Assembly (NCBI RefSeq): GCF_007747655.1
Contig: NZ_CP036274.1
Span: 8,494,001-8,558,000 of the forward strand
DNA from: Anatilimnocola aggregata
Lineage (GTDB): Bacteria > Planctomycetota > Planctomycetia > Pirellulales > Pirellulaceae
Reading direction: 5' to 3'
DNA length: 64,000 nucleotides
The notes under the pieces were generated by a model, which searched no databases, had not been told where the DNA came from, and saw nothing but the letters and a program-made list of their open reading frames with translations. Positions within the stretch are counted from its first letter, which is position 1. Each line of letters begins with the position of its first letter. The position numbers were made by a program, and so were the translations under genes. Positions 1 through 64,000 of the stretch are shown piece after piece.

Positions 1-1292
1 ATGGCCCCGGCCATTTGCTGCGGTTGCAAACGCGAGAGTGGAAAAGCAGCCCAGGCCGCTTCGTGATCGGCGGTGATCTCAAAATCGGCGTGGCTGGCTC
101 GTTGAAAAGCATCGCTGGCCGCGATGAGGCGAATCAACCGCTGCAGATCGTGACCGTGCTGCACAAAATCGTCGGCCAATGTTTCAAGTGCTGGCGGATA
201 AGTGCCGTGCAGCGGAATTTCGTCGATGGGTTCAACCAGTGGCCGACCACAAACGATGGCCCACATGCGGTTCACCATCGCGCGGGCAAATGGCTTGTTC
301 TGCGGATGAGTCACCCACTGCGCCAGTTGCTCGCGACGAGTTCCCGAGCCCGTTAACAAATCTGCACCATAGGGGACAGCGACCGGAACGGTTTCTTCCT
401 TCTCCGCTTTCAAATACTTGAAGCGATAGACATCCCCCGTGTCTTGCACGCCCGAGAGCCCCAGTTTGGCAGGAGCAAAAAAGGCGGCCAGCTGATGAAA
501 GTCGGCTTGCTTGCTGGAGCGCGCAGCCCCTTCATCCCCCAGGAAATTAGTGCCGAGGTTATCGTCGTGGCATTGCAGGCAATCGATTCGCAAGGCGAGG
601 AAGGCCCGCACCGTGCGCGCGGCCAGACGGACTTCGTCGGGCTGACCTTGATTATTTTCGGTGCACGTGTGGGTGATGAAGTTGAGTTCGGGCTTGCTGG
701 TCCAGATGCCGTTGCCGCCGATCATCTTCTGGACGATTTCGTTATAAGGCTGGGCTTGCAGCAGTTGATCGCTGAGCCAGCTGACGAACCGCCGGCGGCG
801 ATAAAGCGCCACGGGACCGTCGTCGGTGCCGACATAAACCCGGGCCAGCCGTTCGCCGACATAATCGCCAAAGCGACGATCTTCGAGCAGGCGCGACGTC
901 CACCATTCCAGCCGTTCATTCTCCGGCAAACGCTCCAACTCGCGAATTTCTTCCAGCGAAGGGATTGTCCCCGTCAAACCAAGCGATAGCCGCCGCGCGA
1001 GCGTCAAACTATCGGCTGGCGGGGTGACTTCCAGATTTTTCTGTTCCCAAGATTCCCGAAACTCGGCGTTGATCTTGCTCAGCGCCAGCTGCCAGTCGTT
1101 GGTTGCCTGTGTGTTTGCTGGTTCAGCAGAACTGCTGGCAGAGGCGGAAGCATTCCGGACGACGGGCTGGCCAAAGCGGTTGGGCTGAAAGGTACGGGGA
1201 GTAGCGATGCGATCTTGCAGCAGGATGTTCGCTGCCAGCGCGCCGAGCCCCAGCAGGCAGACGGCGGCAAATAGTAAATTGCGTGCCCACAT
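1..1292 (-). CDS. DUF1549/DUF1553 (PSD1-type) protein, C-terminus outside window
   Basis: The frame is open from an ATG at 1292 down to the left edge, so the C-terminal part is missing. About 430 residues are visible. Residues 5-22 form a hydrophobic anchor or signal peptide. A DUF1549-like block follows (ARRLSLGLTGTIPS near residue 100, then RFGDYVGERLARVYVG), with CLQCHDD at C238/C241/H242. The start of a DUF1553-like block is also visible (REQLAQWVTHPQNKPFARAMVNRMW begins near residue 310). This pair of domains is a planctomycete hallmark. Its biochemical role is unknown, although the CxxCH could hold a c-type haem. No ATG lies further upstream in frame close by. The family assignment is firm; the function is not known. 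Confidence 0.85.
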   Translation of the reverse strand, partial: MWARNLLFAAVCLLGLGALAANILLQDRIATPRTFQPNRFGQPVVRNASASASSSAEPANTQATNDWQLALSKINAEFRESWEQKNLEVTPPADSLTLARRLSLGLTGTIPSLEEIRELERLPENERLEWWTSRLLEDRRFGDYVGERLARVYVGTDDGPVALYRRRRFVSWLSDQLLQAQPYNEIVQKMIGGNGIWTSKPELNFITHTCTENNQGQPDEVRLAARTVRAFLALRIDCLQCHDDNLGTNFLGDEGAARSSKQADFHQLAAFFAPAKLGLSGVQDTGDVYRFKYLKAEKEETVPVAVPYGADLLTGSGTRREQLAQWVTHPQNKPFARAMVNRMWAIVCGRPLVEPIDEIPLHGTYPPALETLADDFVQHGHDLQRLIRLIAASDAFQRASHADFEITADHEAAWAAFPLSRLQPQQMAGA

Positions 1293-1545
1293 GGCTGGCC
1301 TCGATCGCGGCAAAACAGTGAGGGTCAAAACCGGCCACGCTGGCAATTCGCCCCCGCATTTTCCCAACCGGTGAAACGAAAGGTGGTTTCGACTGGTATT
1401 TCTGGGTGGCTGTCACTTATCGTGACCATTACGAGCCCGCGTGACAACAGAGATTACCTGACAGCTGGCTGGTAAGTTTCGCCCGGCAATCGGCAGACAT
1501 CAACTTTGGGCAATCCTTCTGGACGGCAGGCCGCGAGCACTGTGC

Positions 1546-2988
1546 ATGTCGATTAAATCTCCACTTCCGCCTGAATCTCGCCCGGCGATAGCAAACCCGG
1601 TCAGCAGTACGCTCTTCGCAGCCGAAGCGGTCGACGCCCAGACCCCGGTCGTCCCCTTTCTGGCCGAAGATGCGAGCCAGCCGCGACTGCCGACGGACTT
1701 GGTAATGGCCGAAATGGTCGACGAATGGTCGACGTTACCCCCCGCCCAAAGCTGGCCGGTAAAAGCCTGGCGGCTATTGTGCTTTACGCTTGCCTGGCTG
1801 TTTGGGCTGGCCAGTTTGATCGGCTGCCTGGCTGCTGTCAGCGTCGTACCACTCCTGCAATTCGCGAGTCTCGGTTACCTGCTCGAAGCCAGCGGCCGCG
1901 TTACCCGCAGCGGTAAGCTGCGCGATGGCTTCATCGATATTCGCCGCTTCGCCCGAATCGGCAGCCTGGTCGCTGGCACCTGGATCATGCTGCTGCCGAT
2001 TCGGTTTATCGCGGGCCTCACTCGCGATGCCGAAGCCATCCCTGGCAATCCCGCGGCACCCGTTTGGCGAATCGCCCTGACGATCTGCACCGTACTTATG
2101 GTCGGGCACATTCTGCTGGCCTGGTATAGCGGCGGCAAATTGCGGCACTTCTTCTGGCCGCTCCTGGCGCCGTTTCAACTCGGGCAACGTTTGCTCAACA
2201 GCGGGCTGGTCGCGCCGGCCATGCGCCGCCTGCTCAAACCGTGGTGGCCTACGCTATACGAAGATCTGTTCACGCCCCTGCCGTGGACGAGTTGGTTTCC
2301 GCCGGCCATTTTGTGGGCCGGGCTGTGGCGCGGACGAATGTATGTGGAAGCACGCGATGCGGTGTGGGACTTCGTCGTCGGCCTGCAACTGCCCCACTAC
2401 TTCTGGCTCGGTCTGCGCGGCTTCATTGGGGCCCTGCTGTGGCTCGCCATTCCCATCACCATGCTGACGGCGGGAACCGCCCAGCCCAAGCCTGTGGCGA
2501 TTCTCGTCGGTTGGGCAGGAGCGCTGCTACTGGCCGCTGTGCTCCTTTATCTCCCCTTTCTGCAGGCACATTTTGCGGCCGAGAATCGCTTCTCGGCCAT
2601 GTTTGCTTGGCGTGAAGTTCGCCAGCAGTTTCGCCGCGCTCCACTCATCTTTTGGTTCTCGCTATTGGCAACGCTAGCCTTCGCGCTGCCACTCTATCTG
2701 CTCAAGATCGAGCCGCCGCCGCGCCCACTGCTTTGGACGCTCAGCGTGTTCTTCATTCTGTTCATCTACCCCGCGCGCTTGTTCACCGGTTGGGCGCTGG
2801 GCTATGCCCGTCGTCGCGAAAAGCCCAGCTGGTTCATCCTGCGACTCTGTTCGCGGTTCGCAGCCATTCCCGTGGTGCTGCTGTTCGTGCTGATCGTCTT
2901 CTTTACGCAGTACACCAGTTGGAACGGAGTCGCGAGCCTGTTCGAGCAACATGCCTTCTTGGTGCCGGTGCCGTTCCTGGGAATGTGA
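1546..2988 (+). CDS. Multi-pass membrane protein of unknown function
   Basis: 480 residues. The first ~75 residues are polar and Pro/Ala-rich with no signal peptide. About eight or nine hydrophobic segments follow, beginning near residues 80-105 (LCFTLAWLFGLASLIGCLAA) and continuing to the C-terminus. A conserved-looking cytosolic loop, GYLLEASGRVTRSGKLRDGF, follows the first membrane segments. I do not recognise a transporter or enzyme motif. The arrangement of paired helices separated by short basic loops fits a conserved planctomycete inner-membrane protein. There is no strong Shine-Dalgarno sequence before the ATG. The gene stands alone between two intergenic gaps, so context gives no clue. 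Confidence 0.75.
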   Translation: MSIKSPLPPESRPAIANPVSSTLFAAEAVDAQTPVVPFLAEDASQPRLPTDLVMAEMVDEWSTLPPAQSWPVKAWRLLCFTLAWLFGLASLIGCLAAVSVVPLLQFASLGYLLEASGRVTRSGKLRDGFIDIRRFARIGSLVAGTWIMLLPIRFIAGLTRDAEAIPGNPAAPVWRIALTICTVLMVGHILLAWYSGGKLRHFFWPLLAPFQLGQRLLNSGLVAPAMRRLLKPWWPTLYEDLFTPLPWTSWFPPAILWAGLWRGRMYVEARDAVWDFVVGLQLPHYFWLGLRGFIGALLWLAIPITMLTAGTAQPKPVAILVGWAGALLLAAVLLYLPFLQAHFAAENRFSAMFAWREVRQQFRRAPLIFWFSLLATLAFALPLYLLKIEPPPRPLLWTLSVFFILFIYPARLFTGWALGYARRREKPSWFILRLCSRFAAIPVVLLFVLIVFFTQYTSWNGVASLFEQHAFLVPVPFLGM

Positions 2989-3325
2989 CCCGCTTGCCGT
3001 TTGAACACCGCAGCAGACTTGAGCCTTGACGAGGGCCTATCTTTCTCGTCGGGGAGGTCTTAGGTACGAAGGTCAGGTCGTGTTTGCGCAGTTGCAGAGT
3101 TGATTGCCGCCGAGAACCTGGTGAAGACCAAAGTCTGGATCGTCAGCTGCATGGACGTGCTCGTGGCCATTGCTGCGGACGCAAGGGCCAGTGACTGACA
3201 GGCCGTCAGCTGCAATCTCAAATCTGCGATCTGCAATTCTTCCCGTTGCTTGTCACACCCGTGCAGGGTATCAAAGGGGCCGCTAATCGCATTCTCCTTT
3301 GTTCCTTCTTGCCGCGGAGTCGCGC
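2989..3325. other. Intergenic region without a gene
   Basis: I see no convincing ORF. The stretch holds short repeat-like pieces shared with the 49.4-kb region: GTCAGCTGCAAT at about 3206 recurs near 49453, and AGTGACTGAC at about 3191 resembles the TGACTGAC palindrome arms described there. A promoter for the symporter presumably lies here, but I cannot pick one out. Confidence 0.5.
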
Positions 3326-5362
3326 GTGCCCGATTCGATCCTGCTGCTGGCGAATTTGAATTGGCTCGATTACGGCATGCTTGTCGCTTATTTCGCAGCC
3401 ATGCTGGGGCTGGGGTTCTATTTCAGCGGCGAGCAGAAGACGACGGAAGACTACTTTCTCGGCGGTCGGGCATTCAGCTGGTTTCCGCTGGGCATCTCGC
3501 TGATGGCCACGCTGATCTCAGCCATGTCGTACACCGGACTCCCCGGCCAATCGTACGATCACGGCCTGCTGGTGCTGATTCATCCCCTCAGTATTTGGAT
3601 CGGGCTGCCGATTATTGTTGGTGTGGTCGTTCCCATTTATCGTGGGCTGAAACTCGACAGCGTGTACGAATACTTGGAGATGCGTTTCGACTCCCGCGTC
3701 CGCTTGCTCGCTAGCGGACTGTTCGTGGTCTGGCGGCTGCTGTGGCTCGGCGGTGTGATCTATGCTCCCAGCAAGTTGCTGATTCTCGCCGCGGGCTGGA
3801 ACATTCCCGATTGGCCGCTGCTGCTATTGCTGGGCTTCGTCACGACCATTTACACCGTGCTGGGTGGGATGAAGGCGGTCATCTGGAGCGACGTCATCCA
3901 AGGGCTGATGATGCTTGGCGGCGTCGTGATTGTGATTCTCGCCGTCTGGCTGCAAGTCGATGGTGGCCCGGCGCGCGTGACCGAAGTTTCTTACAGCCTC
4001 GGTCGACTCGACTTCGACGACTTCAAATTCAGCTGGGGCGATCAATGGTCGATCTGGGCCGCGTTGCCCCACTGGGTCCTGGCGATGCTCTCGTTTTATA
4101 TCGCCGATCAGATCACCGCCCAGCGCTTTCTGAGCGCCAAGAGTGTGATCGCGGCCCGCAATTCGTTTTTGCTCAATACGCTCGCACTTTCGCTGTTGCT
4201 ACCGGGCCTGGTTTACATCGGGCTCTGTCTGCTCACCTTCTATCACGACAATCCGCAACAACTGCGGCCCGAGTGGGTGGCGAATGTCGACGGCCAAACT
4301 CGCAAGTCGATCACTGCCGAAGCGACCCGCGATCCCGACAAACTGCGCACCAGCAGTGTAAGCGGCCAGCAGGAAGTCGACCCGACAGTTGGCAGGCCGC
4401 TCCTCAATTGGCGGAGCAAGGACGACGCCATTACGCCGGCCAACGTGCATCGCCTCGTCAAGCAGGGAAAGTTGCTCGAGCCGAATTCCAAAGAGCCGTT
4501 GACGGATGCCGACGAACTGCTCGATCCCGATACGGGTGAAGTACTGATCGAAAAGCTGGCGATGCGCAGAGCGCCGGCTGCGTCGGCCATCGGCACGAAT
4601 GATCCCAAACTGCGCCCCGAAGTGGTTTTGAATAAGCGAGCCGCCGAAGAGATCTTGCCCCGCTTCATCTCCACACGACTCGGCTGGGGCGTGGCGGGCC
4701 TGATCGTTGCAGCACTCTTGGCGGCGTCCATGTCATCGATCGACTCCGGACTCAACTCGCTCTGTTCACTCCTGATTATCGATATGCATCGGCGCTACGG
4801 CGTCGGGCGACGATGGCTGGCCAATCGGCTGCAGAAGCCAGTCAGCCAGTTGAATGAAGAAGACGAACTGAAGCTCGCACAACCACTAACGCTCATCGTT
4901 GGTGTGGCGGCGACCCTCTTCTCGCTCATCATCGCGCAAATTGGCGATGTCTTCGCAATTATGGTCGCGGTGGTGAACACTTTCGGCGCGCCGCTGCTGG
5001 CCGTTTATCTGCTCGGCATGTTCACTCGCCGTTGCACCAGTGCTGCCGCATTCTGGTCACTCGCCATCGGCACCCTCTTTACCGTGACGCTGGTCGCCTT
5101 CAACCAGTTCGAGTTTCTCCGCCCGCTGTGGCCCCTAAGCGTGCGGTTCCACGACATTTGGACGGTTACGTTCGGTACCGTTTTCACGCTTGTGCTCGGC
5201 TATGTGCTGAGCTTCGTGCTGGGTCAACCCAAGTCGAAGACGGAACTGAAAGGTCTGGTCGCCGGCTGCGGCACACTGGGCGTGCGTGCCACCGACGAAG
5301 AGATGACCATCATCAGCGGACCGGAAGAAGCAGTCCGCTGGAAAGGAAAGCCGCGCCAGTGA
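3326..5362 (+). CDS. Sodium:solute symporter (SSS family) with a large soluble insertion
   Basis: 678 residues from a GTG start. I prefer this GTG because GGAG sits 7 nt upstream; an in-frame TTG at 3299 would add nine residues. Family features: LDYGMLVAYFAAMLGLGFYFSG at the N-terminus, the segment TTEDYFLGGRAFSWFPLG typical of SSS transporters, and about 13 hydrophobic helices. The protein is longer than the usual 500-600 residues because residues ~306-450 are a polar, charged insertion (rich in D, E, K and P) between two helices. The transported solute cannot be read from sequence. The gene is followed by a convergent gene 30 nt away. Confidence 0.88.
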   Translation: MPDSILLLANLNWLDYGMLVAYFAAMLGLGFYFSGEQKTTEDYFLGGRAFSWFPLGISLMATLISAMSYTGLPGQSYDHGLLVLIHPLSIWIGLPIIVGVVVPIYRGLKLDSVYEYLEMRFDSRVRLLASGLFVVWRLLWLGGVIYAPSKLLILAAGWNIPDWPLLLLLGFVTTIYTVLGGMKAVIWSDVIQGLMMLGGVVIVILAVWLQVDGGPARVTEVSYSLGRLDFDDFKFSWGDQWSIWAALPHWVLAMLSFYIADQITAQRFLSAKSVIAARNSFLLNTLALSLLLPGLVYIGLCLLTFYHDNPQQLRPEWVANVDGQTRKSITAEATRDPDKLRTSSVSGQQEVDPTVGRPLLNWRSKDDAITPANVHRLVKQGKLLEPNSKEPLTDADELLDPDTGEVLIEKLAMRRAPAASAIGTNDPKLRPEVVLNKRAAEEILPRFISTRLGWGVAGLIVAALLAASMSSIDSGLNSLCSLLIIDMHRRYGVGRRWLANRLQKPVSQLNEEDELKLAQPLTLIVGVAATLFSLIIAQIGDVFAIMVAVVNTFGAPLLAVYLLGMFTRRCTSAAAFWSLAIGTLFTVTLVAFNQFEFLRPLWPLSVRFHDIWTVTFGTVFTLVLGYVLSFVLGQPKSKTELKGLVAGCGTLGVRATDEEMTIISGPEEAVRWKGKPRQ

Positions 5363-5391
5363 GCCATTTTCTTCGTTTGCAGAAAACCGCG

Positions 5392-6030
5392 TTAACGGTC
5401 AACCGCTCGTAAGCCGCCCAGCAAACCGCCTGCATTGTGGTGCATCTCACCGGTGGCAGTGATCACCAGGCATTGGAGCGGTGCGAAATAGACAATCGTG
5501 CCCGGTCCGCCGTTGGTATCCCAAAAATCGGGATTGATCGTCCGCTCGATCAAATCGACCAACTCTTGCCCGTTGTCATCGATCTGCGCTCGCCCGCCCC
5601 GCGCCAGCAGCGCGCTCGGTCCGCCCAATGAACTATCCACCAGGTTCAACGTCAGCGCCAGGCTATCGCTGGCCGCAAGGAGATCGGGATCCGTTCCCAC
5701 TTGCGGAGCTTTCACCTTCCGCTCGCGCGCAAGTTGATTCTTCAGATCGGCTTGTACCTTTTTCAGGCGAGCCCAAGCTTGCACGCGATAGCCCTTCATT
5801 GCCTCCGCATATTCGTGCCGCGGATCGCGCAGGATCTCGTGATGCAGCTGGCATAGCCGCCGCGTGAGCTTCGCCCGCTCGGCTGCGTCTTTGGTCAGCG
5901 CCTCGCTCTTGAGCAAGACACTCAGTTCATTCTGAATTTCGTGAAATGGGCGCTTCCCCGCCGCGGCGTCTTGCCCCGACGAACCATCCCCCGCGCAGGC
6001 AACCAGACAAAGAACAAAAGAAACCAGCAT
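5392..6030 (-). CDS. Secreted protein of unknown function
   Basis: 212 residues. The ATG at 6030 is chosen because GAGGAGG lies 8 nt upstream and the new N-terminus, MLVSFVLCLVACAGDG, is a signal peptide that may end at a lipoprotein cysteine. The mature protein is charged and helical in the middle (residues ~45-110, KLTRRLCQLHHEILRD...ARLKKVQADLKNQLAR, possibly coiled coil). It ends in a more globular part (FWDTNGGPGTIVYFAPLQCLVI). No family recognised. It is convergent with the symporter. Confidence 0.7.
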   Translation of the reverse strand: MLVSFVLCLVACAGDGSSGQDAAAGKRPFHEIQNELSVLLKSEALTKDAAERAKLTRRLCQLHHEILRDPRHEYAEAMKGYRVQAWARLKKVQADLKNQLARERKVKAPQVGTDPDLLAASDSLALTLNLVDSSLGGPSALLARGGRAQIDDNGQELVDLIERTINPDFWDTNGGPGTIVYFAPLQCLVITATGEMHHNAGGLLGGLRAVDR

Positions 6031-6276
6031 GGCCAAAGCCTCCTCGGCGAGCGCCCCAGATTGCCCGCCGGGTTCAAGATACCACGCTGGTGGGATCCGA
6101 TCCAAGAGAAAGGCCGGATGCTCGCGGGGCCAATCTGAATGACCGGACTAATTCCTCAAATTGGCCCACTACCCGCATTCTCAAGGCAAATTGAGATCGG
6201 CCCCTGGTTCGACTATGTTGAGTCAACGTCTTCAGTTTACGTTGCCAGCACCAAGTCTCTTTGTCGGACCCATCCC

Positions 6277-7032
6277 GTGATTAGAATCCTGCCGTTGAAC
6301 TGGTTGTTATCGACGTGTCTGACGACCTGTTTGCTTCTTGCTAACCTGGCCGGGGCTGCTGACGCAAACGATTCTGCCGCCAAACAACTGACGCCCGCCG
6401 GTACGCATCGCATTGAAACGATCGAAGGCTGGACTGTTCAGGTGGATACATCGTTCGACAAGGAAGACAATCGCGACCTGCGCGAGAACACGCTGCGGGT
6501 CGTGGCCAATCAGCTGTATCACTTAAAAACGCTGCTGGCTCCAGAGATGGTTGCCGAGTTGCAGAAGATTCCGATTCGCCTCGACGTGCATAACGAAAAA
6601 CTTGTGCAGGCTCAGTACCATCCCTCGGCAGGCTGGCTCAAGGCCAATGGCCATCCGGCCGAGTGTACCAGGGTCGTCCATATTCCGCGGGCTAAGTATT
6701 TTCTCGATCGCAAACACCAATCGCACCAACCGTACGTGCTGCTGCACGAGTTGGCTCACGCCTATCACGACCAAGTTCTCACCTTCGAGCATCCGGCCAT
6801 CATCGCGGCTTACGACCGGGCGAAAAAGGCAGAACTGTACGACAAAATTCTGCTCATCAACGGCAAAGAAACCAAGCACTATGCCATGACGAATCACAAG
6901 GAGTTCTTTGCCGAGATGACGGAATGCTATCTGGGCACGAACGACTTCTTTCCCTTTGTCAGCGGGGAATTGAAGAAGCACGACGAAGAAACCTTTCGCC
7001 TGCTCGAAGGAATTTGGGGGAAGTTGCCTTGA
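6277..7032 (+). CDS. Secreted zinc-metallopeptidase-like protein (HExxH)
   Basis: 251 residues from a GTG at 6277. This start places a clear signal peptide at the N-terminus (MIRILPLNWLLSTCLTTCLLLANLAGAAD), which a longer in-frame extension would bury. The zinc-binding motif HELAH is at residues 157-161, and a downstream helix KEFFAEMTE (E209, E213) could supply the third metal ligand, as in gluzincins of the anthrax lethal-factor type. Catalytic activity is inferred from the motif only. The stop codon overlaps the ATG of the following lipoprotein gene by one base, so the two are probably co-translated. The substrate is unknown. Confidence 0.75.
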   Translation: MIRILPLNWLLSTCLTTCLLLANLAGAADANDSAAKQLTPAGTHRIETIEGWTVQVDTSFDKEDNRDLRENTLRVVANQLYHLKTLLAPEMVAELQKIPIRLDVHNEKLVQAQYHPSAGWLKANGHPAECTRVVHIPRAKYFLDRKHQSHQPYVLLHELAHAYHDQVLTFEHPAIIAAYDRAKKAELYDKILLINGKETKHYAMTNHKEFFAEMTECYLGTNDFFPFVSGELKKHDEETFRLLEGIWGKLP

Positions 7033-8045
7033 TGTTCTTTTCGCGAATCGGTTGTCTCTTCTTCTTCAGCGCACTGGCGGGCTGTCAGCCGTCGCAGCCC
7101 GAAGTGGTCGTTTACTCCGCGCTCGATCGTGAATTCTCGGAGCCTGTCCTGAAAGAATTCACCAGGCAAACCAACATCAAAGCGCTCGCCAAATACGACC
7201 TGGAAAGTACCAAGACCGTTGGTTTGACGCAGGCCATCATCGGCGAAGTGCCGCGACCGCGGTGCGATATTTTTTGGAACAACGAAATCCTGAATACGCT
7301 GCGACTCGAAGAGCGCGGACTCCTCGACGCTTATCATTCGCCCCAAGCCTCGCATTATCCCGAGCAGTTTCGCTCGCTCAGTGGCACCTGGCATGGCTTT
7401 GCCGCGCGGGCGCGGGTCATCATCGTGAATATCGATCTGGTCGACGCTGTGGACTTTCCCACGTCGATCTACGACCTGACCAAGCCACAATACCGGGGGC
7501 GCACCGCCATCGCCAAGCCTCTCTTCGGCACCACCGCCACACATGCGGCCTGCCTGTTCGCTGTGCTGGGTGACGACAAAGCGAAGGCCTATTTCAATGC
7601 CCTGCGCGAAAACCAGGTGCAAGTCCTCGGCGGCAACAAGCAGGTTGCCGAAGCAGTGGCGGCGGGCAGCCTGGCCTTCGGGCTGACCGATACCGACGAT
7701 GCCATCATCGAGATGGAAAAAGGGAGCCGCGTCGCGATCATCTATCCCGACCGCAACGACGATCAACTCGGCACCCTCTTCATTCCCAACACGCTCGCCA
7801 TCATCAAGGGCGCGCCTCACCCGGCCGAAGCGAAGCGGTTGGTCGACTACCTGCTCAGTCCCGCTGTTGAAGAAGCCCTGGCCAATGGAGACAGCGCCCA
7901 AATCCCTTTGAACAGGCAAGTGAAGATCATCCCCCGCGTCGAAACTCCCGGAACAGTCAAAGCCATGCCCGTCGACTTCGCGGCAGCTGCCAAAAAATGG
8001 GATTCCACGGCCAAGTACATCCACGAGCAGTTTCTAGCGCCGTAA
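7032..8045 (+). CDS. Iron(III)-type ABC transporter substrate-binding lipoprotein
   Basis: 337 residues. The signal peptide ends in the lipobox LAGC with C18 as the lipidated residue. The mature part begins EVVVYSALDREFSEPVLKEFTRQTNI, the standard opening of the FbpA/ferric-binding group of periplasmic binding proteins. It continues with DIFWNNEILNTLRL, YRGRTAIAKPLFGTTATHAA and AFGLTDTDDA, all typical of that fold. No permease or ATPase genes are adjacent, so it is an orphan binding protein here. The start overlaps the stop of the metallopeptidase-like gene by one base (TGATG). Iron as the ligand is inferred from family resemblance. Confidence 0.85.
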   Translation: MFFSRIGCLFFFSALAGCQPSQPEVVVYSALDREFSEPVLKEFTRQTNIKALAKYDLESTKTVGLTQAIIGEVPRPRCDIFWNNEILNTLRLEERGLLDAYHSPQASHYPEQFRSLSGTWHGFAARARVIIVNIDLVDAVDFPTSIYDLTKPQYRGRTAIAKPLFGTTATHAACLFAVLGDDKAKAYFNALRENQVQVLGGNKQVAEAVAAGSLAFGLTDTDDAIIEMEKGSRVAIIYPDRNDDQLGTLFIPNTLAIIKGAPHPAEAKRLVDYLLSPAVEEALANGDSAQIPLNRQVKIIPRVETPGTVKAMPVDFAAAAKKWDSTAKYIHEQFLAP

Positions 8046-8063
8046 GGAATGTGTGCGGCCACT

Positions 8064-8342
8064 TTACGAACTCGGTTCGACCCAAGTCACTTCGCTCGGT
8101 TCCAGCTTCAGCCACTTCTTCTCAGCTGGTGGTACCGGTGGCGTGGCCGTTCGTTTGAAGACGGCGATCATCTGGTTGGTGTCGCCGCCGTAGCGGTTGA
8201 AACCGACGACGCTGACCAGTTCCCAGCCTTGGGCACCCCAGTGATTCAGGGCGGTAGTGAACGCCTCCTGCTTCAACTCGTGCGGGCTGAAGAAACCAAC
8301 GGGGCAGTCGAAGGCAAGTGTCTGATACTCGTAGGTCTGCAT
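8064..8342 (-). CDS. DUF4177-like small protein
   Basis: 92 residues. The pattern YEYQTLAF...LNHWGAQGWELVSVVGF...MIAVFKR matches the DUF4177 family, a small beta-alpha-beta fold of unknown function. The ATG is preceded by AGGTG at a suitable distance. It is convergent with the lipoprotein gene, whose stop is 19 nt away. Confidence 0.8.
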   Translation of the reverse strand: MQTYEYQTLAFDCPVGFFSPHELKQEAFTTALNHWGAQGWELVSVVGFNRYGGDTNQMIAVFKRTATPPVPPAEKKWLKLEPSEVTWVEPSS

Positions 8343-8445
8343 CCGGGCACCTAGGTGATAGTTGATAAGTGCCAGTTATTCGCCATTCCGCTGCTCAAAT
8401 TGGTCTATAGAAATTCCGGCAATCTTCTCTAATCGGAATTGCCAG

Positions 8446-8474
8446 TTGGCGAGTGACGGGCGGGCTCCTATAAT
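8446..8474 (+). promoter_or_regulatory. Candidate sigma70-type promoter for the ferredoxin gene
   Basis: A perfect -10 TATAAT (8469-8474) is preceded, at exactly 17 nt, by TTGGCG (8446-8451, 4 of 6 matches to the -35 consensus). Transcription would start near 8481 and give a leader of about 130 nt before the ferredoxin ATG at 8613. Prediction only. Confidence 0.45.
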
Positions 8475-8612
8475 CACGATAAGTAGGTTTGTGAAATTTC
8501 TCACAGTTGCCCGGCTGACGACTCGCGCGAGTCACCGCCTGGGCCGCTGCTGGCTAATAAATCATCGCACCCAAGGCCTTGCCCAGCAAGGACTTCCGCG
8601 AAGAGGACTGTT

Positions 8613-9005
8613 ATGGCCAAACAAGGGCCCCGCAAGAAGCTTCCCAAAGAGCTCGCGGTCATCACCGCCGACAACTGCACCGGGTGCGAATCGTGCCTGG
8701 AGGTTTGTCCCGTCGACTGCATCACGCTTATTGAGCTCCATCACGGCGTGAAAGGGAACCAATCCTTCTGCCAGATCGATCTCGAGCGCTGCGTGGGTTG
8801 CGAGGTCTGCGTCCACATTCCCGGCAAGAAAACGAACCCCTACGAACTGAAAGTCTGCCCCTGGGACGCCATCGAGATGGTTCCCACCGAACAGGTCGCG
8901 CTCCACGTCGCCCAATCGGGCGGCCCCCCCGAGTACATCGTTTCCAACTGGGACCGCCTCGTCGGCACCGCGCAGCACCTGGCCGAACTGAAGGCCAGTT
9001 CTTAG
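8613..9005 (+). CDS. Ferredoxin with two 4Fe-4S motifs, second one expanded
   Basis: 130 residues. The first cluster motif is canonical (CTGCESCLEVCP, residues 28-39). The second, CVGCEVCVHIPGKKTNPYELKVCP, has about 14 residues between the third and fourth cysteines instead of three, so its loop is expanded. AGAGGA lies 5 nt before the ATG. Proteins of this kind shuttle electrons in the cytoplasm; the partner is not in the neighbourhood. It is a single gene, with a plausible promoter at 8446-8474 and a palindromic pair just downstream (9023-9103). Confidence 0.88.
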   Translation: MAKQGPRKKLPKELAVITADNCTGCESCLEVCPVDCITLIELHHGVKGNQSFCQIDLERCVGCEVCVHIPGKKTNPYELKVCPWDAIEMVPTEQVALHVAQSGGPPEYIVSNWDRLVGTAQHLAELKASS

Positions 9006-9022
9006 GCGTTTTCACGTAGGCC

Positions 9023-9103
9023 AGTCATTCCATGACTCGCGCATCTTGTGCGGTCAAAACGTCTGGCCTATTAATCAGTTCACTCAGTCATGGAATGACT
9101 GAG
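9023..9103. repeat. Inverted pair of AGTCATTCCATGACT palindromes
   Basis: The 15-mer at 9023-9037 is the exact reverse complement of 9086-9100. The second copy also sits in a self-palindrome, CTCAGTCAT-GGA-ATGACTGAG (9083-9103). The same kind of palindrome recurs at 42571-42589 and, with altered arms, at 49061-49081 and 49374-49394. It could act as a terminator after the ferredoxin gene. Confidence 0.75.
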
Positions 9104-9225
9104 CTACGATTAACTCGCCGCGTGAGATACCACGCGTAGATGGCGAGTCCCAGGCAACTTAGCCAGCCCAAGTGCCATTCTGACGAAACGCCAAGAAGTT
9201 CTACTTGCTCGCGAATAACTGGCAT
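9088..9225 (-). CDS. Small membrane ORF resembling the tail of the 115-residue NPYESP protein
   Basis: 45 codons from an ATG at 9225, preceded by GGAAGCAG. The protein has one hydrophobic segment ending GLAIYAWYLTRR, identical over AIYAWYLTRR to the C-terminus of the NPYESP protein encoded at 10935-11282. The DNA shares a perfect 31-nt match (9116-9146 with 10954-10984). It may be a real small membrane protein or the remnant of a duplicated gene. The stop codon lies inside a palindrome. Confidence 0.35.
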   Translation of the reverse strand: MPVIREQVELLGVSSEWHLGWLSCLGLAIYAWYLTRRVNRSSVIP

Positions 9226-9350
9226 TCTGCTTCCAGGCCCCGCGAGCCAATGCGATTAGTACCGATCCTAATTCTGCCGCCTTTAGCACCGCGATTCACT
9301 GCGACAAGAACAATCCGCTCGGCACGCGACGAATTCGACTTGCCACGTCC

Positions 9351-10433
9351 GTGCAACGCCTTTCGGTCTATTGCTTGATTGGCGGTAGCTTCATTCTCGC
9401 GCTGCATTTCGCTGTGCAGCATGCGATGCCGCGACCGATGGCACCGGAAGCTCCCTATGTGTTCGTGGGACTGTTCGGCATTTGTCCCGCGCTGCTGTGG
9501 TTGTGGGTCACTTCCTATGTTCTGGTAATCGATGAACGAGGCGTCTCCCGCTTCAGGCTTTGGTGCTGGAAGTCTCTCTGGACCTGGGAAGCATTCCGCA
9601 GTGGAAAGATTGTCTTCGATGGCGTGCAAGGTCATTTCATCTGGCGCGAACGGCCCCTTTGGGATCGCTGGCTGCCACTTGCTTTTTCACAAGCAGACTC
9701 CGATCTCCTCCTGGAAACGACTCGGCAACTGATGCCCGAGGAAGCGTGGCTTCCTAACCTCGCCACCAGGATTACCCTTCCCCACCCGGAGAAGATCAAA
9801 CTCCGTCTGTTTCTGACCGACGTTCAGGTGACACGCCTCGGTTACCAGGTCTTGGGAGGCAACCAATCTCCAAAATCGTGGAGCGATGTCACGGAGTTTC
9901 GTGTGGAGCGGACCAATCTCGGACGCGATAGCTCCTATCGAATTAAAATCACCTTACCGGTGGGGCGACCTCTCTCGGGGCTGATGACTGTCCTCTGGCT
10001 TGAAGCAGACAAGCCACTGTGTCCGTCGTCAGCGCCATCCGAGGAATGGCTGATTCATCTGCAGTCACTCGTTCCACCGCACCTATGGAAGTACTTTCGC
10101 ACTGATGGGAAACTGCAAAGCCGCGAGGAAGGGGAGTTTCGACTAGCACGCGATTATCGGGAACTGCGTTCGTGTTGGCAAATGTTTCTTTTGGTTTTGG
10201 CCGCGTTCACTGCTATGGCAGTGACCTTTGTTCCGAAAATGATTGATTTGTGGAACACTCCCTACATGCCTTTGATTTGGAAATTGATTGGCGTTGCAGT
10301 CCCAGCCCTTTATCTGCTAACACTTCCGCTGCTGATGCTTGGACTAAGTTACTTCAGACGCCAGCAATTATTGCTGCAAATGGCGCAGACTCGGCAGGAA
10401 ATGGCCGCCTTGCCTGCTAGTCACGAACCCTAA
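9351..10433 (+). CDS. Membrane protein of unknown function
   Basis: 360 residues from a GTG at 9351. Two hydrophobic helices at the N-terminus (residues ~7-25 and ~38-60) and two at the C-terminus (~278-300 and ~310-335) enclose a soluble region of about 210 residues with PH-like character (SWSDVTEFRVERTNL, YRIKITLPVG). This resembles the layout of many planctomycete membrane proteins of unknown role. The last 17 nt overlap the convergent phosphoesterase gene. Confidence 0.7.
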   Translation: MQRLSVYCLIGGSFILALHFAVQHAMPRPMAPEAPYVFVGLFGICPALLWLWVTSYVLVIDERGVSRFRLWCWKSLWTWEAFRSGKIVFDGVQGHFIWRERPLWDRWLPLAFSQADSDLLLETTRQLMPEEAWLPNLATRITLPHPEKIKLRLFLTDVQVTRLGYQVLGGNQSPKSWSDVTEFRVERTNLGRDSSYRIKITLPVGRPLSGLMTVLWLEADKPLCPSSAPSEEWLIHLQSLVPPHLWKYFRTDGKLQSREEGEFRLARDYRELRSCWQMFLLVLAAFTAMAVTFVPKMIDLWNTPYMPLIWKLIGVAVPALYLLTLPLLMLGLSYFRRQQLLLQMAQTRQEMAALPASHEP

Positions 10434-10905
10434 TGAATTGCAACTCTCCCGTCACGGGATCCAAGATCGCGACCGTGTATTCATCCGCGCGATGCAATGC
10501 GCCGGGACAAATCCGGCGAACACCATCTTGTTGCCGAACGACTGGAAAGTGGAGATGGCCCGAGAGGAGATAGTCGGGCTTTGTGGCAAGGAGGCGGCGC
10601 ACGTCGATGTGGGTATGACCGTGCGCGACAGCGATCCGTTTGCCATCCAGTTCGATTTCAGCACCCCAGCCCAACGAGATGCCTTGTGCCGCGGCGATTG
10701 CCCGCTCTAAATGGGGCACCATATCGGCGTCGTGATTGCCAAACGTGAAATAGCACGGCATGATCGCGATGCACGGAATCAACTCGGGCTCGGAAATATC
10801 GCCGCAGTGAATCAACACCTCCGCGCCGTGAGCTTGCAACAACTCTGCCGCCCGCCGCGCTCGCGCAAACTCGTTGTGCGTGTCTGAAAGGATGCCGATT
10901 TTCAC
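10417..10905 (-). CDS. YfcE/MJ0936-type metallophosphoesterase
   Basis: 162 residues, the usual length for the family. All calcineurin-like metal-binding motifs are present in order: ILSDTH (D8, H10), CGDIS, FGNHD, VAHGHTH and SGHLH. Members hydrolyse phosphodiesters with two divalent metals in the cytoplasm; the natural substrate is usually unknown. The 3' end overlaps the convergent membrane-protein gene by 17 nt. The NPYESP gene lies 29 nt upstream on the same strand, so the two may be co-transcribed. Confidence 0.92.
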   Translation of the reverse strand: MKIGILSDTHNEFARARRAAELLQAHGAEVLIHCGDISEPELIPCIAIMPCYFTFGNHDADMVPHLERAIAAAQGISLGWGAEIELDGKRIAVAHGHTHIDVRRLLATKPDYLLSGHLHFPVVRQQDGVRRICPGALHRADEYTVAILDPVTGELQFIRVRD

Positions 10906-10934
10906 GCAGCGTTCCTTGGGGCACTATCAATCGC

Positions 10935-11282
10935 TTACGAAGTCATCTTACTCCGCCGCGTGAGATACCACGCGTAGATGGCGACGATGGCGAGGCCGAA
11001 CAGGCCGCCGACAACAAGTCCTTGGGTAGCGCCCATGACCATGGCAACCCGCAAAATCATCTCAGGAGACGCCGCGCTCAGACGGCTGATGACACTTCGA
11101 TAATAGTCAGGAACAAAGACCGCGATCATCAGGCCGACGAGCGCCCCAAGCACCATTCCGCCGCCGGACGTGAGCAGCACGTATTGCGTGGCGATCCAGA
11201 GCGTGAGTTCGGGCTTGGTAGTTGTTGACGGTGCTGCTTCTTCGGTGGCGCGAGGTGATTCGTAGGGGTTATTGGCGTTCAT
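10935..11282 (-). CDS. Small membrane protein with planctomycete NPYESP motif
   Basis: 115 residues. The N-terminus MNANNPYESP matches the short NPYxSP motif that opens many small planctomycete membrane proteins. Two hydrophobic helices follow (residues ~33-57 and ~78-107) and a basic tail (YLTRRSKMTS). The role is unknown. The last ~31 nt of the coding region are repeated exactly at 9116-9146. It lies directly upstream of the phosphoesterase gene. Confidence 0.8.
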   Translation of the reverse strand: MNANNPYESPRATEEAAPSTTTKPELTLWIATQYVLLTSGGGMVLGALVGLMIAVFVPDYYRSVISRLSAASPEMILRVAMVMGATQGLVVGGLFGLAIVAIYAWYLTRRSKMTS

Positions 11283-11379
11283 GCAAGTTGAAGATCTTTT
11301 CAGCCTCGCCCCTCACCAAAACCTCTCCCCGAGAGTACACAAGGAGAGGGAGTGAAGATCGTGGATGACAGTAAGAAGA

Positions 11380-12864
11380 CTACCCCACGCCATCGCGCTT
11401 GGCCAAGCGCCGGGCGAGGGAAGCGCCGCTGTTGAGGCCACCTTCCATGTAGCCGACGAATTTGTAGCAGGTGTGTTCGCCAGCGAAGTGCAGTCGGCCC
11501 AGCCCTTTGTAGTAGGTGGGGCCGATGGCGGTGACCTGGCCAGGAGCGGGGAACGAGTAGCCCGCTTTGGTCCATTGGTCTTTGGGCCAGGCCATCATGC
11601 GCGTCGAGGTGACGTTCTCGGGATAAGCGGGATAGATCTTGGTCAGTTCCGCTTTGTAAGCGGCCTCGCGCGCATCCCCTTCGCGGGCCAGCGAGCGGCG
11701 GGCTTGATTGGCGCCCGAGAAGGCGACGAACACTTCTCCCGGCGGTGGGTCGGGCTGGTTGTCGGTTCCCTCCCAGGTTTGGCTCACGTCGCCATCGGCC
11801 AGCGAGTACTGCGAATGCTTCGTTTCGAGCCAGAAGCGACTCTTCACAACCGAGAGGTGTTTGCAGGCGATCCCCATTTGCGTGCGGATGTTGCTGGGCA
11901 GTTCGGGCGAAAAGGTGATGCGGTCCCAGGTCGACGGCGGCGCGGCGAGCACGACATCGTCGCACTCGATGGTGCGGCCATCGGCGCAGGTGACGATCGC
12001 GCGGTCTTCTTTCAAGGCCACGTTTTCGACCGGCAGCTTGAGACGAATCCGATCGGCACCGACCATTTCGGCCAGGCGCAGTGCCAGCTGTTGATTACCA
12101 CCTTGGCAGCGGTGCGTTTCGCTCTTATCCCAATAGTCTTGCCCGCCGCCACCCTTGATGGCCGTGAGCATGCCTAGCTTGCTGGCCTGAGCATTGTCGA
12201 CGGCGTTGTCGGAAGCAAGTTGAATATCGATGGCTAAGCGCGACAGATCCGAGACTTCGAGCCCCTTGATCCAGTCGGCCAGATTCTGCTTATCGAGCGC
12301 GATCGCGTCGGGACTCTTCCAGGGCTCGTCGGCATCGATCTTGTCGGCCGCTTCATTGAGCGAAGTAAACGCAGCTTCCATTTCTTCGTAGATTTTTTCG
12401 ACCTCTTCTTCGCTGCGAAGCTTGCCCATCAGGTGGACGGGATAAGCGAGCGTTTCGTCGTCGGTCATTTCGATCAGTTCGAGTTCGAACTGCTTGGCAT
12501 AGCGGACCCACGTCGGATGATTCTCGCCAATCAGTTCGCCGCCCCCTTCGCACCACTTCTTGTCGACCATGTCTTTGAACGTCAGGACGCGGCCGCCGAG
12601 ACGATCGCGCGCTTCGACAACAGTCACCTTGTAACCCGCAGCATGCAGTTCGTGCGCGCAGGCCAGCCCAGAATAACCAGCGCCGATCACCACCACTCGC
12701 TTGGCACCCACTGCTTGAGCAGCGCGCGATTGATTCGCAAAGCGCTCACTAAGGAAGAGACCCGCGGTGGAGGCGAGCGTGGCTTGCAAAAAGCGGCGAC
12801 GCTCTTCCTGAGTAGGACGACCATGATAGCGGCGACGGAGACGAGCAAAGAAAGAGTTGGACAT
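11380..12864 (-). CDS. Tat-exported flavin amine oxidase
   Basis: 494 residues from the ATG at 12864; a longer upstream frame runs through a repeat element and is unlikely to be used. The N-terminus has a Tat-like signal, RRRFLQATLASTAGLFLSE (residues ~23-41). The FAD dinucleotide-binding motif VVVIGAGYSGLACAHEL comes next, then VEARDRLGGRV, and the C-terminal FAD contact LHFAGEHTCYKFVGYMEGG. This is the monoamine oxidase/polyamine oxidase fold. It probably oxidises an amine in the periplasm to an aldehyde, giving ammonia and H2O2, but the substrate is not evident. The gene stands between two other secreted-protein genes on the same or facing strand. Confidence 0.88.
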   Translation of the reverse strand: MSNSFFARLRRRYHGRPTQEERRRFLQATLASTAGLFLSERFANQSRAAQAVGAKRVVVIGAGYSGLACAHELHAAGYKVTVVEARDRLGGRVLTFKDMVDKKWCEGGGELIGENHPTWVRYAKQFELELIEMTDDETLAYPVHLMGKLRSEEEVEKIYEEMEAAFTSLNEAADKIDADEPWKSPDAIALDKQNLADWIKGLEVSDLSRLAIDIQLASDNAVDNAQASKLGMLTAIKGGGGQDYWDKSETHRCQGGNQQLALRLAEMVGADRIRLKLPVENVALKEDRAIVTCADGRTIECDDVVLAAPPSTWDRITFSPELPSNIRTQMGIACKHLSVVKSRFWLETKHSQYSLADGDVSQTWEGTDNQPDPPPGEVFVAFSGANQARRSLAREGDAREAAYKAELTKIYPAYPENVTSTRMMAWPKDQWTKAGYSFPAPGQVTAIGPTYYKGLGRLHFAGEHTCYKFVGYMEGGLNSGASLARRLAKRDGVG

Positions 12865-12912
12865 AGCAGGATTATTCCCGAGAGCTGTGTGAGCGAGAAA
12901 AGACGAAAATTC

Positions 12913-12983
12913 GGGAGGGCGAAGCTCCTGCTGAGCCGTAGTCTCATGGAGACTCCGCGGCTCGGCGGGAGCCTCGCCCTCCC
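12913..12983. repeat. 71-nt GC-rich hairpin repeat
   Basis: The 26-nt arms 12913-12938 and 12958-12983 are inverted copies with four mismatches (consensus starts GGGAGGGCGAGGCTCCCGCC). The loop itself holds a nested stem, AGTCTC-ATG-GAGACT. When read as protein it gives GEAPAEP, a string familiar from over-extended gene calls in planctomycete genomes. It lies just upstream of the amine oxidase start. Confidence 0.75.
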
Positions 12984-13009
12984 ATCGTTCGATGTGACGA
13001 CGTAGCAAA

Positions 13010-14131
13010 CTACTCGTCGTTGATCGGGCCGGTGCCAATCAGCCAGAGCTTAAAGAAGTTGACGATTTGCGTCTTGGTCAACTTGTTCGAGTTGAGAGCG
13101 TACGTGACCTTGCTCGACGCAGGCGTTTCTTCGCCCGAGATGAACTTGTCTTCGTAGCTGATCTTGCCCGTCAAGCACGGCAACGAATCGTCGACGGCGA
13201 AGAACGCGTCTTCGTCGCTCAGCTTGTCGAAGGCGGCAGCTTCGGTGGTGTCCTTGGCTTGCTTGGCTTCGTTCCAGCGCAGGTTGAATTGATACTCCCC
13301 CTTGCCGTTGGTCTTGCGGTTTTCGTCTTCGACCCACTTCACCGAGCCGGTGACGATGTCTTCCACTTCCTTGCCGTTGAAGTTGTAGCGGAAGCGAATG
13401 CCATCGGTCAGCCAGTTGCCCGTTTCGTAGTCGAAGTCCAAGCGGCCGTTGACCACGGTGCGCGGATAGTTGCCAGCTGGGCCCTTGGCCAGTTCCAAGT
13501 CGACAAACTTCATTGGATCGATCTTGGCGACCTTGATCTCAAACGTCTTGTTGCCGACGAGTCGCTTGTAGGTGTACGAAGCGAGCCCTTCGTCCTTCTT
13601 GCTCTTGCCGATCAACTTGCCACCGAACTTGTCGGTGAAGGCGGGCTGTTGGCCAATGGCGTCGATGGCAATGCGCAGCGGGCTTTCGAGCGAAGCGCCG
13701 CCGGAGATTTCGAACGCACCGGTGGCGGTGTTGATCGGCACGGTGCCGACCCACTTGCCGACGTTGCGACGCTCGTCAAGATTGCGCGGATTGCGCACGG
13801 CCAGGTTGATGTCGAAGCCAAGTTCCGCCTTTTGCTTTTGGCTGCGGATGATCTTGGTGAACAAGTCGGGCTGGCGCGTGATCTTGCCGCTGAACTCGGT
13901 CGTTTTGGCGACCGTCAGCTTGAGGATGTAAGTGTCTTTGGCCCCGAGCGCGGACGAACCGTCAGCATAGGTGCCGGCCGTATCAAGTTCAGTTCTGGTC
14001 TTGAAATCGATTTCCATCGTGCCGGCGATAACACCGGTTTCACTGAGGGTCTGCTCTTGTGCCTGCGCGGTAACGGCCAGCGCGAGTCCGGCGATCACAG
14101 CCCAGCAACGAGTGACGTGAAGCAGCTTCAT
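13010..14131 (-). CDS. Secreted protein of unknown function
   Basis: 373 residues. The ATG at 14131 is supported by GGAAGGGA upstream and by a typical signal peptide (MKLLHVTRCWAVIAGLALAVTAQAQ). The mature protein is rich in beta-strand-like stretches (VIAGTMEIDFKTRTELD, GRLDFDYETGNWLTDGIRFRYNFNGK) and lysine, without cysteine pairs or catalytic motifs. I do not recognise a family. It may be a periplasmic or outer-surface structural protein. It sits between the amine oxidase and a long hairpin repeat. Confidence 0.75.
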   Translation of the reverse strand: MKLLHVTRCWAVIAGLALAVTAQAQEQTLSETGVIAGTMEIDFKTRTELDTAGTYADGSSALGAKDTYILKLTVAKTTEFSGKITRQPDLFTKIIRSQKQKAELGFDINLAVRNPRNLDERRNVGKWVGTVPINTATGAFEISGGASLESPLRIAIDAIGQQPAFTDKFGGKLIGKSKKDEGLASYTYKRLVGNKTFEIKVAKIDPMKFVDLELAKGPAGNYPRTVVNGRLDFDYETGNWLTDGIRFRYNFNGKEVEDIVTGSVKWVEDENRKTNGKGEYQFNLRWNEAKQAKDTTEAAAFDKLSDEDAFFAVDDSLPCLTGKISYEDKFISGEETPASSKVTYALNSNKLTKTQIVNFFKLWLIGTGPINDE

Positions 14132-14477
14132 GTTCCAGTTCCCTTCCAAAAAGTTGGTCTCAATCCAGCGCGCCGAATATAAGGCCCACCCTGATAGGGT
14201 GCAACGGCAGGCTGTGCAGCGGGTCGCGATGCGCAGCGAAGAAGGGATTCGTGGAATGGAGCGGTTGCTTGGAAAAAATCTGCACATCTTCTTATAAGAA
14301 ACGCGACGCGTGAGCGAGGAGAGCGCGGTGGCGCAGATGAAGCGTGGTCGCCTGTTGGATCGTTTTGTGCGGTTCGAGTGGTCCTAGCGATAACAAACGC
14401 GCCACCGGAGAATTGGAGCGCTGGCAGCCGCGTCGCTCTCCTCGCTGACGCTTCGGGTTTCCTCAATACGAAGAACA
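14132..14477. repeat. Gene-free stretch with a 144-nt imperfect hairpin (14308-14451)
   Basis: Arms 14308-14325 and 14434-14451 are inverted copies (17 of 18, GCGTSAGCGAGGAGAGCG). Inside them a second perfect stem, CGGTGGCGC with GCGCCACCG, continues the pairing. A closely related arm sequence (CGACGCGTGAGCGAGGG) forms the hairpin at 52022-52116, so this is a dispersed MITE-like family. I see no gene here. Confidence 0.7.
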
Positions 14478-15581
14478 TCAGTCGACAATTTGCTCGTAGA
14501 GCGCGGCGTGACGGCCGACCATCTGTTCTACGGAGAACTGGTCGAGCACGCGCTGGCGGCCCGCTGCGCCCAGCTTGTGGGCGAGGTCGCGATCTTCGAG
14601 TAATTGCTGCGCACGCTGGGCGAAAGTGCCACGGTCGCCAACATCGACCAAAAAGCCCGTTTCTTCGTGTACGACCAGGTCGCGATTGCCGGGAATATCG
14701 CTGGCGACAATTGGCAAGCCGGCGCTCATCCCTTCCAGAATGGCGTTCGACTGTCCCTCGTATCCGCTGGCCAGCCAGAGCAAGTCGAGATGCGGCAGCA
14801 GTTGCGGCACGTCATTCCGCTCGCCGAGAAAATGAACTTTGTTCACAACATTCGCTTGCCGCGCGTAGCGTTCGAGTCGCCACCGCTGCGGACCATCGCC
14901 GATCACCAGCATGTGAACGTCGTCGCGAATACATTGCAGCAAGTCGGTGGCCCAGATCAAATCTTTCACGCGCTTTTGCGGCCACAGCCGACCAATCGCG
15001 CCGATCAGCCGGGTCTCGGGCGGTAGTTTGAGTTGCGCTAACAATGCTTCGCGCGGCATTGTCGCGGTGGGAGTGAACGGACGAATGCCATTGGGAATGA
15101 CGACGAACTTCTCGATCGGCAGACCCTGCTCGGCGTAGAACTCCTGCACGCCGGTGCTATTGGTAATGATCCGCTCGGTTCGCTTGGCCAGAACGCGATC
15201 GATGGAGAGTTGCACTTTGCCCTTCCACGGATCGACGCACCGCTCGCTGGCGAGAATGTGCTTGATGTCGCACGAGATGGCCGCTTGCCGACCGTAGGCA
15301 TTCGCGGCAAAGAGCCAGGTCTGCACAATATCGGGTTGGAGGCGTTTGATCTCTTTCCGCAGCCGCCAATAGGCGAACGGGTCAATCTTCCAGCGCTTAT
15401 CGATGAACGAGAGGGGGATCTCAGCCTCGCGCAGTTTCTCTTCCAGTGGGCCGGTGTGTGTCAACACGCACACGTGTACGTCAAAGCGATCGCGCGGCAA
15501 GCCAGTGGCCAGCAGGGCCAGTTGCTTCTCGGCGCCGCCGCGGACAAGCGTGGGAATGATCTGCAGGATGCGAATAGTCAC
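14478..15581 (-). CDS. GT4-family glycosyltransferase
   Basis: 367 residues. The GT-B fold is clear. The N-terminal domain begins ILQIIPTLVRGGAEKQLALLA. The C-terminal nucleotide-sugar domain has IGAIGRLWPQKRVKDLI, MLVIGDGPQRWRLE and the family motif YEGQSNAILEGMSAGLPIVAS, with the E-x7-E pair that contacts the donor sugar. The protein should transfer a sugar from a nucleotide donor at the cytoplasmic membrane, perhaps for polysaccharide or glycolipid synthesis. No other glycan genes are adjacent, so acceptor and pathway are open. Confidence 0.9.
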   Translation of the reverse strand: MTIRILQIIPTLVRGGAEKQLALLATGLPRDRFDVHVCVLTHTGPLEEKLREAEIPLSFIDKRWKIDPFAYWRLRKEIKRLQPDIVQTWLFAANAYGRQAAISCDIKHILASERCVDPWKGKVQLSIDRVLAKRTERIITNSTGVQEFYAEQGLPIEKFVVIPNGIRPFTPTATMPREALLAQLKLPPETRLIGAIGRLWPQKRVKDLIWATDLLQCIRDDVHMLVIGDGPQRWRLERYARQANVVNKVHFLGERNDVPQLLPHLDLLWLASGYEGQSNAILEGMSAGLPIVASDIPGNRDLVVHEETGFLVDVGDRGTFAQRAQQLLEDRDLAHKLGAAGRQRVLDQFSVEQMVGRHAALYEQIVD

Positions 15582-15673
15582 GCGCCAGTCCGTTACGCGA
15601 AGCTGTGAATCAAGAAGTCGTCATTCATTACTATAGTTACCTGATCGGGCGCTGCGGAGGATGATCGCGCCAG

Positions 15674-16063
15674 CTATGGCAGCGGTGCGGCGTAAAATTC
15701 TGCGGGACAATCGATTGGATTGCGGCCGTAACTGCGATGGCGATAACGGTCCACTTCTGAGCGTTCGAGCCCAGTAAGTTTTGGGTAGTCTTCCGCAATG
15801 CGGTACGCATGCCAAGCCCTCAGAGTCCTGCCTTCGTCGCGAGCGTGAAGGTCATACCAAATTGATTCAGTTTGCGGCCAGTGAACGGCATACGGGAACG
15901 AGGCATAGGGTTCGTAAGGGCTCATACACCATAGAGCCTGGCAATCGCTGCATCGCTGCAACGAAATCCAATTGCCATCCTGAACTGTAAGCAATTTTGG
16001 TTGCCGAGTGGATCCGAAAAGCACCCACAGATTTCGAATGGGAGCTTCGCAATTGGTACACAA
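15674..16063 (-). CDS. Small cysteine-rich protein, possibly with a zinc ribbon
   Basis: About 129 residues, if translation starts at a TTG at 16063; there is no ATG before the upstream in-frame stop. CTNC at the N-terminus and CSDCQALWC near residue 38 could form a zinc ribbon. The remainder is aromatic-rich (MSPYEPYASFPYAVHWPQTESIWYD). No family recognised. It could be a truncated gene whose start was lost, since the frame closes 14 codons upstream. Confidence 0.5.
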   Translation of the reverse strand: MCTNCEAPIRNLWVLFGSTRQPKLLTVQDGNWISLQRCSDCQALWCMSPYEPYASFPYAVHWPQTESIWYDLHARDEGRTLRAWHAYRIAEDYPKLTGLERSEVDRYRHRSYGRNPIDCPAEFYAAPLP

Positions 16064-16167
16064 TGGGGAAATTGGACACGCCTTAAACTGCGAGGTTACT
16101 CAATGTCGTCACAATTCATCGACACTAAAAGGAACATAACTTCGCACGACGAAAGTTGTCGTATGTG

Positions 16168-19110
16168 CTATTTGGCGAGCAGTTTTTCCGCTTGGGGCGC
16201 GAGGGCGGCAATGTTGTGAGCCACGGCGACGACATTCCCTTGTTGATCGACGAGCATCATCGTCGGAATGCCGCGCACACCGTACTTGGTGGCGAGTTCG
16301 CCCGCTTCTTCGCCAGCCAATGTTTCCCAGGGGATTTCGTTCTCTTCGAGGTAAGTGGCGAGTGCTTCCTCATCTTTGTCGACGCTCACACCAACCACCT
16401 CGAAGCCTTTGTCCTTCAGCTTTTCACGCAAGGCTTTGACGTTGGGCATCTCTTTGCGACAGGGGCCGCACCAGGTGGCCCAGAAGTCGACGATCACCAC
16501 TTTGCCGCGATACTTTTCCCAGGCGAAGGGAGTTCCATCCGCAAGATTCCCAACGAGTTCCAGCGGCTTGCCGACCAGGTCCGATTCCTTGGTCTCGGGC
16601 TTTTGCGCGAGCTTCTTGCCATAGCGGGCCAATTCTTTACTGCTGCTTTTGGCGAACAGGGTGCCGAACTCGGTGAAGTGCTTTTCGCGAGCATCGCCGT
16701 CGGCCAGTTTGTTGATTAGTTCCACGGTGCCCGAGGCCATCCGCAAATGCTTGGCGGCTAACTTCTCTTTTCCATAGTAGGCTTGCAACTCGGGAAGCAG
16801 CTTCGCGCACTCTTCGGGTGTTAGGGCAGCAGCATCGAGCACTTTTCGTTCTTGCAGATAGAAGGCCGTCTCGCGAGCGACGCGCGGGCGAGTATCGTCC
16901 TTCAGCGCGGCAACAAACTCCTTTAGCTGCTCATCGGCGATGGCGTCGTCGTTGCAGGCCGCGGTGTGCAGGATCGCGAGCTTGTTTTCGATGGCCAGGA
17001 GTTGTTCCGATTCTTTCGCCCCCTTGTCGGCGAGGATGCGATCGCAGGCATCGACGATGGCCGCCGTGAAGCCTGGTCGCGCTTGAATCGTCTTGGGCTT
17101 ATCAAGCATTCGCAGCAGCCAATCGGTCAGCTGCGTGCTGGTGAGGTCCGGCTTCGCCAGGTAGGCATTCGGCTCGGGCGGCGTTGCGGCGGCATCCTTC
17201 ACTTCGGCCGCTTCTTCCGCCAAGAACGAATGATTCGCCAGCGCTGACCAGGCGGTGGCCAATTGCCGATCGAGCTTACGGAGCCAAGAGCCCCCTTCGT
17301 TCTTCGCCGGGGTAGCTGGCTTCGCGGGTGTCTCTGCCGGTGGTTCTGGAGTTGTGGGGGGCGCTTCGAGCGGTGGAGTGGGGAACGCCCGCGGAATAGT
17401 TGGATTCTCGATGACGGCAGGCTTGATTGAGAAGTCGGGCACTTCTTTCAACCCGAGCAGTTCCTTCAAGCGACCACCCACCCGTTCAGGATCGAGCCGG
17501 AAGTGGAAGATCGAATCGATATTCCCTTCCTTGTTCACCAGGACATAGAAGGGAATCGATTGCAGCCCGAATTGCTGGGCCAGCGAGGTTGCATGCCAAT
17601 CTTCGATCTTCTTCCCGGCGACCACTTCGGGCGAGAGGTAATTCGGGAACGGTACCATCTTCTTTTGATACTTGAAGAAGGCTTCGATTCGCGCGAGGTC
17701 GACATCCAGATCCAGGCCGATTACTTCCAGCCCTTGGGCCCGCAGATCCTCATGCAGTTTGCGGAGGACGGGCATTTCTTCCATGGAGGGGGGCGAGAAG
17801 GTGCCCCATAAATTGACGAGCAGGACCTTGCCTTTGTAATCGGCCAGGTCGAACTTCTTGCCTTCAACCGTAACAGCATCGGCCGCGAAGGGTTGGCCGA
17901 CGAGTGCATATCGCTTGCGACCGCCGGTGATGATCTCTGCCAGTTGCTTGGTCACTTCGTCGTTCTCGTGCCCGCTGTAAGCGGTTTCGAGCATCGCGTA
18001 CATCTTCTCGACCAATGCCGACTTGCCGAGCAATTCGAACCGCATGATTACGTCGAGGACCGGGGCGATGAAGATGGGGTTCGGGTTCTTGTCTTTGAAC
18101 AGCCCCTGCAACTTGGCGAGCAGTTGGTCTTCGGCCCCTTCCTTTTTGTCGTACACATCGTTGAGCATGCTGGGCACATTCAACTCGGTGACGTTGGCCG
18201 AATCGAGCAGGCTCTTGGCGGCGTCGCTTAATTCCTTCATTTCGTTGTCTTGGTACGAAGCGGCAATCATCCGCATGCCCTTGGCAGCGGCATCGCTTTC
18301 GCCACGCTCGCTTAGGAATTGACAGACGCGCGTCGAGACCATGAACACCTGCTGATCGCCACCATCTTTCTCCAGCAGATCTTCGATCCCCTTGAGCACG
18401 ACGGCCGTGTCTACTTTTTCGTTGGCCTGCAGCTTGGCGATCATGTCGGTATTGAAGAGCATCAAGCGGCCGGTGCGGGCCATTTCGGCATTCGGATGCT
18501 TGCTTAATTCTTCGGCGAACAGGGTCATCCGCGTGGGGGCCGAGGGGTCGCGCAATTCGGCCAGGGCGACGAGGGCCTGCGTGGCTTCGCTGAGAGCGAA
18601 CTGATCGAGCTTGGGATGCTTGTTCAGCGTCAACAGTCTGCGGGAGAGTTCGACGATGATCTGCTGCGACTTCACCAGGTTGGCGAGTTGCTCTTCCTGC
18701 GTGTTGCCCGGCGGTTCGGTACTTTTCAACTGATTGATCGCTTCGACCAGCTGAGCAGCTTCGCCGCTGAGGGTGAGCGAACCGTCTTTATCTTCGGCGA
18801 CGCCATTGGCGGGCAGGGCGGGAGGTGTTGTCGGGGGCTGGCCGACGGGCGGTGTTCCTTCGCCGGGGGGCGTCAGGGGTGGTTGCGTGATGGGTGCGGC
18901 GGGCTGTTCGGGCACGGCACCTTGCGGCGGTGTTGCCGGGGGCATGCCACCTTTTTCGCCCGAGTCGTCGCTGACCTTGAACTTCGAGTTTTTCGCGGTC
19001 ACCGGGGCGTCGTCGGTGTTGCAGCCGGTCATGACGAGCCCAGCCCCGAACAGGCCCAGCGAGACCGCGACCGAGAGAAACCGGGCGAGAAGCGAAGAAC
19101 GAATAACCAT
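16168..19110 (-). CDS. Lipoprotein with two TlpA/thioredoxin-like domains, one lacking cysteines
   Basis: 980 residues from the ATG at 19110 (AGGTG upstream). The signal peptide ends LVMTGC, a likely lipobox. A Pro-rich linker (residues ~50-105) and a long helical region (~110-390) lead to a first redoxin domain, where the active-site stretch reads WGTFSPPS (435-442) with no cysteines. After a second Pro/Ala linker and a helical part comes a second TlpA domain with the intact WCGPC (C881, C884) and the cis-proline segment GIPTMMLV. It is probably a periplasmic thiol-disulfide reductase tethered to the membrane; the first domain should be non-catalytic. No cytochrome c maturation genes are adjacent. 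Confidence 0.88.
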   Translation of the reverse strand: MVIRSSLLARFLSVAVSLGLFGAGLVMTGCNTDDAPVTAKNSKFKVSDDSGEKGGMPPATPPQGAVPEQPAAPITQPPLTPPGEGTPPVGQPPTTPPALPANGVAEDKDGSLTLSGEAAQLVEAINQLKSTEPPGNTQEEQLANLVKSQQIIVELSRRLLTLNKHPKLDQFALSEATQALVALAELRDPSAPTRMTLFAEELSKHPNAEMARTGRLMLFNTDMIAKLQANEKVDTAVVLKGIEDLLEKDGGDQQVFMVSTRVCQFLSERGESDAAAKGMRMIAASYQDNEMKELSDAAKSLLDSANVTELNVPSMLNDVYDKKEGAEDQLLAKLQGLFKDKNPNPIFIAPVLDVIMRFELLGKSALVEKMYAMLETAYSGHENDEVTKQLAEIITGGRKRYALVGQPFAADAVTVEGKKFDLADYKGKVLLVNLWGTFSPPSMEEMPVLRKLHEDLRAQGLEVIGLDLDVDLARIEAFFKYQKKMVPFPNYLSPEVVAGKKIEDWHATSLAQQFGLQSIPFYVLVNKEGNIDSIFHFRLDPERVGGRLKELLGLKEVPDFSIKPAVIENPTIPRAFPTPPLEAPPTTPEPPAETPAKPATPAKNEGGSWLRKLDRQLATAWSALANHSFLAEEAAEVKDAAATPPEPNAYLAKPDLTSTQLTDWLLRMLDKPKTIQARPGFTAAIVDACDRILADKGAKESEQLLAIENKLAILHTAACNDDAIADEQLKEFVAALKDDTRPRVARETAFYLQERKVLDAAALTPEECAKLLPELQAYYGKEKLAAKHLRMASGTVELINKLADGDAREKHFTEFGTLFAKSSSKELARYGKKLAQKPETKESDLVGKPLELVGNLADGTPFAWEKYRGKVVIVDFWATWCGPCRKEMPNVKALREKLKDKGFEVVGVSVDKDEEALATYLEENEIPWETLAGEEAGELATKYGVRGIPTMMLVDQQGNVVAVAHNIAALAPQAEKLLAK

Positions 19111-19633
19111 CACTGCACCTGAGCAAGCCAGCGGAATATGCCGCGACAAAGCGTCGCCACGCCGGAATTCTAGCGCAAGCGGGCGAAATAAGCATCCCCG
19201 AATCGGCTGCTAGCGGGGGATTGCGGCGAGCAGCGAAGGGCTGGGGTCGGCGGTCTGGCGCGAGCCAATCGCCACGATTTTTGTCGGCTCGCAATTCACC
19301 GAAGACGGTTGATTTCAATTCGAGTTACGTCACGAACCGCGGCGCGCACGCCAACGGGCGCCTGTTGATAAATGCCGGGAGTTTTTCAACACTGCCTGCG
19401 ATATTCCCCGGGAACGGCACAAAGTAGTGTTGAAAAATTCGACCCTTAATCAACGTTGAGGATGATTTCGACGATTGCCTGGGCCGCGCGTCGTGAACGT
19501 AAGTCATCCAGGCGGGCTTCAGCGGTGAACCTCACCGTCGCGGCGTGCCTCCCTCATTTCCAGTGGCTCCGTTACAATGTTTCGCTTCTCCTAGGATCTG
19601 ACTTTCGCCCGCGCAACTCCCGAAAGACCACTT
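19111..19633. repeat. Gene-free stretch with paired GTTGA...TCAAC hairpins (19364-19454)
   Basis: This is the divergent region between the TlpA lipoprotein gene and metG. It contains two palindromes (19364-19390 and 19429-19454) whose facing arms form a perfect 12-bp inverted repeat, TTTTTCAACACT (19382-19393) with AGTGTTGAAAAA (19426-19437). The same element occurs at 29247-29338. No gene is seen in the rest of the stretch. Confidence 0.65.
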
Positions 19634-21712
19634 GTGGCCGCTTCGAACTCCCCCAGCCCGAAACGCATCCTGGTCACGTCGGCCCTGCCGTACGCCAACG
19701 GGCCAATCCACATTGGCCACCTGGTCGAGTACATCCAGACCGATATCTGGGTCCGCTACCAGAAACTGCAAGGCCGCCGCTGCATCTACGTTTGCGCCGA
19801 CGATACCCACGGCACGGCGATCATGATCAGTGCCCGCAAGGCCGGCATTTCCGAAGAGCAGTTCATTGCCAAGGTGAGTGAAGAACACCAGCGCGATTTT
19901 GCCGGCTTTCAAATCGAGTTCGATAACTACGGCAGCACCAACAGCCCCGAGAACCGCGAACTTTGCGGCATCTTTTGGACGAAGTTGCGAGCAGCGGGGC
20001 TGGTGAAAGAAAAGAGCGTCGATCAACTCTACGACACCACTGCTGGTACCTTCCTCGCCGATCGCTTTGTGAAGGGAACTTGCCCCGTCTGTAAATCGCC
20101 GAACCAGTACGGCGACAATTGCGATAAGTGCAGCTCGACCTATACTCCCGCGGACTTGATCGACCCCGTCAGCACGCTCAGCGGCACCAAGCCTGAAGTG
20201 CGCAGTGCTTCGCATTCGTTTGTGGAACTCGAAAAACTGCACGGCTTTTTGACGGAGTGGACGCAATCGGGCGAGCATCTGCAGACCGAAGTCGCGAACT
20301 ATTTGAAGGGACACTTTCTCGGCGAAGAACTGCGCGATTGGGACGTCAGCCGTCCCTCGCCTTATTTCGGCTTCGAGATTCCCGATTCGCCGGGCAACTA
20401 TTGGTACGTCTGGTTCGATGCTCCCATCGGTTACATCGCCAGCACCTGGCAATGGTGCAAGATTCATGGCGAGCAGTTGCCTGACTGGTGGCAATCGCCC
20501 GAAACCGAAGTCCATCACTTCATCGGCAAAGACATCACTTATTTCCATACGCTCTTTTGGCCCGGCATGCTCAAGACGGCGGGTTACAACCTGCCCGAGA
20601 AGGTTCACATTCACGGCTTCTTGACTGTGGGTGGCGAAAAGATGAGCAAGAGCAAAGGGACGTTCATCCGCGCGGCGACGTTTCTCAAGCATCTCGATCC
20701 CGCTGCGCTGCGGTACTACTACGCGAGCAAGCTCGGCCCCCGCTTGGACGATCTCGATCTCAATCCGGATGAGTTCGTCGACAAGGTCAACAGCGACCTC
20801 GTCGGCAAGGTGGTGAATCTGGCCAGCCGGACGGCGAAGTTCCTGCAAGCGACTGGGCTGTCGGAAAAATACCCCGACGACGGCGGGCTTCTCGCACAAG
20901 GTGCTGCAGCAGGGACTGCGATTGCCGACGCTTATCAAAATTGCGACTTCGCCCGCGCGACACGCTTGATCATGGAACTGGCCGATCGAGCGAATCCGTA
21001 TATCGATGCCCAAGCGCCGTGGAAACTCGCCAAGGATCCTGCCAAGGCCAGCGAAGTTCGCGATGTCTGCACCGTCGGACTGAATCTGTTCCGGCAATTG
21101 GTTGTCTACCTCGCTCCGATCCTGCCCAAGCTGGCCGAAGAATCGGGCAAGCTATTGAACGATCCGATCACCAGTTGGCAGCAGGCGCAGCAGCCATTGG
21201 TGGGCACTCCCATTCAAACTTACGCACACCTCTTCAAACGAGTTGAGAAGAAAGACATCGACGCCATGATCGAAGAAGAAAAAGCCGCGGCTGCCGCTGC
21301 GGAACCAGCCCCCGTCCATACCGCCCCGACTGCGAACCCCGCTGACTCGGGCGCAGCGCTCGAAGCTGAGCCGCTGCTGACGGAGCAAATCTCGATCGAC
21401 GACTTCACCAAGGTCGATCTCCGCGTGGCCCGCGTGCTCGAAGCGAGCGAAGTTCCCGAAGCGAAGAAGCTCCTCAAGCTCAAATTGAGCATGGGGGGCG
21501 GTGTTGAGCGGCAAGTCTTCGCCGGCATCAAGGCTGCCTACAAGCCCGAGCAACTCGTCGGCCGGCTGGTCATCATGGTCGCCAACCTGGCTCCCCGACA
21601 AATGAAGTTCGGCCTGAGCGAAGGGATGGTCACCGCTTGCGGACCCGGCGGTGCCGAAGTCTTCCTCCTCGCGCTCGATGAAGGTGCCGTCCCTGGCATG
21701 CGCGTGCATTAG
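19634..21712 (+). CDS. metG: Methionyl-tRNA synthetase with C-terminal tRNA-binding domain
   Basis: 692 residues from a GTG start. Class I synthetase signatures are intact: HIGH in [12 protein letters not shown] near residue 25 and KMSKS at 336-340. A zinc-knuckle-type insert ([17 protein letters not shown], residues ~152-168) is present as in the E. coli-type enzyme. The anticodon-binding helical domain follows, then an Ala/Pro-rich linker (~540-580) and a C-terminal OB-fold domain ([26 protein letters not shown]...[10 protein letters not shown]) related to Trbp111, which strengthens tRNA binding. It charges tRNA-Met and initiator tRNA in the cytoplasm. Confidence 0.97.
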
Positions 21713-21737
21713 AGCTCGCCGGCTAATGAGCGGGAGC

Positions 21738-22841
21738 CTAGCCCCGCTTCTCTAAGCGGCGGTAGGCTTCGGTGGCGAGATTTTGGACCTTGGTGCGGTC
21801 GGACTTAAGCTGTTCGAGCGGATCGGTGCTCAGGTCTTTGAGGGCCTGAATGAGCGGCTGCATGTCAGCCTGGGGGTTGTGTTCGGCGAGGGCCATCGTC
21901 CCTTGCACGCCGGCCACGAGCACCGCGATGCGCTTGCGATCTTTGTCGGCAGCTGTGGTTTCGTCCTTGGCGGCCTGCGGATTGTCGGCCGCGAGCATTT
22001 CCTTCAGCACGCGGGTGGCCGCTTCGTCCCCTTGGCGGCACAGGCCGGTGGCCGCGTTGTAGCGGGCCGATGAATAAGGATCGTTGAGCATCAGGGTGAG
22101 GCGATCGCGGGCTTTTTCGCCCCCGATGACGCCCAGCGTGAAGGCCGCCACGGCACGCACTTCGGAGCGGGGCTGGTACTCGCCGTCAGCTGACTTGGGC
22201 GTGGGAACGGCCGAGTCTTCGACCGCGCGAGAAGCTTCTAACACGGCTTGCACCACCTTGTCGTCCTTGCGCAGCTCTTCTGCACCCACGTTGCGGGCCA
22301 GCGTGGCGAGACCTTCGAGGGCACTCAAGCGAACGGAAACTTCGAGCGGGTCTTTTTCTTCGTTTGCTAGCCGGGCGAGGAGCGGGGCACCATCGAGCAC
22401 ATTGAACGAACCAATCGCGCGGCAGAGGAACATGCGGCGCTTGATGCGCAGGACGTCCCCTTTGTCGTTGCCGCCGTGCAACGGATGGGCGAGGTCGGAC
22501 TCGACCAGGCTGACCAGTTCTTTCGCCAGGCTGCTATCGCGGCGGAGTTCGTCGTAGCGCGGGTCGGGACTGCGGAGAACTTCGGCCAGGGTGTAACCGC
22601 TCTGCCAGCTGACATCGGTACCACGGCGCAGTTCTTCGACCAGCTTTTTGGGGTCGTCGCGACCCGCCTGAGCGAGCCAACTGAACGACAGCCACAACAG
22701 GACAACGATCGAAACGATGGCCAGCGGAATGAGGAACAGCTGCATAATGAATGCAGCAGTGGGTGCTTCGACCGGGGGGAGGTGATCGGTGGGCCGCTTG
22801 GCTTCGACCGGCTGGGGGTCGGCGGCATCGGGCGAAGACAT
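21738..22841 (-). CDS. Membrane-anchored HEAT-repeat protein
   Basis: 367 residues. The ATG at 22841 has GGAG about 10 nt upstream. A Pro-rich cytosolic N-terminus (~35 residues) precedes one transmembrane helix (FIMQLFLIPLAIVSIVVLLWLSFSWLAQ, ~32-60). The remainder is alpha-helical with HEAT-like repeats, for example PLEVSVRLSALEGLATLARN, EVRAVAAFTLGVIGGEKARD and PYSSARYNAATGLCRQGDEAATRVLKEML. HEAT repeats act as protein-binding scaffolds; the partner is unknown. It is convergent with metG, 25 nt apart. Confidence 0.8.
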   Translation of the reverse strand: MSSPDAADPQPVEAKRPTDHLPPVEAPTAAFIMQLFLIPLAIVSIVVLLWLSFSWLAQAGRDDPKKLVEELRRGTDVSWQSGYTLAEVLRSPDPRYDELRRDSSLAKELVSLVESDLAHPLHGGNDKGDVLRIKRRMFLCRAIGSFNVLDGAPLLARLANEEKDPLEVSVRLSALEGLATLARNVGAEELRKDDKVVQAVLEASRAVEDSAVPTPKSADGEYQPRSEVRAVAAFTLGVIGGEKARDRLTLMLNDPYSSARYNAATGLCRQGDEAATRVLKEMLAADNPQAAKDETTAADKDRKRIAVLVAGVQGTMALAEHNPQADMQPLIQALKDLSTDPLEQLKSDRTKVQNLATEAYRRLEKRG

Positions 22842-22942
22842 GCACAAAACTCCGGAAAACAAACGCGCTGGCACCTACTTCAGTGGAACAATTCAGTTTA
22901 GGCTCAGCGGCTAGGGGCTAATAGGGGGAGGTTTTGCTGCGG

Positions 22943-23668
22943 ATGCTGTTGCTCGACCTGACATTGCCGACAGCGGCCGAGAATCTGGCACTCGACGAAG
23001 CGCTGCTGGACTCGGTCGACGAGCAGCCCGCTGCGCCCGAGTTACTCCGCCTGTGGGAATGCCCGCAAACGGCAGTCGTGCTCGGCAGGTCGTGCCGGGC
23101 AGCGGAGGAAGTCGACCTCGCTGCGTGCGAGCAGGCAGATATTCCGGTGCTGCGGCGAACTTCGGGCGGCGGAACGGTGCTCATCGGTCCTGGCTGCCTG
23201 ATGTTCTCGCTGCGACTCAGCTATCTCGCGCGGCCCCACTTTCGCCTGCTCGACCAGGCCCATCACGAAGTGCTAACCACCGTCGCAGCTGCGGTGAACT
23301 CGGTAATCCCGAATGGGCGGATCGAACCGCGGGGCACAAGTGACCTGGCCATTGGCGAAACGAAGGTCTCGGGGAACAGTTTGCGCTGCAAGCGGAACTT
23401 CCTCCTCTATCACGGCACACTTCTCTACGATTTCGATCTGACCTTGGTTCAGCAATTGCTCCACCCACCACCACGACAGCCCGAATATCGCCACCAGCGC
23501 CCGCATCGCGACTTCGTCACCAACCTGTCTGCCGATCCGCTGCAATTACGCTCTGCACTTGCCCACCATTGGCAAGCCACCAAACCCACCAGCGATTGGC
23601 CCCAGGAACTGACCGCGCGATTAGAACGGCAGCGGTACGGTCGAGCGGAATGGAACTTGGAACGCTAA
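22943..23668 (+). CDS. Lipoate-protein ligase A-like (BPL_LplA_LipB) protein
   Basis: 241 residues from the ATG at 22943, with GGGGGAGG 11 nt upstream; a TTG at 22934 lies too close to that sequence. Family motifs: LALDEALLD, VVLGRSCRAAEEVD, the glycine-rich RRTSGGGTVLIGPG, and the catalytic-lysine segment IGETKVSGNSLRCKRNFLLYHGTLLYD. Members attach lipoate or octanoate to lipoyl domains, or transfer octanoyl groups. Which reaction occurs here cannot be decided from sequence. It is followed after 105 nt by apt on the same strand. Confidence 0.85.
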   Translation: MLLLDLTLPTAAENLALDEALLDSVDEQPAAPELLRLWECPQTAVVLGRSCRAAEEVDLAACEQADIPVLRRTSGGGTVLIGPGCLMFSLRLSYLARPHFRLLDQAHHEVLTTVAAAVNSVIPNGRIEPRGTSDLAIGETKVSGNSLRCKRNFLLYHGTLLYDFDLTLVQQLLHPPPRQPEYRHQRPHRDFVTNLSADPLQLRSALAHHWQATKPTSDWPQELTARLERQRYGRAEWNLER

Positions 23669-23773
23669 TGGAAGGGACTGCACCCCGTACAAGGGACGAG
23701 AACGGTTGCGTATATTTGGGAAATCGCTATTCGGTTTATTTGAACCATCGACCTTCGCAGCAACGAACCAATC

Positions 23774-24298
23774 ATGAACGCAGCAGCTGACCTGAAGAGC
23801 TACATCCGCGACATTCCCGACTTTCCCAAGCCGGGAATCATGTTTCGCGATATCACGCCGCTGCTGGCCTCAGCCGGTGCCTTTCGCTCGGCGATTGATC
23901 GGCTGGCAGATCAGTATCGAGACGCACGAATCGACGTGATTGTCGCCGCCGAAGCGCGGGGCTTTATCTTCGCCGCGCCATTGGCCTTGGCGCTGGGCGC
24001 GGGATTTGTGCCGATTCGCAAGCCCGGCAAATTGCCGTTCGATAAGCACTCGTTCAATTACGAATTGGAGTATGGTTCCGACACGCTCGAAATGCACGTC
24101 GACGGTTTGCAAGCGGGCCAGCGCGTGCTGGTGATCGATGACTTGCTGGCCACCGGTGGCACCGTTCGCGCGTGCGCTCAATTGGTCGAGCGCTGCGGCG
24201 GCACCATCGTGGGCTGTGCCTTCGCCATCGAACTGCTCGCACTCAATGGCCGGAAGATCATTGAGCCCTACGAAGTCTTCAGCCTGTTGCAGTACTAA
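23774..24298 (+). CDS. apt: Adenine phosphoribosyltransferase
   Basis: 174 residues, standard length. It opens [25 protein letters not shown], as in apt proteins. It also has [29 protein letters not shown] and the PRPP-binding loop [13 protein letters not shown]. The enzyme converts adenine and PRPP to AMP and pyrophosphate in purine salvage. It is convergent with the esterase gene 14 nt downstream. Confidence 0.95.
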
Positions 24299-24312
24299 GC
24301 GACGGTCGACGA

Positions 24313-25548
24313 CTACTTCACCACAACGCGCGTGCTGACGATCGCACCGCGGTCGTCGGTGACGGTCAGAAACCAGACAGCGGCATCGCCGGGGAGTGCC
24401 GGAGCGATGATCTGATCGCCATCGATCTTGGCAGGAACGCTTTTCCAGGTCCGTTTGTTGATCGGCCCGCCGTCAGTCGAGTAATGCACCGCAGCCTCTT
24501 TAAGCCCGGTCGCGTGTTCGCAGTGGGCGGTTACCTGCTTGCCATCGAGCTTGGGATCGGCCAGCTTCGGCAGCGCTTTGCCGCCGATCAGGTGCTGGTC
24601 GATGAACAGGCCAATCTCCTGCGGCAGCCAGCCGGGGGGATGGCCGTGCGGCATGTTCACTGTCATGCGCATTTGCTTTTCGCCCGGCACCGCGTCGTAG
24701 CTCTTCATGTAGCTATCGATGGGGTAGGCGAAGTCGTTGGTGCCGTTGACGAACAGAATCGGCATGCTGACGGCGGGCAGATATTGCTTCGGATCCCACA
24801 ACTGCGTCCAACGCGTGCTTTGCTCGTCGGTCATCTTTTTCATGCGATCGGTCCAGGCACTGTTCTCCTGCAAGAACCCGCAGCCATACACGGGCACGGC
24901 TGCCTTGAAGCGGTTGTCGACACCCGAGACGATGCACGTGAGATAGCCGCCCCAGCTAATACCGGTGACGCCGGTCTTCTCGGCATCGACTTCCGGAAAA
25001 CTGCGAATCAGCGAGTGGGCACGAATGACCGCGGCCACCGCGTGATAGGGCCACTGCTCACCGGGCTCCTTTAGCACGCTGCCAAACTTCTCTTCATCAC
25101 CCTGATTCGGCCCGCCATCCGCCAGGCGCGTGCGATTGGCCTGCTGATGAGCGTTCTTTCCTTCCATCGGTTGATGCCCGGCCAGGTCCATGGCAATCGC
25201 GGCATAGCCACGCTTGGCCCACAACTCGGCCCATTCGCGAAACGCCGTTCCGCCGCCGCCATGTACCAGCACCATTGCGGGAAACTTCTGGTCGCTCCGT
25301 GCATTCGTCAGCGTATTGGGCGAAGCATAGTAAGCGAACACCCGCGTCGGCTTCCCGCCGTATGGCTCGCTTTCATAAAAGAGCGACCGCACGGGCTCCG
25401 TTTCGCTCACCCACTCAAACTTCGGTGCTTCGTTCAGCTTTTTCAGATCCCACGGCGAAGTGGCCGGCAGCTTGCCGGGTTCTGCGAGTGCTGGAGAAAC
25501 TGAAGCGACAAACAGGTAAAGGAAGCAGGCGGAGAGGACTTGTTTCAT
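24313..25548 (-). CDS. Secreted alpha/beta-hydrolase (acetyl xylan esterase/dienelactone-hydrolase type)
   Basis: 411 residues. A signal peptide (MKQVLSACFLYLFVASVSPALA) is followed by an alpha/beta hydrolase domain. The oxyanion-loop stretch is VLVHGGGGTAF. The nucleophile elbow G-I-S-W-G lies in KTGVTGISWGGYLTCIVSG, with a possible acid D in NGTNDFAYPID and histidine in MPHGHPPGW. The last ~75 residues form a beta-rich accessory region. It probably cleaves ester bonds on sugars or polysaccharides in the periplasm or outside; the substrate is not certain. No glycan-degradation cluster is seen around it. Confidence 0.82.
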   Translation of the reverse strand: MKQVLSACFLYLFVASVSPALAEPGKLPATSPWDLKKLNEAPKFEWVSETEPVRSLFYESEPYGGKPTRVFAYYASPNTLTNARSDQKFPAMVLVHGGGGTAFREWAELWAKRGYAAIAMDLAGHQPMEGKNAHQQANRTRLADGGPNQGDEEKFGSVLKEPGEQWPYHAVAAVIRAHSLIRSFPEVDAEKTGVTGISWGGYLTCIVSGVDNRFKAAVPVYGCGFLQENSAWTDRMKKMTDEQSTRWTQLWDPKQYLPAVSMPILFVNGTNDFAYPIDSYMKSYDAVPGEKQMRMTVNMPHGHPPGWLPQEIGLFIDQHLIGGKALPKLADPKLDGKQVTAHCEHATGLKEAAVHYSTDGGPINKRTWKSVPAKIDGDQIIAPALPGDAAVWFLTVTDDRGAIVSTRVVVK

Positions 25549-25680
25549 CGCAAAGTTCTCGGTGGGAACGGCAAATTTGGAAGAGCGAAGAAGCTTATCT
25601 GTAACGGAACATTCGGGCCGTTACAATCACTTGCTTCAGCCCACTCGCAATGTTTCCCTTGCAGACGAAGGAGATCAGCC

Positions 25681-26541
25681 ATCGAGGACAACCCCCAGCC
25701 ACTGCCGACTCCGAACTCGTCGGCTGAGCACGATTTGGGGCCGTTGTTTTTCGAACGCCGAATGACGCAAGCAGACTTGCAGCAGGCCCTCATTGCTTTG
25801 GCGATTGCTGCCGCCGGATGTGTGTTCGTGGTGGTGATGGCTGCTACCGATCCCAATACGATGCCGGGAGTCTCAAAGGCGGAGATTGCCCTCCACTCGA
25901 GTTGGATGTTGGGAGTTGCGTGGCTGGTTTTTGCCGCGATCGTCTATGGATCGTGGTTTACGGTGGTCCGTGTCTACACGGCCGGGATCGTCCGCACCAC
26001 GTTGCTGGGCACCACATCGCTGCACGACCGCGATGTGGAACGGATGTCCTACAGTGCCGTCGACAAGTACACCCAAAATGGTATCTATCGTTACACAACC
26101 TACTCGCTGATGTTAAAGCCGTTTGCGGTAGCGAGGGGCAAACCGATCTCGTTCACTCTCACCTGCGATCTTCCTGGTGATCGACGCATGGAAGTGCTAC
26201 GCGACCGAATCGCGGCGCGGATCGCAGCGAACATGATCGAAACACTGCAGGTAGCGGGCGAGGTTGAGTGGATCAAGGGGATCACCATTAAGTCGGCGGG
26301 GGTCGAATCTCGGCAAGTTGGAGTCACCCGATTCATTTCCTGGCCGGTGCTGGGCGTGCAGTCGGATAGCGTCTGGATGTATCTATTCGACATCAATCAC
26401 TCGGTGGCTCTGATGCGATTGAACACGGTTAGTCTCAACTTCTTTCCTGGCTGGCAAGTCGTAGCCGAGAAAATACGGCAACAGCAGCCAGCGCAACCTG
26501 GACCACCGCCCACAGGCGGGGATAAGTTCTCACTGAACTGA
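25681..26541 (+). CDS. Two-helix membrane protein of unknown function; start codon possibly AUC
   Basis: 286 residues if translation begins at the ATC at 25681. A near-perfect Shine-Dalgarno AAGGAG (25668-25673) lies 7 nt upstream, and no ATG, GTG or TTG stands in frame at that spot. The nearest in-frame ATG (25762) would remove the Pro-rich, polar N-terminus and start close to the first helix. Two transmembrane helices (about residues 35-55 and 75-95) are followed by a PH-like soluble domain ([39 protein letters not shown]). I do not recognise the family. A short gap separates it from thyA. Confidence 0.65.
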
Positions 26542-26645
26542 AGTTGGCTACAGGAACTTCCAGACGAGTGAATGCGTTAGAATACGTTTCGTCTGGTTTG
26601 TTTGCTCTGCACTCTGCCCCGCGAACTATTTCGTCCGCCCGCGAC

Positions 26646-27440
26646 ATGCAAAACTATCTCGACCTCTTAAAGCTCATTCTCGATCGTGGTACGGCGAAGA
26701 CCGATCGCACGGGGACCGGCACGCTGAGCATTTTTGGGCACCAGATGCGGTTCGATCTGGCTGCCGGCTTTCCGCTGGTGACGACGAAAAAGTTGCACTT
26801 GCGGTCGATCATCCACGAACTGCTTTGGTTCCTCAAAGGCGAGACAAACATCGCCTATCTGAAGGAAAACAAGGTCCGCATTTGGGACGAATGGGCCAGC
26901 GAGACTGGCGAACTCGGGCCCGTGTATGGCCATCAGTGGCGCAGCTGGCCGACGGCCGATGGTGGGCAGATCGATCAGATTTCGCAGGTCGTCGAGCAGA
27001 TCAAAAAGAATCCCGATTCTCGCCGCTTGATTGTCAGCGCGTGGAACGTGGGGCAGATTCCGCAGATGGCGTTGCCGCCGTGCCATTTACTCTTTCAGTT
27101 TTACGTCGCCGACGGCCGCTTGAGTTGCCAGCTTTATCAGCGGTCGGCCGACGTCTTTCTCGGCGTGCCGTTCAACATCGCCTCGTATGCGCTGCTAACG
27201 ATGATGGTCGCGCAGGTCACTGGCCTCGGTCTCGGCGATTTCGTTCACACCTTCGGTGACACGCACCTCTACAGCAATCACCTGGAGCAAGCCAGGCTGC
27301 AACTAACGCGCGAGCCACGCCCGCTGCCGACGATGACGTTGAATCCGGCGGTGAAGTCGATCTTCGATTTCAAGTACGATGATTTTCAGCTAGTAAATTA
27401 CGAACCGCATCCGCATATTGCAGCGCCGGTGGCTGTTTAG
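26646..27440 (+). CDS. thyA: Thymidylate synthase
   Basis: 264 residues, the same length as the E. coli enzyme. It makes dTMP from dUMP with methylenetetrahydrofolate. The catalytic cysteine is C146 ([12 protein letters not shown]). Other conserved stretches are [45 protein letters not shown] and HLYSNH. The ATG at 26646 gives the standard N-terminus [12 protein letters not shown]. The partner dihydrofolate reductase is encoded about 24 kb away (51481-52026) rather than next to it. Confidence 0.97.
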
Positions 27441-27441
27441 G

Positions 27442-27512
27442 AAATGCAGAAGTAAGAACGCAGAATGAAAGGCAGAAAAAGAACGCCAGCACTCGAGCTT
27501 CATTCTGCATTT
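27442..27512. repeat. GCAGAATGAA-type inverted element downstream of thyA
   Basis: AAATGCAGA (27442-27450) and a following GCAGAATGAA pair with TTCATTCTGCATTT at about 27499-27512. The element fills the gap between thyA and the convergent UxaA-type gene and may end both transcripts. Related sequence occurs at 32902-32964 and, in fragments, at 50580-50600 and 51138-51170. Confidence 0.6.
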
Positions 27513-29064
27513 ACAGAGTCGGCCCAATCTGCCAGGGCACGAACTCTTCATCGCCATAGCCCAGCAATTCACTCTTCGTCTTCTCACCACTCGCGACGCT
27601 GATGATCTTTTCGAAGATCTCGCGGCCAACTTCATCGACACTCTTGCCGTTGAGGATTTCGCCGGCGTTGATGTCCATGTCGTCGATCATTCGTTCGTAC
27701 ATCGGCGTGTTGCTGGCGACTTTGATCGAAGGGACCGGCTTGCAGCCGAAGCAACTACCGCGGCCGGTGGTGAAGACAATCATGTTGCAACCGCCAGCAA
27801 CAAGGCCAGTGACACTGGGCGGGTCGAAGCCGGGTGTGTCCATCACGCAGAAGCCCTTGGCCGTAATGGGCTCCGCGTATTGATAGACCTCCGAGAGCGC
27901 GGTCGTGCCTGCTTTGGCCACCGCGCCGAGTGATTTCTCGGCGATGGTGGTGAGACCACCTTCCTTGTTGCCGACCGACGGATTGTTATCGATCTCCACT
28001 CCATACAAGCTGGTGTGCCAGAGCCACCACTTGATCCGTTCGAGCAGTTTGTCGGCCACTTCGACGGATTTCGCCCGCCGTGTGAGCAAGTGCTCGGCGC
28101 CGTAGATCTCGGTTGTTTCGGCCAACACACTGGTGCCACCCGCGGCGACGAGCATATCGGAAGCAACGCCAAGCGCCGGATTGCAAGTGACGCCGCTGTT
28201 GCCGTCACTGCCGCCGCAATTGGTGCCGAGAATGATCTCGCTGATGGGAATCGGCTCGCGGCGAACGTCGTTTCCTTGCGGCAGCAGTTCAGCCAGCGCT
28301 TTAATGCCCGCTTCGACGGTCTTCGCAGTCCCCCCCAGATCTTGCATCGAGAGAATCGGCGGCAACTTGCGGTTTCCTTTGCCGTCGAGCGAGATCAGTT
28401 TTTGCGAATCGAGCAAATAGCCAATTGGCGCGTTTTCGCAGCCCAGGCCGATGATTAAAAACCCACCGATGTTCGGATGCCGCGCGGCTCCGGCCAATGT
28501 GCGGGCCAGAATCTCGTGCTGCAGACCGCCGTACTGCAGCCCGCAGCCGCCGCCATGGCGAAAGGCAATCACGCCGTCGATGTTGGGGTAATCCTTGAGC
28601 ACTTGCTTATCGAACTTCTCGGCGATGTAGCGCGAGACGGTCGACGAGCAATTGACCGACGAAATAATGCCGATGTAGTTGCGAGTTCCAGCGCGGCCAT
28701 CTTTGCGGCGATAGCCTTGAAACGTCCGTCCCGTGATCGGCGGCAAGTCGGCAGGAATTTCCTGAGCCTTCGCATAGTCGCGAACGAAGTCGCCGTTGTG
28801 CAGATTGTGGCTGTGAATCCAATCGCCCGGTTCGGCGGCAGATGTTGTCGAGCCGATGATCTGGCCATACTTCAGCACGAGAGCGCCCTCAGCGATCGGC
28901 ACCAAGGCGATCTTGTGGCCGATCTTGATCGACTGAGCGAGCGTGATCGTGCGCCCCGCAACTTGCAACTGTTCGCCGGCGTCCAGGTGCCGCGCGGCGA
29001 CGACGATGTTGTCTTCGGGATGCAAATGCACGACATCGGCACGGCGGCCGGCGGTCACGATCAT
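27511..29064 (-). CDS. UxaA-family hydro-lyase (altronate/galactarate dehydratase type)
   Basis: 517 residues. The SAF-like N-terminal domain (HPEDNIVVAARHLDAGEQL) is followed by the catalytic region, with FQGYRRKDGRAGTRNYIGIISSVNCSSTVSRYIAEKF, HGGGCGLQYGG and the cysteine-bearing stretches GTNCGGSDGNSGVTCNPALG and TTGRGSCFGCKPVPSIKV. Family members dehydrate altronate or galactarate in hexuronate breakdown and need iron. No other uronate genes are adjacent, so the exact substrate is unresolved. Confidence 0.92.
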   Translation of the reverse strand: MIVTAGRRADVVHLHPEDNIVVAARHLDAGEQLQVAGRTITLAQSIKIGHKIALVPIAEGALVLKYGQIIGSTTSAAEPGDWIHSHNLHNGDFVRDYAKAQEIPADLPPITGRTFQGYRRKDGRAGTRNYIGIISSVNCSSTVSRYIAEKFDKQVLKDYPNIDGVIAFRHGGGCGLQYGGLQHEILARTLAGAARHPNIGGFLIIGLGCENAPIGYLLDSQKLISLDGKGNRKLPPILSMQDLGGTAKTVEAGIKALAELLPQGNDVRREPIPISEIILGTNCGGSDGNSGVTCNPALGVASDMLVAAGGTSVLAETTEIYGAEHLLTRRAKSVEVADKLLERIKWWLWHTSLYGVEIDNNPSVGNKEGGLTTIAEKSLGAVAKAGTTALSEVYQYAEPITAKGFCVMDTPGFDPPSVTGLVAGGCNMIVFTTGRGSCFGCKPVPSIKVASNTPMYERMIDDMDINAGEILNGKSVDEVGREIFEKIISVASGEKTKSELLGYGDEEFVPWQIGPTL

Positions 29065-29364
29065 GATGTTCCTAACGACCAGTAGCTAGCGATTGGGTGG
29101 GCTGGCAAATCAAAGGCGGGTGCGTCTCAACGCTACCAACAGCCGGGTTATGCGTCAATTCGGCGGAGGGGAGAGTTGTTGATTTAGCCGCTGCCGGGGC
29201 GGATCATCGAACGTCGCCTGGCTCAGCAGCACGGCTTGCTGGGGGTGTTGAAAAAGTCGCGAACTTATTCAACACCAGCATGCGTAACTCTCGGGATTCC
29301 CGCGCGTGAGTGTTGATAAAGTCGGGGACTTTTTCAACGAGTACGATGAATTCGGAGTGCCGCT
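29065..29364. repeat. Gene-free stretch with nested GTTGAAAAAGTC palindromes (29245-29338)
   Basis: A perfect 12-bp inverted repeat, GTTGAAAAAGTC (29247-29258) with GACTTTTTCAAC (29327-29338), encloses a second near-perfect pair, ACTTATTCAACAC (29263-29275) with GTGTTGATAAAGT (29310-29322). It is the same family as 19364-19454. No gene is visible here. Confidence 0.7.
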
Positions 29365-30522
29365 TTACGCGGAAGCAATTGCCGGGGCAGGTGCATCAGC
29401 AATGGGCAGGTCGAAAATTCGGTAGTTCTTGACGATCTTCGCGCCGCCGCGCTTGAGCGTCTTGTAGCTGAGATGGTTGCTTTCGAGTACCCAGCTGAAC
29501 TCGGCGTCGGTCGCGCCCCACTCACGCACACTGGGGAGCAAGTGGGCCAGCACGACAAGACCGAGGCCCCATTTTTGATATTCGGGAAGCACGTTGGTGC
29601 TGATGACGCGGATTCGCTTGATCGCCCGCTTGTTGTACAGCAGCTTGATGAACCCAAAGGGAAACAGCCGGCCATCGATGGCCTTAATCCGCGGGTTGTA
29701 ATCGAGCATGGCGAATGATGAGCCGACCGGCTTGCCGTCGACCTCGACAACAGCAGTCATCTCGGGAACGATCAGCATTTTGAGCGACTTGGCGGCATGA
29801 GTAACCTCGGCGTCGGACATGGGAGCAAAGCCCCAAGTTCCCACCAGTGACTGGTTATACAGTTGCAAGAACAGACGCACGTCCTCATCGAATTTCGCGG
29901 GGTTCAGCCGGCGCATTTTCACCTGGAAGCGCTCGCGTACTTCACGGGCGATGTAAGCCACCTTCTCGTCCATCGTGTCGACCATGCTGATGTGGCCCCA
30001 AAAGGCCGCCAGATCTTCGACCTTGGCAAAGCCATAGTTCTCGATCAGCCGCTGATAGTAGGGCGGGTTGTGCGTCATCATGAACGTCGGCGGCGTATCG
30101 AACCCTTCGATCAGCAGCCCGCATTCGTGATTGAGCGAAGGGTTTACCGGCCCGCGCATCACCGTCATTCCGCGCTGCGTGAGCCAGGTGCGGGCGGCAT
30201 CGAAGAGGGCGCGCGAGACGTCCAAGTCGTCGATTGCTTCGAAGAAGCCGAAGAAGCCGACAGTGTCGCCTTGCGTGCGATTGTGCGCACGATTGACGAT
30301 TGCGGCGACCCGCCCCACGGGCTGGTCACTTTGCCAGGCGACAAAGGTTTGGATTTCCGCATCGTTGTAAAAGGGATGATGAATGTAGTTCACCATCTCC
30401 TTCTGGTTTTGACGCAGCGGCGGAACCCAGTTGGGATAGGCCGAGTTAATGAGCCAAGGTAAGTGCAGGAACGCTTTACGCTCGCGACTGGTTTCGGCCG
30501 GCTTAACAACAATAGGTGCCAT
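29365..30522 (-). CDS. YghO-like GNAT-fold acetyltransferase family protein
   Basis: 385 residues from the ATG at 30522; a longer in-frame extension has no signal and no ribosome site. The opening AFLHLPWLINSAYPNWVPPLRQNQKEM, then GRVAAIVNRAHN, VGFFGFFEA, RGPVNPSLNHECGLLIEGFDTPP and MTHNPPYYQRLIENYGF, matches a widespread family related to E. coli YghO. A GNAT-like domain occupies the C-terminal half (VISTNVLPEYQKWGLGLVVLAHL, a plausible acetyl-CoA loop). Substrate unknown. The gene is divergent from the epimerase gene. Confidence 0.8.
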   Translation of the reverse strand: MAPIVVKPAETSRERKAFLHLPWLINSAYPNWVPPLRQNQKEMVNYIHHPFYNDAEIQTFVAWQSDQPVGRVAAIVNRAHNRTQGDTVGFFGFFEAIDDLDVSRALFDAARTWLTQRGMTVMRGPVNPSLNHECGLLIEGFDTPPTFMMTHNPPYYQRLIENYGFAKVEDLAAFWGHISMVDTMDEKVAYIAREVRERFQVKMRRLNPAKFDEDVRLFLQLYNQSLVGTWGFAPMSDAEVTHAAKSLKMLIVPEMTAVVEVDGKPVGSSFAMLDYNPRIKAIDGRLFPFGFIKLLYNKRAIKRIRVISTNVLPEYQKWGLGLVVLAHLLPSVREWGATDAEFSWVLESNHLSYKTLKRGGAKIVKNYRIFDLPIADAPAPAIASA

Positions 30523-30824
30523 GATCGTCCGTGAGTTTAACCGGGTAGTGACGCGGCGTTGACCGGGTGGCGACCGCAACATCAAAAAGAGGGGGATCGC
30601 AACACGAGGAAACGTGAAAAGTGGAAATTCTGCTCTGGCCATTTTTGGCCAAATTGCAATGATACGAATTACAGCGAAGCTGCTGGCATGATACCCCATA
30701 CCGCTCCGGTCAGGGACAGCAGTTTACGCCCCTTGCTGAGTCGCTTCTAAAGCACTCGTTCAGCAACAGTGGCGCTTGGGCTAGACTGCGTGAAAGCGCA
30801 TGCTCTCACGACGAGATCAATGGA
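30523..30824. other. Divergent intergenic region without a gene
   Basis: The stretch separates two divergent starts, so promoters for both genes should be here. I could not identify a convincing pair of -35/-10 boxes or an operator. There is no repeat of the kinds found elsewhere in the window. Confidence 0.5.
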
Positions 30825-31844
30825 ATGAAATACCTTATCACCGGCGCTACGGGCCTGATCGGGAACAACACCGTTCGACAGTTGCTCGCCCAAGGTGAGC
30901 AGGTTCGCGTTCTCACGCGCCAAAAAACACCGCTCGTGGAGTTGGACGGGCTGAATGTTGAAATCTGCCACGGCGATATTCGCGATGCCGCAAGCGTGCA
31001 AACTGCGGTTCGGAATGTCGACTGCGTGATTCATGCCGCCGCCCACGTCCAAGTGGGCTGGACGCAGCAGAAACTGCATCAACAGGTGAATGTGGAAGGG
31101 ACGCGCAATGTGGCGGCTGCTGCATGCGGCCAAAAAGTGCGTCTCGTCCACATTTCGACCATCAACACACTCGGACTAGGTTCGTTGGCGAACCCCGCCA
31201 ACGAAGAAACCGGTCAGCCCGGTCTGGTTCCCTGTCACTATGCCACGTCGAAGGCCGATGCCGAGAAGGTGGTGCAGCAATTCATCGACCGCGGCCTCGA
31301 TGCCGTCATCGTCCATCCCTCGTTCTCATTAGGGCCCTGGGACTGGAAACCCTCTTCCGGGCGCATGTTCCTGGCTGTGAATCGCGGCACTGTGGTTGCC
31401 CCCTCCGGGGCCTATAACGTTTCTGACGTTCGTGACGTTTCTGCGGGGATTGCCGCAGCGGCAAAACTTGCCCCCACGGGCAGACGATACATTCTAGGTG
31501 GACATAACCTGTCTTACCTGGATGCCTGGCGAGCCTTTGCCCAAGCTTCGGGCAAGGTGGGGCCACGTTTTCGTCTCGGTCCCATCGCCCGCTGTGTTGC
31601 TAGCGTCGGGACTGACCTGTGGACTCGCTACACAGGAATCGAAGGGGGAGTAAACTCTGCTTCGCTAGGCATCGGTTCGCAAGAAACATGCTTCTCCAGT
31701 CAGCGGGCGGAGAAAGAATTGGGCTACCGAATTCGCAACTTAAAAGAAACAGTTACTGATGCCTGGAATTGGTTTTGCGAGCACGGTTACGTCGATCACC
31801 ACCGTTCCCATGTGGGACGAGCGGCCGCTAGCTTTCTTCCCTAG
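30825..31844 (+). CDS. NAD(P)-dependent epimerase/dehydratase (extended SDR)
   Basis: 339 residues. The Rossmann glycine motif is at the N-terminus (YLITGATGLIGNN), followed by D-rich ICHGDIRDAASV, HAAAHVQVGW and the active-site pair in CHYATSKADAEKVV (Y-x3-K). The arrangement is that of dihydroflavonol-reductase-like sugar or hopanoid-associated epimerases. The product acts in the cytoplasm on an unidentified nucleotide sugar or ketone. A paralogous SDR begins 35 nt downstream, so the two form an operon. Confidence 0.88.
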   Translation: MKYLITGATGLIGNNTVRQLLAQGEQVRVLTRQKTPLVELDGLNVEICHGDIRDAASVQTAVRNVDCVIHAAAHVQVGWTQQKLHQQVNVEGTRNVAAAACGQKVRLVHISTINTLGLGSLANPANEETGQPGLVPCHYATSKADAEKVVQQFIDRGLDAVIVHPSFSLGPWDWKPSSGRMFLAVNRGTVVAPSGAYNVSDVRDVSAGIAAAAKLAPTGRRYILGGHNLSYLDAWRAFAQASGKVGPRFRLGPIARCVASVGTDLWTRYTGIEGGVNSASLGIGSQETCFSSQRAEKELGYRIRNLKETVTDAWNWFCEHGYVDHHRSHVGRAAASFLP

Positions 31845-31878
31845 TTTCCGCACAGTCGGGGCGGTTTAAGGTCGCTCC

Positions 31879-32901
31879 ATGACTGAAGTGCTCGTTACCG
31901 GCGGCAATGGTTTCATTGGCCGCAACCTGATCGAAACGCTGCTGTTTCGTGGTCACCGAGTACGCTGCCTCGTGCGCAATCCACAGGCCAGCATTATCTT
32001 GAAGGACCTGGGGGCCGATTTGATCCAGGGGGATCTCAGCGACGCGGCTTCCATTCACGCGGCCGTCGCCGGCACCGAGGTGGTCTATCACCTGGCCGGG
32101 CTCACTGCTGCTGTCGATCCCGAAGATCTGCTGCGAGCTAATCGCGATGGAACCGGCATCGTCGCCGACGCTATCGCCGCGCAGCCCAATCCACCGACGC
32201 TGCTGCTGGTCTCTTCGGTGGCTGCTTCGGGTCCCGCCACGCGAGGTCAGGTCCGCATCGAGGCCGATCCACCCTCCCCCGTTTCAAATTACGGCAAAAG
32301 CAAACTTGCTGGCGAGCAGGCAGCCCTGGCCCGTGCAGCGAAGATACCGCTGACCATCGTCCGTCCTGGCGTGGTTTTCGGCCCGCACGACCGCGCGGTC
32401 CTGACGGCGCTCAAAACGATTCAGCGGTTCCGCATGCACCCGGTTCCCGGTTGGCACAATCCACCCTTGTCGTGGATTTATGTGGCCGACCTGGTGGAAC
32501 TGCTGATGAAAGCCGTCGCCCACGGGGAGCGTGTCCCCGCCAGCGCGGCGCACGCGGACTACTCGCCACAAGGTTGTTACTTTGGCGTCGTCCAAGAGCA
32601 TCCGACCTATGCCGAATTCGGCGACATGACGCGCTACGTCTTACATCGCCCCTACATGCCGATTATCCACTGCCCCGGCGCAATCTCCTGGTTCGCAGCT
32701 TCGGTAAACGAAACCCTCTCGCGCTTTAAGAAGAAGCCCGACGTCTTCAATCGCGATAAGATTCGCGAAGCCCTCGTCGATTCCTGGGCTTGCTCACACG
32801 AAAAGGCCCACCATCAATTGGGCTTTGTACCCGCGGCCACGTTGCAAGAACGCTTGAACGAAACCATTGCCTGGTACCGTTCCAAACGCTGGTTGTGGTA
32901 A
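31879..32901 (+). CDS. NAD(P)-dependent epimerase/dehydratase (extended SDR), paralog of upstream gene
   Basis: 340 residues. Rossmann motif VLVTGGNGFIGRNL, then LIQGDLSDAASIHAAVAGTEVVYHLAGL, and the catalytic Y-x3-K in SNYGKSKLAGEQ. The C-terminal half ends in a substrate-lid-like region (WACSHEKAHHQLGFVPAATLQERLNETIAWY). Same family as the gene upstream and surely co-transcribed with it. The substrate is unknown. It is convergent with the amidohydrolase gene; a GCAGAATG-type palindromic element separates them. Confidence 0.88.
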   Translation: MTEVLVTGGNGFIGRNLIETLLFRGHRVRCLVRNPQASIILKDLGADLIQGDLSDAASIHAAVAGTEVVYHLAGLTAAVDPEDLLRANRDGTGIVADAIAAQPNPPTLLLVSSVAASGPATRGQVRIEADPPSPVSNYGKSKLAGEQAALARAAKIPLTIVRPGVVFGPHDRAVLTALKTIQRFRMHPVPGWHNPPLSWIYVADLVELLMKAVAHGERVPASAAHADYSPQGCYFGVVQEHPTYAEFGDMTRYVLHRPYMPIIHCPGAISWFAASVNETLSRFKKKPDVFNRDKIREALVDSWACSHEKAHHQLGFVPAATLQERLNETIAWYRSKRWLW

Positions 32902-32964
32902 ACGCAGAATAAGAAAAACAAAGACCTCATTCTGCCTTCTGCAGTCTTCGTTCTGCATTCCCCT
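32902..32964. repeat. GCAGAAT-type inverted element
   Basis: AACGCAGAATAAG at 32902 pairs imperfectly with CTTCGTTCTGCATT near 32946-32959. It spans the convergent junction and overlaps the last codons of the amidohydrolase gene, whose C-terminal residues (NAERRLQKAE) appear to be translated from the element. Related copy at 27442-27512. Confidence 0.5.
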
Positions 32965-35900
32965 GCCCGCGGCTATGTTGACAGTATTCGTCTTCACGCG
33001 GCCACAGGTCGGCTTCGTTGACGGTCTTTTCGCCCGACTTGGCTTTGCTTTCGCCCGAGGCCAGAATCTTGCCAATGATGGCCGCCCGCAGTTGCTCATC
33101 GGTCTTACGTTGTGCGGCGTCTTGGGCGCGATCGAAATATTTGCGGCCGTCGATCCAGGTTTCCTCACAACGGGCGAGCGTCGATAAGGGGGGGCCATTC
33201 CAGACGACAAAGTCGGCGTCTTTGCCCACTTCGAGCGAGCCCACCTGCTTGTCGATTCGGAGTTGCTTGGCCGGATTGAGCGTGACGAACTTCAGCGCTT
33301 CGGTCTCGGGAATGCCGCCGTACTTCACGGCTTTGGCCGCTTCATGATTCAAGTGCCGCGCAAGTTCGCGATCGTCCGAGTTGAACGAAACGTTCACGCC
33401 TGCCTGGTACATCAGCAGGCCGTTGTAAGGAATGGCATCCAGCACTTCAAACTTATAGCCCCACCAGTCGGAGAACGACGAACCCGCGGCACCATGCCGC
33501 GCGATAGCATCGGCCACTTTGTAGCCTTCCAGAATGTGCTGCAGCGTGGCGATTTTCACCCCGTGCGTTTCGCACACGCGCAGCAGCGCCAGGATTTCAT
33601 CCTGCCGATAGCTGTGGCAATGGACGAGTCGCGAACCTTCGAGCACTTCGACGAGCGCGTCGAGTTCCAAGTCGCGCCGCGGCGGCAGACCTTCGTGATT
33701 TAGTTTCCACTGCGCATGTTGCCGGCGATAATCGCGGGCCGAGACCATGGCGTCTTCCAAAATCTGTTCGACTCCCATCCGCGACTGCGGATATCGCTTC
33801 GTGTAGCGCTCGCCCCAGTTGCTTTGCTTCACGTTTTCGCCCAGCGCGAACTTGATGCCGAGCGCGGCACCTGCGAACTTCAGCCCCGCGCTGTCGCTCC
33901 CCCAGCGGAGCTTAATCACTTGGTTCTGGCCGCCGATCGGATTGGCACTGCCATGCAGAATGTTCGACGAAGTGACACCACCCGCCAGCTGTCGATAGAT
34001 GTTAATGTCGTTGGCGTCGATGAAATCGCCGATCCGCACTTCAGCGGTGATTGCCTGCCCCGCTTCGTTGATGCCGCCGTCGGTCGCCATGTGCGAATGG
34101 CAGTCGATGATGCCGGGTGAAATGTGCTTCCCTTTGGCATCGATGACGAGCGCGTTTTGTGGAATCTCAAGATCGGTACCGACCGCGGCAATTTTCCCTG
34201 CGCGAATAAGCAGCATGCCATTCTCAATGACGGCAGGCTCGGCCGCGGTCCAGAGCTTGGCGTTCTTAATCACAACCACCGCGGGCTGGGGAGGTAATTC
34301 ACTCCGTCCCAAGTCGCCAAGCGGAAAATTGACTTTCGAAATGGCGGCGAGATCCTTCTTCTCTTCCTTAACGCCCTTGTCTTCGGCGGTAGTTGGCTCT
34401 CCGGGAACATCGGTGGATGTTCGTTTGCCGGTCAGCTTCGAGCGCGAACCATCGGCCCAGATCACTTCGCCGGCAATCTCAAGTTCGTCTGTCTTCGCAG
34501 AAATCACTCCGGTGCCGCGCGCGGTGCCAGTTTGGTCGAGCAGTTTACCCTCAAATGAGAACTCGACGACCGAATCGCGCACACTCAGCGACTTTAGTTT
34601 TTCAGCCTTATCAAGTTTGTCCGCCCGCGCGAGCTCCTCGCTGAGGGACCAACGGCCCGTTGGCTTGGCAGCGGTTCCTTGCAGGGCGAGATGAATCCGC
34701 GCGAACTTGTCGGGCTGATCGCTGAATTCGAACTGCCACAGCCCGCGAACATCGGTACGAACCGGTTCGACCAGTTCGAACCGCTCGCCTTCGACCCAAG
34801 TTTCGAGCACTTTCGTTTTGCCCGCAAAAATGTCGCCATCAGTCACAATCAAGCAGGCTAGTTTGCCCGGCTCGATCGTTCCCAATGAACGCTCGAGTCC
34901 GAGCAATTGGGCTGGCGTGGTGGTGAGCGCTTTGAGCGCGCTCTCCGCAGAAAGTCCGCGTTCGACCGCGCGGCGCACTGCGGGGAGAAACTCGGTGACG
35001 TCTTTCAGTCCGAATGCCGTGAGCGCGAGAGGAACTCCGGCTGCATCGAGCCGGGCAGGATTTTCGGGCGCGAGATCCCAGTGCATCAATTGTTCGAGCG
35101 ATACATCGAGCGCGGCAGCTACCGTCTCGACATTCGGCGGCGCTGGGAATGTCACAGGCACGATTACCGTGCGGCCACTCTGCTTGATGAGATCGACGCG
35201 GCGATATTCCCGCCCCACGCCGCGCACGGCTAACCGCAGCCCGAATTCACGGGCGAAGTCATCGGCCCGCAGCAAGAACTGTTCATCGCTGGCGTCGGCA
35301 ATGACCAATTGTTCCCCCTCCACGACCGGCGCGAGGGCAGCGAAGCTGCGCGAGGCATCGATGCGCGGCAGCAAGGGATTCGCTGCGGAGGCAGCTGTCG
35401 CCTGGCGATGCCACTGGGCATCGAGCATCGTTTGCCGAGCGAGGGCCACGGCGCCCATCGGCGAGTTCGGGAATTCATCGCGATTCACACCATAGGGTAC
35501 GGTCAGGCGCAGATGCTGCGCGGCCCGCGACTTGGCAATGGTGGGACGTTGGGCATCCCCTTGCAGGACGACCGTACTTTGTCCCTTGATGACGCCCCCT
35601 TCAGGCGCGACCAGCCGGGCGGTGATTCCCTGCCCGCGATACTTGGCATGCACCGCTTCATCAGCTGTGTAGTACGCGGCCATTTCGAGTTCAGGAGTAA
35701 CGCGGCGGCTCCAATGCCGATTGGAGTTCGGCAACTTGTCGACCGGAATCGCCTGCTCGCTGAAAGCGTCAATGAAGCCAGCGTAGAGCGTTTTGCCTTT
35801 CAGATTCCAAATGTGGGCTTCGGGCGGGATCGTCACCTTTTCGCCGACGGCCACGATGACTCCATCGCGCACGAGGACTGTGCCAGCTTCCAGTACCGTG

Positions 35901-36046
35901 CCGGGTTGCGAGATAATCTTCGCACCGACGAGCGCGTGAACGCGCGGCGTGCGATCGCGGAGCCCGGCCACTGGTTCGATGTTGGGCGGGGCTGCCAGCA
36001 CGGTCGTGACGGTCAAGCAGAGGGTGGCGAACCACGGGAGGCGCAT
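32927..36046 (-). CDS. Secreted double-domain amidohydrolase
   Basis: 1039 residues from the ATG at 36046, giving the signal peptide MRLPWFATLCLTVTTVLA. Two imidazolonepropionase-type amidohydrolase halves are visible. The first (to about residue 420) has VLVRDGVIVAVGEKVTIPPEAHIWNLKGKTLYAGFID, but where the metal-binding HxH should follow it reads DAFSEQ, so it has probably lost activity. A linker of ~150 residues precedes the second half, which has the intact IIDCHSHMATDG and LVHCHSYRQDE plus a terminal NPAKQLRIDKQVGSLEVGKDADFVVWNGPP. The second half should bind metals and hydrolyse a C-N bond outside the cytoplasm. Substrate unknown. Confidence 0.85.
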   Translation of the reverse strand: MRLPWFATLCLTVTTVLAAPPNIEPVAGLRDRTPRVHALVGAKIISQPGTVLEAGTVLVRDGVIVAVGEKVTIPPEAHIWNLKGKTLYAGFIDAFSEQAIPVDKLPNSNRHWSRRVTPELEMAAYYTADEAVHAKYRGQGITARLVAPEGGVIKGQSTVVLQGDAQRPTIAKSRAAQHLRLTVPYGVNRDEFPNSPMGAVALARQTMLDAQWHRQATAASAANPLLPRIDASRSFAALAPVVEGEQLVIADASDEQFLLRADDFAREFGLRLAVRGVGREYRRVDLIKQSGRTVIVPVTFPAPPNVETVAAALDVSLEQLMHWDLAPENPARLDAAGVPLALTAFGLKDVTEFLPAVRRAVERGLSAESALKALTTTPAQLLGLERSLGTIEPGKLACLIVTDGDIFAGKTKVLETWVEGERFELVEPVRTDVRGLWQFEFSDQPDKFARIHLALQGTAAKPTGRWSLSEELARADKLDKAEKLKSLSVRDSVVEFSFEGKLLDQTGTARGTGVISAKTDELEIAGEVIWADGSRSKLTGKRTSTDVPGEPTTAEDKGVKEEKKDLAAISKVNFPLGDLGRSELPPQPAVVVIKNAKLWTAAEPAVIENGMLLIRAGKIAAVGTDLEIPQNALVIDAKGKHISPGIIDCHSHMATDGGINEAGQAITAEVRIGDFIDANDINIYRQLAGGVTSSNILHGSANPIGGQNQVIKLRWGSDSAGLKFAGAALGIKFALGENVKQSNWGERYTKRYPQSRMGVEQILEDAMVSARDYRRQHAQWKLNHEGLPPRRDLELDALVEVLEGSRLVHCHSYRQDEILALLRVCETHGVKIATLQHILEGYKVADAIARHGAAGSSFSDWWGYKFEVLDAIPYNGLLMYQAGVNVSFNSDDRELARHLNHEAAKAVKYGGIPETEALKFVTLNPAKQLRIDKQVGSLEVGKDADFVVWNGPPLSTLARCEETWIDGRKYFDRAQDAAQRKTDEQLRAAIIGKILASGESKAKSGEKTVNEADLWPREDEYCQHSRGQGNAERRLQKAE

Positions 36047-36221
36047 GGTGTCATCTCGATGGAAGGGAATGCAGGCAGATTCTCTCTCTGCCGAGCCTAA
36101 TCGGCGGCGCTGCGGATCGAAAGCCTGCGAGCCCGATTTTAGGCCCCCGACGAATCGCCCGGGCTGAGTTATCATGGGTGCTCTACTGTTCCCGACGATG
36201 TGAATTACAAAGGGTGTTCCG

Positions 36222-37100
36222 TTGAAGCAGCGACAAACGACTGGCGTGGATGGGCTCGACGAGTTGCTGGGGGGCGGGCTGCTGCCAGGAACATTAACGG
36301 TCGTCGTCGGGGCGACGGGCATCGGCAAGACGCAACTCGGGCTGCAGTTTGCCAATGCGGGCCTGACGCAAGAAAAGAAGCGCGGCGTGATCTTCGATTG
36401 CAGCTCGCGCGGCGATTCGCAGAACCACAGCGATTACACCGAGCGGATGTTCGATCATCGCTTGCCGGTGTTCGACGCCGATCAGCCCATCGATCTCGAG
36501 CATTTCTTTGCGGCGAATCAGAACTTTGGCGAATACCTGCACGTGTTCGATTACACGGGGCAGCGAGTGACCCGCAAGGATCTCGACTGGGACGACTGGC
36601 GCAACTGGCAAGCGCACTTGAATGCCCGTCTGCGGGCTGCAATCGCCTTTCTCTACGGCAACCTGGTGCAAGGTTCGCGACGGATTGTGGTCGATGGCAT
36701 TGAGCCCGTCGATCGCCCCGGCGAGTCGATCCAGTTCCACTTGTTCGAATACGTCTATCACCAAGTGCTGCGGAAAGATCCCGAGTGGGTGGCTCGCGAC
36801 CTGTTTCGCGAACACTATCGCCGCAATGCCGAAGCAGCGGCCCAGCACCTCTACAATCCGCAGGGGGTCGGCTGCTTGTTGCTGGTCACGTCGCACGAGA
36901 CGATGCTCGACGACCTGATCAGCCGTCCGCTAGCCGAGGGCGACGTCCTCTCGAATGCCAATACGCTGATTTACATGGGCAAGACGCGCAACGGTGACCG
37001 CATGGGGCGGTCCATCTTTGTTGCCAAGCACCGCGGCAGCGCGTGCGACGAGCGAATTGTGCCGTACACAATCGACGACCGCGGCGTGCATGTTGGCTAG
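36222..37100 (+). CDS. KaiC/RadA-like RecA-superfamily ATPase
   Basis: 292 residues, probably from a TTG at 36222 with AAAGGG upstream. It opens TGVDGLDELLGGGLLPGTLTVVVGATGIGKTQLGLQFANAG, the classic KaiC/Rad55-type start with Walker A GATGIGKT. A Walker B-like segment is RRIVVDGIEPV. It is a single-domain protein and lacks the second ATPase domain and the phosphorylation sites of clock KaiC, so no circadian role is implied. Function unknown. It is divergent from the amidohydrolase and ends 9 nt before the convergent methyltransferase gene. Confidence 0.8.
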   Translation: MKQRQTTGVDGLDELLGGGLLPGTLTVVVGATGIGKTQLGLQFANAGLTQEKKRGVIFDCSSRGDSQNHSDYTERMFDHRLPVFDADQPIDLEHFFAANQNFGEYLHVFDYTGQRVTRKDLDWDDWRNWQAHLNARLRAAIAFLYGNLVQGSRRIVVDGIEPVDRPGESIQFHLFEYVYHQVLRKDPEWVARDLFREHYRRNAEAAAQHLYNPQGVGCLLLVTSHETMLDDLISRPLAEGDVLSNANTLIYMGKTRNGDRMGRSIFVAKHRGSACDERIVPYTIDDRGVHVG

Positions 37101-37109
37101 GTGAGTGTT

Positions 37110-37766
37110 CTAAGCTTTGACGGCCATGAACGACTTCGTCAGGCCGGCGACTCGCTCGTCGATCAATTGTGCGTCCGGGAACATGGCCGCGAATTCGCGC
37201 CGGCTGAGAAGTTGAATCTCGCGGGCGTAGCCGATGGCTTCTGCCTCGGTCTTGGCCTTGGGAAACCAGCCTAGCTGAAAGCGGCGCAGGAGAAACACCT
37301 TTGTCCGCTCGGGCAAGAACTGAAAGCCCGGGAAGAGGAAGTGGGGCTCGATGGGGAAATAGCGGTTGGGCGTTTGCACAAAGTAGCGCTGGCCAACGCG
37401 ACGAATTTCGTCAGCCATCCGTTGTTGATCGGCGGGACCACCCACGTGTTCGATCACGCTGTTCGAAAAGACGAGATCGAATTCGCCAGTACCGAATTGC
37501 GACAGGTCGCGAGCATCGCCGACGATCCACTTGAATCTCTCATCGGGAGTCTCGGCGGGGAAAATATTGAGGACAGTGAACTGCAGATCGTCGCGCTCGG
37601 CCAGGTCCATCGTTTTCCAAAAGACATCGGTACCGCCGACATCCAGAATTCGCAGCGGCTTCGGCGCGGCATCGATCACCGCCATCAAGTGTGCGAGTCG
37701 TTTGCGGCGAGCCTTGTAGGCGAACGATTGCTTGTTCTGAAAATCAGCTTGCGCGGTGGTGGACAT
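37110..37766 (-). CDS. Class I SAM-dependent methyltransferase
   Basis: 218 residues. The SAM-binding motif I is RILDVGGTDVFWKTMD, followed by an acidic residue region IVGDARDLSQF and motif IV-like FDLVFSNSVIEHVGGPADQQRMADEIRRV. These are typical of small-molecule methyltransferases of the Methyltransf_11 kind. The C-terminal part has basic and aromatic residues (PNRYFPIEPHFLFPGFQFLP) that may contact a membrane or lipid substrate. Substrate not known. Confidence 0.85.
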   Translation of the reverse strand: MSTTAQADFQNKQSFAYKARRKRLAHLMAVIDAAPKPLRILDVGGTDVFWKTMDLAERDDLQFTVLNIFPAETPDERFKWIVGDARDLSQFGTGEFDLVFSNSVIEHVGGPADQQRMADEIRRVGQRYFVQTPNRYFPIEPHFLFPGFQFLPERTKVFLLRRFQLGWFPKAKTEAEAIGYAREIQLLSRREFAAMFPDAQLIDERVAGLTKSFMAVKA

Positions 37767-37998
37767 GATAGTTCGCTGCGGGCCAAGGATGGATGTCTGT
37801 TGCCGGAATCGACACCCTAAACCTAGCCCGCAATGGCCTCAGAGGCGGGTTCTGTGGCGGCGCACAAAGCACAGCAATTGACGCGATTGGCCGCACCGTG
37901 AGTGGCAGAATCGGCAACACCGTCACAAGCGGAAAGTGGGGACGACGTCACGGCGAAGCAGCAGGCCTGCGAGTGTCTCACGCCCCTTCCACGAGCGA

Positions 37999-38349
37999 TT
38001 AACCAAGCGATTCGACGATCCGCCCATAGCTCCACATCACGACGAGCGCACAGGTCCCGATGAGGAGCGCGGTCCAAGCGAGAACTGCGAACGACAGCAA
38101 AATCTTGCTGCGAGTCGAGAATGCTTTGCTCTGCCAGAGCCAATGCAGCCCTAGCGCGCCGGTCACAAAAAAAAGAACGCTCAGCAGCAGCCAAGGGTTG
38201 TCGCGAATCTCGCGCCAGGAGGCACCGGGATTGGTTGCCGTGTGGTGATCCTCGCCAGCCGAAACGCTTTCCTCCGCGGGCAGAGCGGCGACGGCCTCTT
38301 CCCCCTCAGCCCCATTTTCGACAACAGCATCCAGCGGTTCATCGGGCAT
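37999..38349 (-). CDS. Small membrane protein of unknown function
   Basis: 116 residues from the ATG at 38349; the frame remains open further upstream but overlaps the divergent apbE start. An acidic, Ala-rich N-terminus (~45 residues) precedes two transmembrane helices (NPWLLLSVLFFVTGALGLHWLW and ILLSFAVLAWTALLIGTCALVV). No motif recognised. It is divergent to apbE with about 120 nt between starts. Confidence 0.6.
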   Translation of the reverse strand: MPDEPLDAVVENGAEGEEAVAALPAEESVSAGEDHHTATNPGASWREIRDNPWLLLSVLFFVTGALGLHWLWQSKAFSTRSKILLSFAVLAWTALLIGTCALVVMWSYGRIVESLG

Positions 38350-38471
38350 GTTGGCTTCGTCGCGGTGGCTGGGAAGTTCGGCGGGTACCTGGCAGCCACC
38401 AATATGTTCGACGGGCACCGTGGTGGGAACCCGGGGGCAGGCCGCCGACAGGAGGTTACAATAAGGCAAGT

Positions 38472-39569
38472 ATGAGCCCACCGAATGACAAATCCTCGCG
38501 CCGCGACTTTTTGGCCGGCCGCAGTGCGCGCGAAGTGCTGGTGAAGTTAGCTGCCGAGACGAAGCCAGCTCCCAAGCAGGTGGCGGCAGCGCCGGTGGAA
38601 CAGCGGCCAGCTCGTCCGCTGCTGCATGTCAGCCGCGAGGCGATGGCCTGCGAGTTCGAGATCTTCTTCGATCCGGTGCGATATCCCAGCGGCACCGATG
38701 TCTCAGTCGTCGCGCTCGACCTGATTACCGCGCTCGAGGATCAACTGACTATTTATCGCGAGACCAGCGAAGTCAGCAGACTCAATGCAATCGCGTCGTT
38801 CCGGCCCGTGGCAGTCGAAATTGGGTTGTTCGAACTGCTGCAGCGAGCCAAGGAATTGTCCCAGCAGACAGGCGGGGCGTTCGACGTTACCGCCGGACAG
38901 TTGAGCAAAACGTGGGGCTTCTTTCGTCGCGAGGGTCGCTTTCCGACACCAGCAGAAATCGCTGAGGCTCTGGCCTTGGTGGGAAGCGACAGTTTGGAAC
39001 TGAACGCTGCCGGGCAGTCGGTTCAATTCATGAAGCCCGGGATGGAACTAAACTTCGGCGCGATCGGCAAGGGATATGCGCTCGATCGAGCGGCCGATCT
39101 GCTGGCCGAGAAAGGACTCTGCGATTGCATGTTGCACGGCGGCAACAGCAGCGTGCTCGCGCGCGGGTCGCGCGAAGAAGGTGCCGATCACTGGACCGTG
39201 GCCCTGAAACATCCACTCAAGCCCAACGAGCGACTCGGTGAGTTTTTCCTCCGCAATCAGGCGTTGGGAACTTCCGGCAGTGGCTCGCAGTATTTTCATC
39301 ATGCCGGCAAACGCTACGGGCATATCATCGACCCGCGCACCGGCTGGCCCGCCGAAGCTGTGCTCTCCAGCACCGTCATCGCGCCGACGGCTGCCGAAGC
39401 CGATGCGCTGGCGACGGCCTTGTATGTGATGTCGCTCAGCGAAGCTGAAGCGTTTGCGAAAGTGCGGCCCGATGTCGCGGTGCTCTTGATCACGCACGGC
39501 AAACATCCGGGAGCAATCGAGCTCCATCCGTTCAATCTGCCGGCTGACGCGTGGCGCAACGTGGGATAG
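38472..39569 (+). CDS. apbE: FAD:protein FMN transferase (ApbE)
   Basis: 365 residues. The N-terminus has a Tat-like pair (SSRRDFLAGRSARE), consistent with export. Family motifs: MACEFEIFF, EDQLTIYRETSEVSRLNA, GGAFDVTAGQL, LNFGAIGKGYALDRAADLL, and the metal/FAD site LGTSGSGSQYF...HIIDPRTGWPAE. The enzyme transfers FMN from FAD to a threonine of target proteins, typically subunits of Nqr/Rnf. No target genes are in the window, so its partner must be encoded elsewhere. Confidence 0.93.
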   Translation: MSPPNDKSSRRDFLAGRSAREVLVKLAAETKPAPKQVAAAPVEQRPARPLLHVSREAMACEFEIFFDPVRYPSGTDVSVVALDLITALEDQLTIYRETSEVSRLNAIASFRPVAVEIGLFELLQRAKELSQQTGGAFDVTAGQLSKTWGFFRREGRFPTPAEIAEALALVGSDSLELNAAGQSVQFMKPGMELNFGAIGKGYALDRAADLLAEKGLCDCMLHGGNSSVLARGSREEGADHWTVALKHPLKPNERLGEFFLRNQALGTSGSGSQYFHHAGKRYGHIIDPRTGWPAEAVLSSTVIAPTAAEADALATALYVMSLSEAEAFAKVRPDVAVLLITHGKHPGAIELHPFNLPADAWRNVG

Positions 39570-39616
39570 ACTGCCAGGCTTGTCGAGTGCAAACACGAGG
39601 ATGACAGGCTGGAAGC

Positions 39617-41152
39617 CTATCCCACGTATTCTTCAACGACGATGCGGCCGTAGCCGATTTCGACAACGCGAACGTCGACGTTCACACCGATGACATCGCC
39701 TGTGGAGACGACATCGACGCGCTCGCCGTCGATGATCGCGCGGCCGCTGGGGCGCAAGATGGTCGTCGTTCTGCCAATCGCGCCGACCGCCACCTTCTTG
39801 GCAGCGGGCACAACGGTGTCTGTCGCGTCGATCGATTCCGTGGCGTCGGCCATCGCGCCCCCTGGGGTCAGAATCAGCTGGCTGAGGAGCGGAATTCGCC
39901 CGAGGTACGAAGTCATGGCATAAGCAATTCCCGCGAAGATGAAACCGGCTGCCATGAGCGTGGCGATCGAGCCGATGGTGATTGTCAAATCGGCAGCAGT
40001 CTCCGGAATAATGAACCGCTGCGAGGCAAGGACCACCGAGACACCAAGCAGCAACAGGCCGGCCACGCCCGAGACACCAAAGCCGGGAAGGACGAAGAGT
40101 TCGATGGCGAGAAAGACGAGGCCGAGGCCAAACAGAATCACTTCGAGCCAACCCGATGTGCCCGAGAGAAAGCGACTCCAGAAGAACAGCGATGCGCAGG
40201 TGAGGGCGAGCAACCCGCCGATGCAAGTGCCCGGCGCGCAGCATTCGTACAGCACGCCGACAAGTCCCAACACAAACAGCAGCCCTGTGACCCACCAGAG
40301 GGTAAGGATGTAAACGGCGCGATCAATGTTATCGATGTCGTAGGTCTTCCATTTGCCGGCGACGTTATAGCGGGCCTTCAGTTCGTCCAGGTTGGCGACG
40401 GTTCCTTCGGCCAAAGTGAGCGCTTTCGCCCGCTCGCCCGAGACCGTGAGAAAGCTTCCTTTTTTGGACTCCAGAACCAATTCCCGCTTTTCCCAATCGG
40501 CACTATCAGCCTTGGAGCTGGCTTCTTTTTCGGTCAGGTATTCTTCGGCATTGGTCCGCTCGTTCACGTAGTGGAAGACTTCGCTGTCCATATCGACCAT
40601 CGCTTCGGCCAAGGCTGGGGGCCGCTTGTGCTCGGCTGCGAGGACGCGCATTTCGGTGACCAGCGGGCTGCGGATTTTCTCCGGCGCGTGGCGGAACATA
40701 AAGTCCTGATCGAGAAAAATAACGCCGACGTCCCCCAGGCGGGCCGTGGGGCGCATGATGATTTCGTCGCAGCCCAGCGAAACGAGCGCGGCACCGCTGA
40801 GGGCTTCGCGGGGGATAAAGGCGACCGTGTGAACACCGCTAAGGCTGTTCAGCTTGTTGGCGATATCGAGGCTCTCTTGCAAATAACCGCCGGGGCTGTC
40901 GATTTCGAACACGATCAAATCGGCACCAGCCTGGCGCGCGGCGGCTAACTTGCGCTCGACGTATGCTTTCGTCCAGCCATCGATGGACCCGTTGAACTGA
41001 ATGACCGCGGCCTTTTGGAATTTCGACTGCGGGCCAATCACTTCGGGCGCAGCCTCTTGCGCGAGCAACAGCGAAGCAAAAATCGCCAGCAGGAGTGCGC
41101 CGAGAGAGAATTGCCTCAGCCGGGACTGCGGGACGGAATGACGACGTCGCAT
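39617..41152 (-). CDS. NfeD/ClpP-class membrane serine protease
   Basis: 511 residues from the ATG at 41152. A signal or anchor helix (FSLGALLLAIFASLLLAQ) leads to a ClpP/SppA-like domain with FEIDSPGGYLQES and the predicted nucleophile S119 in REALSGAALVSLG. Four to six transmembrane helices follow (residues ~285-430), then a C-terminal NfeD OB-fold (GAIGRTTTILRPSGRAIIDGERVDVVSTGDVI). Such NfeD1b-type proteins cleave membrane proteins of the stomatin group and take part in membrane quality control. No stomatin gene (slipin) is next to it in this window. Confidence 0.9.
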   Translation of the reverse strand: MRRRHSVPQSRLRQFSLGALLLAIFASLLLAQEAAPEVIGPQSKFQKAAVIQFNGSIDGWTKAYVERKLAAARQAGADLIVFEIDSPGGYLQESLDIANKLNSLSGVHTVAFIPREALSGAALVSLGCDEIIMRPTARLGDVGVIFLDQDFMFRHAPEKIRSPLVTEMRVLAAEHKRPPALAEAMVDMDSEVFHYVNERTNAEEYLTEKEASSKADSADWEKRELVLESKKGSFLTVSGERAKALTLAEGTVANLDELKARYNVAGKWKTYDIDNIDRAVYILTLWWVTGLLFVLGLVGVLYECCAPGTCIGGLLALTCASLFFWSRFLSGTSGWLEVILFGLGLVFLAIELFVLPGFGVSGVAGLLLLGVSVVLASQRFIIPETAADLTITIGSIATLMAAGFIFAGIAYAMTSYLGRIPLLSQLILTPGGAMADATESIDATDTVVPAAKKVAVGAIGRTTTILRPSGRAIIDGERVDVVSTGDVIGVNVDVRVVEIGYGRIVVEEYVG

Positions 41153-41259
41153 AAGCAGTGTTGACAATGAAAAGTGGACACGAGCGGCAACCGACAGTTG
41201 CATTCTAGTGTGAGACGCAAGGAAATGCCCGTAACGATTCGAAAACCATATCACAGCAC

Positions 41260-42387
41260 TCAGTGAAAGCGGGCCAATGACAAAAACTCAACGGGGAGCT
41301 TGGTTCGTTCCGTCAGCGCCCAATCGGCGAGGACTTCGCCCAGCACGCCAGTGAATTTGAAGCCGTGACCCGAGAGGCCAGCAGCGAAAAAAACGTGCTC
41401 GGCCTGTGGATGCCGGTCGAGGAGGAAATTCTCGTCGGGAGACATGGTGTAAAAACAAACGCTGCGGTGTGCGGGAGTAAGAGAGACGCCCGGCAAGTAA
41501 TCGCGGGCGAAGGTGAGGACGCGATCTTGATCGGCAGGGTCGAGCAACCGAGCCTCGTGGAGCGGATCGGTCACGACCTGGCCGCCGCTATGTTCGCCGC
41601 ACTTCAGGCCGCGCTCGTTGATGGCTGGCAGGCCGTAAAAGACGCCGTGGGGCAATTCGTATAAGTAGGCAGGCGCGCCATGGGCGGCTTGATACTCGGG
41701 CTGCGCAGTGGGGAGCCAATAAATGTGCTTGCGACGGACGATCAGTGGGACGTTGATCGCCCGGAGAAAATCGCCTGCCCAAGGGCCCGCGGTAACGATC
41801 AGCTTGGCCGCCGAGAACTCACCCTGATCGGTTCGCACAGTCACTCCCGCCGCCGAATCCTGCCAGCTAAGGACGTTGACGCCGCTGCGCAGTTCCGCGC
41901 CGCAATCAATCGCCGCGGCGCAATGGGCCTGCACGCAGCGTTCGACATACAGCAGCCCCGCCCGGCGCTCATAGACGGCGTGCATCTCGGCAGGAACACG
42001 AAAGCCAGAGAAACGCCGCTCCGATTCAGTGGCCGTCAGCAGTTCCACATCGAGGCTGTGCAACTCGGCGGCTTGCAGCACTCCACTCACGACCGCGCCT
42101 TCGCGGGGGCCAATTTGCAGCAGGCCGACTTGTGAAAAGAGTTTGTCGTCAACTTTTTCTTCGAGCTCGCCCCACAACTCATAAGCGCGGCGAAGGAGCG
42201 GCACATAATCGGCATGTTCGAAGTAAGCCTGGCGAATGATGCGGGTCTCGCCGTGGGAACTTCCCCGGTCGTGCCCGGCCGGAAAACGATCGAGCCCGAG
42301 GACGCGCGCCCCACGACGAGCCAATTGCCAGCAGGCAGCGCTCCCCACGCCGCCGGTCCCCAGAACGATCGCATCGTACGTACTCAT
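41260..42387 (-). CDS. Monomeric sarcosine oxidase/N-methyltryptophan oxidase-like flavoenzyme
   Basis: 375 residues. FAD-binding motif AIVLGTGGVGSAACWQLARRG at the N-terminus, then the signature GSSHGETRIIRQAYFEHADYVPL. The C-terminal CFYTMSPDENFLLDRHP carries the cysteine that in monomeric sarcosine oxidase binds FAD covalently. It should oxidise an N-methyl amino acid or a similar amine to release formaldehyde and H2O2. The exact substrate is uncertain. The gene stands alone. Confidence 0.9.
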   Translation of the reverse strand: MSTYDAIVLGTGGVGSAACWQLARRGARVLGLDRFPAGHDRGSSHGETRIIRQAYFEHADYVPLLRRAYELWGELEEKVDDKLFSQVGLLQIGPREGAVVSGVLQAAELHSLDVELLTATESERRFSGFRVPAEMHAVYERRAGLLYVERCVQAHCAAAIDCGAELRSGVNVLSWQDSAAGVTVRTDQGEFSAAKLIVTAGPWAGDFLRAINVPLIVRRKHIYWLPTAQPEYQAAHGAPAYLYELPHGVFYGLPAINERGLKCGEHSGGQVVTDPLHEARLLDPADQDRVLTFARDYLPGVSLTPAHRSVCFYTMSPDENFLLDRHPQAEHVFFAAGLSGHGFKFTGVLGEVLADWALTERTKLPVEFLSLARFH

Positions 42388-42570
42388 AGTCGCCTATCAT
42401 GCGAGCTGGCTGGTCTGCTGTCACCTGCCCGCACGGTTAACGGGCGAAACTAAACGCCGATTGGTCGGGTATTTATCTAGCGCTGTCGAGCATGGTTGAG
42501 GGCAATATCGCTGAGGCAACCAATACGGCAGAATGACGCTGTTCTTAGGAGAAGCGGGAAGTCGAGGGGA

Positions 42571-42589
42571 CGAGTCATGGAATGACTCG
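42571..42589. repeat. CGAGTCAT-GGA-ATGACTCG palindrome
   Basis: A perfect 8-bp palindrome with a 3-nt centre, 28 nt before the ABC ATPase start. Same core (GTCATGGAATGAC) as the pair at 9023-9103. Confidence 0.7.
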
Positions 42590-42616
42590 ACTACGGGGAA
42601 GAGAAAGGCGTGTGGC

Positions 42617-43600
42617 ATGGGCGAAGCGGCCATCGAAGTCGAACAGCTATCGAAGACGTATGTCGAGGGAATGCTGCGGCGCAAAAAGCGCGAGGCGCTG
42701 CGGGAAGTCAGCTTTCAAGTTGAACGAGGGGAGATCTTCGGCCTGCTGGGGGGCAACGGCGCGGGGAAGACGACGTTCATCAAGATCCTGCTCGGCATTA
42801 TTCGCCGCTCGCAAGGCAAGGCGACGCTGCTGGGCTATCCGGCCGGCGATATTCGCGGTCGCCGGCGAGTGGGCTATTTGCCCGAGAACTTGCGCGTGCC
42901 ACGGCATTTGACCGCGATCACGGCGCTCGAATACTACGGCCACCTGAGCAACGTCCCCAGTAGCGTGATTCGGCAGCGGCGCGGCCCGCTGCTCGAGCGC
43001 GTCGGATTGGGCGCACGAGCGAACGACCCCGTCCGCAATTATTCCAAGGGCATGCTGCAGCGCTTAGGCCTCGCGCAGGCCATGCTGCACGATCCCGATA
43101 TTTTCATTCTTGATGAACCGACCGATGGGCTCGATCCCCTCGCGCGGTCGCAAGTGCGCGGTTATTTGGCTGAACTGAAACAGCAGGGGAAGACGGTTTT
43201 TCTCAACAGCCACATTCTGCAAGAGGTCGAACTGATCTGCGATCGGGTGGCGATTCTCGACCGGGGAACGCTCCGCCGCGTGGCGAACGTCAAAGAAATC
43301 ACGTCGGGCAAAATCGATGGGCTGGCAGGGGCGAATCAACTGCTGGAAGTGCAACTCGACCTGGTCGGCGACGAAGCCCGCCTGCGCGAGGTGCTGCCTG
43401 CCGATACGATCATCACCTGGCAGAAGTTAACAGCGGATTCGTTCCGCGTGGTGCTGCGGTTGCCCGATCAGGCAGCCGTCGACTTTTTTGTCGATGAGTT
43501 GCGCTTGCGCGGGGCGAGCATCATCGGCTTGGCACGGCGACGCATCAGCTTGGAAGAAGCGTACCTCGAAATTGTGGCTGCGGAATCGATCGACAACTAA
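42617..43600 (+). CDS. ABC transporter ATP-binding protein
   Basis: 327 residues from the ATG at 42617. Walker A GGNGAGKTT, Q-loop replaced by RVGYLPENLRVPRHLTA, signature NYSKGMLQRLGLAQAML, and Walker B FILDEPTDGLDP. The C-terminal extension of ~90 residues is typical of ABC-2 type exporters (NatA/GldA/NosF group). It pairs with the permease gene 28 nt downstream to move an unknown substrate out of the cell or into the membrane. Confidence 0.94.
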   Translation: MGEAAIEVEQLSKTYVEGMLRRKKREALREVSFQVERGEIFGLLGGNGAGKTTFIKILLGIIRRSQGKATLLGYPAGDIRGRRRVGYLPENLRVPRHLTAITALEYYGHLSNVPSSVIRQRRGPLLERVGLGARANDPVRNYSKGMLQRLGLAQAMLHDPDIFILDEPTDGLDPLARSQVRGYLAELKQQGKTVFLNSHILQEVELICDRVAILDRGTLRRVANVKEITSGKIDGLAGANQLLEVQLDLVGDEARLREVLPADTIITWQKLTADSFRVVLRLPDQAAVDFFVDELRLRGASIIGLARRRISLEEAYLEIVAAESIDN

Positions 43601-43628
43601 GGCGTGCGTGCGAGAAGGCGATTGTTGA

Positions 43629-45947
43629 ATGAGACCGTATCTGGCCATTGTCAAAGATTCGTTTCGCGAGGCGTTCGCTTCGCGCGTCTTGTGGATCGTG
43701 TTGATCATCATCACGCTTTTCCTGTTCGCCGTCTCGCCCCTTACTTATCGGCAAACGCTGACCACTGGCGTGCGAGAAGATGAGATTGCCTGGACCGATT
43801 TCATCGACCAGTTGCGCCAGGCTGACGAAGGGAAAGCGCGGCGCGGCGTGCAACGAATCTGGTCGCTACTGAGCACTGCTGGCCAGAAAGCAGTAGCCGA
43901 TTACCAGCCCTTGCCTTCGTCTCCGCAACTGAAGGATTTCGCCCAGCATGCGGAGTATACGAAGCCGATTATGCGCGATTTGGAATCGATCCTGCAGAAG
44001 GACGATCTTTATCAATCGACCGCGTTCTCGACGGCCAACTTGCGGCTGGAAGGGAAAGAACTATTGCGGCGCGAGAGCGAACTAACATCCGAAGAGCGCC
44101 AGCGGCTCAATCGCCTGTTGTTTGAATCGGCCTTTGGCGATGCCATCGACGAGAGCAAGTCGACGTCGCTGCAGTTGCGATTTGGCTGGTTCGATATGCT
44201 GCCGCCACTCCCCATCAGCAAACCGCTGTTGGTGACTACGGTTCGCCGGCTCCTTCCCTTTCTCGTCGATAAGGGGTTGCTCGCCATCGGCCTGCTCGTG
44301 GCCATCGTCGTCACCGCGCCGGCCATACCGCACACGTTCGAAACCGGTTCGCTGCATTTGCTGCTAAGCAAGCCGGTTTCGCGATCGCTCCTCTACGTAA
44401 GCAAGTTCATTGGCTCGTGCGCGTTTGTGCTGCTATGTGCGACCTACCTGTTCATTGGCCTGTATGTGCTGCTGGGGCTGCGCTGGGCCGTGTGGGAACC
44501 GCGGCTGCTGTGGTGCATTCCGATCTATACTTTTGTGTTCGCCGTTTATTACTCGGTGGCCGCGCTCGCGGGACTGATCTGGCGGAATGTGATTGTCAGC
44601 ATTCTGGTGGCGATCTTGTTTTGGGCCCTCTGCTTCACTGTGGGCTTTAGCAAGGTGACGATCGAAGCGTCGATGAACAAGTATCGCGTTCGCAAGATCG
44701 TGCCAGCTGGCCAAGACCTGCTCGTGATCGATGGCACGAACACTCCACTGGCTTGGAATGCTACGGAAAAGCGCTGGAACGTTGTTTTCCTCTCGAAAGA
44801 GCTGCGCGATGCTCAGCCCATTCTGTCGGTTGTGGCCGCGCTGCCGCCCATTCAGGGCCCGGTGTACGACCCCAAGGAAGATCGCCTGGTTGCGGTAATG
44901 ATGTCGATTAACAACGGCCAGCAGACCGTGGTCACCGCCAGCGCTAAAGATAACTTCACGTTTCGCGATGGCCCCGCTGCGCCGCAACCAACGCTGGCGT
45001 TTTTGAACGAGCCCGATGGCCAGCCGCTGCTCTTTACGGGGCAAGGCTTGTTCCGGCCGCAAGGCGATCTGAGCACCAAGAAGGACGAACTGACGGTGCT
45101 GGGCTATAAGATTCCCTTCACCACGCGCGGGCCGCTGCGCGATGCGGGACCATCTCCCGCGCAGAGTTGGGACGAGCCGTTTTCGGCCACCTTCGGTCCC
45201 GATGGGACGCTCTATACCTTCTCGCGCGGCAAGCTGCAGAGTTATGCCAAGGGGGATAGCGGCAAGTATGTGCCGAAGGAGTCAGAAAAATTCGAGAAGC
45301 CTGGTCAGCGGCGCGGCTGGCTCGCGGCGAGCAAGAACACGCTACTTGTCGCCTTTCGCGATGGTTCGTTGCAACTGCGCGATCCGCAAACACTGAAGCT
45401 GCGAACGACCGTCACGCCCGCAAAGGATGAACGGCCGCGAGCGCTGGCTTCGTCTCCCGATGGCAAATGGCTGGCCGTGGTTGCCGAGAGTCGCCGGCTG
45501 TTCGTGCTCGAAGATGGCAAGGACGACTTCCAACTCGCGCGGGCGGGTGGCCAGGGTGATATTTCTGCGGTGCAGTTTGCGCCCGAGGGAAAAATGTTCG
45601 TGGTCGATCTGGTCGACCGCGTTACGGTGTACGAGACGGGAACCTGGAAGCAGACCGCGCGCTTTGCGCCGCCACTTCACTTGCAAACCATTTTTTATCA
45701 CTACCTCATTCACCCGATCTATACCATCTGTCCCAAGCCGGGCGAGTTCTATCGCACCATCACCTATCTGCTGCTTGAAAAGGCAGAAGATAAAGGAACC
45801 GAAGATGGCGAGGAACCGCGCGAACCACAGGGGGATGCCCCGCCGCGCAAGGTCGAGAATCCCTGGCAGCCCGTTTACAGCAGCCTCGCCTTCATGCTGG
45901 TCATGCTCGCGCTGGGCTGCGTGTATATGGAGCGGCAAGAGTTCTAG
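43629..45947 (+). CDS. ABC-2 type permease with large extracytoplasmic insertion
   Basis: 772 residues, much longer than usual ABC-2 permeases. An N-terminal helix (FASRVLWIVLIIITLFLFAVS) is followed by a soluble stretch, then about five helices (residues ~215-345). Next is a region of ~340 residues with beta-propeller-like repeats (LASSPDGKWLAVVAESRRLFVLEDGK, ISAVQFAPEGKMFVVDLVDRVTVYETG), and a final helix (SLAFMLVMLALGCVYM) near the C-terminus. It is encoded directly after the ATPase and is surely its partner. The propeller may bind substrate or a periplasmic protein; that is inference. Confidence 0.82.
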   Translation: MRPYLAIVKDSFREAFASRVLWIVLIIITLFLFAVSPLTYRQTLTTGVREDEIAWTDFIDQLRQADEGKARRGVQRIWSLLSTAGQKAVADYQPLPSSPQLKDFAQHAEYTKPIMRDLESILQKDDLYQSTAFSTANLRLEGKELLRRESELTSEERQRLNRLLFESAFGDAIDESKSTSLQLRFGWFDMLPPLPISKPLLVTTVRRLLPFLVDKGLLAIGLLVAIVVTAPAIPHTFETGSLHLLLSKPVSRSLLYVSKFIGSCAFVLLCATYLFIGLYVLLGLRWAVWEPRLLWCIPIYTFVFAVYYSVAALAGLIWRNVIVSILVAILFWALCFTVGFSKVTIEASMNKYRVRKIVPAGQDLLVIDGTNTPLAWNATEKRWNVVFLSKELRDAQPILSVVAALPPIQGPVYDPKEDRLVAVMMSINNGQQTVVTASAKDNFTFRDGPAAPQPTLAFLNEPDGQPLLFTGQGLFRPQGDLSTKKDELTVLGYKIPFTTRGPLRDAGPSPAQSWDEPFSATFGPDGTLYTFSRGKLQSYAKGDSGKYVPKESEKFEKPGQRRGWLAASKNTLLVAFRDGSLQLRDPQTLKLRTTVTPAKDERPRALASSPDGKWLAVVAESRRLFVLEDGKDDFQLARAGGQGDISAVQFAPEGKMFVVDLVDRVTVYETGTWKQTARFAPPLHLQTIFYHYLIHPIYTICPKPGEFYRTITYLLLEKAEDKGTEDGEEPREPQGDAPPRKVENPWQPVYSSLAFMLVMLALGCVYMERQEF

Positions 45948-46028
45948 CAGGGTTGAAGCGATGAAGGGAGGCAGGGATAAAGGATATCTTCCTCCCTTCG
46001 ACCCTTTCCCCCTTCTACCCTCCCCCTC

Positions 46029-47045
46029 ATGCTCAACCAACTCACCACAAGCTGGCCTGTTTCTGAGTGGCGCGATGTCACCGTGCTGGTGGCGGTCTCC
46101 GGCGGGGCCGATAGCGTGGCGCTCCTCTGCGGACTGCACGAACTGCGGTCGCACGAGCACGAAGCCAAGGGGAAGTTGATCGTCGGGCACTTTAATCATC
46201 GGCTGCGCGAGACGGCCGATCACGATGCCGACTTTGTGAAGGATCTGGCGGCCGATTTGCAACTGCCGTGCGAGATCGGCCGCGCTGAAGAGCCTCTATC
46301 GGCAACCGGTGGCGAAGGTTTGGAAGCGACTGCCCGCGCAGCGCGGTATGAGTTTTTGCTCCGGGCAGCGGAAAAGGTCGGCGCGCGGTATGTGGTCACC
46401 GCGCACACGTGCGACGATCAAGCTGAGACGATCTTGCACCGCGTCATTCGGGGCACGGGACTCGCCGGGCTCGCCGGCATTCAACGGGCTCGTCCCCTTA
46501 GCGAAGCAGTCACGGTCATTCGCCCACTGCTCGAAGTCTGTCGCGCGGAAGTGGTCGCGTATCTCTCCGACCGTTCGCAAACGTTCTGCCTGGACGAGAG
46601 CAACGAAGACCTCAGCTTCACGCGCAACCGGATTCGCCACGCGCTGCTGCCGCAAGTCGCCGCGCAATACAACCCGAATGTGCGCGAAGCCTTGCTCCGC
46701 CTCGCTCAGCTGGCCGGCGATGCTCAGCAGGTGATTGAATCGCGGGCCCGCGAACTGGTCGAACAGGCGGTGCACATCAAATCAACAGGCGAAGTTCGCC
46801 TCGACACTCGCCCGCTGCAAGGTCAACCCATGCACCTGGTGCGCGAACTGCTCATTCAAGTCTGGAAGCAACAAAACTGGCCGCTGCAGCAAATGGGTCT
46901 CGACGAGTGGAGCAACCTGGCTACGCTGGTTGTTGGTCCTGGCACCATGTCGAATTCTGCCACTAGCTCGCTCAATCTTCCCGGTTCCCTCCGCGCAAGC
47001 AAAGAGGCGGAGCAAGTGACCTTGCTCCGCCTCAAGAGTGTTTAA
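46029..47045 (+). CDS. tilS: tRNA(Ile)-lysidine synthase
   Basis: 338 residues. PP-loop VAVSGGADSVALLCGLHEL near residue 21, HFNHRLRE, and the family stretch YVVTAHTCDDQAETILHRVIRGTGLAGLAGI, then RPLLEVCRAEVVAYL and FTRNRIRHALLP. It modifies C34 of the CAU-anticodon tRNA-Ile to lysidine with ATP and lysine. The C-terminal domain is shorter than in E. coli TilS. The last codons form a 13-bp perfect hairpin (47004-47033). Confidence 0.95.
   Translation: MLNQLTTSWPVSEWRDVTVLVAVSGGADSVALLCGLHELRSHEHEAKGKLIVGHFNHRLRETADHDADFVKDLAADLQLPCEIGRAEEPLSATGGEGLEATARAARYEFLLRAAEKVGARYVVTAHTCDDQAETILHRVIRGTGLAGLAGIQRARPLSEAVTVIRPLLEVCRAEVVAYLSDRSQTFCLDESNEDLSFTRNRIRHALLPQVAAQYNPNVREALLRLAQLAGDAQQVIESRARELVEQAVHIKSTGEVRLDTRPLQGQPMHLVRELLIQVWKQQNWPLQQMGLDEWSNLATLVVGPGTMSNSATSSLNLPGSLRASKEAEQVTLLRLKSV
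47004..47033. terminator. Perfect 13-bp hairpin at the end of tilS, probable bidirectional terminator
   Basis: GAGGCGGAGCAAG-TGAC-CTTGCTCCGCCTC, a GC-rich stem with a 4-nt loop, lies inside the last codons of tilS. It is also 35 nt beyond the stop of the convergent MFS gene. Runs of T are short on both sides (GTGTTTAA on plus, TTTGCTTG on minus). Confidence 0.55.
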
Positions 47046-47068
47046 TCGAATCGCTGAGTGAATAGCGA

Positions 47069-48715
47069 CTACGCTTCGGCAATGCCAACCGGATCTTCGT
47101 GGATCTTCAGCGCCTTGTAGCCGCCAATCGACTTGAAGTAGATCAACAGGCCCAAGTAGATCACGGCCATCGTCGCTGGGATGGCGCTATCGGTTACCAG
47201 CGTGCGACGATCGCCACGAATGTCAGCTTCGACGACCTTCGTCTGCTCCGCGGTCCGCGGCTTCGCATCCTTGGCAGCTCCCAGCTTCTTGCCGTCGAGG
47301 CCGTAAGCATCAGGGAAGACGAGAAACTTGCTGGCCTGTTCGGCCTTGTACTCTTCAAACAGCGCCGGATCGGCCTTGGCAACTTCTTCACCCGCATAGC
47401 GATCCTTGAAGTAGCCGAGCCCCTTCGAACCAACAAGCCCAGCCGACATCATGCCGATGCCACCCATGATGCTGATGGCCACGGCACCTGACCGCGGAAA
47501 GCGATCGCTGGCTACCGCGAGCATCGTCGGCCAGAAGAAGGTCTTGCCGACGCCGTACACGGTTAGCGCCAACAGTGCCATCACAAAGGTCGATGCCATG
47601 CTCGTCAGGTTGAGGCCGATGAAGGCCAGCACGGCACAGGCGAGCAGAATCGCCACGGGCGACATGCCGAGCTTCTTTTCGATGAAGTGCGAACAGAAGC
47701 GGAGGCCGAACATAACTGCCGACGTGAATACGAACAGGAACTTCCCTTCGCTCGACGACAAGATGTTGCCCGTGATGTTCTGAATCCAGCCGTCCGTGCC
47801 CAGTTCCACCGCGCCGACCAGGGCGTGTGTGATGAATAGCACGAAGAGCAAAATCGAACCGATCGAAAACTTGGTGATGATGCCGATGCCGAGCAACAGC
47901 ACACCGCCAATGGCATAACCGATGTATTGGGGAATTGGCGAACCGGGGGGAAACGCCGCTTTCGCGAGATCGCCAAAGAACAGCGCGAGCAGGAAGCAAA
48001 CCACCGCTCCACCCAATAGACCGACGTCCTTGAACATTTCGCCGATGCTGAGGCCCTTCTCCGAAGCTTCCGACTTGGGAAACGACTGCCCCAGGAACAT
48101 AATGCCGTACAGCACGGTCGGAATGAGATACAGTGCGAGCTGCATCTTCCAATGGATCTTGTAGATGTCGTCGAGCACCCAGCCGAGGGCGCTGCCGAGG
48201 ATCAAACCGGCCGGCCAACTGGCGTGCAGAATGTTGAGGTAGTGGGTGCGGTTGTTCGGGAACAACGTCGCGACCAGCGGGTTGGCCACCGCTTCGAGCG
48301 TGCCGTTGGCAATCGCGAACAGGAACATGCCCACCGTCAGGTACATGTTGGCATTCGACTTGGCGAGGTCCAAAGCTTCTTTGGTCATGCTGGCGGCGTC
48401 TGCCGGTGCCATGGCCATGAACGTGACGATGGCCGAGGCAATGTGGAACAAGAAGGCAGCTGCCACCAGCCAACCATAGCCAACCTTATCGACGACGATT
48501 CCGCCGATAATGATGCCAAAGCAAAAGCCGGTGAAACCAGCAGCGCCGATGGCACCCAGTTCGGCACCGGTGAACCCGAATTCCCCGCCCCAGTTATCGA
48601 AGATACCGCCGCGAATCGCGAAACCGACGCCAGCGGCCAGGATTGCCATAAACCCTGCCCACAACAGGCGGTAGGCATTGGGCGCGATCGCGTCGCCCGC
48701 AAGGGACTTACTCAT
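47069..48715 (-). CDS. MFS transporter
   Basis: 548 residues with about 12 hydrophobic helices. The N-terminus [59 protein letters not shown], then [26 protein letters not shown], is typical of major facilitator symporters. The stretch [20 protein letters not shown] is the expected loop 2-3 region. A soluble insertion lies between late helices ([52 protein letters not shown]). The substrate, perhaps a sugar, is not certain. Stand-alone gene. Confidence 0.88.
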
Positions 48716-49156
48716 CGAACAGAACTCCGGGAGAGGACTCGGGAAGGTGGGCGGTTGACAAAGCTCGCGAGTATAGCCCGGTGGCCGCTAGCTGTAAATG
48801 AATTTCGCCACTAAGGGAGCCGAATTGCCCGGTAGCGGAAATTGCCGGTAGCTCACTGAGCGCTGCTTGGCGATCAAGTTCCTTTAGCCAACACCGCGCT
48901 GCGGCGCAAGCGACCCAGGAGTGCACTCCCCCGCTTTGCGGTAACCCGAAGACAAAACCCGCGAACCTTAGGGGGTTCAGAAACGTCGGAATAATACAGA
49001 GGGAGTTGTAGCGAATAACCCTGTAAGAAGTTCCCAAGCCCATTTCCCGTTTTCCCGTAGCTCAGTCACACCGTGACTGAGAACCGTCCGTCGGATTCGA
49101 GATTTCTCAGAGTTTGCCGCAGGGATGATCGCGGCCTTTCCCCTTGAAGGCATGCC
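48716..49156. other. Gene-poor intergenic region with palindrome
   Basis: No convincing gene is visible. A perfect palindrome, CTCAGTCAC-ACC-GTGACTGAG, is at 49061-49081. Its right half can alternatively pair through CTGAGAA (49077-49083) with TTCTCAG (49104-49110). The promoter of the MFS gene should lie at the left end. Confidence 0.5.
49061..49081. repeat. CTCAGTCAC-ACC-GTGACTGAG palindrome
   Basis: Perfect 9-bp arms with a 3-nt loop; first of four palindromes in the next 490 bp (others at 49374, 49470, 49527). Confidence 0.75.
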
Positions 49157-49366
49157 ATGCAAACCGGCCCCGGGCCTGATTTACAGTTGGTGCTCTGCCA
49201 CAACCGAGCACACGGCAGGATTGCCGTCGATCTCAACGCCTTTGTCGAATTCGACTTGGTGCTTACCAAAGCCCTGCGCGCACTCGTCAGCAAATGGCCC
49301 GACCCTCGCCCCGCCAGTCCGGCCCACGGGCGAATGAGTCAGCCCCCCAAACGAAAGCCGAAGTAA
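49157..49366 (+). CDS. Small hypothetical protein
   Basis: 69 residues. GAAGG sits 6 nt before the ATG, which favours real translation. The first half looks globular (LQLVLCHNRAHGRIAVDLNAFVEFDLVLTKALRALVSKW) and the tail is Pro/Arg/Lys-rich. No family recognised. The 5' side is bordered by the palindrome at 49061-49081. Confidence 0.45.
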   Translation: MQTGPGPDLQLVLCHNRAHGRIAVDLNAFVEFDLVLTKALRALVSKWPDPRPASPAHGRMSQPPKRKPK

Positions 49367-49373
49367 CACGTTG

Positions 49374-49547
49374 GTCAGTCACTCCGTGACTGACACCTTC
49401 TTCCGCCCTCTGACGCGGCCAATCGCAAACTCGTTGCTCAATCGCTGATCTTGTCAGCTGCAATTGCCTGTCAGGTATTCCGTACCTGACCTTCCGACGA
49501 GTTCGCTCTCCGCCCCCCTTCTCACGCCACCGCCCCTGCGGCGGTGG
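49374..49547. repeat. Three successive palindromes (49374-49394, 49470-49490, 49527-49547)
   Basis: GTCAGTCAC-TCC-GTGACTGAC; GTCAGGTA-TTCCG-TACCTGAC; CCACCGCC-CCTGC-GGCGGTGG. All arms are perfect. The first follows the small ORF by 8 nt. They have different sequences, so this is a cluster of unrelated or diverged elements rather than one repeat. Confidence 0.7.
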
Positions 49548-49692
49548 GTCATTGGCTTGTGCACTAGAGTTGCTGGGAACTATCTGAAAATGTTTTCAAA
49601 ATGTGCTTGCGATGTGAGCAGCATGTCTTTAATGTTGTGAGTAGTTGCGCAGGATGTTCTGCGCAGTTCGTGAGAACGCCAGGCCGGGGTCG

Positions 49693-49754
49693 GGAGGTTT
49701 TTCGGGCTCGGGAGTGGTCGCATTGGCTGAGAGAGGTTGGCCCGAAAATCCTCC
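49693..49754 (+). ncRNA. Candidate structured hairpin 'a' upstream of the HTH gene
   Basis: Arms 49693-49707 and 49740-49754 pair over 15 bp with one mismatch (outer GGAGG with CCTCC, inner TTTTCGGGC with GCCCGAAAA). It shares the TTTCGGG...CCCGAAAA scheme with the hairpins at 49823-49879 and 51305-51361. Whether it is transcribed is unknown. Confidence 0.4.
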
Positions 49755-49775
49755 GGAACCCAATGGGGTGGAACG

Positions 49776-49896
49776 ATCGCGCGAGGAGAGCGATCTCGCG
49801 AAGCTGCGCTTGTGGGTCAGGACAATGTTTCGGGTCGGCGCTGAGCGGCTGACGGCAACGTCTGCGCGCCCGAAAATTGCCCCGCCCCGGTTTGGG
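49776..49896. repeat. Left ~121-nt direct repeat with GNRA hairpin, before the HTH gene
   Basis: This stretch aligns with 51258-51379 over its whole length (by eye, four-fifths or more identical). It includes a shared block GGGTCAGGACAATGTTTCGG. It contains CGCGAG-N9-CTCGCG, then a stem CAATgTTTCGGG (49823-49834) with CCCGAAAATTG (49869-49879), and inside it GACG-GCAA-CGTC (49851-49862), a GNRA tetraloop hairpin. The repeat ends about 30 nt before the HTH gene start. Confidence 0.7.
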
Positions 49897-49927
49897 TTTG
49901 TTTGTTTTCATTTCGAAAGGAGCCGTT

Positions 49928-51244
49928 ATGTCTCGCAAGCTACGCATCAGTGCCCAGGATATCGAGATTTTCAAGTTGGTTCGCGTCGAAGGGCGCAAGC
50001 AGAAGGATGTGGCGATCAGCTTTCAGCTGACGCCGAGCGCGATCTGCAAAATCGTGCAGAAGATGGAGCAGTGGCAAGGCTCGCTGGTGCCGCACATCAC
50101 GCGGAAAACGGCGGAGTTTCGCGAGCTGAGCCGCGAGCAGCGGTTGTACAACTGCGTGCGATTGCGGCGACGGCAACTGCAAATGATGTACGAAGATTCG
50201 ATGGAGGCGTGGCGCGAGTCGCGCAAGCCGCTCGTCTCGGCCAAGGTCGTGAAACGAAACGGCGTCATCGAGCGCGAGGAATCGTGGAGCCGGCAGTGCC
50301 GCGGCAATCCAAGCATGCTGCGCGAGGCCCGCGAGATCAGCCGCGAACTGGCCGAGCTCGACGGGCTCAAGCGCGACGGCACGGTGGACCTCAGCTGCGA
50401 GGGGAGACTGTTCGAGCCCGCCGCGCTGACGAAGGAAGAAATGATCGCCGAACTGCGCGCGGAGGTGGAACTGTCACTGCGGGAGTTGGCGAAGTGGGAG
50501 GGGGCGGGGAAAGAGGGGGAGAGTGGGAGTGAGGGAGAGGGGGAGAAGGAAGAAGAGAACAAGTTAGAAGGTAGAAGTCAGAATGCAGAAGTGAAGACGG
50601 AGGAAGAATTCTGGAAATTGAAAATGGAAAGTTTTGGGATTCAGGAGGAAGTGATTGTGGCGGAAGTCGTGGAGGAGTCAGTAGATAAGAGCGTAGCGAG
50701 TCATGTCGAAACAATTGAAGATTCCGGAAATTTCCAGACATCAATTCCCGCTCTTGTTTCTGTTCCTGTCTCCCCCTCTCCCTCACTCCCACTCTCCCCC
50801 TCTTCACCCGCCTCCTCAACTCCCAAGCTAGAGATTCCGCAGAACCTGACCGCAGAGGGGAGGAGCCGGTTAGCGCAGCAGTTGTCGCTGTCGTACAAGT
50901 TGCAGCATGCTCCGGAACTGCTCGAGCCCCACGAGCGGCCAGCGGAACTTCCAGTGCAGTCGCAGGGCGCGCCAACGCAGCCCGCACAGCCCGTGAAGAA
51001 GAGCAAGCTGCACGTCAACCAGCACGGCCGCATCTTTCGCGACGTGGGTGGCTACCTCATGCCGATCCCGGGCATGTGGGTCGAACCGGAGAAGCCGTGG
51101 AAGCGAGAGGAGCGGGAAAGGGCGGAGGAAAGGGAGAAGGCAGAACGCAGAATGCAGAATGAAGGAGAGCGGGGAGATTGCGAGCGAAGGAAAGGTCGTG
51201 CACAGTGCGGCCCCTCACCCCGGAGTACCGAGGCGAGGGAGTGA
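49928..51244 (+). CDS. HTH-type DNA-binding protein flanked by direct repeats
   Basis: 438 residues from the ATG at 49928, with AAAGGAG 6 nt upstream. Residues ~8-45 (AQDIEIFKLVRVEGRKQKDVAISFQLTPSAICKIVQKM) look like a helix-turn-helix of the homeodomain or terminase-small-subunit kind. A charged helical part follows (to ~190, ending ISRELAELDGLKRDG). The middle (~195-310) is low-complexity: Glu/Gly-rich, then Ser/Pro-rich. This is because a perfect 35-bp inverted repeat in the DNA (50512-50546 and 50769-50803) is translated on both arms. A conserved-looking motif, HGRIFRDVGGYLMPIPGMW, comes near residue 365, and the basic tail seems to be read from dispersed repeats. Direct repeats lie on both sides. 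Function unknown. Confidence 0.75.
   Translation: MSRKLRISAQDIEIFKLVRVEGRKQKDVAISFQLTPSAICKIVQKMEQWQGSLVPHITRKTAEFRELSREQRLYNCVRLRRRQLQMMYEDSMEAWRESRKPLVSAKVVKRNGVIEREESWSRQCRGNPSMLREAREISRELAELDGLKRDGTVDLSCEGRLFEPAALTKEEMIAELRAEVELSLRELAKWEGAGKEGESGSEGEGEKEEENKLEGRSQNAEVKTEEEFWKLKMESFGIQEEVIVAEVVEESVDKSVASHVETIEDSGNFQTSIPALVSVPVSPSPSLPLSPSSPASSTPKLEIPQNLTAEGRSRLAQQLSLSYKLQHAPELLEPHERPAELPVQSQGAPTQPAQPVKKSKLHVNQHGRIFRDVGGYLMPIPGMWVEPEKPWKREERERAEEREKAERRMQNEGERGDCERRKGRAQCGPSPRSTEARE
50512..50803. repeat. Perfect 35-bp inverted repeat inside the HTH gene
   Basis: Left arm 50512-50546, right arm 50769-50803, purine-rich on one strand, 222-nt spacer. A shortened version of the right arm occurs at about 51451-51472, before folA. 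Confidence 0.85.
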
Positions 51245-51257
51245 GGAAGGGAGGGTA

Positions 51258-51379
51258 ATCGCGCGAGGAGAACGATCTCGCGGAATTGCGCTAGTGGGTC
51301 AGGACAATGTTTCGGGTCGGCGGTTGCCGGCTGAAGGTAACGTCAGCGAGCCCGAAAATTGCGCGGACCCGGGCTGGGA
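51258..51379. repeat. Right ~122-nt direct repeat with GNRA hairpin, after the HTH gene
   Basis: Counterpart of 49776-49896. The stem CAATgTTTCGGG (51305-51316) with CCCGAAAATTG (51351-51361) is identical. The inner hairpin 51330-51347 has a GTAA loop on a stem with one A-G mismatch. It begins 14 nt after the HTH gene stop. Confidence 0.7.
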
Positions 51380-51480
51380 CCTATTCTCTCGGCGGATAAA
51401 TTGAACAAACACACGTTCGCTGGCGCTGCAGGAAATTTCACTTGTCACTCTCGTTCTCACTCTCCCCCTCTCCGGCTCGT

Positions 51481-52026
51481 ATGCCCAGGCTGTCGTTGCT
51501 GGTAGCGGTGGCGCGAAATGGGGTAATAGGAAATCGCGGGGAGTTGCCGTGGCGGTTGAGCGCGGACTTGAAGCGGTTCAAGCAGTTGACGCTAGGCCAG
51601 ACAGTGCTGATGGGACGCAAGACGTACGAGTCGATCGTGGCGGCCTTGGGCAAACCCCTGCCGGGCAGAGTGAGCCTGGTGCTATCGCGGCAAGCGGAGC
51701 CCGTTAGTGTGGAGGCGACGTTGCCCAGCGTGGCTATTGATGGCGCGGGGCAGGTCTTATTGGTGCGCGATGTGGCGGCGGCGCTGAGCCTCGCGCGCGA
51801 GCAGTCAGAACTGTTTGTGGTCGGGGGCGGCGAGATTTACGCCCTCACGCTGCCGCAGGCAGATCGGTTGTACTGGACATGGGTCGAGGCGGAGCCGGCG
51901 GGAGATACGTCGTTTCCGCGGGTCGAGTGGAATGAATGGAAATTGCAGCAGGAAACCCGCTACACAGCTGACGCCCGCAACCAGTACGATACGACGTTCG
52001 CGATTTACGAGCGTGCTCCCACTTAG
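51481..52026 (+). CDS. folA: Dihydrofolate reductase
   Basis: 181 residues from the ATG at 51481. The opening LSLLVAVARNGVIGNRGELPWRLSADLKRFKQLTLGQTVLMGRKTYESI is diagnostic: the PW pair, the catalytic acid region and the NADPH-binding GRKTYES. The later ELFVVGGGEIYAL is the second NADPH-binding stretch. It reduces dihydrofolate to tetrahydrofolate with NADPH and recycles the product of ThyA (26646-27440). The upstream 40 nt carry a pyrimidine-rich copy of the inverted-repeat arm found in the HTH gene. A hairpin repeat follows directly. Confidence 0.95.
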   Translation: MPRLSLLVAVARNGVIGNRGELPWRLSADLKRFKQLTLGQTVLMGRKTYESIVAALGKPLPGRVSLVLSRQAEPVSVEATLPSVAIDGAGQVLLVRDVAAALSLAREQSELFVVGGGEIYALTLPQADRLYWTWVEAEPAGDTSFPRVEWNEWKLQQETRYTADARNQYDTTFAIYERAPT

Positions 52027-52116
52027 CCCGACGCGTGAGCGAGGGTGAAGTGCAGCGAGTCCTGGGAAAATGGAGTGAGAGTTAAAGGTGCTCCCTCGCT
52101 GACGCGTCGGGCTAAG
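52022..52116. repeat. CTTAGCCCGACGCGTGAGCG hairpin repeat
   Basis: 24-nt arms 52022-52045 and 52093-52116, inverted, one mismatch; 47-nt loop. Overlaps the folA stop codon and is probably its terminator region. Same family as 14308-14451. Confidence 0.8.
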
Positions 52117-52192
52117 AAAGGCAAGACATCAGCAATACACGACAAAAAGACACGACAAACGAATTCACAACTCAAGTGAAGAAGGATCCATC

Positions 52193-52591
52193 ATGGCTGC
52201 GAGTGTTACCGACGAACTGTTGCAACTGAACCAGACGCTGCTCAACGCGATCATCAGTGGCGATTGGGCGACGTACGAATCGCTCTGCGATCCGTCGATC
52301 ACCTGCTTCGAGGCGGAGGCACGCGGGCAACTCGTCGCCGGAATGGCTTTTCACAAGTACTACTTCGATTTGCCTGGAACGCCGCAAAAGCCGGCGAAGG
52401 TGGTGACGATGAGTCAGCCCCATGTTCGCTTGCTCGGCGATAGCGGTGCGGTGCTGACCTACGTGCGACTGAATCAATCGCTCGACTCGGCTGGCGGTCC
52501 GCAGACTTCGCGTGTGGAAGAGACTCGCGTGTGGCAGAAGATGGGTGGCGCGTGGAAGCACGTACACTTCCATCGTTCGACACACACCTGA
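52193..52591 (+). CDS. CaMKII association-domain-like (NTF2-fold) protein
   Basis: 132 residues. LLQLNQTLLNAIISGDWATYESLCDPSITCFEAEARGQLVAGMAFHKYYFD and SQPHVRLLGDSGAVLTYVRLNQSLD...RVEETRVWQKMGGAWKHVHFHRS match the bacterial CaMKII_AD/SnoaL-like family, a cone-shaped fold that often dimerises. Some related proteins are enzymes or binding proteins for small ligands; this one has no known substrate. A GAAGGA ribosome site precedes the ATG. Single gene. Confidence 0.88.
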   Translation: MAASVTDELLQLNQTLLNAIISGDWATYESLCDPSITCFEAEARGQLVAGMAFHKYYFDLPGTPQKPAKVVTMSQPHVRLLGDSGAVLTYVRLNQSLDSAGGPQTSRVEETRVWQKMGGAWKHVHFHRSTHT

Positions 52592-52859
52592 CTGGTGGTG
52601 AGGCTGGGAATTGGATAGGAGCGCGGCAGAAGCAAGGAGATGGGCGTCATGGCAGAGCGTGCCGAGAACGTAGCTAGCGGCGATTGGCGGAGTGCGGCAT
52701 TTTTTGGGGAATGAGAGGAAATTTGCAGGCGGGTCGGGTATGATTAACTCGACTTAGCAGGGAGCGCTCCGGCGGTTGGTCCCTCGCGCTGCGACCTTGC
52801 CTCTCGCTTGTTCAACAACTGGATGGCGGCCGATGACGGCAGGTAATACGTTCGGCAGG

Positions 52860-53972
52860 ATGCACAGGATGCCCCAAATCGCGGGCATCTTGGTGGCGAT
52901 CTTTCTCTCTCTCCCGTTTGCTCACGCCCAAGAGAGTAAGCCGGCGGCGAATCAGCCGGCACCCAATCAAGCTGCCGTCAAAGCACCGGATACGGCACCC
53001 TCTGTCGCGAAGACCACTTTGCCGGCATCTCCAGCAGCCTCGCCGGCGGCTGAAGAAACGATTGATCCGCGCCTGGCCAAGATTTTCGCCGGGGCCAATC
53101 CGAGCGGCATTGCCGACCTGCGACTGATGCAGGACCACGTTCGTAAGATCAGCGAAAAGCTGCAGAAGGCGACCGTGGGGGTGCAAGTTGGTGCTGCCCA
53201 GGGAAGCGGTGTCATTATTAATAAGGAAGGCTACGTGCTGACGGCCGCGCACGTTTCGGGACAGCCGAAGCGGCAAGTGTTGTTTCAGTTGTATGACGGT
53301 CGCAAGCTGTTCGGCGAGACGCTGGGGCTCGATCGGAGCGTTGACGGCGGCCTGATGAAGATCACCGAAGGGAAGGATTTCCCGCATTTGGAGATGGGGG
53401 ATTCGTCGAAGCTGCGAGAAGGGCAATGGGTTCTCGCGACGGGGCATCCCGGTGGCTATCAATCGGACCGGAAGCCGGTTTTGCGGCTGGGGCGCTTGCT
53501 GCTGGTTGAGCGAACCGTGCTGACCACCGACTGCACGCTGGTGGGTGGCGATTCGGGCGGTCCGCTGTTCGATATGGAGGGGAAGGTCATCGGCATCAAC
53601 AGCCGGATTGCGACGCCCCTAACGGCCAATATGCATGTGCCGGTGAATACGTTCAAAGATACCTGGGACCGGATGGTGAAGGCTGAGGCTTGGGGGCATT
53701 TTCCCGGCCAGGAGCCTTTTCTCGGTGTACGGGGTGAGAAAGATGCGAAGAATGCCAAGCTAGCTCACGTTTTCCCCGACTCCCCTGCGGAGAAGGCGGG
53801 GTTAAAGGTGGGGGATATTGTCGAGGCGTTCGACGGTGAGGTGATTACCGATTTTCCGTCTCTGTCGGCCCAAGTGCAGCAGCAGCAACCCGGAGATCGC
53901 ATCAAATTGAAGGTAAAGCGAGGCGAAGAGACGTTGGAGTTGAAGCTCGTGCTCGGTAAGCGGGGAGAGTAG
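52860..53972 (+). CDS. Secreted trypsin-like serine protease with PDZ domain (HtrA/Deg type)
   Basis: 370 residues from the ATG at 52860; an ATG at 52869 is equally possible. Signal peptide MHRMPQIAGILVAIFLSLPFAHAQ, then an Ala/Pro-rich linker (~30-75). The protease domain has H131 (LTAAHVSGQ), D162 (RSVDGGLMKI) and S232 (GGDSGGPLFDMEGKVIGINSRI), an intact triad. A C-terminal PDZ domain (residues ~275-365, HVFPDSPAEKAGLKVGDIVEAFDGEVITDF) should recognise substrates. It probably degrades or processes proteins in the periplasm. A related gene without the intact triad follows 235 nt later. Confidence 0.9.
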   Translation: MHRMPQIAGILVAIFLSLPFAHAQESKPAANQPAPNQAAVKAPDTAPSVAKTTLPASPAASPAAEETIDPRLAKIFAGANPSGIADLRLMQDHVRKISEKLQKATVGVQVGAAQGSGVIINKEGYVLTAAHVSGQPKRQVLFQLYDGRKLFGETLGLDRSVDGGLMKITEGKDFPHLEMGDSSKLREGQWVLATGHPGGYQSDRKPVLRLGRLLLVERTVLTTDCTLVGGDSGGPLFDMEGKVIGINSRIATPLTANMHVPVNTFKDTWDRMVKAEAWGHFPGQEPFLGVRGEKDAKNAKLAHVFPDSPAEKAGLKVGDIVEAFDGEVITDFPSLSAQVQQQQPGDRIKLKVKRGEETLELKLVLGKRGE

Positions 53973-54207
53973 CAGCGAGACCGCTGTGCGCGTTGCCGCC
54001 GGCGGGAAGTGTTGCTGAGGTGAAGTGTCGCCGAAGTAATGTAAACGAGCTGTCAATAAATTCGTCTTTTGGCCACGAAGTCAGTATAGTTCAATGAGGA
54101 AGATCGTACGGAGTGAAACAAGAGCCAGAATTTCACGCCGTGCAGTAGTGATTCGAAGGACGTGATTAAATCGCGGTGAGGGATCATTTTCAGGGAGTGC
54201 TTGTTCC

Positions 54208-55254
54208 ATGAATTTGTCTGCCGGCAGTTGGATGAAGTGGTCGCTGGTCCCCGTAGCTTTGCTCGCGCTGGCTCCGGTATCGTTACGGGCCACGGAACGT
54301 TCGCACTCGAAAGTGCTCGCCGCGTTTCGCGATGTGGTGAAAGACCCCGCTCAGAGTACGGTCCGCGTGTTTGCGGATGGTCGCAAGGCGGCTCTGGGCG
54401 CGGTGGTCGATTCGCAGGGCTTTGTGATTACGAAGGCCAGCGAACTCAAGGGAAAGCTCGAATGTCAATTGCTCGACGGTCGCCGCGTGACGGCGGACCT
54501 GGTCGGCAAAGACACCACGGTCGACTTGGCTCTACTGAAGATTAACGCGGGCAAACTGCACACGATTGCCTGGTCGGACAATATCGACGCCTCGGTCGGT
54601 AGTTGGTTGATTACTCCGGGTCTGGAGCTCGATCCTGTCGCCATTGGCGTGGTGAGCGTAGGGGCCCGCAAAATCGCCGCTCCCTCGGGTGCGCTCGGTG
54701 TGCAGTTGGATCAAAAAGACGATGTAGCCCGAATCGAAAAGATCATGCCCGATAGCGCCGCCTTGCGAGCTGGCATGGAAGCGGGCGATATCGTACTGAA
54801 AGTGAATACGAAGGATATCAAGGGTCGGCAGAACCTGATCGAGACGGTGCGCGGTTATATGCCGGGCGAGCGGATCGAACTGGTCGTAAAGCGCGGCGAC
54901 AAAGAGATGTCGATTACCGTCACGCTCGGCAACCTCGCCACGCTGTTTCATGGCGGGGAACGGGCTGAGTTTCAGAACAACCTGGGCGGCCCGCTAAGTG
55001 AGCGTCGCGCAGGGTTTACGCTTGCCATTCAGCACGATACGGTCTTGCGTCCCGCCGATTGCGGCGGCCCCATTGTCGATCTCGATGGCAAGTGCCTGGG
55101 CATCAACATTGCCCGCGCCGGCCGCGTCGAAAGTTATGCCCTGCCAGCTTCGCTGGTTCGGGAAGTGATTGGCAAACTGAAGGCTGCGGCGGAAATTGCC
55201 CAGAAGAAAGTGACGGAAGTCTCGACTCCTGCCGAATCGGCAAAACCGCAATAG
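54208..55254 (+). CDS. Secreted Deg-like pseudoprotease with PDZ inserted in the protease fold
   Basis: 348 residues, signal peptide ending about residue 28. The first protease half has GFVITKASEL (72-81), where the catalytic His is replaced by Ser (S78). The Asp region TTVDLALLKI is kept. A PDZ domain (~155-250, IEKIMPDSAALRAGMEAGDIVLKVNTKDI) interrupts the fold. The second half has PADCGGPIVDLDGKCLGIN, with C285 in the place of the nucleophile Ser. Two of three catalytic residues are changed, so it is probably not a serine protease. It may act as a chaperone or regulator of the gene upstream; that is inference. Confidence 0.82.
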   Translation: MNLSAGSWMKWSLVPVALLALAPVSLRATERSHSKVLAAFRDVVKDPAQSTVRVFADGRKAALGAVVDSQGFVITKASELKGKLECQLLDGRRVTADLVGKDTTVDLALLKINAGKLHTIAWSDNIDASVGSWLITPGLELDPVAIGVVSVGARKIAAPSGALGVQLDQKDDVARIEKIMPDSAALRAGMEAGDIVLKVNTKDIKGRQNLIETVRGYMPGERIELVVKRGDKEMSITVTLGNLATLFHGGERAEFQNNLGGPLSERRAGFTLAIQHDTVLRPADCGGPIVDLDGKCLGINIARAGRVESYALPASLVREVIGKLKAAAEIAQKKVTEVSTPAESAKPQ

Positions 55255-55389
55255 CGGCGAGCGAGAGACCCAAGTTGCACGTTCAACTGCTGCGGGCCCG
55301 GCGATTCTCCGTTAGAATTGACCGGGCCGCTTCGTTGAATGTGCTCACGAGTTTGTTTTGTAGATTCCTCTCCGAAAGTGATGCTGGCC

Positions 55390-55674
55390 ATGACCGACAA
55401 AGCTGACCGCCTGCGCGCCGCCATTGCCGACTTGGAGCGGGAGCTTCACAACCTCGAAGCGTCAGACCCCGAGACCCGGGCCCTGTTGCAATCGGCCGCC
55501 GCGGATATTTCAACCGCTTTGCATCAAGCGACGGAAGAGGAGGGTAGTCTTCCCGATACCAGCGAGTCGAGGAACCTGATTGAGCAGAAGGTCCTGGAGT
55601 TTGAAGCTTCGCACCCGCAGATCTCGACGGCCCTGAGTCGCTTCATCGACATGCTGGGGCAGATTGGCATTTAA
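55390..55674 (+). CDS. DUF4404 family protein
   Basis: 94 residues from the ATG at 55390 (an ATG at 55381 would add three). LRAAIADLERELHNLEASDPETRALLQSAAADISTAL and FEASHPQISTALSRFIDMLGQIGI match DUF4404, a small alpha-helical family of unknown role. It has no signal peptide. It ends before the terminator-like hairpins and promoter of the respiratory operon. Confidence 0.8.
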   Translation: MTDKADRLRAAIADLERELHNLEASDPETRALLQSAAADISTALHQATEEEGSLPDTSESRNLIEQKVLEFEASHPQISTALSRFIDMLGQIGI

Positions 55675-55775
55675 CGACTTAGCAACGAGCAGAGTAAATC
55701 ACTGGCAGACGAAAAAACACTTTTAAAACCGCGCTTCGCCCGATTCACCTTTTCGATTTGACGGGCTAAATTAAC

Positions 55776-55793
55776 GCTCCCGCAACCGGGAGC
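55776..55793 (+). terminator. GC-rich hairpin (terminator-like)
   Basis: GCTCCCG-CAAC-CGGGAGC, a perfect 7-bp stem about 100 nt after the DUF4404 stop. A second hairpin, CCACCC-GCTTCA-GGGTGG, follows at 55829-55846. No clear T-run, so the call is tentative. Confidence 0.4.
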
Positions 55794-55846
55794 CAGGCAA
55801 GGTACTCAACTTGCCAGCGGGACCGAAACCACCCGCTTCAGGGTGG

Positions 55847-55874
55847 TTGACAGAAGACGAGAACCGGCTAAAAC
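55847..55874 (+). promoter_or_regulatory. Candidate sigma70-type promoter of the respiratory operon
   Basis: Perfect -35 TTGACA (55847-55852), 16-nt spacer, -10-like TAAAAC (55869-55874, 4 of 6). Transcription would begin near 55881, about 175 nt before the Rieske gene. Confidence 0.5.
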
Positions 55875-55889
55875 TTAAACAAGCAGGGA

Positions 55890-55907
55890 TTGTGAAAAAT
55901 ATCACAA
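55890..55907. promoter_or_regulatory. CRP/FNR-family operator-like palindrome
   Basis: TTGTGA-AAAATA-TCACAA is a perfect inverted repeat that fits the CRP consensus TGTGA-N6-TCACA exactly. It is nested in a longer inverted pair (CAAGCAGG ... CCTGCTTG). It lies just downstream of the promoter proposed at 55847-55874, which would suggest repression, unless a second promoter further down is activated from this site. Confidence 0.5.
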
Positions 55908-56056
55908 GGTTTCCCGCCTGCCTGCTTGAGGGGTAAGTCATTTCCGGAAAACGACTTGCTGATCGCGCTGGTGAGGGTCGAAGGCGGACGATATATCCTG
56001 AAATTGTGCGCACGCCGCAGCTGAGGCGTCGTAATTGTGGGCAAAGGCTTGGCGTT

Positions 56057-57085
56057 ATGGCCAAAAAAATGTCGGTTGAAGAGATTCTTGCGGCTGCCAA
56101 AGCTGGTGGCGCGAAAAAGCCAGCCGAACCTGCTGCGCCTGCTCCTGCCGCAGCAGCTCCTGATGTCGAGCCTGTGGCAGCTGAAGCTGCTCCTGCAGCG
56201 CCGGCACCGAAGGCTGCGGTGAAGGCGGGCTCAATGAGTGCTGCCGATATTCTGGCGATGGCCAAGGCTGGCAAAAAGCCCGCTGCACCTGCTGCTCCCG
56301 CACCAGTCGCCGCTGCCGCACCGGTTGCTGAAAAGCCCAAGCCAGCGCCACCCAAGACTGATGCCGCAGTTGCGGCTGCGGTCCCCAAAGATACCGCGAG
56401 TGTCCTTGCCGCCGCTCGCAAAGCAGCGAAGCCAGGGCCTGTTTCCAAAGCAGAGGCCGAGGCGAAGGGGATTGCTCCTGTCGTTCCTGCTGGCAAGAAG
56501 AAGCTCGAAGCGCCGCCAATGCCAGCCAAGCCTGCGTTTGCTCGGCCGGCCGCGGCAGCTGACCCCGACCGCCGGACGTTTATGGCAGCGGCCGCTGGTG
56601 CGCTGTTTGGTTCGTCGTTGGCCATCGGCTTTACTTCGTTGGCCGTCACTCACTTGATGTGGGTGCTGGGTTTGGCTCGCTACATGTTTCCGAATATTTT
56701 GATCGAGCCGCCGACTCGGTTTAAGGTTGGTCCGCCGACAAACTTTGGGCCCGGTCAGGTTGAGACTAAATTCATTCCCGAGTTCGGTGTCTGGATTGTC
56801 CGCTACGAGTTCGATGGCAAGCCAATGATCTTTGCCTTAAAGGCTGTCTGCACGCACCTTGGCTGCACGCCGAACTGGCTTGAGGCCGAGCAAAAGTTTA
56901 AGTGTCCTTGCCACGGTAGTGGTTTCTATAAGGACGGCATTAACTTCGAAGGTCCGGCTCCTCGTCCGTTGGAGCGCTATGCCATTAGTCTGGCCGACGA
57001 CGGCCAGTTGGAAGTCGATAAGAGCCGCACGTTCAACCAGGAGCAGGGGCAGTGGAAAGATGCTGCTTCGTTCGTCTCGGTTTAG
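56057..57085 (+). CDS. Rieske iron-sulfur protein with long repetitive N-terminus
   Basis: 342 residues, about twice the usual Rieske length. The C-terminal domain has CTHLGC (C265, H267, C270) and CPCHGS (C283, C285, H286), the 2Fe-2S ligands and the disulfide pair. A Tat-type motif RRTFM (172-176) and a transmembrane helix precede it. The first ~165 residues are Ala/Pro/Lys-rich and cytosolic. They repeat a short helix motif: MSVEEILAAAKAG (5-17), MSAADILAMAKAG (60-72) and TASVLAAARKA (113-123). It is the electron-accepting subunit of a bc-type quinol oxidoreductase whose other subunits follow in the same operon. Confidence 0.92.
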   Translation: MAKKMSVEEILAAAKAGGAKKPAEPAAPAPAAAAPDVEPVAAEAAPAAPAPKAAVKAGSMSAADILAMAKAGKKPAAPAAPAPVAAAAPVAEKPKPAPPKTDAAVAAAVPKDTASVLAAARKAAKPGPVSKAEAEAKGIAPVVPAGKKKLEAPPMPAKPAFARPAAAADPDRRTFMAAAAGALFGSSLAIGFTSLAVTHLMWVLGLARYMFPNILIEPPTRFKVGPPTNFGPGQVETKFIPEFGVWIVRYEFDGKPMIFALKAVCTHLGCTPNWLEAEQKFKCPCHGSGFYKDGINFEGPAPRPLERYAISLADDGQLEVDKSRTFNQEQGQWKDAASFVSV

Positions 57086-57167
57086 CTCTGGCTGCTTGTT
57101 GGTTCTGTCTGGCGCGAGTTGCTCGCTGGTTCCGCATTTTTTGGCGACTTGAATCACTGATATACCT

Positions 57168-57944
57168 ATGGCCACGCTCGGCGAAATCATCCGCGAATCG
57201 CAGATTTGGAAGAGTGTCTTCCGTCATCCAGCTCCGTTGGATCGACGCAATCGCATCGTCGTGATGCTGACGAACTTCTTCCTGCACCTGCACCCCGTCT
57301 CCATCAAAAAGCAGGGCATTGCTCTCAGCTTTACGTGGTGCATGGGTGGTGTGACGTTCTTCCTGTTTCTGGTCGAAACCGTCACCGGCGTGCTGCTGAT
57401 GTTTTATTATCGCCCCACGCTCGAGTGGGCGTACAACGATATCCTCGCGCTCCGCGATGTGACATCGCTCGGCATCTTGCGCGAGCTGCATCGCTGGGGT
57501 GCCCACGCGATGGTGATTACCGTTTGGCTGCATATGTACCGCGTGTTTCTCACGGGGTCGTACAAGCCGCCGCGTGAGTTCAACTGGGTGATCGGTGTCA
57601 TCTTGCTCCTGCTCACGTTGCTCCTGTCCTTCACGGGCTACTTGCTCCCTTGGGATCAGCTGGCCATTTGGGCGATCACGGTGGGTTCGAACATGGCCCG
57701 TGCGACGCCGTTATTGGGCTACGAAGGTCCGGGTGCCATGTTCCTGCAGGTGGACGGCATCAACATGATTACGAACGCTTCCGACGCTCGCTTCGGTTTG
57801 CTCGGCGCGCGGTTCGTGGGCGAAGAAACGTTGAATCGTTTTTACGTGCTCCACTGTGTGGCGATTCCGCTGGCGGTTTCGCTGCTGCTGGCAATCCACT
57901 TCTGGCGAGTGCGTAAGGACGGCGGCATTAGCGGTCCGCTGTAG
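57168..57944 (+). CDS. Cytochrome b6-like subunit (N-terminal half of cytochrome b)
   Basis: 258 residues with four main transmembrane helices. The four haem-ligand histidines are H108 and H122 (spacing 14) and H229 and H244 (spacing 15). The 14/15 spacing is the b6 pattern, not the 14/14 of mitochondrial cytochrome b. Signatures: [53 protein letters not shown] and [14 protein letters not shown]. It carries two b-type haems in the membrane and oxidises quinol with the Rieske protein encoded just upstream. Confidence 0.93.
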
Positions 57945-58046
57945 GTTGAAACTGGTCGCCGAGTAGTTGGCGGCTAAAGTGTGTTGGCGATTTTGTTCGG
58001 TCGGTTTTTGCCGCCGAACTTTTGATCAGGTGAATGGCAGGCTGCG

Positions 58047-59429
58047 ATGCACGGACACGAACCACCAGAAATATTCGTCGCCAAGATTGCCGGCTTCTTG
58101 GGCTCGTATTACTTGCTCATGGCGGTAATGAATGCAGCCCTGGCGCTGATTGTCTGGCAGTCGGGGCGCGATCGCACGTTCTTCCGCCTGCCGGTCGTGA
58201 AGTTTCCGTTCACGGGTTCGGTCGTTTGGCTGCTGGTTTCCTTGGTCTTCCTGCTCATGGGCGCACTTGCCTATAGCGGCTCGGCTGAACTGGCTCCTTA
58301 CATTTCGCTGCCGCTCTTCGTTCGCGAGGGGATCAACCGCGCAATGAACCCGACGGTCTACACCATCGGTTCGCTGGTGCTGCTTGGCTTTTTGTTTATC
58401 TTCCGTCGGTTCTTCGTGCAGCCCATCGTGGCTTGGGTGCTGCTGAATCTGTCGATGTTGCTGATGGGTATGTCGATGACCGATCAGAACTTCGCGCTGA
58501 TCGTGATGAAGCCGGACAACGTGCCAATCGTTGGCTTGATGTTCCTCCTCGGCTTCTTCACCTGGCTGGGTGCCTATCAGGCCGTGCAAAACGACGATCG
58601 CGCCAAGTTAGGGCTGGAACCGCTCGAGAAGTTGGACAATGAGAAGGTGCTCGTCTGGCCCGATCTGGTCTACACCGAACTGATCTGCATGGTAGCTCTC
58701 ACCGCCTTCCTGCTGGTGTGGGCGATTGCCCTGCAAGCTCCGCTGGAAGAGCCTGCGTCGGCAGTGAAAACCCCCAATCCGTCGAAGGCCCCTTGGTACT
58801 TTCTCGGTCTGCAAGAAATGCTCGTTTACTACGATCCGTGGATGGCGGGTGTGGTGCTGCCGAGCATGGTTGTCGCCGGCTTGATGGCGATTCCCTATAT
58901 CGACTTCAACAAGCAGGGAAACGGCTACTACACCATCGACCAGCGGAAGTTTGCTTACGTCACCTTCCAGTTCGGCTTCCTCGTCCTCTGGATCACGCTG
59001 ATTGTGATGGGTACGTTCCTGCGTGGTCCCAACTGGAACTTCTTCGGTCCGTACGAGATTTGGGACACGCACAAAGTCGAAGTGCTCAACAACGTCGACC
59101 TGTCGGAGTACTTCTGGGTGTGGGCGTTAGGCAGTAGTCGGCCAGCAGCGCCCGAAGGGTCGGCCGCCTTAGTCAAGTTCGGTTACATCATGCTCCGCGA
59201 ATTGCCGGGCATCCTGCTGCTGATTGGTTACCTGACCGTCCTGCCACCATTCCTCGTGGTTGTAAGCAAGTTCTTTCAGCACCTGTTCGTCAAGATGGGT
59301 TTCATTCGCTACATGGTGATGACGAACCTGCTGCTGATGATGATGCTGTTGCCGCTGAAGATGGTGGCACGCTGGACTCTGAATTTGAAGTATTTCATTT
59401 CCTTGCCCGAATACATGATGAACTTTTAG
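58047..59429 (+). CDS. Extended subunit-IV-like (C-terminal cytochrome b) protein
   Basis: 460 residues, against about 160 for petD-type subunit IV. The region from ~245 (TPNPSKAPWYFLGLQEMLVYYDPWMAGVVLPSMVVAGLMAIPYID) is the subunit-IV signature that forms part of the quinol site; APWY corresponds to the usual PEWY. The first ~230 residues add five or six transmembrane helices not present in petD. The C-terminus has two more helices. CAGG lies 5 nt before the ATG. Together with the b6-like protein it makes the complete cytochrome b. Confidence 0.88.
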   Translation: MHGHEPPEIFVAKIAGFLGSYYLLMAVMNAALALIVWQSGRDRTFFRLPVVKFPFTGSVVWLLVSLVFLLMGALAYSGSAELAPYISLPLFVREGINRAMNPTVYTIGSLVLLGFLFIFRRFFVQPIVAWVLLNLSMLLMGMSMTDQNFALIVMKPDNVPIVGLMFLLGFFTWLGAYQAVQNDDRAKLGLEPLEKLDNEKVLVWPDLVYTELICMVALTAFLLVWAIALQAPLEEPASAVKTPNPSKAPWYFLGLQEMLVYYDPWMAGVVLPSMVVAGLMAIPYIDFNKQGNGYYTIDQRKFAYVTFQFGFLVLWITLIVMGTFLRGPNWNFFGPYEIWDTHKVEVLNNVDLSEYFWVWALGSSRPAAPEGSAALVKFGYIMLRELPGILLLIGYLTVLPPFLVVVSKFFQHLFVKMGFIRYMVMTNLLLMMMLLPLKMVARWTLNLKYFISLPEYMMNF

Positions 59430-59520
59430 CGCGCTCCGTTCCTGGGCTCCTTGAAAATTGCCGGTACGTAGTCCGTTAAGTCGAGTTTCGCAATAAAGGC
59501 CGCCGCGGCGGAGAGAAGTC

Positions 59521-62500
59521 ATGCCCGCAACCGAATCGACCTGGCGTAGTATGACGCTCATGCATCGCATCTTTGCGGTGGGTGGCGTGGTGCTGACCCT
59601 GTGTACGGTCTGGATGTTTTATAAAGACCACTTTCGCTCTTGGAAGAAGTATCAAGAGACGAACGTCCTGGTCGATCGCCGCATGACCCAAATGCGGGAA
59701 GATCAGTACAAAACGGACGAAGCGAACAAGCAAGTTGCCAAGCTCGAAATTGCTTACAGCAAGGCCAAGGCTTCGCCCATTGATCCCGCCGCCATCGATG
59801 CATTCGGGGCTGAACTGAAGTCTTTCAAGGTCAACTTCAAAGACCTGCCGGCCGAGAGCGATCTGCCCGACCTGTCAGCTGAATTAAAGACGCTGCGCGA
59901 AGTATCGGACGCAGCAGTTGCCGATCGCGCGGCTGGCGATGCAGCCCGCGCGGCCGCTGAAGCGAAACTTGACGATGCGGAGTTGCAGCGAGCTGCCAAG
60001 GCGGCCGAAACCAAAGCGGCTGTGGTCGAAGCCGATGCGGCCAATCGCCGCGCAAGCATCGTCAAGCTGCTGCAGAGCAAGGTCGACAAAGCTTTCATTC
60101 ACGAAACGCAAAAGCTTGGGGATCGCAAAGGACAATCGGCCCACGTCGATAAGGCCAAGGCCGATCTGGATATTGCCATTCGCGATAACCTGACCGGCGA
60201 AATGGCGGCTCTCCAAAAGGCCATCGATACCCAGGTCGACAAGCTCAATAAGATCAACGCCCAATATCAGGCCTTGAGCGCTCATCGCAAGACATTGGAA
60301 GCAATTGTCAAGCAGATCAACGCTCCCATCGAACTCGCTTTCAAGGACTTGGAAGACAGTCGTTCTGCTCTCAAGCGGCTCGCAACAACGGCCCGCGAGA
60401 AACGGGAAACGTTCATCGCCACCTACGATACCTTTCCGTACTTTGGCCCCGGCAAGCAGTTGCTGAACCTGCCGATTCTTGACGCCTTCGGTGCCACGCG
60501 CAAACCGGAGAATCGTTGGAGCGAAGGGCTGTTGCAGGACTATAACTTTGCCAAAGTTCGCCGCTTCGACCGCTGCACCACCTGCCACGGTTCGATGCAA
60601 AAATCGTTGCCCGGCGATCCCACCGCGCCTCTCTACACCAGCCAGGTGGCGTTCGAGGTAGTCGTCACTCCACGCACGCTCGAGGAGGTGAAGGCCAATC
60701 GTCTCGCTCTCAAATTGCCAGAAGTCGACGATCAAGGACAGCCGATTCCCTATAGCTTGGAAGAATGGCTAGGTCTGAAGTTGGCCGACCACGGCCTGGT
60801 CAACGTCGACGACGTTGTCATCAAGTACGTGCAACCGAAGTCGCCGGGTGCTGGTGCATTGCCAATCGACCCGAACGGCCCGGTTCAATTGCCAACCGGT
60901 GAAGAGATTCAGCAGCAGGCCGCCACTGGCATAACGCCGGTCGTGGAATCTCCAGTGCCGAAGAAGCCCGGCCTGCTGGTGGGCGACGTGATCGCCACCA
61001 TCGCTGGCAGCGAACTTCGCGGGCAATATACCGGCGTTCAGCGCGCTGCAGTCTCGCTGATCGATCTCGCCGCTGCTGGCAAGCCATTCCGCATCGGTGT
61101 GTTACGAGGACTCAAGCACCCGTTTAACTCGCACCCTCGGTTGGACTTGTTCCTCAGCGATTCGAGTCCGCACAAGTTGTCGACTTTCGCCTGCACAATT
61201 TGCCACGAAGGGCAAGGAAGTGCGACCGATTTCAAGTGGGCTTCGCACACTCCGAACGATCCCACCCAAGCCGCCGAGTGGTCGAAGGAGCACGGTTGGT
61301 TTAATAACCATCACTGGATCTTTCCGATGTATCCGGCGCGCTTCACGGAAGCGACCTGTCTCAAGTGCCATCACGACGTCGTCGAGTTGGAACCGAGCCA
61401 GAAGTTCCCGGATCCTCCTGCTGAAAAGTTGATGCATGGCTATCGGTTGATTCGCATGTATGGCTGTTATGGCTGTCACGAAGTGAACGGCTACGATGGT
61501 CCAACACGTCGCGTCGGTCCCGACATGCGGCTCGAACCCAGCTTTTTTGCGGCAGCCCAGCAACTTGCCTGGGAGGTCAATCAGCGCGAGCAAGAACTGC
61601 GCACGATCAAGCCTGAGTCAGACGAAGACAAACAGGCTCTTGCCGCCCAGCTAAGCAAACTCGCAGCAATTACGAAGTTGGCCACTCAACTCACTGCCCA
61701 TCCTGCTGAAGATGGGGTGCGACATACATTGCTTGGCATGATCGAAGAAGATCAAGCTGCCGCGCCTGGCAAATTTGGCCAAGTGCTTGCTCCGCAGAGC
61801 CATCGCCTGGCGGCAATGTTTCGCGATGTCGAGGCTCCGGGCACCCTTCGCAAGCCGGGTCCGAGTCTCCGCTCCGTGGCTCAAAAAGTTGATACTGCCT
61901 TTCTCTACGATTGGATTTGGAACCCGAAGAACTTCCGCGAAAGCACCCGCATGCCGCGCTTCTTCGGGCTGTGGGATCACCTGGCCGACGATGCGTCCCG
62001 GCACGTGGCAGAAGACTTGGAGCCAATCGAAGTTCGTGGCCTCGTCGCCTATCTAATGGACCGCTCGCAAAAGTTCGATCCAGTGCAACCGCCCGAAGGC
62101 GTCACTCCGTCAAGCGACGAAGAAAAACTGACCCGCGGTAAGCAGCAGTTCGAGACGCGCGGCTGTCTGGCGTGCCATACCCATCATGACTTCCCTGATA
62201 CGAAGAAGTTCCGCAGAGAGAACGATATCGTCCAGGGGCCAGATCTGTCGAATATCGGAGCCAAGTTCAGCGCGGAGGCCAATCCGCAAGGTCCGACGTG
62301 GCTCTATAGCTGGATCAAGGAGCCGACCAAGTATCACGCCCGCACGGTGATGCCGAACCTGTTCCTCGAACCTCTGAAGCAGGTCGAAGTCGTCAAAGAT
62401 GCCGAAGGCAATCCCGTCAAGGATGAAAACGGCATGGACAAAACCGAGACCAAGATCTTCGATCCTGCTGCCGACATTACGACTTACCTGCTCAGCGACA

Positions 62501-64000
62501 ACAAGGGTGGTTGGAAACCGGTGAAGTCGGAGCAACAGCTAACCTCACCGATGTCGAAGGAAGAAGGAGAGGCGCTGAGGAAGTTGATGCTGGAGTACCT
62601 CAACGATGCCTTCTTCAAAGATGCAGCAGAGGAATACTTCACGACAGGCTTGCCGGAGGAAATGCGGTCGGAGTTGAAGGGTGCCGAGACCGAGTTGATT
62701 ACTCCCAAGGGTGTCAACCTGACCGATGCTCAGCGGCTGCGCTACATTGGTTTGAAGACGGTTTCCAAGTATGGCTGCTTCGGCTGCCACGATATTCCCG
62801 GCTTTGAAGATGCCAAGCCCATCGGCACGCAGTTGCAAAACTGGGGTCGCAAAGATCCTTCCCGATTGGCCTTCGAACACATTTCGCATTACATCGGCGG
62901 TCACGGTGCTGCTCATGGTGCCCACGGAGCCACAGCCAAGGGACATGATCACGCGCCCGCGGCTGCAGCCAATCCGGGTGACGAGCGTGCGGGTGGTGGT
63001 GACGGCGCAGAGGCTGCGCCTGCCCACGACCATCAGCACGATCATATGGCGGAAGAGCACGAAAGCCTGCCGCCCGGCTCGGACGAGTATTATCACCATG
63101 AGTTGGAACATGGCAGCCGCATCGGCTTCATTTATCAAAAGCTGAAGGAGCCGCGCAGCTACGACTTCGACAAGACGCTGAACAAGCGCTTCAACGAACG
63201 CTTGCGAATGCCGCAGTTTCCGTTCACGGCCACCGATCGTGAAGCGATCATCACATTCGTGCTCGGGCTGGTTGCAGAGCCGCCGCGCGAGAAGTATTTG
63301 TATCGCGCCAACCCCCGGGACAAAGCCATTGCCGAGGGCAAGGTTGTGCTCGAGAAGTTCAACTGCGGCGGCTGCCATATCTTGGAAGCCGATAAGTGGA
63401 AGATCAGCTACCCGCCAGGTCAGTTTGGCGAACAATCACTCCCTGGCCCGGTGTTTCCGTTCCTCCAGGCTCATTTCTCACCAGCGGAGCTAAGCAAGCA
63501 AGCCACGCCCGATGCCAGCAATCGTCTGCACTCGACACTGCTCGGATTCCCAGCCCTCACCAAGGGGCAAGGGTTGCCGGAGTTGGTCGATCTGGAAGAT
63601 GGCGAGTTGGTGCCGGAAGATCGCTACAACCCCAAGGACACCAAGCTGTCGGTTGAGATCATTGCTCCCACGATTGTCGATGGTTTTCCGTACTTGCCCG
63701 GCCAGGCCAAGATGTCGATTCCGGGCAGCACGGTCACGAGTGCGTACACCGACAACGGCGGTATGCTCACCCGGTACTTGTTGCCGCGTGTCACCCAGAT
63801 CGAACAGCAGTCGAACCCGAATGCCAGTGGTAGCGAGGCCTATGGTTGGTTGCCTCCGCCACTGTTTGGCGAGGGGAGCAAAGTTCAGAACAATTGGCTC
63901 TACGAATTCTTGCTCCAGCCCTATCCGATTCGCCCGGCAGTGTTCTTGCGAATGCCGAAGTTCAATCTTTCGAGCGACGAAGCCACCAAGCTCGTCAATT
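59521..64000 (+). CDS. Giant multihaem cytochrome c with PDZ domain, C-terminus outside window
   Basis: The frame is open from the ATG at 59521 (GGAGA upstream) to the right edge: 1493 residues visible. A membrane helix (~16-36) is followed by a long charged coiled-coil region (~60-290). Seven CxxCH haem motifs are visible: CTTCH 352, CTICH 558, CLKCH 613, CYGCH 649, CLACH 882, CFGCH 1086, CGGCH 1282. A PDZ-like segment (GLLVGDVIATIAGSELRG) lies near 480, and a His-rich, low-complexity stretch (HDHQHDHMAEEHE and neighbours) near 1130-1190. It should take electrons from the Rieske/cytochrome b pair encoded upstream in the same operon. The rest of the gene is not in the window. Confidence 0.9.
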   Translation, partial: MPATESTWRSMTLMHRIFAVGGVVLTLCTVWMFYKDHFRSWKKYQETNVLVDRRMTQMREDQYKTDEANKQVAKLEIAYSKAKASPIDPAAIDAFGAELKSFKVNFKDLPAESDLPDLSAELKTLREVSDAAVADRAAGDAARAAAEAKLDDAELQRAAKAAETKAAVVEADAANRRASIVKLLQSKVDKAFIHETQKLGDRKGQSAHVDKAKADLDIAIRDNLTGEMAALQKAIDTQVDKLNKINAQYQALSAHRKTLEAIVKQINAPIELAFKDLEDSRSALKRLATTAREKRETFIATYDTFPYFGPGKQLLNLPILDAFGATRKPENRWSEGLLQDYNFAKVRRFDRCTTCHGSMQKSLPGDPTAPLYTSQVAFEVVVTPRTLEEVKANRLALKLPEVDDQGQPIPYSLEEWLGLKLADHGLVNVDDVVIKYVQPKSPGAGALPIDPNGPVQLPTGEEIQQQAATGITPVVESPVPKKPGLLVGDVIATIAGSELRGQYTGVQRAAVSLIDLAAAGKPFRIGVLRGLKHPFNSHPRLDLFLSDSSPHKLSTFACTICHEGQGSATDFKWASHTPNDPTQAAEWSKEHGWFNNHHWIFPMYPARFTEATCLKCHHDVVELEPSQKFPDPPAEKLMHGYRLIRMYGCYGCHEVNGYDGPTRRVGPDMRLEPSFFAAAQQLAWEVNQREQELRTIKPESDEDKQALAAQLSKLAAITKLATQLTAHPAEDGVRHTLLGMIEEDQAAAPGKFGQVLAPQSHRLAAMFRDVEAPGTLRKPGPSLRSVAQKVDTAFLYDWIWNPKNFRESTRMPRFFGLWDHLADDASRHVAEDLEPIEVRGLVAYLMDRSQKFDPVQPPEGVTPSSDEEKLTRGKQQFETRGCLACHTHHDFPDTKKFRRENDIVQGPDLSNIGAKFSAEANPQGPTWLYSWIKEPTKYHARTVMPNLFLEPLKQVEVVKDAEGNPVKDENGMDKTETKIFDPAADITTYLLSDNKGGWKPVKSEQQLTSPMSKEEGEALRKLMLEYLNDAFFKDAAEEYFTTGLPEEMRSELKGAETELITPKGVNLTDAQRLRYIGLKTVSKYGCFGCHDIPGFEDAKPIGTQLQNWGRKDPSRLAFEHISHYIGGHGAAHGAHGATAKGHDHAPAAAANPGDERAGGGDGAEAAPAHDHQHDHMAEEHESLPPGSDEYYHHELEHGSRIGFIYQKLKEPRSYDFDKTLNKRFNERLRMPQFPFTATDREAIITFVLGLVAEPPREKYLYRANPRDKAIAEGKVVLEKFNCGGCHILEADKWKISYPPGQFGEQSLPGPVFPFLQAHFSPAELSKQATPDASNRLHSTLLGFPALTKGQGLPELVDLEDGELVPEDRYNPKDTKLSVEIIAPTIVDGFPYLPGQAKMSIPGSTVTSAYTDNGGMLTRYLLPRVTQIEQQSNPNASGSEAYGWLPPPLFGEGSKVQNNWLYEFLLQPYPIRPAVFLRMPKFNLSSDEATKLVN

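Follow-up and report, generated by a model that had tools for sequence, protein, structure and literature searches.

In a 64,000-nucleotide stretch of the genome of Anatilimnocola aggregata (hereafter the window), a single gene for a helix-turn-helix (HTH) protein lies between two direct repeats, and in our judgement there is an even chance that this locus is a single-gene mobile unit bounded by REPs and present six times in the genome. The copied block runs from the palindrome REP2 through hairpin A, hairpin B and the HTH gene to the palindrome REP3, and four of the copies add a second hairpin B (Table 1). By analogy with known REP systems, such a unit would probably be mobilised in trans by RAYT-type HUH enzymes.

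Table 1. Features of the HTH locus, in window coordinates.
Feature	Position	Strand	Basis
Copied unit, long form (four of the six copies)	49516..51378	+	Six-copy alignment; left edge uncertain by several bases
REP2, palindromic repeat of 43 nt that marks the left edge	49524..49566	+	Genome search
Hairpin A, read as a REP of RAYT type	49685..49762	+	Inverted repeat 49686-49707/49740-49761; same type flanks the RAYT gene
Left direct repeat (in the preliminary description)	49776..49896	+	Repeat finding, genome search
Hairpin B, left copy	49813..49888	+	Covariation in 16 chosen copies; B hairpins at the RAYT
HTH gene, 438 aa, from ATG through stop	49928..51244	+	ORF; six near-full-length genomic matches; dN/dS
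REP3, ~31-nt palindrome over the stop codon and 3′ end of the gene, right edge of two short copies	51212..51244	+	Genome search
Right direct repeat, with the second hairpin B (51295-51370)	51258..51378	+	Repeat finding; four right-hand copies form one clade

The preliminary description of the locus had reported a duplicated repeat around one HTH open reading frame, and repeat finding in the window shows that this duplication is real. The direct repeats are 121 nt long and 85% identical, with stretches such as GGTCAGGACAATGTTTCGGG having the same letters on both sides, and they are separated from the ORF by 31 nt on the 5′ side and 13 nt on the 3′ side, close to the 30 and 14 nt given before. 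That description did not include the larger two-hairpin structure (A and B) of which the left repeat is a portion, nor the start of the copied unit, which lies ~250 nt further left, near 49515-49523. The whole genome (9,007,740 bases, one contig) was then searched with the left repeat. The right repeat was recovered with an E value of 3.1e-33, and at E ≤ 0.001 at least 27 matches were obtained, with 40 of the 44 candidates scored. By position, 12 of these 27 lie in the six units, two beside one unit, two at a RAYT gene and 11 elsewhere. A separate A-B-A-B cluster (8754508-8754836 of the genome, locus L019) is located 1.3-1.6 kb upstream of one unit and outside of it. An Rfam scan of 48700-52600 gave one sub-threshold match (MIR408, 21.9 bits vs a cut-off of 64), which was taken as chance, and a known structured RNA was therefore discarded as a candidate at this locus.

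Searching the own genome with the 438-aa protein yielded six near-full-length matches with 92-100% identity. The search also returned two pieces of the C-terminal part, which lie in a different frame, and two distantly related proteins with 25% identity. Four of the six are free of stop codons in the matched stretch, i.e., the window copy and the copies at 2558138, 7757691 (matched up to residue 430) and 1037165 (matched up to residue 421, the last part being in another frame); the copies at 1817663 and 8756539 carry one TAG and one TGA, respectively. When the six loci were aligned, they shared a block of ~1.7-1.9 kb with unrelated flanks, and the matches of the other five copies start between positions 49515 and 49523 of the window. 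The two short copies (L019 and L022) end at the gene end, near 51240, without the right repeat, and the other four continue through the second repeat. In L020 and L022 the ~210-nt A-B unit is present twice 5′ of the gene. Six copies with unrelated flanks support the earlier idea that the gene and its repeats had been mobile. When 14 copies of the repeat were placed in a tree, the right-hand repeats, four in number, grouped together in a single clade (support 0.954) that lies within the left-hand repeats, and they did not group with their own left repeats. The bracketing of the gene therefore predates the spread of the unit. No empty site was found; the one locus tested, DHFR in a genome of the same genus (G001), is not syntenic and is uninformative on this point because a different gene lies upstream of DHFR.

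The left boundary of the unit is REP2, not hairpin A. REP2 has 24 matches in the genome, of which six are at the units and 18 elsewhere without the gene. For REP3 35 matches were found, distributed over the ends of the unit genes (six), places just downstream of units (two) and the rest of the genome (27). Within the 64-kb window REP2, REP3, A and B are all confined to the unit, at E values up to 0.05. The own genome contains seven matches to the transposase profile Y1_Tnp (PF01797), none of which is near any REP2 match, and REP2 is thus without a known cognate enzyme.

The ~210-nt A-B unit consists of two long hairpins, and the direct repeats contain one of them, B. In 16 hand-chosen copies, 95.5% of the cells in the B stem pair. 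Four pairs are altered on both sides, which was reached in 15 of 500 shuffles, and neither the 10 cells altered on both sides nor the covariation score was matched in any of 500 shuffles; further pair types were not above the shuffles (258/500). On account of this pairing and covariation the B stem looks conserved, with the usual caution as to how far the copies are related. One left repeat folded alone was not clearly stabler than its shuffles (z -1.04 as DNA and +0.76 as RNA); it is the comparison of copies that supports the pairing.

Hairpins of both types also occur at a resident RAYT. Next to the seven Y1_Tnp matches in the own genome, 10 were detected in G001. A RAYT with a Y1_Tnp match over the Pfam cut-off is encoded at 1,217,226-1,217,516 on the minus strand and is bracketed by hairpins A and B, with A located 5′ of the gene and A-B-A-B after the stop codon. 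Because the hairpins bracket this RAYT, the repeats are read as its REP/BIME, and the HTH gene is not regarded as their dedicated transposase. Of the interpretation initially given for the locus, mobility and the likeness to REP-associated transposase loci hold. Exclusive association of the repeats with the HTH gene is not supported, given the matches at the RAYT and elsewhere. Using the A-B unit of the RAYT as query, 39 matches were obtained in the genome. An A-type match lies ~0.4 kb from a distant HTH relative (L060), a closeness that by a rough estimate is only suggestive.

Repeats in common with HTH loci were also seen at other RAYT genes. Among the seven RAYT loci of the own genome, L123 has hairpins in common with the six units and L060, L128 has short repeats in common with L060, L061 and L113, L121 shows a single match (67%, to L022), and no match was found for the other four. 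In G001, with 10 RAYT loci, L120 matches L063 and L116, L131 matches L116 and L117, three (L129, L134 and L135) have other matches and five have none. As there is no genome-wide background count, this sharing was not used as proof.

Strong purifying selection acts on the HTH protein. For codons 1-184 all 15 pairs of the six copies have a dN/dS of 0.00-0.09 (dS 0.08-0.22), and in two C-terminal blocks, one of 33 and one of 34 codons, none of the 15 pairs shows an amino-acid change, at a mean dS of 0.10 and 0.25, respectively. The non-coding left part of the unit is 87-93% identical. Low values were also obtained for two families of related genes in G001, with a dN/dS of 0.05 for family A (one pair) and 0.01-0.07 for family B (six pairs). 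From this conservation we infer that the protein serves either the unit or its host.

Scans of the window protein against Pfam, NCBIfam and PHROGs resulted in weak or partial matches only and revealed neither a nuclease nor a recombinase domain, in line with the earlier remark that HUH, DDE and recombinase motifs are missing. Y1_Tnp did not match the protein at E values up to 1. The PHROGs label ‘RNase E’ (phrog_645), common to nine of 30 family members, was not trusted; among seven members scanned singly, it was three distant ones that matched it. The AlphaFold2 model, based on 30 family members, has a mean pLDDT of 82.7 and a pTM of 0.51 and consists of the HTH, a long helix, a beta-hairpin and a helix. 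Among solved structures it matches KorA and ArdK via the HTH, with zero fold matches at E ≤ 0.001, and the KorA/TrfB family PF16509 scores 20.8 and 22.2 bits, not reaching the curated Pfam cut-off of 26.7. The best matches among viral predicted structures (E 4e-4 to 3e-3) are to HTH proteins, uncharacterised proteins and proteins named as terminases, and their TM-scores are 0.22-0.32. The likeness to a terminase small subunit that had been proposed from the N-terminus is weak: two low-TM fold matches and a Terminase_5 match in three of 30 family members are in favor of it, but two scans of viral contigs detected no relative of the protein. The window protein is called a KorA-like HTH protein with a build recalling small terminases, and is assigned to neither family.

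Distant members of the protein family were searched with a profile of eight members that are 19-30% identical to the window protein, scoring the best 15 or fewer candidates per genome. Matches were found in 22 of 246 related genomes, including the own genome (at least 12), G001 (at least 13), G040 from another family of the order (at least 11) and G081 (at least five); the remaining genomes have one or two each. A scan of genome contigs with the single protein gave no match, and a scan with alignment A5 gave two weak ones, both in MAGs.

These distant members form small within-genome families of their own, whose left ends are mostly dispersed palindromes, and the edge palindromes differ from one amplified family to another. 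Family B of G001 has five copies with a ~245-nt palindromic repeat at each end; the two repeats have inverted orientation in L055 and direct orientation in L057. This repeat has at least 70 matches in G001 (40 of 93 candidates scored), many of them ~88 nt long and with alternating orientation. Family A has three copies, and its left end has eight matches, three at the units and five elsewhere (two of them short). Two loci of family A, L051 (220-3222) and L052 (302-3289), have in common an extra ~1.6 kb that is absent from L053; its ORFs look like an integrase-type transposase, and it seems that an interrupted unit was copied. In the own genome, L061 and L114 match with 95% over 962 nt, and L062 and L113 with 96.8% over 908 nt. 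The left end of L061/L114 starts with GTAG-tagged palindromes (tag named as in PMC3733652), which the window also contains elsewhere (42571-42599 and 9015-9040). Contrary to the rule of dispersed ends, no other place in the genome was found to have the left end of L062/L113. The nine G040 loci that were compared have mosaic stretches in common, and five G081 loci have almost nothing in common.

REPs and BIMEs are thought to move as hairpin-bounded single-stranded DNA via a Y1 HUH enzyme that acts in trans. The block described here would probably move by the same route, with a RAYT or an IS200-like Y1 HUH enzyme cutting and rejoining it in trans. The HTH protein would bind DNA at or near the hairpins as a regulator or helper, and may have been kept intact because it is useful to the unit or to the host. 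Several observations count against a mobile unit: the left edge REP2 has no known cognate enzyme, no empty site was found, the right edges are ragged with two copies lacking the right repeat, and L062/L113 have a left end that is not dispersed. Moreover, the purifying selection could equally result from a host function. It is possible, if on the whole somewhat unlikely, that the six loci are a normal host family of DNA-binding genes whose copies arose at REP clusters, through recombination or the action of other mobile elements. The palindromes would then mark recombination-prone intergenic DNA and there would be no dedicated mobility. Strong selection on the protein suits this explanation, as do the extra A-B unit in two copies and the fact that no target-site duplication was noticed by eye at the units, and recombination would suit the ragged right edges and the mosaic copies in G040. 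However, six copies with a sharp left edge at the same palindrome speak against it, and so do the separate families of distant members, which show the same single-gene layout in two genomes.

Another explanation, which we consider decidedly unlikely, is a new type of element with the HTH protein itself as mobility determinant, which would bind or recruit and borrow any available HUH enzyme, so that the edge REP families change from lineage to lineage. The protein is indeed kept in every amplified family tested, with differing edge palindromes, but no catalytic domain was found, and a host role would yield the same dN/dS. It is highly improbable that a minimal phage satellite is present here, with the gene encoding its small terminase subunit and the repeats serving as its packaging sites. 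The model with its HTH plus helix, beta-hairpin and helix, the two fold matches to viral proteins labelled Terminase small subunit and Terminase (E about 2e-3) and the three members with Terminase_5 would agree with it. However, both fold matches have TM-scores of only 0.22-0.32, no relative appeared in the two viral-contig scans, the ORF lists contain by eye no recognisable phage gene, and the repeats are best read as the REPs of a RAYT.

As expected of a non-autonomous REP-type mobile unit, the locus presents a multi-copy block with palindromic ends and unrelated flanks, of which the right edge is ragged. Like in RAYT (tnpA-REP)/REPtron systems with their REPs, BIMEs and REPINs, one gene is placed between genome-dispersed hairpins, and A and B do bracket a RAYT in this genome, but the bracketed gene here encodes an HTH protein without a Y1/HUH domain. 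In addition, REPtrons are reported not to transpose as a unit (PMC6006769), whereas here the HTH gene has been copied six times along with its hairpins. Small units with terminal palindromes are also typical of IS200/IS605 elements; in contrast to these, the HTH protein shows no TnpA-like domain. ISPpu9, a REP-targeting insertion sequence, is likewise a single-gene unit linked to REPs (PMC8450116), which resembles the HTH unit to that extent; here, however, whole palindromes inside the edges travel with the unit and a transposase domain is missing. With the KorA/ArdK (TrfB) repressors the protein shares an HTH domain alike in sequence and fold, but it stays under the Pfam cut-off, has a long C-terminal part for which no counterpart was found, and is encoded by a chromosomal multi-copy gene. 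In a literature search with most subscription journals outside its scope, no description of a REP-bounded gene unit was found.

A REP-bounded gene unit in six copies would be a new turn of the REP theme. The spread of REPs is described as poorly understood (PMC8266576). Here, a protein-coding unit with REP-type hairpins at its boundaries has multiplied, and distant relatives form separate within-genome families. The locus lends itself naturally to testing whether DNA that lies between two REPs can be moved by a RAYT and whether REP systems carry cargo. The HTH family, which recurs as cargo and is under strong purifying selection, is a candidate for a partner or regulator in REP systems. Going further, one could imagine a new class of minimal mobile elements with a dedicated DNA-binding protein that is under strong purifying selection and brings a RAYT or another HUH enzyme of the host to the bounding REP-type hairpins, different lineages being paired with different REP families. 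We regard this as unlikely and mention it tentatively; if true, the HTH protein would be a recruitment subunit split from its nuclease.

Some further observations were made around the units. Reading of the ORFs in two species showed three coincidences among the neighbours of their HTH units: a VCBS-repeat-like gene adjoins both L062 and L057, an MFS-like transporter is close to L054 as well as to the unit of the window, and L060 and L059 both have a DegP-like gene nearby. In two of these cases the neighbour is not on the same side, and the coincidences could reflect preferred sites or chance. Within the HTH ORF a 49-nt inverted repeat (50498-50546/50769-50817) is 94% complementary and consists of purine/pyrimidine-rich simple sequence, with a second arm that differs in length among the unit copies. 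More short palindromic repeats are present at 49051-49085, 49369-49393, 9083-9108 and 42571-42599, some of them GTAG-tagged and two just left of the unit. Finally, a 24-nt inverted repeat (52022-52045/52093-52116, 96% complementary) is found at the 3′ end of the DHFR gene and is perhaps a terminator or another REP-like palindrome.
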